A stretch of DNA of 43,113 nucleotides from Clostridiales bacterium (GTDB lineage Bacteria; Bacillota; Clostridia; Lachnospirales; JAQSXR01). The translations under genes were made by a program, and so were the position numbers. The stretch is taken from positions 1 to 43,113 of the forward strand of contig JAQSXR010000025.1 in assembly GCA_029256575.1 (NCBI GenBank). The letters are read 5' to 3'. Numbering within the stretch: position 1 is the stretch's first letter; each line of letters begins with the position of its first letter. This document shows, piece after piece, positions 1-43,113 of the stretch. A model generated the notes under the pieces. The model ran no database searches. It was not told the origin of the DNA and worked only from the letters and a program-made list of their open reading frames with translations.

Positions 1-5
1 AGACT

Positions 6-254
6 ATGGAAAAAATAAAGATTACAATTACTGAAAGCAAATGCAGAGGGGGATATCATAAATCCGGAGATGAGTTTATTATTGAAGATTTGTGCCCACT
101 TATATGCCATGAATTATGGAATTGTGTTTATCCATCCGTATATGCGTTACAAAATGGTGCTGTTTTGGATTATGGAGAAGGGAAAGCAGCGATGTTTGAT
201 ATGAAATGTCCAGATGGTGGTCGTGTAAGTATTCATGGTGAAAGACTAGAATAG
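6..254 (+). CDS. TIGR04076 family protein
   Basis: This small 82-residue protein of unknown function resembles the TIGR04076 family. It starts with a short beta-like stretch (MEKIKITITESKC) and has a conserved-looking core with cysteines in CPLICHELW and in MKCPDGG. The cysteine pattern could bind a metal or an Fe-S centre, but nothing in the sequence proves it. Only five bases precede the ATG, so no ribosome binding site can be judged and the start rests on family length. The next gene, a flavodoxin-like protein, follows after 47 bases on the same strand and may be cotranscribed, so a redox link is possible but is inference only. Confidence 0.7.
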   Translation: MEKIKITITESKCRGGYHKSGDEFIIEDLCPLICHELWNCVYPSVYALQNGAVLDYGEGKAAMFDMKCPDGGRVSIHGERLE

Positions 255-301
255 AAAAGGTTATTGACTAAAAATATAAAAAAAGTAAAGGAGATTAAAC
301 A

Positions 302-715
302 ATGAACATTTCATTAATTTATTTATCAAAAACAGGCCACTCAAGAAAATTAGCAGAGGCAATCGCAGCAGAACTTCAAATCCCAGCTCAAGATATAAAG
401 ACAAATCCCCAAATTAAGGGAGCTGATTTGCTGTTCGTTGTGGGAGGCATCTATGGTGGTAAAAGCGATCCTAAGATGATAGAGTACATAACAACTCTCG
501 ATAACACAATGGTGAAAAAAGTTGCCTTGATTACATCATGTTGCAGTAAGGTAACCGCCCAGAGTGCAGTACGAGAAGAATTATTAAAGAACAAAATAGA
601 AGTATTAAAGGATGAATTTATCTGCCAAGGAAGTTTTCTATTATTTGGTTTTCACCATCCAAACAAAACAGACATCCAAAATGCAGTTTCTTTTGCAAAA
701 TCGAACAAGATTTAA
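302..715 (+). CDS. Flavodoxin-like domain protein
   Basis: This 137-residue cytoplasmic protein has the flavodoxin fold signature. The N-terminal beta strand is followed by a phosphate-binding-type loop, YLSKTGHSRKLAEAIAAEL, where FMN would bind. A second strand, GADLLFVVGGIYGG, resembles the loop that stacks on the flavin. The length matches short-chain flavodoxins. A GGAG site lies about eight bases before the ATG. The role is probably electron transfer, but its partner is unknown. The gene sits between a TIGR04076 gene and a secreted repeat protein, which does not identify a pathway. Confidence 0.75.
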   Translation: MNISLIYLSKTGHSRKLAEAIAAELQIPAQDIKTNPQIKGADLLFVVGGIYGGKSDPKMIEYITTLDNTMVKKVALITSCCSKVTAQSAVREELLKNKIEVLKDEFICQGSFLLFGFHHPNKTDIQNAVSFAKSNKI

Positions 716-808
716 CCTGTTAAGGAAGCTGTAAAGATCCGCTTGGATAAGGTATATATATTAAATATTATTATAGAGGCTGAAAAAACATAAAAGGAGC
801 ATATAAAA

Positions 809-2911
809 ATGAGAAACAAACGTACTAAAATTACATTTTTACTTCTTGCGTGCGCAGTCATAATTTCATTATTTAACGGAAACAAAGTCTCGGCAGACTC
901 TAAAATCGATAACGGTTTTGAATATACTGTTGAGGACAATAAGATTACAATAACAAACTACATTGGATCAGAAACCAATCTCGTAATACCTTCTCACATC
1001 GATAATTTACCTGTTGTATGTATTGGTGAAGCAGCGTTCGCGTACAATAATGCATTGACGTCTGTAGATATACCAAACACAGTTACAATAGTTGAAAATT
1101 ATGCCTTTTTACAATGCCCAAGTCTTGAAACTATCACTATTCCAAAAAGTGTAACAAGTATTGGACATCTTGCATTTTTGGGTAAGAGTATAAAGGCCAT
1201 TCGAGTTGATATTGGGAATATGCACTATAAAAGTATGGATGGAGTTTTGTATAGCAAGGATAGTAGTGTCCTCATAAAATATCCATCTGCAAAGGCAGAC
1301 CTCTCATATACCGTACCTGACACTGTTGTTACAATATCTGCAAGTGCTTTTAGCCAAAGCAATAACTTGTTATCTATAGTAGTTGGAAATAAGGTTAAGG
1401 AGATACAAGATGCCGCGTTTTCTGAATGCCAGAACTTATCATCCTTGTATCTACCAAGTAGTATCTCCACCATAGGCAAGGAAATACTTTTACAATGCAA
1501 CTCTTTAAAAAGTGTAGATGTTGAGCCTTCAAATACCATCTATTCTAGTATCGATGGTGTATTATATGGTCGTGAGGAGACAATTCTTATACAGTATCCA
1601 ATTGGAAAAACAAATAAGAATTTCATAGCTCCAAATAGCGTTAGAACGATAGGTTCGTCAGCCTTTGCATTTTGTGAAAGCTTAGAATCGGTTAAACTAC
1701 CTGAGGGTATTGTTATGATAGAAGACTATGCCTTTATGAAGTGTACGAACCTAAATAAAATTAACTTCCCTAGTGGATTAATAAGTATAGGGGTTGGAGC
1801 TTTTATAGAAACCAATTTAACGGAAGTGGTCTTGCCTAGAACAATTGAGTCTATCGGGACACGTATATTTTATAGGTGTTTGGATCTTAAATCAGTTGAA
1901 ATACTCGGTAGCATAAAAACAATTCCAGAAGAAGCGTTTCTAAATTGTTTTAGTTTGACTACGGTAAAGCTACCAACATCGATTACGAGAATAGAAAAAG
2001 GAGCTTTTTATGTTTGTCAGAATTTACAATCAATTGGTGTTTTGAATAGAGTCACAACGATCGGAAAAGATGCATTTAAAGAATGCAATAATATAAGACT
2101 AACATGTTACAAAGGCTCCTTAGCGTATGATTATGCAATAATAAATAAAATACCAGTAGAAGCAATTACTCCAACAGCAACCCCAACCTCTTCATCCATA
2201 TTGCTAGACGGCAAAAGTGTGAAATTAGAATGCTATACCATTGATGGATTTAATTATTTTAAATTGCGAGATATTGCAATGATATTACAAGATACACCTA
2301 ACAAATTCGATGTAAAATGGGAACCAGTAAACAAGGCGATTCAGCTACTAATTGGAGTAGACTATACTGTTACTGGCGGAGAGTTAACTTTTTCAAATGT
2401 TTCAGGAAAAATAAGTACGACTGTTACCACATCCAAAATATATATAGGTGATCAAGAAGCTGAAATATCTGGATTTGCTATAAACGGATATAATTATTTT
2501 AAACTACGTGATATTGGTGAAGCTCTACACTTTGGTGTAGGATATGATGTAGCAAACAATACAATTATGATTGGAACAGGCTGGCGAACCACACCAGATA
2601 GTACATATAAGACATATCAATACGGAGAATCTGAAATAAGTGTGGAAATTAGATATGCAGATGGAATGCCTATTTCCGGGAATTTATATGCATCGATAGA
2701 TGGCGGGGAATGGCATCAAATTGGTAATGAGAATTATTTATATGGTTACAAAGGAACTATTAATGGGATGAATCAGAATCTAGTGTCAGATCGATATATT
2801 GAATTCAAAGATGGTTGGATTTATGTGCAGGCTATTAATCATAAAGATGGTGGAGTTAGTGGTATTCACAAGGTTAATATAGAAACAGGAGAAACGATAA
2901 AAGTTGAATAA
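809..2911 (+). CDS. BspA-like leucine-rich-repeat secreted protein with stalk domain
   Basis: This 700-residue protein is exported: residues 1-29 form a signal peptide (KRTK, a hydrophobic stretch, then a site near SADS). Residues about 35-430 hold BspA-type (LRR_5) repeats with units such as LTSVDIPNTVTIVENYAF and LETITIPKSVTSIGHLAF. A short TPTATPTSSS linker follows. Residues about 440-595 resemble the copper-amine-oxidase N-terminal-like stalk domain, with NYFKLRDIA near residue 478 and again as NYFKLRDIG near 562. About 100 C-terminal residues are unassigned. No LPXTG motif is visible, so surface attachment is unclear. BspA-type proteins bind surfaces or host and plant material in other species; the ligand here is unknown. 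An AAAGGAG site precedes the ATG. Confidence 0.8.
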   Translation: MRNKRTKITFLLLACAVIISLFNGNKVSADSKIDNGFEYTVEDNKITITNYIGSETNLVIPSHIDNLPVVCIGEAAFAYNNALTSVDIPNTVTIVENYAFLQCPSLETITIPKSVTSIGHLAFLGKSIKAIRVDIGNMHYKSMDGVLYSKDSSVLIKYPSAKADLSYTVPDTVVTISASAFSQSNNLLSIVVGNKVKEIQDAAFSECQNLSSLYLPSSISTIGKEILLQCNSLKSVDVEPSNTIYSSIDGVLYGREETILIQYPIGKTNKNFIAPNSVRTIGSSAFAFCESLESVKLPEGIVMIEDYAFMKCTNLNKINFPSGLISIGVGAFIETNLTEVVLPRTIESIGTRIFYRCLDLKSVEILGSIKTIPEEAFLNCFSLTTVKLPTSITRIEKGAFYVCQNLQSIGVLNRVTTIGKDAFKECNNIRLTCYKGSLAYDYAIINKIPVEAITPTATPTSSSILLDGKSVKLECYTIDGFNYFKLRDIAMILQDTPNKFDVKWEPVNKAIQLLIGVDYTVTGGELTFSNVSGKISTTVTTSKIYIGDQEAEISGFAINGYNYFKLRDIGEALHFGVGYDVANNTIMIGTGWRTTPDSTYKTYQYGESEISVEIRYADGMPISGNLYASIDGGEWHQIGNENYLYGYKGTINGMNQNLVSDRYIEFKDGWIYVQAINHKDGGVSGIHKVNIETGETIKVE

Positions 2912-2931
2912 GGAATAAGGAGAATGTGGGT

Positions 2932-4707
2932 ATGAAAAAAGCAAATAATGTAGAAGTAAATGAACAAATGGATAAAAAGCAAATAACTGCGCGGAACAAA
3001 TTAATGAGGAAAGAGTATACGGCTACGTTTTATCACAAGAATAAATGGAGCTTTTCAGCAGCTTTAATTACATTAGCAATCAGTAGCGCATTAGAGGTAG
3101 CCTTAGCTTATATTTTGCAGGAATTGTTGGATGCTGCGAATGGATCAGATACAAGTGAACTGATTGATATCCTTATACTTTCAGGAATATTCTTTGTTGT
3201 CTTCATGGTTATACAATTGTTGCAAAAAGATACAAAATTTGCTTTTGTTAAAAAAGCCATGCGACAATATAAATCAAAGGCGTTTGAAGAAATCACCAAG
3301 AAAAACATAAGTACATTTGCAACAGAAAAAACAGGTAGTTACATATCCGCATTGACAAATGATTCAATATCCATTGAAAACAATTATGTACATGGGATTT
3401 TCGGAATTCTATCTATGTTCGTTTTATTCTTTGGTGCACTTGGAATGATGTTTTGGTATAACTGGTCAATGACTCTTGTAGTGATAGGGCTATGCTTAAT
3501 ACCAATTGCAATTTCGATTCTATTTGGCAGTAAACTTGCGGCACAAGAACAAGAAATAAGTAATCATAATGAAGGCTTTGTGGCAATGGTTAAGGACCTT
3601 CTTAGTGGATTTACAGTGATAAAGAGCTTTAAAGCAGAGAAAGAATCCATGACGCTCTTTAATGAACGTAACGATAACCTTGAATCAATAAAATGCAAAA
3701 GAAAAAAGACAGAGGCAACGATTAATATTGTTTCAGGCGGTGCCGGATTTGTTGTACAGATTGGTGTATTTTTATACGGAGCATACCTATCTATTAATGG
3801 CGAAATTACAGCTGGTGTAGTAATTGCATTTGTCCAACTTATGAATTATGTACTTCAACCAATACAGCGATTACCTAGCTTATTAGCCAATAAAAAGGCC
3901 GCAGAAACGTTGATCGATAAGTTTGCCGCTTATTCATCTAATAATGCGGATATGAGTGGGAAAGAAGTAATTGATGACATCGGATCAGGAATAAGTTGTG
4001 AAAATGTAACCTTTGGATTTGATGAGGGCAAGGAAATTCTAAAAGGCATTGATATGAAATTTGAAAAGGGGAAAAGTTATGCAATCGTAGGAGCATCAGG
4101 GAGTGGTAAATCTACCTTGTTGAATCTGTTTTTAGGAAGTTATCATAATTATGAAGGTAAAATTACATTCAACGATAAAGAACTACGCGAAATAAAAGGT
4201 GAAAGCCTGTATGATATTGTTTCGATTATACAACAAAATGTGTTCGTATTTGACAGCTCTATCGTTGAAAATATAACTATGTTTAAAGAGTTTGACAAAG
4301 CTAAGATAAACGATGCCATCCAACGTTCCGGTTTAGCAAAATTGATTGAAGAAAAAGGAGAAGCTTATCATTGTGGTGAAAACGGTTCTCATCTGTCCGG
4401 AGGAGAAAGACAGCGTATTTCAATTGCAAGAAGCTTGCTAAAAGATACCTCAGTTTTATTAGTAGATGAAGCAACAGCAGCACTAGATCCGGAGACTGCA
4501 ACCAATGTATCAAATGCAATATTAGATATAGAAGGACTAACAAGAATAATAGTTACACATAAATTAGATGAAACGTTGTTAAAACGTTTCGATGAAATAC
4601 TTGTACTTAGAAATGGAACGATTGTAGAAAAAGGAGCATTTGATGTATTAATAGGAAACAAACAGTATTTCTACTCCTTGTATAATATATCGAGTGATGC
4701 AGCGTAA
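2932..4707 (+). CDS. ABC exporter, fused membrane and ATPase domains
   Basis: This single-chain half-transporter of 591 residues is an export-type ABC protein. The N-terminal half holds about six membrane segments from near residue 38 to 310. The C-terminal half is the ATPase: Walker A GASGSGKST, signature LSGGERQRI, Walker B VLLVDEATAALD and the switch histidine in VTHK. It should act as a homodimer or pair with a partner that is not in the window. I chose ATG 2932 over GTG 2926 because the AAGGAG site at 2918-2923 is eight bases from the ATG but only two from the GTG. It lies 20 bases after the repeat-protein gene and is probably cotranscribed. The cargo is unknown. Confidence 0.85.
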   Translation: MKKANNVEVNEQMDKKQITARNKLMRKEYTATFYHKNKWSFSAALITLAISSALEVALAYILQELLDAANGSDTSELIDILILSGIFFVVFMVIQLLQKDTKFAFVKKAMRQYKSKAFEEITKKNISTFATEKTGSYISALTNDSISIENNYVHGIFGILSMFVLFFGALGMMFWYNWSMTLVVIGLCLIPIAISILFGSKLAAQEQEISNHNEGFVAMVKDLLSGFTVIKSFKAEKESMTLFNERNDNLESIKCKRKKTEATINIVSGGAGFVVQIGVFLYGAYLSINGEITAGVVIAFVQLMNYVLQPIQRLPSLLANKKAAETLIDKFAAYSSNNADMSGKEVIDDIGSGISCENVTFGFDEGKEILKGIDMKFEKGKSYAIVGASGSGKSTLLNLFLGSYHNYEGKITFNDKELREIKGESLYDIVSIIQQNVFVFDSSIVENITMFKEFDKAKINDAIQRSGLAKLIEEKGEAYHCGENGSHLSGGERQRISIARSLLKDTSVLLVDEATAALDPETATNVSNAILDIEGLTRIIVTHKLDETLLKRFDEILVLRNGTIVEKGAFDVLIGNKQYFYSLYNISSDAA

Positions 4708-4831
4708 ATGGGATTGATATAAACAACTTTTATCTGGAGTTTATGAGAAAGAACTAGAATATGTTATTAACATTGAACATTACGATTTAGTAGGGTATAC
4801 TACAATCAAACATTATTGCAGGAGGCCTCAT

Positions 4832-5518
4832 ATGGAATATACATTATCAACAATTCTAACTGAATTATCATCTATGACAGATGAAAAACGCAAAGAATTT
4901 AACAAAAAGCAAGGCGTGAATGACAACCAATACGGCATTCCCTTAGGAAAATTTCGTCCATTGGCTAAAAAGATCAAAAAAAATAACCCTCTCGCTTTCC
5001 AATTATGGAATACCAATAATTATGAGGCAATGATATTAGCTTCCATGATATTTGACCCCGAATTATTAACAGAGACAGATTTTGAAATGTTAATAAAATC
5101 TGCATATATGCATGTATTAGTGGATGAACTAACTCTCAGAACTCTTGGTGAAAGTCCTTTGGCAAAAAAGTATATGCATCAGTGGATGATTCAGGAGGAT
5201 GAAACATATGGTCGTGCTGGATGGAATCTTGCAATATGTCTCGTACAAGAAGATAAACTAACGAACGAAGAGTTGGAATTTTTAATATCTGATATTGTAC
5301 AGAATTTGAAAAATGCAGTACCACGTAAGCAAGAAGCAATGAACCGTTGCTTGTGTGAAATTGGAATACGTTATGATGAGTATACAGCTCGATGTATTTC
5401 CTTAGGAGAACAAATTGGGGTGTATAAGGATTTAAAAGTGTCAAAAGGTTGTACGTCTAGCTATGCACCAACATGGATTACCGTAGTACGTGCAAATAGA
5501 ATGAAAATGAAAAAATAA
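4832..5518 (+). CDS. DNA alkylation repair protein, AlkD-like
   Basis: This 228-residue protein resembles the HEAT-repeat-like DNA glycosylases of the AlkC/AlkD group, which remove alkylated purines from DNA. It is almost wholly helical. It carries the family's opening pattern (YGIPLGKFRPLAKKIKK), a WNTNNYEAMILASMI helix and a YGRAGWNLA segment. The C-terminal part, VSKGCTSSYAPTWI, matches a conserved region of the family. A strong GGAGG site (4821-4825) sits just upstream of the ATG. The gene appears to stand alone between the ABC exporter and the VOC gene. The family is fairly sure; the exact lesion is not. Confidence 0.8.
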   Translation: MEYTLSTILTELSSMTDEKRKEFNKKQGVNDNQYGIPLGKFRPLAKKIKKNNPLAFQLWNTNNYEAMILASMIFDPELLTETDFEMLIKSAYMHVLVDELTLRTLGESPLAKKYMHQWMIQEDETYGRAGWNLAICLVQEDKLTNEELEFLISDIVQNLKNAVPRKQEAMNRCLCEIGIRYDEYTARCISLGEQIGVYKDLKVSKGCTSSYAPTWITVVRANRMKMKK

Positions 5519-5646
5519 TACGAAAACTCAAACTGATTTAGTTTATAATAAGAGCAAAATGATAAGGCTATGAAATCGATAAAATCGGCTAAGTTAAATC
5601 TCTTAGGGACATACTAAATAAGCAGAAAAATTAAGGAGATGAAATA

Positions 5647-6069
5647 ATGGCTTTAGATATTTATATTAATTATAATGGGAATTGTAGAAATGCAGTAGAA
5701 TTTTACGCACAGGTTTTCGGTACAGAAAGTCCACAGATTTTGACATATGGAGAAATCCCACCGGATCCAGAACATCCTATTTCAGAGGAAGATAAGAATT
5801 TAATTATGCATACAAGACTTAATATTAATGGTAGTAATATTATGTTCTCTGATGTTCCTCCAGGAATGCCTTTCACGCAAGGTAATAACATAACCCTTGT
5901 AATAGGTAGTGGAATGAGTATCGACGAAATACATTCTATATTTACGCAGCTGAAAGAAGGAGGAACCGTTGAGATGGACCTTCAAGAAACATTTTGGAGT
6001 AAATGCTACGGCTCTGTAATTGATAAATTTGGTATTGGTTGGCAACTAAGTTATAATGAGCAACTGTAA
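5647..6069 (+). CDS. VOC superfamily protein, PhnB/YjdN-like
   Basis: This 140-residue protein belongs to the vicinal-oxygen-chelate fold in the PhnB/YjdN branch. It opens with a typical strand, YINYNGNCRNAVEFYAQVFG, then has ILTYGEIPPDP, and in the middle HTRLNINGSNIMFSDVPPG. It ends with the FWSKCYGSVIDKFGIGWQL strand seen in this branch, where the metal site of true glyoxalases is often incomplete. The substrate is not predictable. AAGGAG lies just before the ATG. The gene ends about 50 bases before a strong hairpin at 6121-6160. Confidence 0.8.
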   Translation: MALDIYINYNGNCRNAVEFYAQVFGTESPQILTYGEIPPDPEHPISEEDKNLIMHTRLNINGSNIMFSDVPPGMPFTQGNNITLVIGSGMSIDEIHSIFTQLKEGGTVEMDLQETFWSKCYGSVIDKFGIGWQLSYNEQL

Positions 6070-6120
6070 ATAAATATTTACGAACTAAATGAAAAATGTC
6101 TGTGAACGGAATGACTAGGC

Positions 6121-6169
6121 ACTCCATTAAATATACTATATTAAGTATATTTAATGGAGTTTTATTATT
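6121..6169 (+). terminator. 17-bp hairpin: terminator overlapping the next ribosome binding site
   Basis: The arms 6121-6137 and 6144-6160 are perfect reverse complements with a six-base loop, followed by TTTTATTATT. This looks like an intrinsic terminator for the VOC gene. The only Shine-Dalgarno-like sequence for the next gene, GGAG at 6156-6159, lies inside the right arm, ten bases before its ATG at 6170. Confidence 0.75.
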
Positions 6170-6979
6170 ATGAGACTATTAAAATATAAAAAACTGATAG
6201 GATTTATTTTTATATTAATTGGTGCGTATTATTTAGGCGGCGGAATCGCTATGTTAGTGAATGCTTATGAACAAAAAAATATTCAAAAAGAGAACGCTGA
6301 AAACTGGGGACTAGGATTCCCAAAGGATGGAGAAGCGCCAACTGCAACCGCGTCATCTGAAGAACTTAAGAAGTATGATGCCTACTATATTGGGAATATA
6401 AATGAGAAGGTTATCTATTTAACTTTTGATGCGGGATATGAAAATGGATATACTTCAACCATTCTCGATGCATTAAAAAAACATAATGTTCCAGCAACTT
6501 TTTTCTTGGTTGGGAATTTCCTGGTCACGAGTCCTGATTTGGTAAAACGAATGGTGGAAGACGGTCATAATGTGGCGAATCATACATTTAATCACCCTGA
6601 TATGTCTATGATAGCTACGAAAGAATCTTTCCAAAAAGAGATTCAAGATTTAGAGGCAATCTATGAAGAGATTACAGGTCAAAAAATGATTCGTTATTAT
6701 CGACCTCCACAAGGAAAATATAGTGTATCAAATCTAAAAATGGCGCAAGAACTTGGATATAAGACTTTCTTTTGGAGCCTTGCCTATGTTGACTGGTATA
6801 ATGATAAACAACCTACGAAAGAACAGGCATTTGAAAAACTGTTAGGTCGCATTCATCCAGGTGCAATCGTTCTACTACATAGTACCTCAAAGACAAATTC
6901 TGAGATTATGGATGAGCTATTGACTATGTGGGAGAATATGGGGTACACATTTGGGTTATTGGAGGATTTGATTGAATAA
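6170..6979 (+). CDS. pdaA: Polysaccharide deacetylase, PdaA-like
   Basis: This 269-residue membrane-anchored or secreted NodB-family deacetylase has one hydrophobic segment near residues 11-30. The catalytic motifs follow in order: TFDAGYENGY (the PdaA-type first motif), NHTFNHPDMS with the two metal-binding histidines, YRPPQGKYS, and HPGAIVLLHSTS. PdaA proteins remove the N-acetyl group from muramic acid during spore cortex formation, so this may be the sporulation deacetylase or a paralogue; the sequence alone does not decide. The ATG lies directly after a hairpin that buries its only visible ribosome binding site, which suggests translational control. Confidence 0.82.
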   Translation: MRLLKYKKLIGFIFILIGAYYLGGGIAMLVNAYEQKNIQKENAENWGLGFPKDGEAPTATASSEELKKYDAYYIGNINEKVIYLTFDAGYENGYTSTILDALKKHNVPATFFLVGNFLVTSPDLVKRMVEDGHNVANHTFNHPDMSMIATKESFQKEIQDLEAIYEEITGQKMIRYYRPPQGKYSVSNLKMAQELGYKTFFWSLAYVDWYNDKQPTKEQAFEKLLGRIHPGAIVLLHSTSKTNSEIMDELLTMWENMGYTFGLLEDLIE

Positions 6980-7002
6980 AAGCTAAAAATATTAAATTTA
7001 GA

Positions 7003-7036
7003 GAAAGGATGGCTACACAGTAGCCATCCTTTCATT
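7003..7036. terminator. Bidirectional terminator
   Basis: Perfect 14-bp arms 7003-7016 and 7020-7033 enclose a three-base loop. The hairpin lies between the convergent pdaA-like gene and the DUF4886 gene and can serve both strands. Confidence 0.8.
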
Positions 7037-7050
7037 TATTTAGATAAAAA

Positions 7051-7806
7051 TCATTTATTAATGATATCATGTACATATTTTTTAATGATATCAATACACT
7101 CTAGATCAACTATTTCTTCTTCAAATGCAGGAGGAACAAATGTATTTTCCAATATTGATTTACCTAATATAAATTCATACCATGCAGCAGCTATAGCGTA
7201 ACGCCCGTAGGTAAGATGCATATGAAAACCATCGCGGCATAGGGATTTGCCACCGGATGAATAGTCAAATAGATTGTGGGTTCTTAATTCTTGTATTAGT
7301 TTACCACATGGAATAATACGAAGAGATAAATCCTTGGCTACGGAATCAATAACCTTTGTTAAAGCTTGGTACATCTCCATTTGATCATTATGATACCAGG
7401 CGAAGCAACCGTGATCGCTATCAATTTCATAAGCCCATGTTTGATGGAAAAGTTGCTCTGCTTTAGGGGCGTGTTGTGTTACATAATTACTAAGATTCTT
7501 AACATATGGGTAATAAGTTTCCAATAGTCCACTATCATGACTTGCCTGTTGTATGGTAACAAAGTCCCATTCCTCTTCCTTTAAAGCTTCTAAAATTGAT
7601 ATTTTTCTATCTGTAATACGCCCGTTTATTTGGTAAACATAGTCAGCTGCATTGTTTTCAACGTTTTCCCAATGTGTTTTCAAAGAGCAACCCCCAATAT
7701 AAAGATTAACAACCTTAATCTCTACATTATCACTTTGTGCAATGTCATATAAATAAGCAGTTGCATCTTCTGAAAAACTATTTCCTATTGCAAGAATTTT
7801 CTTCAT
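7051..7806 (-). CDS. DUF4886 / SGNH-hydrolase-like protein
   Basis: This 251-residue cytoplasmic protein has the layout of SGNH/GDSL-type hydrolases. The nucleophile block is ILAIGNSFSEDA near residues 4-15. A glycine block NLYIGGCS follows, then FVTIQQASHDSG where the family's oxyanion-hole residue is expected, and near the end DGFHMHLTYGR with the Asp-X-X-His pair. This fits DUF4886, whose members are often carbohydrate esterases, but no substrate is indicated. No signal peptide is seen. The ribosome site GGAGG lies upstream of the ATG on the minus strand. The gene is single, facing the pdaA-like gene. Confidence 0.75.
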   Translation of the reverse strand: MKKILAIGNSFSEDATAYLYDIAQSDNVEIKVVNLYIGGCSLKTHWENVENNAADYVYQINGRITDRKISILEALKEEEWDFVTIQQASHDSGLLETYYPYVKNLSNYVTQHAPKAEQLFHQTWAYEIDSDHGCFAWYHNDQMEMYQALTKVIDSVAKDLSLRIIPCGKLIQELRTHNLFDYSSGGKSLCRDGFHMHLTYGRYAIAAAWYEFILGKSILENTFVPPAFEEEIVDLECIDIIKKYVHDIINK

Positions 7807-8030
7807 CGTAACCTCCAGTAATTTATGTATAATTTATCTTTACTTACAACTATAAATCCATACTGTATAAATGTCAATCTCAGGCTGAAAGTAAAATTAG
7901 TGAAAAATTTCGTGTCGAAATTCTCAGACCCTTAAGTGTTAAATGTAAATTAATTCGTTCTTCTGGCCATGTTTGAGCACATCAAGGGTATGCGTTTTTT
8001 ACCAAATGAGAATATATATGATGCTATTTA

Positions 8031-8059
8031 TTGTAATAATCAACCCTCTGTGGTAAACT
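8031..8059 (+). promoter_or_regulatory. Candidate trpS promoter
   Basis: TTGTAA (8031-8036), a 17-base spacer and TAAACT (8054-8059) lie 32 bases before trpS. The 285-base gap 7807-8091 holds no T-box signature or other leader that I can recognise. Confidence 0.4.
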
Positions 8060-8091
8060 AACTCTATAATTTAAGAAGAGGATGTGCAAAT

Positions 8092-9087
8092 ATGTTTGAT
8101 GATAAAAAAGTAATTTTTAGTGGAATGCAAGCAACTGGTTCCATTACACTTGGCAACTACCTTGGTGCTTTGAAAAACTGGGTAAAATTAAATGAAGAAT
8201 ACACTTGTCTATACTCAGTAGTAGATTTACATTCAATTACAGTTAGACAAGATCCTGCAGAACTTAGAAAACGCTCGAGAGCATTGCTAATGCAATATAT
8301 TGCAGCTGGACTTGACCCTGAGAAAAATATAATTTATTATCAATCACATGTTTCAGGACATGCTGAATTAGGATGGATTCTGAACTGTTATACTTATATG
8401 GGTGAATTAAATAGAATGACTCAATTTAAAGATAAAGCAGCAAAACATACAGATAATATTAATGCTGGACTATACACTTACCCAGCTCTAATGGCAGCAG
8501 ATATTTTATTATATCAAACAGATGTTGTACCAGTTGGAAGTGACCAAAAACAACATCTTGAAATAACGCGTGATATTGCTTTAAGATTTAATAACATTTA
8601 TGGTGATGTATTTACAATACCGGAACCATATATCGGGAAAGAAGGAGCAAGAATTATGAGTCTTCAAGAACCAGAAAAGAAAATGTCAAAATCAGACGAG
8701 AATGCAAATGCAAGTATCTATCTTCTTGATGATCCAGAGTTGATTAAGAAGAAATTCAAACGTGCAGTAACTGACTCAGATAATGCAATTGCCTACTCAG
8801 TTGATAAACCAGGAATTAAGAATTTAATTGATATATATTGCTCCTTTACCGGAGAATCAACAGATTCTGCAGTAGCAATATTTGAAGGAAAAGGTTACGG
8901 AAATCTGAAAGCAATAGTTGGAGATACGGTTGCTGAAGGGTTAAGACCGATTCAAGAAAAGTTCAAGGAGTTAAGTCAAAATAGCGACTACATTGACTCA
9001 ATTATTAAAGCAAATGCTGAAAAAGCCAACTATATGGCGCAAAAGACTTTGCGTAAGGTTAAGAAAAAAATTGGATTACCACAATAG
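8092..9087 (+). CDS. trpS: Tryptophan--tRNA ligase
   Basis: This class I aminoacyl-tRNA synthetase (331 residues, normal length) charges tRNA-Trp. The HIGH-type motif is in GSITLGNYLGALKNW near residues 16-30. The tryptophan pocket segment VVDLHSITV follows, and the KMSKS loop is KKMSKSDENA near residue 200. A segment typical of bacterial TrpRS, DVVPVGSDQKQHLEITRDIA, lies between. The AAGAGG site (8075-8080) precedes the ATG. It is a single-gene unit closed by a strong terminator, and it lacks the T-box leader often found on synthetase genes in Firmicutes. Confidence 0.96.
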   Translation: MFDDKKVIFSGMQATGSITLGNYLGALKNWVKLNEEYTCLYSVVDLHSITVRQDPAELRKRSRALLMQYIAAGLDPEKNIIYYQSHVSGHAELGWILNCYTYMGELNRMTQFKDKAAKHTDNINAGLYTYPALMAADILLYQTDVVPVGSDQKQHLEITRDIALRFNNIYGDVFTIPEPYIGKEGARIMSLQEPEKKMSKSDENANASIYLLDDPELIKKKFKRAVTDSDNAIAYSVDKPGIKNLIDIYCSFTGESTDSAVAIFEGKGYGNLKAIVGDTVAEGLRPIQEKFKELSQNSDYIDSIIKANAEKANYMAQKTLRKVKKKIGLPQ

Positions 9088-9127
9088 ATTTAGAGATTAC
9101 GTAATCAACTGATTTCTTATGGTGAAT

Positions 9128-9177
9128 AAAAAGGCAGTAATGATAAGGGTTTATTCTTATCATTACTGCCTTTTTTT
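9128..9177. terminator. Bidirectional terminator between trpS and potD
   Basis: Fifteen-bp arms 9133-9147 and 9156-9170 are flanked by A and T runs on the two sides. It serves both convergent genes. Confidence 0.9.
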
Positions 9178-9191
9178 ACTGCAATATATTC

Positions 9192-10262
9192 TTACTTACC
9201 CTTAATTTGTTGCCACTTAGCTAAGTATAGTTCTTCCCCTTCCGTACCTAAGTATTGGAATATTTCACATTTTGCTATTGTTTCTGAACTAGGGTATGCA
9301 GCTGGATCTTCCTGAACTTCAGCATCTAACAAATCAAATGCACCAGTATTAGGTGTTGAATAACCAGAATAATCTGCGTTTAATTTTGCTACGTCTGGTC
9401 TGTATAGAAAATCTATAAATTTCTCAGCAAGTTCTTTGTTTTGAGTTGTTGTTGGAATTACAACAGCATCGAACCATATATTTGAACCTTCTTGTGGTAC
9501 TACATATTCAAGATCTGCGTTATCTTCTTTTGTTATTAAAGCTTCACCAGAGTAAATAACTGCAAGAGCAGCTTCATTACCAATCATTTTATCTCTTACT
9601 TGATCAATTACATATGCTTGAACAAGCGGTTTTTGATCTATAAGCATTTGAGTTGCTTCACTAAGTTCAGTTTCGTTTAATGTATTAATAGAGTAACCTA
9701 GGAGCTTAAGTGGTGGTACAAATACGTCTCTTACGCTGTTTTGCATTAAGATATTTCCACTGTATTTTTCATCAAATAAGATGTCCCAACTAGTAACTTC
9801 TTCATCCACCATTGTTGTGTTGTAAAGGATACCTACTGTTCCCCAGAAATAAGGAACTGAAAATCTAGGATCCATTTTTTCATCAGAAGCGCTACTATCA
9901 TCTAATTTATAAATGGTTTCATTTATTAGTGGATCTATGTACTGAGTGAAATTAGGCAAATTATCATAGTTTAATTCTTCTAACATATTTTCTTCTTGCA
10001 TTTTATTAACCATGTACTCAGATGGGAAAACAACGTCATAATTGATCGCACCTGTTTTAACTTTGGCATACATTGCCTCATTTGTTTCGTATTCATCATC
10101 TACAATTTTAACTTTGAATTCTTTTTCAAACATTTCGATAACTTCAGGGTCCATGTATTCTCCCCAGTTATAAATATAAAGTTTTTCTTTTTTACTTCCG
10201 TTACATGCTGATAGTGATAGTGCACTAACCATAGCAAGTATAACAATTAAGATTTTTTTCAT
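9192..10262 (-). CDS. potD: Spermidine/putrescine-binding lipoprotein
   Basis: This 356-residue binding protein captures polyamines outside the membrane and delivers them to PotB-PotC. It has a lipoprotein signal with the lipobox LSAC, lipidated Cys at residue 20. The mature part opens with the PotD pattern LYIYNWGEYMDPEVI. Other family segments include YDVVFPSEYMV, RFSVPYFWGTVGILYN and LAVIYSGEA. It is the last gene of the pot operon, 181 bases after potC; the gap holds tandem repeats. Polyamine specificity is inferred from the operon, not from identified ligand residues. Confidence 0.92.
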   Translation of the reverse strand: MKKILIVILAMVSALSLSACNGSKKEKLYIYNWGEYMDPEVIEMFEKEFKVKIVDDEYETNEAMYAKVKTGAINYDVVFPSEYMVNKMQEENMLEELNYDNLPNFTQYIDPLINETIYKLDDSSASDEKMDPRFSVPYFWGTVGILYNTTMVDEEVTSWDILFDEKYSGNILMQNSVRDVFVPPLKLLGYSINTLNETELSEATQMLIDQKPLVQAYVIDQVRDKMIGNEAALAVIYSGEALITKEDNADLEYVVPQEGSNIWFDAVVIPTTTQNKELAEKFIDFLYRPDVAKLNADYSGYSTPNTGAFDLLDAEVQEDPAAYPSSETIAKCEIFQYLGTEGEELYLAKWQQIKGK

Positions 10263-10277
10263 TTTATTTTTCCCTTC

Positions 10278-10440
10278 TTCTTGTTTTATATAGCAATTTT
10301 ATGGCAACCTACTTATTGTTTTGGTATTACCTTTTATGTAATATTCTTTTTGTTTTATATGGCAACTTTTTTATTGTCTTGTTATTACCTTTTATGTAAT
10401 ATTTCTTCTTGTTGTATATTGCAACCTTCTAGTTTTTTAT
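10278..10440. repeat. Imperfect tandem repeat of about 60 bp, three units
   Basis: The potC-potD gap holds three related units marked by GTTTTATAT or GTTGTATAT at 10283, 10352 and 10411, each followed by GCAA. The 20-base stretch 10326-10345 recurs exactly at 10384-10403. The first unit is about ten bases longer because it carries a second GCAA segment. The rest of the gap is the potD leader. Confidence 0.75.
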
Positions 10441-10443
10441 ATA

Positions 10444-11235
10444 TTACCCTTTTACAGCAGCTTTCTTCTCTTGTTTCTCAGATCTTTTATTTACAATCAA
10501 TAATAATACCAAGATAGTTAAGAACATGATTGAAGATAGGGCATACATTTCTGGCTTAATACCTTTTCTAACTTCTGAATATATCTTAGTAGACAATGTG
10601 TTGATACCAGCTCCTTTTACGAAGTAGGTTATTACAAAGTCATCCAATGAAAAGGTGAAGGATAATAAGAAACCAGTAATAATCCCGGGTAGTAGTTCCG
10701 GTAGCATAACTTTGAAAAATGCTTCCGTCGGAGTTGCGCCTAAGTCCAGAGCTGCCTCAAAGGTATGCTTGTTTAGCTGTCTTAGCTTTGGTAAAACATT
10801 TAAGATAACATATGGTACATTGAATATGATATGTCCGAGTAGGATTGTTATAAATCCAAGATTTATCTTAAACATGATAAAGAATAACATAAGTGATATA
10901 CCAGTTACGATTTCAGGATTAAGGATTGGTATATAAGTTGCATTCATTAGCACCATTTTAGGTAATTTTCTTGAGTTATGTATTGACATTGCAGCGACCG
11001 TACCAATAATAGTTGCAATAGTGGCTGATAAAACAGCAATTATTAAAGTGGTATAAAGTGCTGACATGATATCACTATTATGAAATAATTCTCCATACCA
11101 TTTGAATGTAAATCCGCCCCACTTAGCACGGGACTTACTAGCGTTAAAGGATAGTACAAATAAAATAGCAATCGGAGCATAGAGCAGTACGAATATGATT
11201 AGTACATAAAAACGTTCAAAGAATCTTTTTACCAT
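10444..11235 (-). CDS. potC: Spermidine/putrescine ABC permease PotC
   Basis: This 263-residue inner permease subunit has about six membrane segments. The EAA loop that docks on the ATPase is near residues 160-180 (EAALDLGATPTEAFFKVMLPELLPGI). The opening YAPIAILFVLSFNASKSRAKWGGFTFKWY is typical of PotC, with an extracytoplasmic stretch before the core. It overlaps potB by seven bases, so the two permeases are probably translationally coupled. It ends in lysine-rich residues (KRSEKQEKKAAVKG). Confidence 0.93.
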   Translation of the reverse strand: MVKRFFERFYVLIIFVLLYAPIAILFVLSFNASKSRAKWGGFTFKWYGELFHNSDIMSALYTTLIIAVLSATIATIIGTVAAMSIHNSRKLPKMVLMNATYIPILNPEIVTGISLMLFFIMFKINLGFITILLGHIIFNVPYVILNVLPKLRQLNKHTFEAALDLGATPTEAFFKVMLPELLPGIITGFLLSFTFSLDDFVITYFVKGAGINTLSTKIYSEVRKGIKPEMYALSSIMFLTILVLLLIVNKRSEKQEKKAAVKG

Positions 11236-12053
11236 AATCCTGCACCCTCCCCATCTTTATCAAATTTAGATATAATAGCCATACTAAAAAGAATAATGAC
11301 CATTAGTACCAACGATAATCCAGAACCTGTGTGCCAGTTAGAAGCAAAGGTGAATTCTTGTTCGATTATATTTCCGATTAATTGAATTTTTCCACCACCA
11401 AGAATATCTGATATAACAAAAGTAGTAATCGCTGGGACAAAAACCATTGTGATACCACTAATTACTCCAGGTAAGCTAAGTGGGAAAATAATTTTTCTAA
11501 AAGTAACAAATTTATTAGCTCCTAAATCGCTGGATGCTTGTATAAGAGAATCATCTATTTTAATTAAAACATTATATATAGGTAAAACCATAAATGGTAA
11601 GAAGTTATACACCATACCAAGGACTACCGCAAAAGGTGTATTCACCAACTGTTGTTTCGGTATTCCAAAGAATTGAAGAATTGTATTAATGACACCATTT
11701 CCCTCTAATAGATTTAACCAAGCATATGTTCTTAATAGAAAGTTCATCCACATAGGTAAAATCATAAAGAATACTAACAAAGTCTTTTTACCATTTCCAC
11801 TTTTCGCAAGAATTAGTGCTAGTGGATATGCGAGGATGAGGCAGATAACAGTACATAATAAGGACAAGCGAGCTGATAAGAGAAAAGCCTTCCAATATAA
11901 CGGATCAGAGATTTTCTTTATGTTATCAAGTGTAAATACAATTCCATCAGGAGTCTGAGCAGTAAACCCATAATATATAACAAGTGCAAGAGGGAGTATG
12001 GTAAAGATTAAGATCCATATAATATATGGACTTGCGAGCAGCTTCTTATTCAT
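11229..12053 (-). CDS. potB: Spermidine/putrescine ABC permease PotB
   Basis: This 274-residue permease subunit pairs with PotC. It has about six membrane segments and the EAA-type loop [26 protein letters not shown] near residues 172-197. [23 protein letters not shown] is a family segment. It overlaps the 3' end of potA by eight bases and the 5' end of potC by seven, a tightly packed operon. Confidence 0.93.
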
Positions 12054-13122
12054 CTAGCATCACCGCCTCTGCATCTTCCCCTTTCGGTTTATACATAATT
12101 TGAATATCAAATGGTTTTACGTTAATACCAACTTCTGTACCAGTTTGTGATAATTTAGTGCTATGTATAAGCCATTCAACTCCAAAGCTATCAACGGTCA
12201 TTTCATAATGGACCCCTTTAAAAATAGCAGAAGTTACAGTGCCTGTCGTAATGCCATCAGTTGGATCTACGAGATTAACATCCTCTGGCCTTATAACTAC
12301 GTCTACTGGAGTATTTATACCAAAGTTTTTATCGACACAAGGATATTTTACTCCGAAAATCTCAACTAGCTCATCTTGAAGCATAGTAGCATCAAATAAA
12401 TTACTTTCACCGATAAAGTCTGCAACAAAAGCATTCTTAGGTTCATTATAGATATCTTCTGGTGTACCGATTTGTTGGATTTTCCCTTTGTTCATAACGA
12501 CTATGGTATCCGACATGGTTAAAGCTTCTTCTTGGTCATGCGTTACATAGATAAAAGTAATTCCAAGTTCGCGTTGTAATCTTTTTAGCTCATATTGCAT
12601 ATCTTGACGTAATTTCAAATCTAGAGCACCTAATGGTTCATCAAGTAGTAAAACCCTTGGTTCATTAACAATTGCTCTAGCTATAGCAATACGTTGTTGT
12701 TGACCACCGCTTAACGAGTTGATACTTCTTTTTTCAAAACCTTCAAGGTTAACAAGCTTTAGTGCATATTTAACTTTATCTTTTATAAATTGTTTATCCA
12801 TTTTTTTAACTTTTAACCCAAATGCAATATTTTCTTCAATATTCATATGTGGGAAAAGAGAATATTTTTGGAAAACAGTATTTAATTGCCTTTTATGAGG
12901 AGGTATTGTAGAAATATCTTTGCCTTCAAATATTACTTTACCTGAATCAGCATTTTCAAATCCACCGATAATTCTTAAAGTAGTCGTCTTACCGCATCCA
13001 CTTGGACCAAGCAATGTTAGGAATTCATTCTTTCTTATATATAGATTGAAATTATCAAGGACTATATTACCATCGTATGATTTTGATATCCCCATCAAGT
13101 CTATTATTTTTTCTTCTGCCAT
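12046..13122 (-). CDS. potA: Spermidine/putrescine ABC ATPase PotA
   Basis: This 358-residue ATPase drives polyamine import. Walker A is [10 protein letters not shown] near residues 38-47, the signature is LSGGQQQRI, Walker B is [16 protein letters not shown], and the H-loop is VTHDQEEAL. After residue about 240 comes the C-terminal TOBE-type regulatory domain found in importer ATPases. The GGAGG site is clear on the minus strand. It is the second gene of the operon, 33 bases after the regulator gene. Confidence 0.94.
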
Positions 13123-13155
13123 AAAAATACCTCCATAATAAGTTTGTTATATATA

Positions 13156-13695
13156 TTAAAAACTAGGTGGTGAACTTACCCAAAGAATAGAAGAAGCTGA
13201 TTGGCTACTATTTACAATATAATGGGTCTTATTCGGAACGTAGTAAAAAGATTCACCTTTGCGTACTTTATGTTTTACATTGCCAATGTGTATCGTAATT
13301 GTGCCATTCAGAACATATCCGAACTCCTCACCTTCGTGTGGATTATCTGGCCAAGTTGAACCACCAGTTTCGAGGTTAAGCAAGATTGGCTCCATTTCGT
13401 TTTTTTGTGCATTTGGAATTATCCATTGAATTTCATTCTTAAGTTCATTGTCTTGCTTAATAAAGTAATCTGTTTTCTTAAATACAACCTGTTTATCATC
13501 AAAGTCACTAAAAAATGCCTTTAAATTTGTTCCAAGACATTGCAAAATATCGACAAGAGTTGATATAGAAGGAGAAGTCAAGTCTCGTTCAAGCTGCGAT
13601 ATAAATCCCTTAGACAACTCTGCTCTGTCTGCAAGTTCCTCTTGAGTTAAGTTTTTCTGAACTCTGAGATGCTTTATTTTCTCACCAATTTTCAT
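13156..13695 (-). CDS. XRE-cupin regulator, PuuR-like
   Basis: This 179-residue DNA-binding regulator has two domains. Residues about 5-60 form the XRE helix-turn-helix (LTQEELADRAELSKGFISQLER). Residues about 105-175 form a cupin barrel (GEEFGYVLNGTITIHIG, then GESFYYVPNKTHYIVN). This architecture is that of PuuR-type regulators, which sense polyamines or related small molecules. Being first in the pot operon, it probably autoregulates uptake. Whether it represses or activates is not visible. Confidence 0.88.
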   Translation of the reverse strand: MKIGEKIKHLRVQKNLTQEELADRAELSKGFISQLERDLTSPSISTLVDILQCLGTNLKAFFSDFDDKQVVFKKTDYFIKQDNELKNEIQWIIPNAQKNEMEPILLNLETGGSTWPDNPHEGEEFGYVLNGTITIHIGNVKHKVRKGESFYYVPNKTHYIVNSSQSASSILWVSSPPSF

Positions 13696-13747
13696 GTTGC
13701 ATTCACCACTCTTTCAAATAAAGGTTATTGTTCGTTGTTGACCTCTA

Positions 13748-13776
13748 CTAAACTAAAAGTTTAGGGAAAGTAAACT
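13748..13776 (-). promoter_or_regulatory. Candidate operator of the pot operon
   Basis: CTAAACT-AAA-AGTTTAG (13748-13764) is a perfect 7-bp-arm palindrome. A further TAAACT (13771-13776) forms a second inverted pair with AGTTTA. The sites lie just downstream of the predicted start of transcription, a position suited to autorepression by the XRE regulator. Confidence 0.5.
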
Positions 13777-13786
13777 AATAAAAATT

Positions 13787-13814
13787 ATTATACACCAAAA
13801 AAAAATGCTGTCAA
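13787..13814 (-). promoter_or_regulatory. Promoter of the puuR-potABCD operon
   Basis: On the minus strand, TTGACA (13814-13809), a 16-base T-rich spacer and TATAAT (13792-13787) match the sigma-A consensus fully. Transcription should begin near 13780. Confidence 0.75.
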
Positions 13815-13830
13815 TATATAATTACCAAAA

Positions 13831-13956
13831 TGATACATTGGGGACGGTTCTTTTTGTATCACTTTGATACAATGTTCTTGTGTTTTTTTAAATAAAGAAT
13901 AAGGACCGTCCCCATTGTATCAAAGTGATACAAAAAGAACCGTCCCCAATGTATCA
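13831..13956. repeat. Palindromic GGGGACGG repeat element
   Basis: Arms 13831-13874 and 13913-13956 are perfect 44-bp reverse complements with a 38-base loop. Each arm contains GGGGACGGTTC and an internal GTATCA-CTT-TGATAC palindrome. The element resembles the paired REP-type (REPIN-like) sequences of other bacteria. No transposase gene lies nearby. Confidence 0.85.
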
Positions 13957-13995
13957 CTAAAGTCTTACAATATCCTTCGATAGATTTTTGTATGT

Positions 13996-14053
13996 AAGGA
14001 CCGTCCCCGTTGTATCACTTTGATACAAAAAGAACCGTCCCCAATGTATCACT
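13996..14053. repeat. Single-arm copy of the GGGGACGG repeat
   Basis: This 58-base stretch repeats 13901-13958 in direct orientation 95 bases away, with only a few differences in the central palindrome. It ends at the -35 box of the next gene. Confidence 0.85.
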
Positions 14054-14081
14054 TGACAATTTTATACATGTGTGTTACAAC
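14053..14081 (+). promoter_or_regulatory. Promoter giving a leaderless gntR transcript
   Basis: TTGACA (14053-14058), a 17-base spacer and TACAAC (14076-14081) with an upstream TGT (14073-14075, extended -10 form) place the transcription start near 14088, which is the A of the ATG. No Shine-Dalgarno sequence precedes that ATG. Confidence 0.6.
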
Positions 14082-14087
14082 TGTATT

Positions 14088-14507
14088 ATGACAAATAGTA
14101 CAGTTAGTATTGATAAGCAATCAAGAATTCCGGTTTATGAACAGGTAGTTGAGAAGTTGGAAAAGTTAGTTTTGACAAATATTTTACAGGCGAATGAGCA
14201 ACTTCCTTCTGTTAGAACATGGTCGGCAGAGTTAGGAATTAATCCAAATACTTTGCAAAAAGCTTACTTATATTTGGACACAAAGGGAATTACTTATTCT
14301 GTTCCTGGTGTTGGTAGGTTTATATCAGAAACGGCGAAGTCAGTTATTGAGTCCAATAAGGGCAAGCAACTTGGAGAGTTATACGAGATAACAGCTAATC
14401 TTGCATTAGCGGGAATTTTAAAAGAAAAGGTTTATGAAACCATAGATGATGCGTATGCACATGTCGAACAAAATAAATTAAATATCAAGAAGGGAAATAA
14501 AATATGA
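14088..14507 (+). CDS. GntR-family regulator, YtrA type
   Basis: This 139-residue protein has a winged-helix GntR domain (residues about 8-75: SRIPVYEQVVEKLEKLV, then QLPSVRTWSAELGINPNTLQKAYLYLD) and only a short C-terminal helical part. That is the YtrA subfamily, which controls adjacent ABC transporter genes. An upstream TTG at 14010 would extend the protein, but it lies in a repeat; ATG 14088 matches the family start. The gene overlaps the ATPase gene by four bases (ATGA), so the two are translationally coupled. It probably represses its own operon. Confidence 0.88.
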   Translation: MTNSTVSIDKQSRIPVYEQVVEKLEKLVLTNILQANEQLPSVRTWSAELGINPNTLQKAYLYLDTKGITYSVPGVGRFISETAKSVIESNKGKQLGELYEITANLALAGILKEKVYETIDDAYAHVEQNKLNIKKGNKI

Positions 14508-15403
14508 TTAAAGCAGAAAATGTTACAAAAAGATTTGAAAATTTTACTGCACTCGATAATCTTTCTTGTATTATACCAAAAGGTTGTATTTATGGGTTGG
14601 TAGGATCCAATGGTGCAGGAAAGTCTACCTTTTTAAGATTAATTGCCGGAATCTATAAGCCGGAAGATGGTAATATTACGATTGAAGATGCTACCGTTTA
14701 TGAAAATGAACTTGCTAAGAATAAAATTATATTTATACCAGACGAACTTTATTTTTTGCCTCAGTCAAATTTAAAAAGAATGGCAAAGTTGTATAGCTCT
14801 ATGTATGAAAATTTTAGCTATGAACGTTTTCATAATCTTTGTGAAACGTTTAAATTAAGTAAAAAAAATAATTTTAATACTTTTTCAAAGGGAATGAAGC
14901 GTCAAGCGGCCATAATATTAGGGCTTTCCGCTATGCCAGAGTACATCTTCTTGGATGAAACGTTTGATGGGTTAGATCCAGTGGTTCGTAACTTAGTTAA
15001 AACGATTCTTTATAGTGATGTATTGGAAAGAAATTCAACTGCAATCATTACTTCACATAGCTTGAGAGAACTTGAAGATACTTGTGACCAATTAGCGCTT
15101 TTGCATAAAGGCGGAATTGTTTTTGAGAGTGATGTTCAAAATCTCAAAACAAATCTATTTAAGATTCAGCTAGCGTTTAATGATGAATATGATAAGAGTA
15201 AGTTTAATGAGTTAGACATTTTAAGTTTTAATAAAAAAGGGAAAGTATCTAATTTTATCGTTAGAGGGGACCGCGAGGCAACGTATACTAAATTAAATGA
15301 TATGGAACCGATATTATTAGAGATTTTACCGTTGTCACTTGAGGAAGTATTTATATATGAAATGGAAGCGCTTGGTTATGCTTTCAACGAAATTTTGATG
15401 TAG
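14504..15403 (+). CDS. ABC transporter ATPase, YtrB-like
   Basis: This 299-residue ATPase pairs with the permease encoded next. Walker A is GSNGAGKS (residues 34-41) and Walker B is YIFLDETFDGLDP. The signature is FSKGMKRQ in place of LSGGQ, a form common in export or resistance ATPases of this group. The H-loop is ITSHSLRELED. The last 80 residues form a variable domain. The operon resembles the ytr and bcr-type systems that answer cell-wall antibiotics; the substrate here is unknown. Confidence 0.88.
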   Translation: MIKAENVTKRFENFTALDNLSCIIPKGCIYGLVGSNGAGKSTFLRLIAGIYKPEDGNITIEDATVYENELAKNKIIFIPDELYFLPQSNLKRMAKLYSSMYENFSYERFHNLCETFKLSKKNNFNTFSKGMKRQAAIILGLSAMPEYIFLDETFDGLDPVVRNLVKTILYSDVLERNSTAIITSHSLRELEDTCDQLALLHKGGIVFESDVQNLKTNLFKIQLAFNDEYDKSKFNELDILSFNKKGKVSNFIVRGDREATYTKLNDMEPILLEILPLSLEEVFIYEMEALGYAFNEILM

Positions 15404-15415
15404 GGAGGAATAACA

Positions 15416-17596
15416 ATGAAGAAATTATTCTCTAAAAAATTATATTTAGAAGCGTTACGACAATTAAGATTGCCTGGAATTGCATCATTTGCAACAGTAT
15501 TTTTAATCTCACTTCTTTTTCCACTAGGATATATTATTAATAAACATAGCTATCTTGATTATCAAGTGGTTATAGATGCAGGTCAATTAACTCCATTGCT
15601 TATTGTATATATGTTTGGAGCACCAATATTACTTACAGTATTACTATTTTATTTTATGAATAAGAGAAATGCATCGGACTTTTATCATTCGCTACCACAT
15701 AGCAGGATAAGTATTTTTATTAGTTTTATCGCAGCTATCTTAACTGTATTATATGCAACTATAATTGTTACTGCAGTAAGTTGTGGAATTCTATTCCTTT
15801 TTGCAGATGTGAGTTTTAATGCAATATCAATTGTATATGTAATCTTTACAATTATGGCTGGTTCAACGTTGGTTGTTGGAGCAACAGCGATAGGTATGTG
15901 CCTAACAGGAACTTTTATATCTAACTTATCAGTAACAGTAATAGCACTTTTCTTACCGAGAGTTTTATTGGTTGCCCTTACGGTGATAACTGCTGAGATT
16001 GTAAGAATAGTTCCAGTTATAGAGATGGGAGTATTAGGAAATGTAGCATATAATATTCCATCTAATATAATTATGGGTGCATTTGTAAATAATTCATTTT
16101 CATTTGATCGTGCCTTAACTTTTATAGGAGGAATAATATACACTTTCGTGTTGGCAATTGTTTATATTGCCATAGGATGTTTGTTGTTCAATAAACGTAA
16201 AAGTGAAACGGCAGAGAAAAGTTCACCTTCAAAATTGTTACAACATGCATATAGATGCTTAGTTACGTTGCCTTTTACGCTAATTATCACAGGCACTATG
16301 CTAATGTCATCGAATCCGTTTGGAATGTTTCGAGATAATACAATGGAGTACATTACGTTATTTGTAATATGTTTACTTGTATATTACTTATTTGAGATTA
16401 TTACGACAAGGAAATTTTCAAATGTAATTAAGGCGACACCAGTGCTATTGGTATTAGTTGGTTTGAATATCATATTTGCTTTATCCGTATTTGTAAGTAA
16501 AACAGTGATTTATTCCTACTCTCCTGATGCTGGTGAGATTGAATGGGTTTCAATGGAGAATTTATCTGATTATTACTATTATAATTACGACGCCACGGAA
16601 ATATTTACAACGAATCAATATAGCAGTTTAATGCTTGAAGGTTTACAGATAGACGATCCCGCTGTAATAGAAATCGTTGCAGAGTCACTGAATCAATCGA
16701 TTGATAAAGCAAAGAGACTGGAAAAAGATAAAGAGTATATTAATATGAACACAAGTACACCTTATATTATACCGTTTAAGCTAAAATCATCAGGTAGCTT
16801 TGAACGAAATCGAATATTATCCTTAACAACAAAGCAATATAATGATTTATACAAAGCACTAAAGTTAAATGAAAAATTCATAAAAGTGACCACAGATTTA
16901 CCAGATGAGAAATATATTACAGGTAAGTATGTTAATTTCGGTGATCATTCTAATATATTTATAGATGGATTTGGAAACTCGGTTGAAATAATTAAAGATA
17001 AAGATGAATTATATAATATATTTAAAGAAGAATTCAAAACGCTTACAGTAGATGAAAAATTCTCAATTATAAATTCTGAATATTTTACCGAGAGTGGGCT
17101 AGAAGATTCAATAAAATATTATAATACTGCCTTGGTTAACCTTGTATTCCAAGGAAATGTTGGAGCTGATAATTTTTACGTTAATTGTCGTATTAATCAA
17201 CTTACACCAAAATCATATGAGTATGTATTGAATAAGGTAAATAAAGTAGCCGGAGATGAAGCCATCCAACTACTGAATTCTCCAATAGAAGCTATTAATG
17301 AAATTAGTTTTAATATTAGATCGGAATATAGAATGGGTATTGGAGATTTAAATATAAATGGAACTATATTTAAAGATGAAAGTAATAATCCATTAGTTTA
17401 CTCGAAAGATGAGATACAGGAGATATTCAGTATAATCTTAAATGCGAGCAAGAGGAAGTTAGATATAACAAAACCGGTTTGTTCCTTTAAATATAATAGT
17501 AATTTTTCTGGAAATCAAGGTGGGATAATATATATAAGTTTAACTGAGGAAGAATTTTCAAGACTGAATGAAATGCGATATCCACGTAGTTTTTAA
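15416..17596 (+). CDS. ABC transporter permease, large, unassigned substrate
   Basis: This 726-residue membrane protein lies 12 bases after the ATPase gene and forms the transport subunit. Membrane segments occur near residues 22-42, 61-82, 98-175 (several), 238-260, 288-310, 322-340 and 350-370. From about residue 375 to the end the protein is soluble and probably faces outward; it is rich in Asp, Tyr and Asn and has no domain I recognise. A long extracytoplasmic domain on one end is unlike simple ABC-2 permeases and could bind a peptide or antibiotic. GGAGG precedes the ATG. Confidence 0.75.
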   Translation: MKKLFSKKLYLEALRQLRLPGIASFATVFLISLLFPLGYIINKHSYLDYQVVIDAGQLTPLLIVYMFGAPILLTVLLFYFMNKRNASDFYHSLPHSRISIFISFIAAILTVLYATIIVTAVSCGILFLFADVSFNAISIVYVIFTIMAGSTLVVGATAIGMCLTGTFISNLSVTVIALFLPRVLLVALTVITAEIVRIVPVIEMGVLGNVAYNIPSNIIMGAFVNNSFSFDRALTFIGGIIYTFVLAIVYIAIGCLLFNKRKSETAEKSSPSKLLQHAYRCLVTLPFTLIITGTMLMSSNPFGMFRDNTMEYITLFVICLLVYYLFEIITTRKFSNVIKATPVLLVLVGLNIIFALSVFVSKTVIYSYSPDAGEIEWVSMENLSDYYYYNYDATEIFTTNQYSSLMLEGLQIDDPAVIEIVAESLNQSIDKAKRLEKDKEYINMNTSTPYIIPFKLKSSGSFERNRILSLTTKQYNDLYKALKLNEKFIKVTTDLPDEKYITGKYVNFGDHSNIFIDGFGNSVEIIKDKDELYNIFKEEFKTLTVDEKFSIINSEYFTESGLEDSIKYYNTALVNLVFQGNVGADNFYVNCRINQLTPKSYEYVLNKVNKVAGDEAIQLLNSPIEAINEISFNIRSEYRMGIGDLNINGTIFKDESNNPLVYSKDEIQEIFSIILNASKRKLDITKPVCSFKYNSNFSGNQGGIIYISLTEEEFSRLNEMRYPRSF

Positions 17597-17605
17597 ATAG
17601 AAATA

Positions 17606-17646
17606 AAAAATACAGCTGTATGATTATTCATACAGCTGTATTTTTA
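17606..17646. terminator. Bidirectional terminator
   Basis: Thirteen-bp arms 17611-17623 and 17628-17640, each flanked by an A or T run, close both the ABC operon and the converging membrane-protein gene. Confidence 0.88.
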
Positions 17647-17683
17647 TGAAATACGAAAGAGCTTGTGGTGTTATGTAAGAATA

Positions 17684-18748
17684 TTATTGTTCGAAATTAT
17701 CCGCAAATTGCGTGTTTCCAAACATTTGATTTTTAATTTCATTTCTACGTTCATTTATTGCACGTTCAACATTTGCCCAATTTTTCTTTTTAAAGAACTC
17801 TTTGCTCTCTTCAGAGTAACCATATACTGCCCAAGGAGCATATTCTACTAAAGTTGCTAAAGTTTCTTGTACATTAAGGCTAGATAATTGGAATTTACTA
17901 ACTTTCTCGTCTAGAGTCTTAACTGTTAGGAAGGAAGTAGTAATACCTTTTCTTTTTTGTTCAAAAAGGTATGCCCAAGCAATATCATCTAAGTGTATTG
18001 CTTTTGCGCTTAAAAATTGTGTTATGATAAACCAATTCTTAGTGATAAATACTGTTTTTCCTATTCGAACAACATTTGGAGAATTGACTTCTGATTCGAA
18101 TCTTGATATTTCATTTTCTGAATTCAAACGCTTATTAAGTCGTTGCACAAATTTAGTATTAAGTATTAAGGTCTTAACAAATAAGAAGATTGATAATAGT
18201 AAAGCGATTAAGGATATGTATAAAATAATTAATTCAAATGTGGCATATTCATCACTAACTTCATCATCAACTGATGTTTCAAGTGAATCTTCCAATATTT
18301 CTTTTGCATATTGTTTAACTTCTGAATCAGTGTTTATAAATATTCCTGTGTATGTAACATATTTGTAATTCGCTGGGTCCAGTGTTTCATCATATGTTTG
18401 GTCGTATATCGTATCTGCTTCATATGTATATTCGCTTGGTATTTCAAGAATCATAGCTTTTTCATCAACTTTTTTGTAGCTATTTTCTTCTGTTGTGTAA
18501 TATTCAGCGATAGTGCCGTCAATATAAGGGGTAGTGATCGTAACGATTTCACCCTTCTTAAATTCATCAAAAGTAATCTCTTCGTTCCAATAATCAACAA
18601 AGTCAATTGTTTGCGAAGGTCCTTGTATAATGTTCTTTACATAAGGAAATGCCCAGTATAAAACTCCGCCTGTAATCAAAAGCATTATTACTAGAAAAGC
18701 TAACGTGTTTCTAAGTGTCTTTTGTTGCATTTGTTTCAAGTTGTTCAT
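17684..18748 (-). CDS. Membrane protein of unknown function
   Basis: This 354-residue protein is not assigned to a family with certainty. A membrane segment lies near residues 15-36 and a second near 172-192. Between them is an acidic extracytoplasmic domain of about 130 residues. After the second segment comes a cytoplasmic part with strand-rich sequence (VVRIGKTVFITKNWFIITQ, then IHLDDIAWAYLFEQKRKGITTSFLTVK) that looks like a PH-like or YcxB-type module; this is a guess from pattern only. It lies 29 bases downstream of aroC on the same strand and may be cotranscribed with it, without obvious functional link. Confidence 0.7.
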   Translation of the reverse strand: MNNLKQMQQKTLRNTLAFLVIMLLITGGVLYWAFPYVKNIIQGPSQTIDFVDYWNEEITFDEFKKGEIVTITTPYIDGTIAEYYTTEENSYKKVDEKAMILEIPSEYTYEADTIYDQTYDETLDPANYKYVTYTGIFINTDSEVKQYAKEILEDSLETSVDDEVSDEYATFELIILYISLIALLLSIFLFVKTLILNTKFVQRLNKRLNSENEISRFESEVNSPNVVRIGKTVFITKNWFIITQFLSAKAIHLDDIAWAYLFEQKRKGITTSFLTVKTLDEKVSKFQLSSLNVQETLATLVEYAPWAVYGYSEESKEFFKKKNWANVERAINERRNEIKNQMFGNTQFADNFEQ

Positions 18749-18777
18749 AATTCTCTCCTTAGAATTTGAAATATTTT

Positions 18778-19881
18778 TTATTGCTTTTTATATATTGATA
18801 ACAAATTACCTAGCTTTGAAGACATCCCTTTTAGTAATAAATCGGTAATTGTTAATGCTACCATAGATTCAACGACAACAACAGCACGTGGAACAATAAC
18901 TGGATCATGTCTACCTTCTATATTAATTAGAACTTGTTCCTTATTCTTGTTTACAGTAGTTTGTTCTTTATAAATTGATGGAGTTGGTTTTATAGCAGCG
19001 GTTAATTTGATAATAGAACCATCACTCATGCCACCAAGAGTACCACCTGAATTATTTGTAACTTTAATGATATTGCCATTACTAATGGTAAAGGAGTCAT
19101 TATTTTCTGAACCAATCGATTTGCTTACGGAAAAACCTTCTCCGATTTCAACACCTTTGATAGCTCCGATTGACATAACTGCTTTGGCAAGATTTGCATC
19201 AAGTTTATCAAAAACAGGTTCACCAACCCCTATAGGCATTCCTTCAACTAAACATTCGATTAGACCACCTGAAGAATCGCCATCCCCGGATAGAGTAGAT
19301 AAAAAACTTACAGCTTTTTCGTATGCGATTTCATCTGGCATGTATAATTTATTTTCTGGTTGTTTTGTAAAATCTGAATTCGAATAATCTATCTCAATAT
19401 CACCAATTGCTTTTGTATAAGTGAATATTTCTATTCCTAATGAATGAAGTAGTTTTACTGCAATTGCACCTGCGGCAACACGCCCGATAGTTTCGCGTCC
19501 AGAGGAACGACCACCACCTCTATAATCTCGTATGCCAAATTTCTCATCAAAAGTATAATCAGCGTGCCCTGGTCTATATACATCAGAAAGTTTTGAATAA
19601 TCATTAGAGTGTTGATCTTTATTAAATACAATTAATGAAATTGGGGTTCCGGTAGTAACTCCATTAAAAACTCCTGACAGAATCTCAACTTGATCGTCTT
19701 CTTTTCTTTGTGTTGTGAATTTCGATTGACCTGGCTTTCTTCTATTTAAAAAGGTTTGGATATCAGCTTCACATAATTCAAGCCCCGCTGGACATCCATC
19801 TACGACCACTCCTAAGGCTTTACCATGTGACTCTCCCCAAGTTGTTATTTTGAATATATCACCAATTGATGAACCTGCCAT
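18778..19881 (-). CDS. aroC: Chorismate synthase
   Basis: This 367-residue enzyme converts 5-enolpyruvylshikimate-3-phosphate to chorismate using reduced FMN, the last common step to aromatic amino acids and folate. Family signatures are GESHGKALGVVVDGCPAG near the N-terminus, YRGGGRSSGRETIGRVAAGAIA in the middle, and RHDPVIVPRAVVVVESMVAL near the end. Length is normal. GGAGG precedes the ATG on the minus strand. A consensus promoter lies about 60 bases upstream. Confidence 0.97.
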   Translation of the reverse strand: MAGSSIGDIFKITTWGESHGKALGVVVDGCPAGLELCEADIQTFLNRRKPGQSKFTTQRKEDDQVEILSGVFNGVTTGTPISLIVFNKDQHSNDYSKLSDVYRPGHADYTFDEKFGIRDYRGGGRSSGRETIGRVAAGAIAVKLLHSLGIEIFTYTKAIGDIEIDYSNSDFTKQPENKLYMPDEIAYEKAVSFLSTLSGDGDSSGGLIECLVEGMPIGVGEPVFDKLDANLAKAVMSIGAIKGVEIGEGFSVSKSIGSENNDSFTISNGNIIKVTNNSGGTLGGMSDGSIIKLTAAIKPTPSIYKEQTTVNKNKEQVLINIEGRHDPVIVPRAVVVVESMVALTITDLLLKGMSSKLGNLLSIYKKQ

Positions 19882-19939
19882 GTGTAATCCTCCTAAGTGA
19901 ATGTAAGTTGATGTAATAATTAGCTTTTTATAGTTTTAT

Positions 19940-19968
19940 ATTATACATAATTTGCAAGTGAATGTCTA
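19940..19968 (-). promoter_or_regulatory. Promoter of aroC
   Basis: On the minus strand, TAGACA (19968-19963), a 17-base spacer and TATAAT (19945-19940) form a strong sigma-A promoter. The rest of the 337-base gap 19882-20218 shows no gene or structured element that I can support. Confidence 0.7.
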
Positions 19969-20218
19969 GGATAAGTAACCATCGTATAATAAGTTTCATA
20001 TAGACAGTTCTGTTTGAAATATATAAGTGTATTTAACGAATAAAGGTATGTTGAATTATGATGAAAAATATGGTTTAATTGGATTAAATAACCAAACCGT
20101 TTTGGCCAGAAGTAAGGAATATTTGTAATAGTTCAGTAGATATGTGTGAGCTGAAAGTGCCTGATTATATATATGAAAAATTAATTTACTTAATGAGATA
20201 ACTAGGGGGAATTAGGGG

Positions 20219-22278
20219 ATGAACTGTAAACATTGTAATATGCCAATTAAAGAAGAAGAGCATTTTTGTTCCAACTGTGAGAAATCAACGGAGGTACTAG
20301 ATGCCACAAGGAAATATCAAACTAATTTTAAGTTGAAAAGGGTTGCTGTCTTAGTTGGGCTTGCAGTAGTCATAGTAATAGGAGTGATTTCCACAGTAAA
20401 AGTACGAAGTGGTATTAATAAAAGCAGTATAGAGATTCAGCTATCCCTAGGGGAAAAATATTTAGAGGAACTCGAATGTGATAAGGCAATCTTTGTCTTT
20501 AACGAAGCGATTCAAATGAAACCAAGAAATGTAAGGGCATATCTGGGACTAGCGCAAGCTTATGAGGGTATTGGAGAACTAGAAAATGCTACTGATGTGG
20601 TTGAAAAAGGGGTACAAAGTCTTGCTAAAGATATGAAGAAGCAAGAACTAGAAGGTGTAGCTAGCCTATATTTAAAGCTAATCGGATTATATGAAAAATT
20701 AGGAGTGCATGATAAATCAGCACAGGCCGTAAAAGAAGGCTATGAATTAACAAAGAATTCTGAGTTAAGAAGACTCAACAACAGATACTTTCCGACAGTT
20801 GACATATCCTTAGCACCAGGAGAATACGATAAGAAACAGCAAATTTCTCTTACGACTAAAGGTGCGAAAATATACTATACAACCGATGGAAGCGAACCAA
20901 ATAAGTATTCAAAGATATATACAGAAGAAATAACGATTCTAGCAGATACTTTATTAAAAGGGGTAGTTGAAAACGAATATGGTTTATTGGGAGATATCTC
21001 AACCTGGGAATATCAAATAAAGTTCGAAGACTCTGTAATCAAATGGAAAGATGAAGCCCTAGAACTTTATGTAAAAGAATTTCTGGGAAAATCAATAGAT
21101 GAACCAGTGTATGTCAGCGAAGTTAGTGGACTTGGAGAGGTTATAATAAGTGGAACAAGGATGGTAGAAGAATTTTTTAATTTAGGTGGAGAAATAAGGA
21201 CAACAGGAGAAATCAAATCGTTACAAGACTTGGTTCATTTCAAATCGTTAACAAGCCTATGCGTTGAATATAATAATGTGAGCGACTTGAGTTCGTTATC
21301 CGAATTAAAGTACTTGAATGAATTATTTCTCGATAACAATAATATAAGCGACTTAAGTCCATTATCTGGATTAAACAACTTAACTTATGTTTATCTCAAT
21401 AACAATAACATAAGTGACTTAAGCCCATTATCAAAATTAACTAATTTGACTACTTTAGAGCTTCATAACAATAATATAAGTGATTTAAGTCCGTTGTCTG
21501 AATTAGTGAATTTGGATGGATTAGGGATAGAGAACTCTAATATAAGTGACGTAAGTCCGTTGTCTAAATTAGTGAAAATGACGGAGTTGCATCTAAATAA
21601 TAATAAGATAAGTGACCTAAGCCCGCTTTCTGAATTAGTAAACTTGAATTATATATATCTCAGTAACAATAACATTAGCGACCTAGGTCCATTATCCAAA
21701 TTAGAAAACTTGTATATGTTAGTAATCGATAATAATACAATAAGTGATCTAACTCCATTATCCGAATTAGAAAACACCTAAGACCGTTGTCTGGTTTAGG
21801 GAACTTGTATGATATATATCTCAGTTACAATAACATTAGTGACTTAAGTCCACTGTCCGAATTAGTGAACTTGAATAGATTGAGGCTTGGAAATAATAAC
21901 ATAAGTGACTTAAGCCCGTTATCAGGATTAAGAAACTTGAGATACCTAGATCTTGATAGCAATAAAATAAGTGACCTAAGACCTTTGTCTAAATTGAAGA
22001 TCGTAAATAAGCTTGACCTCTATAACAATAACATAAGTGACCTAAGTCCACTGTCTGGATTTATGAGCTTGACTTATTTAGACCTATTTAGGAATAACAT
22101 AAGTGACCTAAGCCCGTTATCTGATTTATGGAGCTTAACTGAGTTACATCTTGGGTACAACAACATAAGTGACCTAAGCCCTCTATCAGAACTAAATGAA
22201 TTGACATGTTTAAGTCTATGGGACAATCCTATTACAGATTGGACCCCGGTTGAATATATTGACACGGTTAATAAATAA
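20219..22278 (+). pseudogene. Leucine-rich-repeat membrane protein, frameshifted
   Basis: The first frame runs 20219-21781 (520 residues) and the second 21787-22278 (163 residues, TTG only). The N-terminus is a zinc-ribbon (CKHCNMPIKEEEHFCSNC), then a membrane helix near residues 39-58, TPR-like helices (70-175), and a chitobiase-type C-terminal (CHB_HEX_C) module near 195-265 (KIYYTTDGSEPNKYS). Fifteen internalin-like 22-residue repeats (NNISDLSPLSEL) follow. At 21755-21789 two equivalent repeat positions are 29 bases apart instead of 66, which breaks the frame. A truncated but still plausible product could be made. An AGGGG site precedes the ATG. Confidence 0.75.
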
Positions 22279-22327
22279 TTCTAAACTGTTCCAAATAGCA
22301 CAGAAAGTAAAAATATAAACAAAGTAC

Positions 22328-22356
22328 TTGTAAAAAATAGTATTTAACAGTATACT
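22328..22356 (+). promoter_or_regulatory. Promoter of tgt-yajC
   Basis: TTGTAA (22328-22333), 17 bases, then TATACT (22351-22356) lies about 40 bases before tgt. Confidence 0.6.
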
Positions 22357-22396
22357 TTTATTTATGAAAAAGTGTATGATTTAATTGAGGTGTAGA

Positions 22397-23533
22397 ATGA
22401 ATTATAAAGTAAAAACAAAAGATGGATTAGCAAAACGATCCGAAGTTACAACGGTACATGGAACGATTCAAACACCTGTATTTATGAATGTTGGTACAGT
22501 AGCAGCTATAAAGGGTGCAGTATCTACGGATGATTTAAAAGAGATTAATTGCCAAGTTGAACTATCAAATACCTACCATCTGCATGTAAGAACAGGTGAT
22601 AAAGTAATTAAACAACTGGGTGGACTTCATAAATTTATGGTTTGGGATAGACCAATACTAACAGACTCTGGTGGTTTCCAAGTATTCTCGCTATCAGGAC
22701 TAAGAAAAATTAAAGAAGAAGGCGTGTATTTTTCTTCTCATATAGACGGAAGTAAGATATTTATGGGCCCAGAAGAAAGTATGCAAATACAATCAAATCT
22801 GGCATCGACAATAGCAATGGCATTTGATGAATGTCCACCATACCCTGCGACGAGAGAATATATGCAGGCGTCTGTAGACAGGACAACCCGTTGGTTAATA
22901 AGATGCAAAGACGAGATGAATAGACTAAACTCACTTGACGATACTATCAATAAAGAACAATTACTCTTTGGTATTAATCAAGGTGGAACTTACAATGATA
23001 TAAGGATTGAACATGCAAAGACAATATCAGATTTAGATTTAGATGGATATGCAGTAGGAGGACTTGCTGTAGGTGAGTCACATTCTGAGATGTATCGAAT
23101 ACTTGACGAGGTAGTTCCTCATTTACCAGAAAATAAACCTACTTATCTAATGGGAGTAGGTACGCCGGAGAATATTCTTGAATCAGTAGATAGAGGAGTA
23201 GACTTCTTTGACTGCGTATATCCGTCACGAAATGGTAGACATGGACATGTTTATACAAACCACGGGAAGATGAATTTGTTTAATGCCAAATATTTACTTG
23301 ATAGTAGACCGATTGAAGAAGGGTGTAACTGTCCAGCTTGTAGGAGCTATTCGAGAGCATATATTAGACATTTGTTAAAGGCGAAAGAAATGCTTGGAAT
23401 GAGATTATGTGTACTTCATAATTTGTATTTTTACAATACAATGATGCAAGAGATTAGAGATGCAATTGATACGCATAATTATAAAGAATATAAAAAGAAT
23501 AAAATTGAAGGTTTTACACAAAACAACAACTAG
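22397..23533 (+). CDS. tgt: tRNA-guanine transglycosylase
   Basis: This 378-residue enzyme exchanges guanine 34 of certain tRNAs for preQ1 (or queuine) in queuosine synthesis. Signatures are SNTYHLHVRTG, LTDSGGFQVFSLSGLRKI with the active-site aspartate, GGLAVGES, and YLMGVGTPENILESVDRGVDFFDCVYPSRNGRHG. The zinc site is CNCPACRSYSRAYIRHL. I chose ATG 22397 over the upstream TTG 22385 because GAGGTG ends four bases before it. yajC follows 72 bases later, a usual arrangement. queH lies elsewhere in this window and belongs to the same pathway. Confidence 0.96.
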   Translation: MNYKVKTKDGLAKRSEVTTVHGTIQTPVFMNVGTVAAIKGAVSTDDLKEINCQVELSNTYHLHVRTGDKVIKQLGGLHKFMVWDRPILTDSGGFQVFSLSGLRKIKEEGVYFSSHIDGSKIFMGPEESMQIQSNLASTIAMAFDECPPYPATREYMQASVDRTTRWLIRCKDEMNRLNSLDDTINKEQLLFGINQGGTYNDIRIEHAKTISDLDLDGYAVGGLAVGESHSEMYRILDEVVPHLPENKPTYLMGVGTPENILESVDRGVDFFDCVYPSRNGRHGHVYTNHGKMNLFNAKYLLDSRPIEEGCNCPACRSYSRAYIRHLLKAKEMLGMRLCVLHNLYFYNTMMQEIRDAIDTHNYKEYKKNKIEGFTQNNN

Positions 23534-23605
23534 CTTGTAATACTTTGATATATTGAGATTCACAAATATATTTGTAAAAAATTAAAATTGTAGGAGGAAA
23601 AAAAC

Positions 23606-23926
23606 ATGGCAACATTTTTAACAGGTGAAGGTTCACAAAATTGGTATTCCCTAATATTATTATGGGGTGGTATGATTGCATTAATGTATTTCTTACTCAT
23701 CAGACCACAAAAGAAACGTCAAAAAGCAGAAGCAAATATGCGTTCAGCTATTAAGACTGGCGATTGGATACTTACTTCAGGTGGAATATATGGAGAAGTA
23801 GTAGATGTATTAAAGGAAGTATTAATTGTAGAGTTCGGTAATAACAAAGCATGTAGATTTACATTACACAAAGATGCAATTCTTTCAGTTAAAGCTCCAG
23901 ATATGACAATTAACACAATCGAATAG
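23606..23926 (+). CDS. yajC: Preprotein translocase subunit YajC
   Basis: This 106-residue single-span membrane protein is an accessory of the SecDF-YajC complex. One helix near residues 16-33 (LILLWGGMIALMYFLLIRPQKKRQK) is followed by the conserved RPQKKR charge patch and a small domain with TGDWILTSGGIYGEVVDV. GGAGG precedes the ATG. It lies next to tgt as in many bacteria; its partner secDF is 5.6 kb downstream because a transporter and PHP gene intervene. Confidence 0.94.
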   Translation: MATFLTGEGSQNWYSLILLWGGMIALMYFLLIRPQKKRQKAEANMRSAIKTGDWILTSGGIYGEVVDVLKEVLIVEFGNNKACRFTLHKDAILSVKAPDMTINTIE

Positions 23927-23976
23927 AAACAATTTTTTTGGTGATAACATCATCGAATAGGAATGATAGTTTTAAT

Positions 23977-24017
23977 AATAACGTCATAGTTAAGTACTAT
24001 GATGTTATTATTTTTTT
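23977..24017 (+). terminator. Terminator after yajC
   Basis: Thirteen-bp arms 23977-23989 and 23997-24009, with one G-T pair, are followed by ATTTTTTTG. Confidence 0.85.
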
Positions 24018-24039
24018 GAATAAATTTTTATAATAGGTA

Positions 24040-24068
24040 TTGCATAAATATACAGTATGTGATATATT
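24040..24068 (+). promoter_or_regulatory. Promoter of the amino-acid transporter
   Basis: TTGCAT (24040-24045), a 17-base spacer and TATATT (24063-24068) with a TGA extended -10 element lie just before the binding-protein gene. Confidence 0.55.
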
Positions 24069-24102
24069 TAAATAAATTATTCAAGAAAAGGGAGACGATG
24101 AT

Positions 24103-24906
24103 ATGAAAAAAATAATTACATTAATATGTATTGGCTGTATGGCATTAACAATATTAACAGGATGTGGAAAGAAAAAAGAATCTGTTTTTATAACGAATGT
24201 TGAAGAGCTAAATGGGAAAAAAATTGGTGTTCAAGAAGGTACAACTGGTGATATTTATGCAACAGATATAGAAGGCGCAGAATTATCAAGATTTAAAAAA
24301 GCGGTTGATGCTGCAATTGACCTTAAGAATGGTAAAATAGATGCTGTAATACTTGATGAACAACCAGCTAAGAAAATTGTTGAAAACAACAAAGATCTTG
24401 TGATCTTAGATGAACAATTTACGAGTGAAGATTATGCAATAGCTGTTGCGAAAGGAAATGAAGAATTACTTCAAAGTATAAATGCAACTATCGCAAGAAT
24501 GAAAGAAGAAGGTTCATTCAAAACTTTCTTAGATGCATATATTCCTGAGAGCGGTGATCCAGTTAAATTAGAAGAAAGACCAGCAACAAACTTTGCAGAT
24601 GAAATAGTTATGGGAACAAATGCTGAATTTGAACCTTTTGAATTTAGAGATGGCGATAAAATAGTTGGATTTGATATTGAAATGGCACATGAAATTTCGA
24701 ATGATTTACAAATGAATTTAAAAGTAGAAGATATGAATTTTGACAGTTTAATAAATGCTCTTTCATCTGGAAAAGTAGATATGGTTCTAGCAGGTATGAC
24801 AATAACAGATGAACGTAAAGAAAGCGTTGACTTCTCTGATTCATACTATACTTCAAATCAAGTAATAATTGTTAGAAAAACAAGTAATACTAAACCAGAG
24901 AACTAA
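24103..24906 (+). CDS. Amino-acid-binding lipoprotein with swapped halves
   Basis: This 267-residue SBP_bac_3-type binding protein has a lipoprotein signal (LTGC, Cys 21). Its mature part is in permuted order. Residues 30-147 (ELNGKKIGVQEGTTGD, KNGKIDAVILDEQPAKK, EDYAIAVAKGNEELLQSIN, MKEEGSFKTFLDAYI) match what is normally the second half of the family. After a linker at 148-165 come residues 166-258 (EIVMGTNAEFEPFEF, VGFDIEMAHEI, FDSLINALSSGKVDM, GMTITDERKESVDFSDSYY), normally the first half. All parts of both lobes seem present, so it should fold and bind a polar or other amino acid. The ligand is unknown. Confidence 0.85.
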   Translation: MKKIITLICIGCMALTILTGCGKKKESVFITNVEELNGKKIGVQEGTTGDIYATDIEGAELSRFKKAVDAAIDLKNGKIDAVILDEQPAKKIVENNKDLVILDEQFTSEDYAIAVAKGNEELLQSINATIARMKEEGSFKTFLDAYIPESGDPVKLEERPATNFADEIVMGTNAEFEPFEFRDGDKIVGFDIEMAHEISNDLQMNLKVEDMNFDSLINALSSGKVDMVLAGMTITDERKESVDFSDSYYTSNQVIIVRKTSNTKPEN

Positions 24907-24920
24907 AAAATATAATGACG

Positions 24921-24946
24921 AAAGGGCGATTATATCGCCCTTTTTC
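24921..24946 (+). terminator. Intra-operon terminator after the binding-protein gene
   Basis: Ten-bp arms 24921-24930 and 24934-24943 with a TTTTT tail lie between the binding-protein and permease genes. Partial read-through would give more binding protein than permease, a common device in ABC importers. Confidence 0.85.
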
Positions 24947-24967
24947 TAGTAAGAAGGAAGTGATAAA

Positions 24968-25663
24968 ATGTTTGATTCATTATGGAACGAAATAAACAGG
25001 AATTTAATAGCGGAAGATAGATGGCTTTATTTGTTAAAAGGACTTGGTGTTACGCTACAAATATCATTTTTTGCAATCATATTAGGTAGTATCATAGGTG
25101 TTGTAATTGCGTTTATGAAGATGTCTAATACGAAAGTTTTTGGTTGTAGAATTTTTGATAAAATTGCAAGTATATATGTAACCATTATTAGAGGAACACC
25201 ACTTGTTACACAATTGTTGATAATTTACTTTGTAATATTTGCGTCAGTAGATATTGATAAAGTAATAGTAGCAATCATAGCTTTTGGCCTAAACAGTGGA
25301 GCATATGTATCAGAGATTATCAGAGCGGGTATATTGGCTGTTGATAAGGGACAAATGGAAGCTGGAAGATCACTTGGATTTAATTATGCAAAGACAATGA
25401 TATATATTATAATGCCTCAAGCAATTAAGAATATAATTCCAACGCTTGCAAATGAATTCATAGTATTAATAAAAGAGACAGCAATCGTAGGTTATATTGC
25501 ACTTGAAGATTTGACTAAGGTAGGAGATGTTATTAGAAGTAGAACATATTCTGCATTAGTACCACTTGTTACAGTAGCAATCGTATACTTACTAGTTACT
25601 GGGCTACTTGCAAAGATTTTTGCATTAATAGAAAGGAGGTTGCGTATAGGTGATACACGTTAA
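24968..25663 (+). CDS. Amino-acid ABC transporter permease, HisM/GlnP type
   Basis: This 231-residue permease has about five membrane segments. The opening [24 protein letters not shown] is typical of polar amino-acid permeases, [14 protein letters not shown] is conserved, and the ATPase-docking EAA loop is [26 protein letters not shown] near residues 137-162. It overlaps the ATPase gene by 14 bases. The substrate is set by the binding protein encoded upstream. Confidence 0.93.
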
Positions 25664-26372
25664 TAATCTCAAAAAAGAATTTCCAAACCTAATAGCCGTA
25701 AATGATGTATCCATCACCATTAACAAAGGTGATAAAGTAGTAATAGTCGGACCTTCCGGCTCGGGAAAAAGTACTTTTCTACGCTGCCTTAATTTATTAG
25801 AAGCACCAACAAGCGGTGAAATTAAATTTGAAGGTCAAGTCATAACAGACCCAAAGACAAATATAAATGCGGTAAGACTTAAGATGGGTATGGTATTTCA
25901 ACAATTTAATCTATTCCCTCATCTAACAGTAAGAAAAAATATTACATTAGTGCCTGTGAAATTAAAGCTTCAGACACAAAAAGAGGCGGATGAGACTGCA
26001 GATAAACTTCTTAAAAGAGTTGGATTATTTGAAAAGGCAGATTCTTACCCAGGACAATTATCGGGTGGACAAAAACAAAGAATAGCAATTGTTAGAGCAT
26101 TAGCTACTAACCCGGACGTAATGCTATTTGATGAGCCAACTTCAGCCCTTGATCCAGAAATGGTAGGAGAAGTTCTAAATGTAATGAAGGAATTAGCAGC
26201 AGACGGAATGACTATGGTTGTTGTTACACATGAAATGGGTTTTGCAAGAGAAGTAGGAACACGAGTATTGTTTATGGATGAAGGTAAAATCATAGAAGAC
26301 GCACCTCCAGAAGAATTCTTCGCGAATCCAAAGAGCCCGAGACTAAAAGATTTTTTATCAAAAGTACTATAA
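25650..26372 (+). CDS. Amino-acid ABC transporter ATPase, GlnQ-like
   Basis: This 240-residue ATPase carries Walker [10 protein letters not shown], the signature [15 protein letters not shown], Walker [15 protein letters not shown] and the H-loop [11 protein letters not shown], the full set of the GlnQ/HisP group. The start is GTG 25650, supported by GGAGGT at 25635-25640 nine bases upstream, inside the permease gene. The gene ends eight bases before a palindromic repeat element. Confidence 0.94.
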
Positions 26373-26380
26373 TAAATTGA

Positions 26381-26492
26381 GTGATACAATGGGGACGGTT
26401 CTTTTTGTATCACTTTGATACAGAGGGGACGGTCCATGGACCGTCCCCATTGTATTACTTTGATACAAAAAGAACCGTCCCCATTGTATCAC
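26381..26492. repeat. Palindromic GGGGACGG element between convergent genes
   Basis: Outer arms 26381-26412 and 26461-26492 are perfect 32-bp reverse complements. The centre, 26424-26447, is a 24-base perfect palindrome built from GGGGACGG and its complement. The family is the same as at 13831-14053. The right end contains the stop codon of the minus-strand PHP gene, and the hairpin may also stop transcription in both directions. Confidence 0.85.
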
Positions 26493-27322
26493 GGTCTTAA
26501 TGTTTCCAATAACTCGGAAGATACTCTAAGATTACCTTTTCCGGTACCTAGTTCAATGCTTGATTTATTTTTTCCGTGGTAATCAGATCCACCAGTCATT
26601 TTTAAGTCATATATTCTTGCTAATCTTCTTGAATCACTTTCCTCTACTTCGGAATTAAGACCATAGAGAGCTTCAATTCCTTCAAGTCCAATTCCCTTTA
26701 AATAGGCTACCAGTTCATTAAGTTGTTCAGAATTCAAACCGTATATCATAGGATGTGCAAGTACGGATACACCACCAGCTAACTTAATCAAATCAATTGC
26801 AAGTTTTGGGGTAACCTTTGCTCTTGGAATATATGCGGGACAGCCCTTACCGATTATAGTATCAAATACTTCGTTATTTGTCTTGGCATAACCTTTGTCT
26901 ATTAAAACACGTGCAAAATGTGCACGGGTTACTATTGTATCACTCGCATGCTGTATTAATTCTTGAAAAGTAATTTCATAGCCCAGTTCGTTTAATTTCT
27001 CAATCATTTTATAATTTCTATTTTCTCTAGAGTCCTGGATATCGATAAGTTGGTGTAAGAATTCTTTGTTTGTATGGTCTACAAAGAGTCCAAGGATATG
27101 GACATCTGTATTATAATAATCAGTTGAGAACTCAATGCCACTAATAACCTCAACACCAATTCTATTACCCTCTTCAATTGCTGCCGCAACTCCTGAGACG
27201 GTATCGTGATCTGTTAGTGCAAAGCTCGATAAACCGACCTTTTTTGCCAATTGTACCACTTCTACAGGTGATAAGGTACCATCAGATGCTGTTGAATGGA
27301 CATGTAAATCTACAAATCCCAT
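26489..27322 (-). CDS. PHP-domain phosphoesterase
   Basis: This 277-residue protein has the PHP metal-site motifs in order: HVHSTASDGTLSP, TDHDTVSG, GIEFSTDY, RAHFARVL, LAHPMIYG and GGSDYHGKNK. This group includes the YciV/RNase AM-type 5'-exonucleases and 3',5'-nucleoside bisphosphate phosphatases. The exact substrate cannot be told. AGGAGTG precedes the ATG. The TGA stop lies inside a repeat element, so the last residues (TLRP) may be a repeat-insertion-altered end. Confidence 0.88.
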   Translation of the reverse strand: MGFVDLHVHSTASDGTLSPVEVVQLAKKVGLSSFALTDHDTVSGVAAAIEEGNRIGVEVISGIEFSTDYYNTDVHILGLFVDHTNKEFLHQLIDIQDSRENRNYKMIEKLNELGYEITFQELIQHASDTIVTRAHFARVLIDKGYAKTNNEVFDTIIGKGCPAYIPRAKVTPKLAIDLIKLAGGVSVLAHPMIYGLNSEQLNELVAYLKGIGLEGIEALYGLNSEVEESDSRRLARIYDLKMTGGSDYHGKNKSSIELGTGKGNLRVSSELLETLRP

Positions 27323-27504
27323 TTAATCACTCCTGTCATAAAATTAATTAATCATCCACTACTATATTTCAAATGCAATACCTATAGTTTATCATAATGT
27401 ACAAGTAAATTAAATATATTAATACAAACAAGGGTAAACTCCAATCTAATAAGAATGCAGTGAAGAGTTTATAACCTCATTAATATAGTAAAGGAGTGAA
27501 TAGA

Positions 27505-27879
27505 GTGAAGAATAATCCGATTGTTGTAAAAAGTAAGGGGGAGGCATTATTTAGAGGAGTTGCTATAAGTTACATAATTACCATAGCTATGTTACTAATT
27601 CTTGCATTTTTAATGTTTAAGTATGATATGACAGAGAGAAATGTAAATATAGGAATAATTGCTACATATATACTATCGAATCTTGTTCTAGGCTTTTCAG
27701 TTGGTAAGCGAATAAGAAAAAATAGCTGGTTATGGGGAGCGGTAGGCGGATTAATTTATTTCGTGATTTTAATTATTATAGGATTTATTGTAAATAGGCA
27801 GTTTATGGGTCTCGGAGAGTCAGTTACAAACATTCTTATATGTTGTGCATCAGGAATGCTAGGTGGAATGTTTAGCTAA
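27505..27879 (+). CDS. TIGR04086 family membrane protein
   Basis: This 124-residue protein has about four membrane helices: YIITIAMLLILAFLMF, IGIIATYILSNLVLGFSVG, WLWGAVGGLIYFVILIIIGFIV and NILICCASGMLGGMF. The pattern fits TIGR04086, a Clostridia family often near yajC and the SCIFF genes. Function is unknown. I chose GTG 27505 because AAGGAG (27491-27496) is eight bases before it, while the upstream GTG 27496 overlaps that site. It lies 87 bases before the SCIFF peptide gene. Confidence 0.8.
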   Translation: MKNNPIVVKSKGEALFRGVAISYIITIAMLLILAFLMFKYDMTERNVNIGIIATYILSNLVLGFSVGKRIRKNSWLWGAVGGLIYFVILIIIGFIVNRQFMGLGESVTNILICCASGMLGGMFS

Positions 27880-27922
27880 AAATGAAAAATAGAAAAAATT
27901 TCTTTTAAAACTTGAATGTACA

Positions 27923-27931
27923 TGATATAAT
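27923..27931 (+). promoter_or_regulatory. Extended -10 promoter of scfA
   Basis: TGA-TATAAT (27923-27931) lies 35 bases before the SCIFF ATG. No good -35 box is seen, which fits an extended -10 promoter. Confidence 0.5.
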
Positions 27932-27966
27932 ACATGAAGTTATGTTGTATAAAAGGAGTGATTACG

Positions 27967-28110
27967 ATGAAACACGTTAAGACTATTAATCCTGCTACAT
28001 TAAAGGATACAGTTAAAAAGGGCGGTTGTGGTGAATGCCAAACATCTTGCCAGTCAGCTTGCAAGACATCTTGCACAGTAGGAAATCAAAGCTGTGAAAA
28101 CAACAACTAA
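27967..28110 (+). CDS. scfA: SCIFF ribosomally made peptide precursor
   Basis: This 47-residue peptide is the six-cysteine-in-forty-five (SCIFF) precursor. It starts MKHVKTINPATLKDTVKKGG as a leader, and its core holds six cysteines at 21, 24, 28, 32, 36 and 43 (CGECQTSCQSACKTSCT). In the Clostridium thermocellum homologue the maturase joins Cys32 to Thr37 through a thioether; both residues are at the same positions here. The product is widespread in Clostridia and its role is unknown. AAAGGAG precedes the ATG. The maturase gene follows after 51 bases. Confidence 0.95.
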   Translation: MKHVKTINPATLKDTVKKGGCGECQTSCQSACKTSCTVGNQSCENNN

Positions 28111-28115
28111 TTTCT

Positions 28116-28139
28116 AGGCAGCGGCTAATGTCGCTGCTT
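28116..28139 (+). terminator. Hairpin between scfA and scfB
   Basis: A ten-pair stem with a TAAT loop (28116-28125 against 28130-28139, two G-T pairs) has no real U tract. It may act as an attenuator or protect the 3' end of scfA mRNA, so that peptide is made in excess of maturase. Confidence 0.6.
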
Positions 28140-28161
28140 ATTAAATGTAAAAGGAGATTTT

Positions 28162-29517
28162 ATGATACACCAATATAAAAACAATGGTCTAAATATAGTT
28201 ATAGATGTAAACAGTGGGGCAATACATGTTGTAGATGATATTGTATATGATGTAATTGAAATCTATGAAGAAAATGATAGAGACACAATTATTTCAAAGC
28301 TTGAGAATAAATATGTTAATGAAGAAATAATAGAAGTATTAGATGAGATTCAAGAGTTAATCGATGCGAAGCAACTATTTACAGCGGATGAGTATGAACC
28401 ACTTATTAAAGCTTTTAACCAAAGACAGCCAGTTGTCAAAGCGTTGTGTCTTCATATAGCGCATGATTGTAATTTAGGTTGTATGTATTGTTTTGCTGAA
28501 GAGGGTGAATACCATGGACGACGTGCATTGATGTCTTTGGAAGTTGGAATGAAAGCCATTGATTTTGTAATTAAGAATTCTGGATCGAGAAAGAACATTG
28601 AAATAGATTTCTTTGGCGGTGAACCGTTAATGAATTTTGATGTTGTTAAGGAAATTGTAAGATATGGAAGAGAGCAAGAGAAGATACATAATAAGTTATT
28701 TCGATTTACGATTACTACAAACGGAGTACTTCTAGACGATGAAATAAAAGATTTTATTAATAAAGAAATGAACAACGTTGTGTTAAGTATTGATGGTAGA
28801 AAAGAAGTCAATGATAAAATGAGACCTACTCGAAATAAAAAAGGTAGCTATGATTTAATTATAGATAAATTTATTGATCTAGCTGAAAGTAGAAATCAAG
28901 ATAAGTACTATGTAAGAGGAACGTTTACACATCATAATACCGATTTTTCTGAAGATGTTCTTCATCTTGCAGAGCTTGGATTTAAGCAAATATCAGTTGA
29001 ACCAGTAGTAGCTGAAGATAATGAAGATTATGCTCTGAAAATAAGTGATTTACCAAAATTATATGAAGAATATGATAAATTAGCATTAGAAATGATTAAA
29101 AGACATGGTACGGAAAATGATTTTAATTTCTTCCATTATATGGTTGATTTAAAGCAAGGACCGTGTGTTTATAAGAGATTATCAGGCTGCGGTTCAGGGA
29201 CTGAATATTTAGCAGTTACGCCATGGGGAGACCTTTACCCGTGTCACCAATTTGTTGGAATTGATGAGTATTTAATGGGTAATGTTGACGATGGTATTAC
29301 GCGTGATGACATCAAGGAAGAATTTATGGGTTGCAGTGTTTATACAAAAGAGAAATGTAAGAATTGTTGGGCTAAGTTCTATTGTAGTGGTGGATGTGTT
29401 GCAAATTCATATAAGTTTAAGGGTGACTTAAACGAGACTTATGATTTAGGTTGTGATTTACAAAAGAAGAGAATAGAATGCGCGATAATGATAAAGTCAT
29501 CTCTCTCGCAAATATAA
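28162..29517 (+). CDS. scfB: SCIFF radical-SAM thioether maturase
   Basis: This 451-residue radical-SAM/SPASM enzyme makes a thioether bond in the SCIFF peptide. Residues 1-90 form the peptide-recognition region of this family. The SAM cluster is CNLGCMYC (Cys 103, 107, 110), followed by FFGGEPLMNF and TTNGVLL. The C-terminal SPASM region has cysteines in GPCVYKRLSGCGSG, YPCHQF, CKNCWAKFYCSGGCV and GCDLQKKR, for auxiliary Fe-S clusters. AAAGGAG lies before the ATG. secDF follows 27 bases later, and cotranscription is likely. Confidence 0.95.
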   Translation: MIHQYKNNGLNIVIDVNSGAIHVVDDIVYDVIEIYEENDRDTIISKLENKYVNEEIIEVLDEIQELIDAKQLFTADEYEPLIKAFNQRQPVVKALCLHIAHDCNLGCMYCFAEEGEYHGRRALMSLEVGMKAIDFVIKNSGSRKNIEIDFFGGEPLMNFDVVKEIVRYGREQEKIHNKLFRFTITTNGVLLDDEIKDFINKEMNNVVLSIDGRKEVNDKMRPTRNKKGSYDLIIDKFIDLAESRNQDKYYVRGTFTHHNTDFSEDVLHLAELGFKQISVEPVVAEDNEDYALKISDLPKLYEEYDKLALEMIKRHGTENDFNFFHYMVDLKQGPCVYKRLSGCGSGTEYLAVTPWGDLYPCHQFVGIDEYLMGNVDDGITRDDIKEEFMGCSVYTKEKCKNCWAKFYCSGGCVANSYKFKGDLNETYDLGCDLQKKRIECAIMIKSSLSQI

Positions 29518-29544
29518 GAGAAAACTCAAGGAGGAATAAAGGAA

Positions 29545-31710
29545 ATGGGAAAGAACGTAATAAAAGCTATTTCAATCTTATTATTTTCTGCAGTAGTAAT
29601 TTTAGTTGCAGTAGTGGGGGTACCAATTACAAAAGATGCTACGACAAAAAATTATGGTAGTATTTCTGAAATCAAGCTAGGTCTTGATCTTGCTGGTGGC
29701 GTAAGTATTACTTATGAAGCAGTGGAGGAAGATCCGACTTCCGAACAAATGGAAGATGCACAAAATAAGATAAGAAAAAGAGCAGACAGTATCAGTACGG
29801 AAGCAGAAGTTTACCTTGAAGGTAAAAACAGATTGAATGTCGACATCCCTGGCATTAATGATGCAGAAGGTGCACTAGAACAAATTGGTAAACCTGGTGC
29901 TGTAAAATTCGTGGCAGAAGATGGAACAACGGTTATTGATGGATCTCACATTGCAAATGCGAAAGCTCAAGCAGGACAAGATCCACAAACTGGACAAGTT
30001 TCTTATTGGGTTCAGTTAACTTTAAATGATACAGGCAAGGACTTGTTTGCAAAAGGCACAAAAGAGAATCTAGGTAAATCAATAAGTATAGTATATGATG
30101 AAAAAGTTATTAGCTCACCTACAGTAGAAGTAGAGATTCCAGATGGTGTAGCAACAATAACTAATATGGCCAGCATAGAAGAAGCTCAAGAGCTTGCTTC
30201 CACAATTAGAATAGGTTCTCTTCAAGTAGAACTAAAAGAACTTCGTTCCAATATAGTAGGTGCAAAACTTGGACAAGAAGCCATTGATAGAAGCTTACTT
30301 GCAGGTATTATAGGTCTAGCTTTAATATTCCTATTTATGATAGCAGTATATAGAGTTCCAGGACTTGCTTCAGGCATTGCATTATTTGTTTATGCAGCAG
30401 GAATGATTGTTGCACTTAGTTTGTTGAAGATTACACTTACATTGCCAGGTATTGCAGGTATCATCTTATCTATTGGTATGGCGGTTGATGCGAATGTTGT
30501 AATATTCTCCAGAATTAGAGAAGAAGTAGCTGTAGGGAAAACGATTAGATCCTCTATTAAATCTGGTTTTGATAAAGCATTATCTGCAATTATTGATGGA
30601 AATGTAACAACACTTATAGCAGCAGCAGTTCTATATTTCTTAGGAACTGGACCTATTAAAGGATTTGCTCAAACCTTAGCACTTGGTATTGTTCTTTCAA
30701 TGATTACAGCTTTATTCTTTACACGATTTATATTAAATACTTTATTCAATTTAGGACTCAAGAATAAGAAGTTATATGGTTCTCAAAAAGAAATGAAACC
30801 ATTTACATTTGTTAAAACTAAGAAAATCTGGATTTCTATATCAGTAGTGATTATTGCAGTAGGATTAATATTCTTACCAATTAATAAATCTAGAACAGGT
30901 GATATATTAAACTTTGGTATCGACTTTAAGGGAGGTACTTCAACACAAATAGAATTCCCTGAAAATGTAGATGTTAATTTTGAAATGATCGATAATGAAC
31001 TTAAACCGCTTATATCTGAAATAACTGGCGATAAAGAAGCACAAGCACAACAAGTAACTGGTGAGAATCAGGTAATTATTAAAAGCAAAGAATTAACAAA
31101 AGAGCAAAGATCTACATTAACGGATAAACTTGTAGAAAAATATTCTGTAGATAAAGCTAAGATTACTAGTTCAAGTATAAGTGCTACTGTTGGTGCTGAA
31201 ATGAAGAGAATTGCAGTAGTATCAGTTCTTGTTGCTGCAGCACTTATGTTACTTTACATTGCATTTAGATTTAAAGATATTATGTTTGGTATCAGTTCAA
31301 TAACAGCATTAATACACGATTTATTAATTGTTATTGCAGTTTACTCAATATTTAGAATACCAGTAAACAATGCATTTATTGCTTGTATTCTAACAATATT
31401 AGGTTACTCAATTAACTCAACTATCGTAGTATTTGACCGTATCCGTGAAAATAAGATTGCGATAAAAGGAAATGATAGAGACCTTCTTGTAGATACGAGT
31501 ATAACTCAGACATTATCAAGATCGATATATTCTTCATTAACAACATTTGTTACAGTATTAATTCTTAATATAGTAGGTGTTGCAGCTATTAAAGAATTCA
31601 CGCTTCCATTAATGGTTGGTATTGCAGCAGGAGCTTATTCATCAATATTTATTGCAGCTCCATTATGGGATACATTAAAAGGATTACAAGCGAAAAAGAA
31701 AACAAAGTAA
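29545..31710 (+). CDS. secDF: Fused SecDF protein-export subunit
   Basis: This 721-residue membrane protein uses the proton gradient to pull secreted proteins through SecYEG. It is a fusion of SecD (residues about 1-420) and SecF (about 425-721). SecD features are LGLDLAGGVSITYE, a soluble domain, and ILSIGMAVDANVVIFSRIREE. SecF features are NFGIDFKGGTSTQIEF and TILGYSINSTIVVFDRIREN. About twelve membrane segments are expected. GGAGG precedes the ATG. It follows scfB closely, and yajC lies upstream. Confidence 0.95.
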   Translation: MGKNVIKAISILLFSAVVILVAVVGVPITKDATTKNYGSISEIKLGLDLAGGVSITYEAVEEDPTSEQMEDAQNKIRKRADSISTEAEVYLEGKNRLNVDIPGINDAEGALEQIGKPGAVKFVAEDGTTVIDGSHIANAKAQAGQDPQTGQVSYWVQLTLNDTGKDLFAKGTKENLGKSISIVYDEKVISSPTVEVEIPDGVATITNMASIEEAQELASTIRIGSLQVELKELRSNIVGAKLGQEAIDRSLLAGIIGLALIFLFMIAVYRVPGLASGIALFVYAAGMIVALSLLKITLTLPGIAGIILSIGMAVDANVVIFSRIREEVAVGKTIRSSIKSGFDKALSAIIDGNVTTLIAAAVLYFLGTGPIKGFAQTLALGIVLSMITALFFTRFILNTLFNLGLKNKKLYGSQKEMKPFTFVKTKKIWISISVVIIAVGLIFLPINKSRTGDILNFGIDFKGGTSTQIEFPENVDVNFEMIDNELKPLISEITGDKEAQAQQVTGENQVIIKSKELTKEQRSTLTDKLVEKYSVDKAKITSSSISATVGAEMKRIAVVSVLVAAALMLLYIAFRFKDIMFGISSITALIHDLLIVIAVYSIFRIPVNNAFIACILTILGYSINSTIVVFDRIRENKIAIKGNDRDLLVDTSITQTLSRSIYSSLTTFVTVLILNIVGVAAIKEFTLPLMVGIAAGAYSSIFIAAPLWDTLKGLQAKKKTK

Positions 31711-31721
31711 TTAATAGATAG

Positions 31722-31757
31722 AAATTTTACCCACGACCATAGGTTGTGGGTAAAATT
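31722..31757 (+). terminator. Hairpin after secDF
   Basis: Fifteen-bp arms 31724-31738 and 31742-31756 with a three-base loop and one G-T pair lie between secDF and recJ. The downstream U tract is poor, so this may be a partial terminator. Confidence 0.6.
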
Positions 31758-31785
31758 CTATTCTTCGACGAAAGAGGTGAATATA

Positions 31786-33834
31786 ATGTTGCCACGCAAA
31801 TATATATGGAATAAAAATCAAAAACAAGTAGATATTGATCGTATTGCTAAAGCGACAGGGATAAATAAAATTATATCCTCTATTTTGTATCGTAGAGGAA
31901 TAACTTCTGTTGAGGAGATTACAAAATTCTTATCGCCAACAAAAGAACAGTTTTATGACCCATATTTGCTGATGGATATGAACGTTGCCGTTGACAGGAT
32001 AGTAGCATCAATAAGTAGAAATGAAAGAATAACGATTTATGGTGATTATGATGTAGATGGTATAACAAGCACAAGCATCCTATTTATGTTTTTAAGCAAA
32101 ATAAATGCATATGTGGATTATTATATACCGGATAGACTTACAGAGGGATATGGGATAAATGAAGCGGCTTTAAGAAGCATTCGGGAGTCAGGTACTAGTT
32201 TGTTGATTTCAGTCGATACAGGAATAACGGCAATAACAGAATGTCGAATTGCAAAAGAAATAGGCTTGGACGTAATTATAACGGATCATCATGAGTGCCA
32301 AGGAGAACTTCCGGACGCATTCGCTATTATAAACCCGAAGAGACCGGATTGTAATTACCCGTACAAAATGCTTGCAGGTGTTGGTGTTACTTTTAAATTG
32401 ATTTCAGCATTAGCTAAGGTTTGTGATAAGACAGAGGATCTCTTAGATTACATAGACTTAGTAGCGGTGGGTACAATTGCAGATATTGTTCCTTTGCTCG
32501 ATGAGAATAGAGTAATTGCGTATCTTGGCCTTAGAAAGATTATGAATACAAATAATATTGGACTTAGAGAATTATTAAAAGTATCAGGATATGATTTTCA
32601 GAAAAAGATATCGGCAAGATATATTGGGTTTATGGTAGGACCTCGAATTAATGCTGGCGGAAGAATGGGTGATGCAAAAAGAGGGGTTGAACTCTTTACT
32701 ATAAAGGATACGAATGATGCTTTCTTATTAGCTTCCAATATGGATGATGAAAATAAAACACGTCAAGCAAGAGAACAAGAAATTCAACAAGAAGCAATCG
32801 ATATAATAGAAAATAGTGAAGAGCTAAAGCTTTCTAAAATAATGGTAGTTTCCTCTAGTAATTGGCATCATGGTATAATTGGGATAGTTTCATCAAGAAT
32901 TAAGGATATGTATTATAAGCCTAATATTATATTAACAATTGAAGATGGAATTGCTTCCGGATCTGCTAGAAGTGTTGAGAATTTCAATTTGTTTAAGGCT
33001 CTTGAGTCATGTAAAGATATCCTTATAAGATTTGGTGGGCATGAAGCGGCAGCAGGATTAAAACTTGATGCAACTAATATACCAGAGCTTCAAAGAAGGC
33101 TGAATGAATATGCGGATGCGAATATGACAGCTGAGACTTTGGTTCCTAAATTAACAATTGATGATGAAGTAGAAATATCTGATTTAGATATTAATATAGT
33201 TGAGAGCTTATCACAGTTAGAACCTTACGGACAAGCAATGCAAGAAGCTAACTTCGCCATATCAGGAAATATAGAAGATATAAAGGCAATCGGTCAAGAT
33301 GGAAACACTTTGAGAATCAATATTTCGAAAAAAGGACAAAAAATTACTGCCATTGGATTTAAAATGGGCTTTTTTGAACCATTTTTTAAAAAAGGTAATT
33401 TAGTTGATATAGCTGGAAACCTTTCGATTAATGAATACAATGGGAAAAAAAGTATTCAACTTATGTTGAAGGATATAAAAATGAAAGATGTTAATGAGCA
33501 TGATTATAATGAACTGGATTTTCTAATATTAAATAATAAATTAATGGACTATATGCAAAACTGTGGGATATCAATAATAAAAGAGGATTGTATTAGTTGT
33601 TTTAAGTTATTAAAGGGCTTAGAAGAAAGAGGTATTAATACATTTTCGATTAATAACGTATTTACCTATAATAATAAAGACGACTTATTTAAAATAATGG
33701 CAGTGTTTGAGATATTTTCAGAACTTGGAATAATGAATTATGTTTCTAGTTTGCCATTTGTTGAGTTTTCAATTAATCAAGGAGTTAGAGTTCAACTAGC
33801 AGATTCGAAGTACTTTGGGAAGGTATTAAAATGA
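31786..33834 (+). CDS. recJ: Single-stranded-DNA exonuclease RecJ
   Basis: This 682-residue 5'-3' single-strand exonuclease works in recombination and base excision repair. DHH motifs are IYGDYDVDGITST, DTGITA and IITDHHECQGELPDA; a GPRINAGGRMGDAKRG motif follows, and the DHHA1 motif is FGGHEAAAGLKL. An OB-type region and a long C-terminal part follow. I chose ATG 31786 with AGAGGTG upstream rather than 31744, whose first 14 codons lie in the secDF hairpin. Its stop overlaps the rlmH start by four bases (ATGA). Confidence 0.94.
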   Translation: MLPRKYIWNKNQKQVDIDRIAKATGINKIISSILYRRGITSVEEITKFLSPTKEQFYDPYLLMDMNVAVDRIVASISRNERITIYGDYDVDGITSTSILFMFLSKINAYVDYYIPDRLTEGYGINEAALRSIRESGTSLLISVDTGITAITECRIAKEIGLDVIITDHHECQGELPDAFAIINPKRPDCNYPYKMLAGVGVTFKLISALAKVCDKTEDLLDYIDLVAVGTIADIVPLLDENRVIAYLGLRKIMNTNNIGLRELLKVSGYDFQKKISARYIGFMVGPRINAGGRMGDAKRGVELFTIKDTNDAFLLASNMDDENKTRQAREQEIQQEAIDIIENSEELKLSKIMVVSSSNWHHGIIGIVSSRIKDMYYKPNIILTIEDGIASGSARSVENFNLFKALESCKDILIRFGGHEAAAGLKLDATNIPELQRRLNEYADANMTAETLVPKLTIDDEVEISDLDINIVESLSQLEPYGQAMQEANFAISGNIEDIKAIGQDGNTLRINISKKGQKITAIGFKMGFFEPFFKKGNLVDIAGNLSINEYNGKKSIQLMLKDIKMKDVNEHDYNELDFLILNNKLMDYMQNCGISIIKEDCISCFKLLKGLEERGINTFSINNVFTYNNKDDLFKIMAVFEIFSELGIMNYVSSLPFVEFSINQGVRVQLADSKYFGKVLK

Positions 33835-34283
33835 ATATTACAATCGTGACAGTAGGGAAAATCAAAGAAAAATATTTAGCAAATGCTATCGCACAATATT
33901 CAAAGAAACTTTCTAAGTATTGTAAATTAGAAGTTGTTGAGGTACCAGATGAAAAGACGCCTGACAATGCAAGTGATGCAGAGGAGATAAAAATTAAACA
34001 ACGAGAAGGAGAAAAAATCCTTAAAGTTGTCAATGATAATATGTACTTAATTGCCCTTGCAATAGAGGGTAAGAAATTAACCTCGGGTGAGTTTCAAGAT
34101 AAAATTAAGATGCTTGAAAACAATGGTATTAGTAGTGTAGCCATTGTCATAGGAGGTTCGTTAGGGTTAAGTGATGCAGTTCTAAAACGATCTGATTATA
34201 AATTAAGTTTTTCAAATATGACATTTCCACATCAACTAATGAGGGTTATATTGTTAGAACAATTAGTAAGATGTTTTAAGTAA
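33831..34283 (+). CDS. rlmH: RlmH-like rRNA methyltransferase lacking the C-terminal tail
   Basis: RlmH methylates pseudouridine 1915 in 23S rRNA as a homodimer of the SPOUT (knotted) class. This copy has the normal front part (IVTVGKIKEKYLANAIAQY and VPDEKTPDNASDAEE), the SAM-binding loop VIGGSLGLSD (GGSLG at 108-112) and TFPHQL at 131-136. It stops at residue 150 with EQLVRCFK, where typical members continue for nine or so residues to a conserved Tyr-His-Lys. No remnant of that tail is seen in the bases that follow. The tail reaches the active site in characterised RlmH, so the copy may need a partner. Confidence 0.88.
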   Translation: MNITIVTVGKIKEKYLANAIAQYSKKLSKYCKLEVVEVPDEKTPDNASDAEEIKIKQREGEKILKVVNDNMYLIALAIEGKKLTSGEFQDKIKMLENNGISSVAIVIGGSLGLSDAVLKRSDYKLSFSNMTFPHQLMRVILLEQLVRCFK

Positions 34284-34322
34284 ACTTATTAAGTATTTGT
34301 ATGTATTTTAGTAATTTACTTA
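34279..34322. terminator. Weak shared palindrome between the convergent rlmH-like genes
   Basis: TAAGTAAA and its complement TTTACTTA frame the 32-base gap and include both stop codons. It is a weak hairpin with a loop of about 28 bases; a terminator role is only possible. Confidence 0.35.
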
Positions 34323-34720
34323 TGATATGCTTGGTTATTAAGAATACGATAAGCTCTATAAATTTGTTCGTATAAAATTGTAGCCATAAGCCCTAAATCC
34401 ATATCCATAGAACTAACTGTGATAGAATCATCGTAATCTAAATTTTCATAACCTAATATAATTGATACATTAGACACGCCAGTTAATCCTAGCGTGTCTA
34501 TTTTTAATGCTAATGCTTCGGAAGAAATAGACGTACTTCTATTAGAAATTGATATTTTGAAAGTATTTTGTGGTAAAATTGAAAGAAAATCTTGAGGTTT
34601 CTTTGTGTGAATTAATTGTATTTTACAGTATCTACTTAATCTTTTTTCGTATTCCTTGATAGCATCTGTGTAAAAATCTTCGAATTTGTCGCCAATTACA
34701 TATATTTTATAGTTCATCAT
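34316..34720 (-). CDS. Short RlmH paralogue with degenerate SAM loop
   Basis: This 134-residue protein faces rlmH and resembles it from residue 4 (YKIYVIGDKFEDFYTDAIKEYEKRLSRYCKIQLI). It lacks about 20 residues of the VPDEKTP region. Where RlmH has GGSLGLSDAV this has GYENLDYDDSI (90-100), and TFPHQL is missing. The C-terminus, LYEQIYRAYRILNNQAYHK (116-134), is the complete canonical tail that the other copy lacks. It may be an inactive partner subunit or a divergent duplicate. A separate function cannot be excluded. Confidence 0.8.
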   Translation of the reverse strand: MMNYKIYVIGDKFEDFYTDAIKEYEKRLSRYCKIQLIHTKKPQDFLSILPQNTFKISISNRSTSISSEALALKIDTLGLTGVSNVSIILGYENLDYDDSITVSSMDMDLGLMATILYEQIYRAYRILNNQAYHK

Positions 34721-34745
34721 AAACCCTCTTCTTAGTTTTGTATTA

Positions 34746-35033
34746 CTATTTATTATAAGCTACTAAAGAGGAAAAGGAAAGATAATCGACTTCATTTGAA
34801 CCCAAAGTAAATTCTGCAGAGAATTGTGCTTTGCAATCATCGCACTCAATATATTGTTTTGAGTATTTTGGCTGCCGATCATCGAATAAAAATGGAGCAG
34901 CATAACTATTTGTGTTTTCACAGCAAATTTTAGTTGTATCTATTTTATATGAATATACATAGGCAGATTCATATTTTGCGGTAAAATTATTTCCGGAACA
35001 ATTTGGACATTTCAATATTTTTTCTGTTTGCAT
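34746..35033 (-). CDS. Zinc-ribbon-like protein of unknown function
   Basis: This 95-residue protein is not recognised as a named family. It has a CPNC pair near residues 9-12 and a CDDC pair near 64-67, arranged as a possible zinc ribbon, plus a CC at about 37-38. A Tyr-rich middle and a hydrophilic end follow. GAGG lies upstream of the ATG on the minus strand. It sits upstream of the short RlmH paralogue, 25 bases away on the same strand, so the two may be cotranscribed. Confidence 0.55.
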   Translation of the reverse strand: MQTEKILKCPNCSGNNFTAKYESAYVYSYKIDTTKICCENTNSYAAPFLFDDRQPKYSKQYIECDDCKAQFSAEFTLGSNEVDYLSFSSLVAYNK

Positions 35034-35197
35034 GTTTATTTCCTCTCGATCTATTATTTGTTCTTAAGAACTATATTGTCTAGAATTTAATTATTTATCC
35101 ATTTTACACCTATATAAATATTTCTTATGTAGTAATTTTATTAAATGAGGATATACTAAAATAATCATATGTTCAGAAAGAGTAAGGTGATAATAAT

Positions 35198-35737
35198 ATG
35201 TTTTTTAAGAAAAAATCAATACTTCCAGTGGATAATCCGATAAAAGATGGAGATAATGAAGATAAGATAGTAGCAAATGTAATGAAAGATCAAGTTATTA
35301 ATAGTCCGATTACAGGTAACGTTGTTGCGTTAAAAGACGTTAAGGATGAAATGTTTGCGCAAGAAATCTTGGGTAAAGGGGTTGCTGTTGATCCTAGTAT
35401 AGGAATGGTAACATCTCCTGTAAATGGGAAAATAACTGTGTTTTACGTAACAAAGCATGCTATTGGAATTTTATCAAATGAAGGTGTGGAACTGCTAATT
35501 CATGTTGGATTAGATACGGTGAAGCTAGAAGGTAAATATTTCACTTCACACGCGAATGAAGGTGATGAAGTTAAGATTGGTGATCTTCTATTGGAATTTG
35601 ATATGAAGGCAATAAAAGACAAAGGCTACGATTTAACTACTCCAATTATCGTTACGAATATGACTGATTTTAATGAAATAGAAGTGGTAGCTCGTGATTT
35701 GGTAAAAACATCGGAGGTTTTATTGAAAGTGAGGTAG
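35198..35737 (+). CDS. PTS glucose-type IIA protein
   Basis: This 179-residue cytoplasmic protein is the IIA-Glc phosphocarrier, which takes a phosphate from HPr and passes it to a IIB domain. The phosphorylated histidine is His102 in LLIHVGLDTV, and the second active-site histidine is His87 in VTKHAIGI. The core GKYFTSHANEGDEVKIGDLLLEFD and the N-terminal SPITGNVVALKDVKDEMFAQ match the family. It is encoded alone, without IIBC, so it may serve several permeases. A GGTG site precedes the ATG. Confidence 0.92.
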   Translation: MFFKKKSILPVDNPIKDGDNEDKIVANVMKDQVINSPITGNVVALKDVKDEMFAQEILGKGVAVDPSIGMVTSPVNGKITVFYVTKHAIGILSNEGVELLIHVGLDTVKLEGKYFTSHANEGDEVKIGDLLLEFDMKAIKDKGYDLTTPIIVTNMTDFNEIEVVARDLVKTSEVLLKVR

Positions 35738-35849
35738 GTATATAGCAATAGCAAGTATATATTTTGTAAGTAGGCATCCAATAACAGGAAGCCTCATGAA
35801 ATTAAAAATTGAATATATCAATATTTTTTAAAAACTTTATTTAAAAGTA

Positions 35850-35878
35850 TTGACAAAAGACTATACAGGATATATAAT
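35850..35878 (+). promoter_or_regulatory. Perfect sigma-A promoter of the cold-shock gene
   Basis: TTGACA (35850-35855), 17 bases, then TATAAT (35873-35878) matches the consensus exactly. It would give a leader of about 120 bases before the ATG at 36007, typical of cold-shock mRNAs. Confidence 0.85.
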
Positions 35879-36006
35879 CTAAAAGGTATACAGTAAGTGT
35901 TTCTAAATTTCACATGTTATTAGAGATTATATACTTATGTAGTCTGTAATAATATGTGATTTTTGTTATCTAATACCGTTACAAATAATATATGGAGGTG
36001 CCTATA

Positions 36007-36207
36007 ATGAATAAAGGTACAGTAAAATGGTTTAATGCAGAAAAAGGTTTCGGATTTATCCAAAGAGCAGATGGAGATGACGTATTCGTACATTTCACAG
36101 CTATCCAAGGAGACGGATTCAAATCACTTCAAGAAGGTCAAAGTGTTACATTTGATATAACACAAGGACCACGTGGAGCTCAAGCAGAAAACGTTCAACT
36201 CGCTTAA
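36007..36207 (+). CDS. csp: Cold-shock protein
   Basis: This 66-residue single-domain cold-shock protein binds single-stranded RNA and DNA. RNP1 is KGFGFIQ and RNP2 is DVFVHF, with the first strand [14 protein letters not shown] chose ATG 36007 because GGAGGTG (35994-36000) is six bases before it, not an upstream in-frame start at 35992. Codon use looks like that of a highly expressed gene. A strong terminator follows. The paralogue (CspA, B or C) cannot be told. Confidence 0.96.
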
Positions 36208-36232
36208 TTAGTAATAACTAATATAGCTAATT

Positions 36233-36262
36233 AAAAAGCAGGGCATATGCCCTGCTTTTTAA
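36233..36262 (+). terminator. Terminator after csp
   Basis: Arms 36233-36246 and 36247-36260 are fully complementary (AAAAAGCAGGGCAT and its reverse complement), ending in TTTTT. Confidence 0.92.
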
Positions 36263-36355
36263 TTTACTCCAAAATAATAAAATTAATTATTTTTTATAAT
36301 TTATTGTATAAAAAAAGAGCATTTACAAATAATACCTCAAAAAGGAGTGACGTAA

Positions 36356-36694
36356 ATGCCAAGAATTAGTTGTAGTGTGGCGTCTTGTACGCATAATAAC
36401 TCAGGGATTTGCCGTGCAGGAATATTAAATATTGGTGGTAGAAATGCAAGAATAACAGAAGCAACGTGCTGTGAAACATATTATAATAAGGATGGACTTA
36501 GCAATTCAGTTCATGGTCAAGTGAGTGAGGGTGAAACAAAAGAGATTTTTTGCTCTGTTAATACTTGTACGTATAATGAAGAGAAACGCTGTATATTGGA
36601 AGAAATTGAAGTTAGTTGTCTAACTGAGGTAGAGGATTATAGGGAGACTGACTGTATTAGCTACGAACGTAGATGGCATAATAGTTATTTTTAA
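36356..36694 (+). CDS. DUF1540 protein with two Cys-rich domains
   Basis: This 112-residue protein has two copies of the small cysteine-rich DUF1540 domain. The first is ISCSVASCTHNNSGICRA with CC at 38-39, and the second is IFCSVNTCTYNEEKRC near residues 65-80 with a final CISYE. The cysteines probably bind zinc or form disulfides. DUF1540 proteins are common in Clostridia and of unknown function; links to sporulation have been suggested. AAAGGAG precedes the ATG, and a hairpin terminator follows. Confidence 0.85.
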   Translation: MPRISCSVASCTHNNSGICRAGILNIGGRNARITEATCCETYYNKDGLSNSVHGQVSEGETKEIFCSVNTCTYNEEKRCILEEIEVSCLTEVEDYRETDCISYERRWHNSYF

Positions 36695-36699
36695 TACGC

Positions 36700-36748
36700 A
36701 AAAGGGCTGTACGCAATTAACAATTTGTTAATTGTTTCAGCTCTTTTT
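36700..36748 (+). terminator. Terminator after the DUF1540 gene
   Basis: The inner arms 36714-36722 and 36726-36734, and an imperfect outer AAAAGGGCTG/CAGCTCTTTT pair, are followed by a T run. Confidence 0.7.
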
Positions 36749-36848
36749 CTATATAAGTTAATAATTAAACCTATCTTTGAATACTTATTAAAAGAAGATA
36801 AGAATGCTAAATGCTATGAAGTGTTTTCAATATGGAGGCTTTGGAAGT

Positions 36849-37391
36849 ATGATAGAAATAAAAGGGGAAAAAATAATACTTAGAACCTGGAATATAGAAA
36901 CGTACAAAGCAATGTGGAAGAAATACGTGAATGATCCGTTAATGGACCCCGTACCATACAAGTATAATGAAGAAAAGGTATTGTCTTGGTATCATATAAA
37001 TATGTCGATGCATACTACTTACCCTAGATTTGGAATATTTGATAAAGAGGATAATCCGATTGGTGAACTTTCTTTGAAGAGAATTGATTATGCTAATCGT
37101 ACGTGTGAGATTGGTATAATGCTTGCTAATGATACCTATAAATCAAAAGGTTATGGATCAGAAGCATTTAGTTTAGCAATTAAGTATGCTTTTAATGTAC
37201 TTGGGTTGCGTAAAATATTTGGTGATACATTTTCCCCTAATATTAAAAGTCAAAAATTATTTTTGAAAAATGGATTTCAACTATATAAGGTGGAGAAAGA
37301 TTCTGTTGAAAGAGAAGATGGTATGTGGGATAAATTATACTATGTTTTAGAAAGACAACAAAGAAGAAGAAAAAGAAACTGGTACCTTTAA
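36849..37391 (+). CDS. GNAT-family N-acetyltransferase
   Basis: This 180-residue protein is of the RimJ/RimL-like GNAT group. It opens MIEIKGEKIILRTWNIETYKAMWKKY, has GELSLKRIDYANRTCEIGIML (strands 4-5), the acetyl-CoA loop NDTYKSKGYGSEAFSLAIKYAF, and the strand LRKIFGDTFSPNIKSQKLFLKNGF. The acceptor is unknown. I chose ATG 36849 with GGAGG ten bases before it; the upstream ATG 36804 has no such site. The end is basic (RQQRRRKRN). Confidence 0.88.
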   Translation: MIEIKGEKIILRTWNIETYKAMWKKYVNDPLMDPVPYKYNEEKVLSWYHINMSMHTTYPRFGIFDKEDNPIGELSLKRIDYANRTCEIGIMLANDTYKSKGYGSEAFSLAIKYAFNVLGLRKIFGDTFSPNIKSQKLFLKNGFQLYKVEKDSVEREDGMWDKLYYVLERQQRRRKRNWYL

Positions 37392-37411
37392 AAATATATT
37401 AAGTGGTCATT

Positions 37412-37441
37412 TTGACATATCCAGTCACATGCTATTATAAT
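37412..37441 (+). promoter_or_regulatory. Promoter of the ECF S-component gene
   Basis: TTGACA (37412-37417), 18 bases, then TATAAT (37436-37441). The predicted leader is only about 25 bases, too short for a riboswitch. Confidence 0.7.
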
Positions 37442-37470
37442 AAAAAACATGTGAATGGAAGGTAATGGAT

Positions 37471-38058
37471 ATGACAACAAGAAAAATTACAACACTAAAA
37501 CTAACACAAGCAGCTTTACTTGCCGCGCTATGTTATATTGGATTTCAATTTCTACGATTTGATATCCCTATTAGTATGGGAGAAAAGACTGCAATTCATT
37601 TTGGTAATACATTTGCTGTATTAGCTGCGTTACTCCTTGGAGGAGTTTATGGTGGACTTGCAGGTGCGGTAGGTATGACAATAGCTGATTTAACTTCAGG
37701 TTATGCAACAAGTGCACCTAAGACATTTCTATTAAAATTATGTATTGGTTTAATTGTAGGATTAATTGCACATAAAGTAGCAAAATTAAGTCAAGACCAC
37801 GATAAAGCATATGTAACTAGATGGACTATAATTGCAGCGATATGTGGAATGTCTTTCAATGTAGTTGCCGATCCGATTGTTGGATATTTTTATAAATTAT
37901 ATGTTCTTGGATTACAAGTTGATTTAGCAGCAACATTAGCCAAAATTACAGCGATAGCGACCTTTGTTAATGCTATTACATCAGTAGTATTTGCTAGCTT
38001 ATTATATTTTGCGCTTAGACCAGCATTAAAAAGAGCAGGTATGTTTGCTAAATTCTAA
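37471..38058 (+). CDS. ECF transporter S component
   Basis: This 195-residue membrane protein has about six helices and the features of the ECF-type S-component family (PF07155-like). These are the KLTQAALLAALCYIG start, IHFGNTFAVLAALLLGGVYGGLAGAVGMTIADLTSGYA, and KTFLLKLCIGLIVGLIAHKV. It captures a vitamin-like substrate and pairs with shared EcfA-EcfT modules, none of which lies in the window. The substrate is unknown. I prefer ATG 37471 to 37465 because the GAAGGT site at 37458-37463 is too close to the latter. Confidence 0.85.
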   Translation: MTTRKITTLKLTQAALLAALCYIGFQFLRFDIPISMGEKTAIHFGNTFAVLAALLLGGVYGGLAGAVGMTIADLTSGYATSAPKTFLLKLCIGLIVGLIAHKVAKLSQDHDKAYVTRWTIIAAICGMSFNVVADPIVGYFYKLYVLGLQVDLAATLAKITAIATFVNAITSVVFASLLYFALRPALKRAGMFAKF

Positions 38059-38185
38059 TTTTTTTGTATATAATGCATAAAAAACTTAACTAAATATATC
38101 TTTTTATGGATAAATATGATATACTAAACTTGTGAAATAAATAACACAAGTACATAAAAGTTTATTTATTTAAGGAGGAAATAAT

Positions 38186-38926
38186 ATGGAATTAACTAAT
38201 TTGATCGCAACAGGTGAACAAGCGCAGGTATACAAATATAATGACCTTGCAGTAAAAGTATTCAATGAAAACACTCCGAAAACAGCGGTTCTTTATGAGG
38301 CGTTAACACATTCAAGAATTGAAGAAACAGGTCTTTTAGTACCCAAAATAATGGAAGTAATGAAAGTTGACGGTAAGTGGGCAATTGCTATGGAATGCAT
38401 AGAGGGCAAAACTTTAGGCGAATTAATGTTTGAAGACGCAGAAAATATTGATAAATACGTTAACTTAATGGTTGATTTACAATTAGAAATTCATTCAAAA
38501 AAAGCACCACACCTTTCTAGATTAAAAGATATCTTAATTTCTCAGATTCAAGGGTTGGATTGTATTGATGAGAGTAAAAAATATGAGTTACTATCTAGAT
38601 TAGATGGAATGCCTAAGCACAAAAAGCTATGCCATGGTGACTTTCACCCAATGAACATAATATTAAAAGATGATAAAACATATACAGTAGATTGGGAGAA
38701 TGCTGCAAGGGGAAATGCGAGTGCTGATACAGCAAAGACTTTTTTATTACTTGCTCTTAAGGATAAGAAGGTAGCTGAATTATATCTTAATACTTTCTGT
38801 AAAAAAAGTGATACACATAAAGAATACGTTCAAAGATGGATTCCGATAATGGCAGCTGCTAGATTAACAGAGAATTATGCAGAAGAAAGAGAAATGCTAA
38901 TGAATTGGTTGGATGTATTAGACTAA
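38186..38926 (+). CDS. APH-type kinase-like protein
   Basis: This 246-residue cytoplasmic protein has the aminoglycoside/choline kinase fold. The glycine-poor loop LIATGEQAQVYKYNDLAVKVF resembles the ATP-binding front. The catalytic loop is LCHGDFHPMNIILKDD and the metal loop is TVDWENAARGNASAD. This resembles the TIGR02172-type kinases of Clostridia. Substrate may be a sugar, a choline-like compound or a drug. GGAGG precedes the ATG. The following radical-SAM gene starts 23 bases later. Confidence 0.82.
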   Translation: MELTNLIATGEQAQVYKYNDLAVKVFNENTPKTAVLYEALTHSRIEETGLLVPKIMEVMKVDGKWAIAMECIEGKTLGELMFEDAENIDKYVNLMVDLQLEIHSKKAPHLSRLKDILISQIQGLDCIDESKKYELLSRLDGMPKHKKLCHGDFHPMNIILKDDKTYTVDWENAARGNASADTAKTFLLLALKDKKVAELYLNTFCKKSDTHKEYVQRWIPIMAAARLTENYAEEREMLMNWLDVLD

Positions 38927-38949
38927 AATGTTTGGAAAGAGTTTATAAA

Positions 38950-39831
38950 ATGAAAAAATTAGAAAAATGTAATTTATGCCCTAGAAATTGTGGGATAAAT
39001 AGAATAAATGGGCAAATAGGGTTTTGCGGAGCTGGAGCTAATGTAAAGATTGCACGTTCGTCACTCCATTTCTGGGAAGAACCTTGCTTGTCAGGTAAGA
39101 ATGGATCGGGTACAGTATTTTTTTCATACTGTACCTTAAAATGTGTATTTTGCCAAAACCATAAAATCAGTAATGGTGGTAAAGGTAATGAAATTACAGT
39201 TCAACAATTAGCTGATATATTTATGGAGTTGCAAAACGAAGGAGCTAATAACATCAATTTGGTTACTCCGACACATTACGTACCTCAGATTATAGAAGCA
39301 CTAAAAAAGGCTAGGGATATGGGTTTGAATATTCCGATAGTATATAATAGTAGTGGATATGAGAAAATTGAAACAATAAAAATGCTTGAAGGGTATGTAG
39401 ATGTATATCTTCCTGACTTTAAATATTTTAGTGAAGAGTATTCAAACAAGTATTCCAAAGCAAGCGATTATTCGGAGTATGCCCGTAGTGCTATTGATGA
39501 AATGGTAAGGCAAGTAGGGGCACCAATATTTGATGAAAATGGAATTATGCTTAAAGGTGTTATTGTTAGACACTTAATGTTACCAGGTCTATTGTTAGAT
39601 TCAAAAAAGGTAGTAGAGTATATATATAAAATGTATACTAATAGTGTTTATATAAGTATAATGAATCAATATACTCCGCTTGATATTGTTGGCGATTATC
39701 CTGAAATAAATAGAAGATTAAACCCACGTCACTATAATAAAGTTATAGATTATGCAATTGATCTTGGTGTAGAAAATGCTTTTATCCAAGAGGGTGATAC
39801 AGCAAGTGAAAGTTTTATACCTGATTTTTAG
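38950..39831 (+). CDS. Radical-SAM protein, PflA/PflX-like
   Basis: This 293-residue protein starts with a cysteine cluster CNLCPRNCG (7-15) and C26, then the radical-SAM cluster CTLKCVFC (61, 65, 68) in a FFSYCTLKCVFCQNHKIS context. The middle has VYNSSGYEKIETIKML and VDVYLPDFKY, and the end NPRHYNKVIDYAIDLG. It belongs to the PflA-like or YgiQ-distant group called PflX in some genomes; the target is unknown. I chose ATG 38950, since the earlier start codons overlap the kinase gene. The ribosome site is weak. Confidence 0.82.
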   Translation: MKKLEKCNLCPRNCGINRINGQIGFCGAGANVKIARSSLHFWEEPCLSGKNGSGTVFFSYCTLKCVFCQNHKISNGGKGNEITVQQLADIFMELQNEGANNINLVTPTHYVPQIIEALKKARDMGLNIPIVYNSSGYEKIETIKMLEGYVDVYLPDFKYFSEEYSNKYSKASDYSEYARSAIDEMVRQVGAPIFDENGIMLKGVIVRHLMLPGLLLDSKKVVEYIYKMYTNSVYISIMNQYTPLDIVGDYPEINRRLNPRHYNKVIDYAIDLGVENAFIQEGDTASESFIPDF

Positions 39832-39832
39832 A

Positions 39833-39862
39833 CAAAATGCACTTTAAATAAAGTGCATTTTG
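39833..39862 (+). terminator. Terminator after the radical-SAM gene
   Basis: Fourteen-bp perfect arms 39833-39846 and 39849-39862 flank a two-base centre. Confidence 0.8.
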
Positions 39863-39880
39863 TGCATGTAGGGATTTTAA

Positions 39881-40060
39881 TAAGTACATAGCTTATATAA
39901 ATACATAGTTATTATATAAGTACATAGTTCTTAAATAAATATATAGTTCTTATATAAGCACATGGTTTTTATATAATCCATAGTTATTATATAAGGACAT
40001 AGTTCTTATATAGTACATAGGTATATATAAATACATAGTTATTATATAAATACAAAGTGT
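39881..40060. repeat. Array of ten 18-19 bp direct repeats
   Basis: CATAGTT-like boxes occur at 39887, 39904, 39923, 39942, 39961, 39979, 39998, 40016, 40034 and 40053, each in a unit like CATAGTTNTTATATAAGTA. The spacing is 17-19 bases. The rest of the 399-base gap 39832-40230 holds a terminator and a 14-bp tandem duplication just before ppa. Confidence 0.85.
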
Positions 40061-40186
40061 AAGGTACTTATATAAAAACAAGATTGTTTTTAAATATGCT
40101 ATGAGTTATAATATTTTTAATATGTTCTTGAGCTATTAGATATAATACTATTAGAAATGAGAAGGCGTGTGAATCCTTTGCGAGAA

Positions 40187-40214
40187 GAATTATACGAAAA
40201 GAATTATACGAAAA
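40187..40214 (+). repeat. Exact 14-bp tandem duplication
   Basis: GAATTATACGAAAA occurs twice in tandem (40187-40200 and 40201-40214), just upstream of the ribosome binding site of ppa. Confidence 0.9.
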
Positions 40215-40230
40215 GAAAGAAGGTATAACT

Positions 40231-40764
40231 ATGAATAACATATGGCATGGTATTTCCCCAGATAGAATTAGACCAAATGATTTTATTGCTGTAATTGAAA
40301 TATCAAAAGGAAGCAAGAAAAAATATGAATTGGATAAAGAGACAGGTTTTATTATTTTAGATCGAATCCTTTACACATCCACACATTATCCAGCAAACTA
40401 TGGATTTATTCCTAGGACCTACGGGGATGACAATGACCCGTTAGATGTTCTTGTACTATGTTCAGAAGCTATTGAACCACTTTCGTTAGTAAGATGTTTT
40501 CCGATTGGAGTTATGAATATGATTGATGATGGGAAAAGCGATGAAAAAATTATAGCAATTCCATATAGTGATCCATCCTATAACTGTTATACCGATATTC
40601 ATGAACTACCAAATCATATATTTGATGAAATGAAGCACTTTTTTTCAATCTATAAAGAATTAGAAGGTAAAGAAACAGCGGTAAAAGAATTTGGCGGCCC
40701 TCAAGAGGCTATAAAAGTTATTGAATATTGTTGCGATAATTATGTTCAAAAATTTTGTAAGTGA
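40231..40764 (+). CDS. ppa: Inorganic pyrophosphatase, family I
   Basis: This 177-residue soluble enzyme splits pyrophosphate to two phosphates and so drives many biosyntheses. The signature DNDPLDV is in RTYGDDNDPLDVLVL near residues 63-77, with YPANYGFIPRTY before it. Later metal and substrate residues lie in DDGKSDEKIIAIPYSDP. Family I enzymes are typically about 175 residues. Note that many Firmicutes use family II instead. A weak AAGG site precedes the ATG. Confidence 0.93.
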   Translation: MNNIWHGISPDRIRPNDFIAVIEISKGSKKKYELDKETGFIILDRILYTSTHYPANYGFIPRTYGDDNDPLDVLVLCSEAIEPLSLVRCFPIGVMNMIDDGKSDEKIIAIPYSDPSYNCYTDIHELPNHIFDEMKHFFSIYKELEGKETAVKEFGGPQEAIKVIEYCCDNYVQKFCK

Positions 40765-40791
40765 TACATTTTGATTAGTGCTACACATTGC

Positions 40792-40842
40792 AGTACACAT
40801 CAATAAGTAGTACACATCAGTAAGTAGAACATTTCAATAAGT
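40792..40842. repeat. Three tandem 17-bp repeats
   Basis: AGTACACATCAATAAGT (40792-40808), a copy with one change (40809-40825) and a diverged copy (40826-40842) lie just after ppa. Confidence 0.85.
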
Positions 40843-40867
40843 AGGATATTACAAAAAGCGTAATAAG

Positions 40868-40912
40868 GCTCACGAATTATTTGTAGCGGGTTGCTATAAA
40901 AAATCCGTGAGC
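40868..40912 (+). terminator. Hairpin with internal stem after ppa
   Basis: GCTCACG (40868-40874) pairs with CGTGAGC (40906-40912), extended by ATT/AAT past a mismatch. Within the loop, TAGC and GCTA form a second short stem. No U tract follows, so a terminator role is uncertain. Confidence 0.5.
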
Positions 40913-40989
40913 TTAGTAAATTATTAAATAGGGATGAAGTTTTGCATATTAATAGACAAGTGAAAATGAAAATAGTGATGGAGTAGAGT

Positions 40990-41619
40990 ATGGAAAATAA
41001 AAAAAATTATCAGAAAGAATTAGATATAATAATTGATAAGCTTATTAAGAAAGAAGAAGTACCGACTTTGTTATTACATAGCTGCTGTGCTCCATGTAGT
41101 AGTTATGTATTAGAGTATTTATCTATTTACTTTAAGATTACTATCTTTTATTACAATCCAAACATTTACCCTGCCGAAGAATATTCTAAAAGAGTAATAG
41201 AACAAAAAAATCTAATTGGGGTATTGAATTGTAAATATCCGATCCAATTTATAGAGGGTAAATATGAAAGTGACAAGTTTTATAATGTTGTAAAAGGAAT
41301 GGAAAAAGATAAAGAGGGCGGAGAACGTTGTTTTAAGTGTTATGAATTAAGACTTCAAGAAGCGGCACAAGTTGCGAATGAAGAAGGGTTTAATTATTTT
41401 ACAACAACACTTTCAATAAGTCCTTATAAAAACGCAGAGAAACTAAATGAAATTGGAGAAAAACTCTCAAACGAACTAGGGGCCAAATATCTATATTCGG
41501 ATTTTAAGAAAAAGAATGGATACAAACGTTCTATTGAACTTTCTTCAGAGTATGGATTATATAGACAAGATTATTGTGGTTGTATTTTTTCTAAATTGGA
41601 AAGAGAGCAGGAGATGTAG
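40990..41619 (+). CDS. queH: Epoxyqueuosine reductase QueH
   Basis: This 209-residue protein is the QueH (DUF208) type of epoxyqueuosine reductase, which makes the final queuosine base in tRNA. Cysteines lie in LLLHSCCAPCSSYVLEYL near residues 27-44, in GGERCFKCYELRLQEA, and in YCGCIFSKLE near the end. These bind an Fe-S cluster and a second metal. FYYNPNIYPAEEYSKR is a family segment. It is a non-homologous replacement for QueG. The downstream peptidase gene starts one base after its stop. Confidence 0.92.
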   Translation: MENKKNYQKELDIIIDKLIKKEEVPTLLLHSCCAPCSSYVLEYLSIYFKITIFYYNPNIYPAEEYSKRVIEQKNLIGVLNCKYPIQFIEGKYESDKFYNVVKGMEKDKEGGERCFKCYELRLQEAAQVANEEGFNYFTTTLSISPYKNAEKLNEIGEKLSNELGAKYLYSDFKKKNGYKRSIELSSEYGLYRQDYCGCIFSKLEREQEM

Positions 41620-41620
41620 C

Positions 41621-42658
41621 ATGAAAATAGAAATAAATAAAAACTATGTTTTAGACACAGCAAAGGAAATTCTTGCATGTGATAGCCCGAGTGGATTTTG
41701 TTATGACGTAATGAAAATTATAGAGGATAAAGCCAAAGGTTTTGGGTATAAGTTTGAAACAACAAACAAAGGCTGTGGAATAATAACAATTCCCGGAGAG
41801 AAAAATGATAAAGTGATAGGATTATCCGCGCATGTTGATACTTTAGGGGCTATGGTTAGATCAATTACAAGCAATGGAACACTGAAATTTACGCTAGTAG
41901 GTGGACCGAGTGCTCCATCGCTTGATTCTGAATATTGTAAAATAAGAACAAGAGAAGGTAAGTTATATACAGGTACTATTTTAAGTATAAGCCCAGCTGT
42001 GCACGTGTATGAAGATGCCAATACGCTTGAAAGAAAACCGAGTAAAATGGAAATACGTATAGATGAAGTGGTTAAATCAAAAGAAGATGTAGAAAAATTA
42101 GGGATTTGTGCGGGTGATTATATATTTATAGATACAAAAACAGTAGTAACAGAAAGTGGGTTCTTAAAATCTAGATTTATTGATGATAAGGGTAGTGTTG
42201 CTTGCTTAATGGGTTTATTAGAATTATATAATAGAACAAATACGAAACCTGAGTATACAACTAAAATATTCATTTCCGTATACGAAGAGGTTGGACATGG
42301 ATCTTCCTATATACCTTCTGACATAACCGAAATGATTGCTGTCGATATGGGATGCATCGGAGAAGATTTGGGTTGTACTGAATTTGATGTATCAATTTGT
42401 GCTAAGGACAGTGGGGGACCATATGATTATGAAATGACTACCAAGTTAGTTGGGTTAGCAAAACAAAATGAATTAAAATATGTAGTTGATATATATCCTA
42501 TGTATGGATCTGATGTTGTGGCAGCGCTAAGAGGTGGGAATAATATTAGAGGTGCATTGATTGGGCCTGGAGTTCATGCATCTCACGGCATGGAAAGAAC
42601 ACATTATTCGTCTATGGAGAGTACAGTTAAGCTTTTGTATTTGTATTTAGAAAAATAG
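41621..42658 (+). CDS. M42-family metallopeptidase
   Basis: This 345-residue aminopeptidase-type protein has the M42 zinc-site motifs: SAHVDTLGAMV, FIDDKGSVACLMGLLEL, SVYEEVGHGSSY, AVDMGCIG and ALIGPGVHASHGMERTH. Members remove N-terminal residues from peptides in the cytoplasm. I chose ATG 41621 with GGAG upstream. A long in-frame extension to 41516 would overlap queH and is unlikely. The gene is two bases after queH's stop and is coupled to it. Confidence 0.9.
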   Translation: MKIEINKNYVLDTAKEILACDSPSGFCYDVMKIIEDKAKGFGYKFETTNKGCGIITIPGEKNDKVIGLSAHVDTLGAMVRSITSNGTLKFTLVGGPSAPSLDSEYCKIRTREGKLYTGTILSISPAVHVYEDANTLERKPSKMEIRIDEVVKSKEDVEKLGICAGDYIFIDTKTVVTESGFLKSRFIDDKGSVACLMGLLELYNRTNTKPEYTTKIFISVYEEVGHGSSYIPSDITEMIAVDMGCIGEDLGCTEFDVSICAKDSGGPYDYEMTTKLVGLAKQNELKYVVDIYPMYGSDVVAALRGGNNIRGALIGPGVHASHGMERTHYSSMESTVKLLYLYLEK

Positions 42659-42731
42659 TGTATCCACTAAATAAATAGATAAAGATCATTTGATAAATAC
42701 ATATATGAAGTTTTTACTTATGTTTTGAATA

Positions 42732-42776
42732 ACTTGAGGTTTGTTCGTGTTTAACTAACACGTTCAAACCTCAAGT
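42732..42776 (+). terminator. Long hairpin after the M42 gene
   Basis: Twelve perfect pairs (42732-42743 against 42765-42776), two mismatches, and six further pairs (42746-42751 against 42757-42762) form the stem. No clear U tract follows. In the 455-base gap 42659-43113 only this hairpin and the promoters below are supported. Confidence 0.6.
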
Positions 42777-42939
42777 CTGTATCGGACTAATAAGAATCAT
42801 ATTAATATCATATTCAAATGTCTAACTATACGGACGATCGTGCAAAACACGAAGTGAAGCTTTCTTATTATAAACTAAATGTAAACGAATTCGGATGAGA
42901 GTAGGGAATTATTAACAATGATTTATAGGCAAAATAGGG

Positions 42940-42968
42940 TTGACGAATAAATCGAGACATGATATTAT
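42940..42968 (+). promoter_or_regulatory. Strong promoter pointing out of the window (P1)
   Basis: TTGACG (42940-42945), 17 bases, then TATTAT (42963-42968) with a TGA extended -10 element. Confidence 0.65.
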
Positions 42969-43081
42969 GTAAATCCACCAAGAAGTTCGGTTGGGTAATA
43001 AAGCTTTAAACTATTGTAATTACAAGCTTTGACTTAGTTTTACAAAATAGAATAAAGGTTTACAATAATCGAAAAAAGGTG

Positions 43082-43110
43082 TTGACAAAAACTGCGTTAT
43101 GTAATATACT
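43082..43110 (+). promoter_or_regulatory. Strong promoter at the window end (P2)
   Basis: TTGACA (43082-43087), 17 bases, then TATACT (43105-43110). Its gene lies beyond the window. Confidence 0.8.
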
Positions 43111-43113
43111 ATA

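Follow-up and report, generated by a model that had tools for sequence, protein, structure and literature searches.

How can an amino-acid-binding protein work when the two halves of its domain are encoded in the wrong order? The question is raised by the gene P0001, located in the window (the whole stretch of 43,113 nucleotides that was analysed). The initial annotation described its product as having what is normally the C-terminal half of an SBP_bac_3 domain first and the N-terminal half second, with a linker at residues 148-165 between them.

Swapped halves and the position of the cut

The gene and its parts are as follows.

24103..24906, + strand: P0001, permuted SBP_bac_3 substrate-binding lipoprotein gene, an ORF of 267 aa
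24103..24162, + strand: lipoprotein signal peptide, recognized from the sequence, ending in LTG and followed by Cys21 (lipobox LTGC)
24190..24543, + strand: canonical C-terminal half (lobe 2, then back to lobe 1), residues 30-147, with Q44, T48, and D85
24544..24597, + strand: residues 148-165, the linker that now connects the old C terminus to the old N terminus
24598..24888, + strand: canonical N-terminal half (lobe 1, first crossing, first strand of lobe 2), residues 166-262, with E175, F176, E180, F213, and R238

The Pfam SBP_bac_3 profile (PF00497) scores 128.6 bits on P0001 (E = 1.7e-37; gathering cut-off, 26.4) and matches it in two stretches, the best of which, residues 168-262, covers profile positions 1-95, and separate hidden Markov models (HMMs) of the N-half and the C-half both match the protein. 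A sequence alignment with the T. maritima arginine-binding protein (TmArgBP; 6svf; E = 2.5e-49) pairs P0001 residues 168-266 with chain residues 12-111 and residues 33-147 with chain residues 113-227, so that the order of the halves is reversed. Consistent with this, the tandem SBD1-SBD2 domains of GlnPQ (6h30) align without a break to residues 30-261, running through the C-half of SBD1, the linker, and the N-half of SBD2. In place of the canonical N-then-C order, the C-half (residues 30-147) stands ahead of the N-half (residues 166-262), and P0001 is therefore classed as a permuted SBP_bac_3 variant. The order and the linker given in the initial annotation are thus borne out. The possibility, also raised there, of a second binding-protein half next to the gene was addressed by searching the entire 43-kb window with the half-HMMs, which found none. 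P0001 is a circularly permuted amino-acid-binding lipoprotein of type II, neither a chimera nor a broken gene.

The cut, on the other hand, is not at the first hinge crossing, where it had originally been placed. Domain 1 of TmArgBP consists of residues 20-114 and 207-233 (PMC7589609), and the new termini of P0001 map to TmArgBP positions 129/131, i.e., within domain 2 (lobe 2), about 15 residues beyond the first crossing. They lie between the first strand of lobe 2 (QVIIVRK) and the helix preceding GKKIGVQ. The old C and N termini are both in lobe 1 and are joined by the 18-residue linker.

Relatives of P0001 were typed with the separate N-half and C-half HMMs in sequence drawn from a search of about 1,200 genomes and from a contig scan; as they were gathered with the window protein as the query, their sampling is biased. 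Single genes with the same C-N order and the cut before GKKIGVQ (type A) number 66 including P0001. Together with the E-values, the 65 others, each verified by the half-HMMs, exclude chance as the source of the swapped order. A second permutation (type B) was found in 34 genes, in SBP-permease-ATPase operons (L030, L039, L095, L101, L160, L162, L164-L186 in part, and L194-L198). It has the layout C(about 65-119)-N-C(1 to about 68), the cut following the DxxPA helix at another place in lobe 2. There are also 11 permuted arrays of 2, 3, or 5 C-N units, mostly seen joined to a permease; these include the five-unit array L204 (G277:C150), with a frame of 1527 aa, as well as L008, L058, L200-L203, L205, and L206. 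In some units of arrays L008, L025, L058, and L090, the aspartate of the ligand clamp (see below) is gone, and those units may not bind amino acids. The matches listed from a plasmid collection are two-piece matches only, a pattern of canonical genes.

The unusual order inside the protein and a genome in 64 contigs might suggest gene wreckage or a misassembly, that is, an SBP gene that was rearranged and no longer functions, or an error confined to one assembly. This scarcely credible explanation is refuted by recurrence across genomes, with 65 other single C-N genes and 34 second-cut genes elsewhere; moreover, the reading frames are intact, signal peptides are present, the clamp residues do not vary, and the operon is conserved.

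Operon, predicted fold, and ligand pocket

The gene is embedded in an importer operon with the following elements.

23974..24012, + strand: terminator-like hairpin between yajC and the transporter operon (17-pair stem and T tail; 0.1 expected in shuffles)
24041..24054, + strand: ARG-box-like candidate operator, TGCATAAATATACA
24968..25663, + strand: GlnP-type amino-acid ABC permease (PF00528; the nearest NCBIfam families are cystine permease and GlnP; TIGR01726 above its cut-off)
25650..26372, + strand: GlnQ-type ABC ATPase (PF00005; best NCBIfam match GlnQ, E = 5.9e-95, under the equivalog cut-off)

The permease gene starts 61 bp 3' of P0001 and overlaps the ATPase gene. P0001 thus has the lipobox LTGC and shares an operon with its cognate permease and ATPase genes, as is found in binding subunits of ABC importers. 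Where the stretch is long enough, the permuted genes, with few exceptions, are likewise followed by permease and then ATPase genes or are fused to the permease. SBP folds are also reused in sensors, and P0001, which has such a fold, might act as a sensor or an orphan receptor and not serve the adjacent importer as its binding subunit; its position directly ahead of the permease gene and the 19 permuted single-unit relatives that are fused to a permease make this highly improbable.

The ARG-box-like site lies 48 bp upstream of the P0001 start codon and is the only match in the 43 kb to TGNATWWWWATNCA, which we take to be the ARG-box consensus. A lone box in the window is weak by itself, since 23% of the sequences obtained by shuffling the entire window contain at least one match. 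The site overlaps TTGCAT (24040-24045), 17 bp ahead of TATATT (24063-24068); these two elements were paired by eye, and the pair is absent from the promoter scan. ARG-like boxes are found upstream of 11 of the 66 type A genes (0.15 expected), 10 of 85 genes for canonical relatives (0.12 expected), and 5 of the 34 type B genes (0.08 expected); none is seen upstream of the 26 tandem-domain genes. The source genome encodes an ArgR homologue. These boxes and the regulator suggest that the transporter operon may be under arginine-responsive control and that the ligand may be a basic amino acid. An Rfam scan of the window found no riboswitch or other RNA, so no hint of the ligand comes from that side.

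The AlphaFold2 model of P0001, built with no templates, shows one bilobed protein (mean pLDDT, 94.1; pTM, 0.87); since most of the underlying alignment comes from canonical relatives whose halves were aligned separately, the model does not provide evidence independent of the homology. Sequential structure alignment can match only pieces of a permuted chain. By this method, model residues 5-129 superpose on TmArgBP residues 123-247 (Z = 13.1; 2.0 Å; 38% identity), residues 6-88 on the isolated domain 2 of TmArgBP, and residues 144-234 on its isolated domain 1. The top Foldseek match is 6h30. The view of the initial annotation that the swapped-order protein is one receptor agrees with this prediction of a single, confidently modeled bilobed protein, as opposed to two separate incomplete domains. 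Misplacement of pieces by the aligner left a model of the type B protein L030 with much lower scores (pLDDT, 73.9; pTM, 0.66), and this model was not relied on.

Of the ligand contacts described for TmArgBP (PMC4022495), P0001 keeps R101 (R238), D183 (D85), F38 (F176), F76 (F213), Q142 (Q44), and E42 (E180), and D37 corresponds to E175. The clamp arginine and aspartate, which hold the alpha-carboxylate and the alpha-amino group of the ligand, are thus present as R238 and D85, and in the first set of relatives neither residue varies among the 58 type A proteins or the 9 type B proteins. TmArgBP position 37, which helps to read the guanidinium, varies within the family of P0001, leaving its ligand uncertain. 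The NCBIfam equivalog models for GlnH, ArtI, ArtJ, HisJ, and ArgT all score under their cut-offs, which is expected for a permuted chain and is not strong evidence against a function with arginine or other basic amino acids. The ligand is probably arginine (most likely) or another basic amino acid, with which both the pocket residues and the ARG-like box are consistent.

A C-N chain might not close upon itself and might instead form domain-swapped dimers or arrays, the C-half of one chain pairing with the N-half of another. TmArgBP is indeed a domain-swapped dimer, in which the C-terminal helix is exchanged (PMC4022495), and in the permuted tandem arrays, the pairing of units is ambiguous. However, the monomer is predicted to close with high confidence, single C-N genes are common, and the linker connects old termini that are in the same lobe, so that we regard swapping as improbable. 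Our preferred reading, to which we assign a probability of about 0.88, is that P0001 is the complete Venus-flytrap binding protein of an amino-acid ABC importer with a chain circularly permuted within lobe 2. It brings together the swapped order, the confident two-lobed model, the conserved pocket, the operon, and the recurrence across many genomes. Because both lobes and the cleft would re-form, P0001 should bind a polar and probably basic amino acid, most likely arginine, and would pass it on to the permease and ATPase whose genes follow immediately. That the permuted receptor is functional, as was initially proposed, seems probable, in view of the order, the operon, the predicted fold, and the invariant clamp.

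One origin or several

The order was initially suggested to be a lineage trait. It is indeed widespread; yet its bearers are mixed with canonical relatives and with those of the second permutation, and one origin is rejected. In an IQ-TREE tree of the rearranged N and C halves (70 rows), the relative with the highest identity to P0001 is a canonical protein (L163; 61%). Parsimony requires at least 6 state changes for type A, 3 of them forced by well-supported branches, these counts being blind to gain versus loss. A single clade is rejected in this tree for type A (AU test, P = 0.0056) and for types A and B together (P = 0.0014) but not for type B (P = 0.127). In the tree of the partner permease and ATPase, which are not permuted, one clade has P = 0.016 for A and P = 0.004 for A and B. 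A single origin of the type A order is thus rejected by the binding-protein tree and, independently, by the partner-subunit tree. The family appears to have been re-cut repeatedly, at two places, in clostridia and in other bacteria.

The trees bear in a different way on the idea of one ancient permutation followed by later reversions to the canonical order, as opposed to several independent permutations. Canonical proteins L017-L020 nest inside type A (support, 98/94), which makes reversion possible; the relative with the highest identity to P0001 is canonical, and the parsimony counts say nothing of direction. Against this, type A proteins from metagenome-assembled genomes of Coriobacteriia (L001-L009) are far away in the wider FastTree tree, L111/L114 and L056 are in other distant parts of it, and every reversion would also cost one duplication and two trimmings. 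We consider a single ancient event unlikely, although far from negligible.

For the repeated permutations, duplication followed by trimming is the likely evolutionary route. A tandem array would form in frame; a new start and a new stop would then remove the first N-half and the last C-half to give type A, trimming within lobe 2 instead would give type B, and the permuted tandem arrays would be other end points of the same route. In one genome, three canonical units in tandem (N-C-N-C-N-C) are encoded as a fusion with a permease, and their repeats are 85-88% identical in DNA. As this triple array groups with canonical relatives, in the same part of the tree as the permuted ones, it illustrates the duplication step and is not a direct ancestor. 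The permuted product would fold because both old termini are close to each other in lobe 1. With the lipid-bearing N terminus now exiting lobe 2, the membrane tether would have shifted from lobe 1 to lobe 2; from the anatomy we infer that the lipid anchor and, in the fused forms, the permease attachment leave from lobe 2. Taken together, these points allow a tentative proposal, which we put at somewhat less than even odds: permutation would be frequent and repeated in this one family, types A and B having arisen several times when units were duplicated in tandem and in frame and then trimmed, with some possible returns to the canonical order. That every observed cut falls within lobe 2 would then reflect a change in the docking of the receptor, brought about when the membrane tether or the permease attachment passes from lobe 1 to lobe 2.

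Known systems and the rest of the window

Natural circular permutation is usually regarded as rare and ancient. P0001 shares both halves, both lobes, the clamp residues, and an ABC importer partner with TmArgBP (4PSH, 6SVF) and with E. coli GlnH, both canonical SBP_bac_3 proteins, but differs from them in its swapped halves, its new termini in lobe 2, and the new linker between the old termini. GlnPQ SBD1-SBD2 of L. lactis (6H30) has the same succession of C-half, linker, and N-half, albeit across two domains, both of which are canonical, with no permutation. T. pallidum MglB-2 (Tp0684), a "Type Ic" protein with relatives in Gram-positive bacteria, is likewise tethered and is another natural case of circular permutation in an ABC binding protein. 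However, it is a sugar binder with the type I fold, from another superfamily, in which the N lobe contains the permuted strands and the chain has gained a fourth crossing of the hinge (PMC4990184). The sequence and fold matches of P0001 that were examined are of type II and the amino-acid type.

Within the type II fold, OpuAC, ProX, molybdate-binding protein, and CysB form a circular permutation family in CPSARST, where OpuAC is reported to be naturally permuted with respect to ProX (PMC2395249). A sequential alignment of OpuAC (2b4l) with the P0001 model covers 199 residues (Z = 12.2; 14% identity), and no OpuAC-type family is among the Pfam and NCBIfam matches of P0001. The OpuAC/ProX family binds quaternary amines and has <24% identity within it, so that its permutation separates remote families; that of P0001 occurs within one close family. 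A search of openly licensed PMC papers, where absence is weak evidence, found no report that describes a permuted amino-acid SBP_bac_3 protein, two cut sites, or arrays of permuted units. As profile searches match permuted chains piecewise and under equivalog cut-offs, such proteins are easily mislabelled. With close relatives (the nearest at 61%) that are canonical, permuted in two ways, fused, or in tandem and that have the same partner proteins, the family offers a natural test series, which could show how permutation happens, whether it passes via duplicated arrays, and how a tether moved from lobe 1 to lobe 2 affects transport.

In the region 22385-31710, the transporter operon, together with a PHP-type and a DUF3792 gene, is flanked by tgt-yajC on one side and by a radical SAM gene, which secDF follows, on the other. 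The radical SAM protein presumably resembles the maturase of the six-cysteine peptide SCIFF. A large BspA-type leucine-rich-repeat protein of 700 aa is encoded at 809-2911. Another leucine-rich-repeat gene, with NNISDLSPLSEL repeats, spans 20219-22278 and is broken into an ORF of 520 aa and one of 163 aa, which differ in frame, a stop falling at about 21779; it is either a frameshifted gene or the result of a sequencing error.
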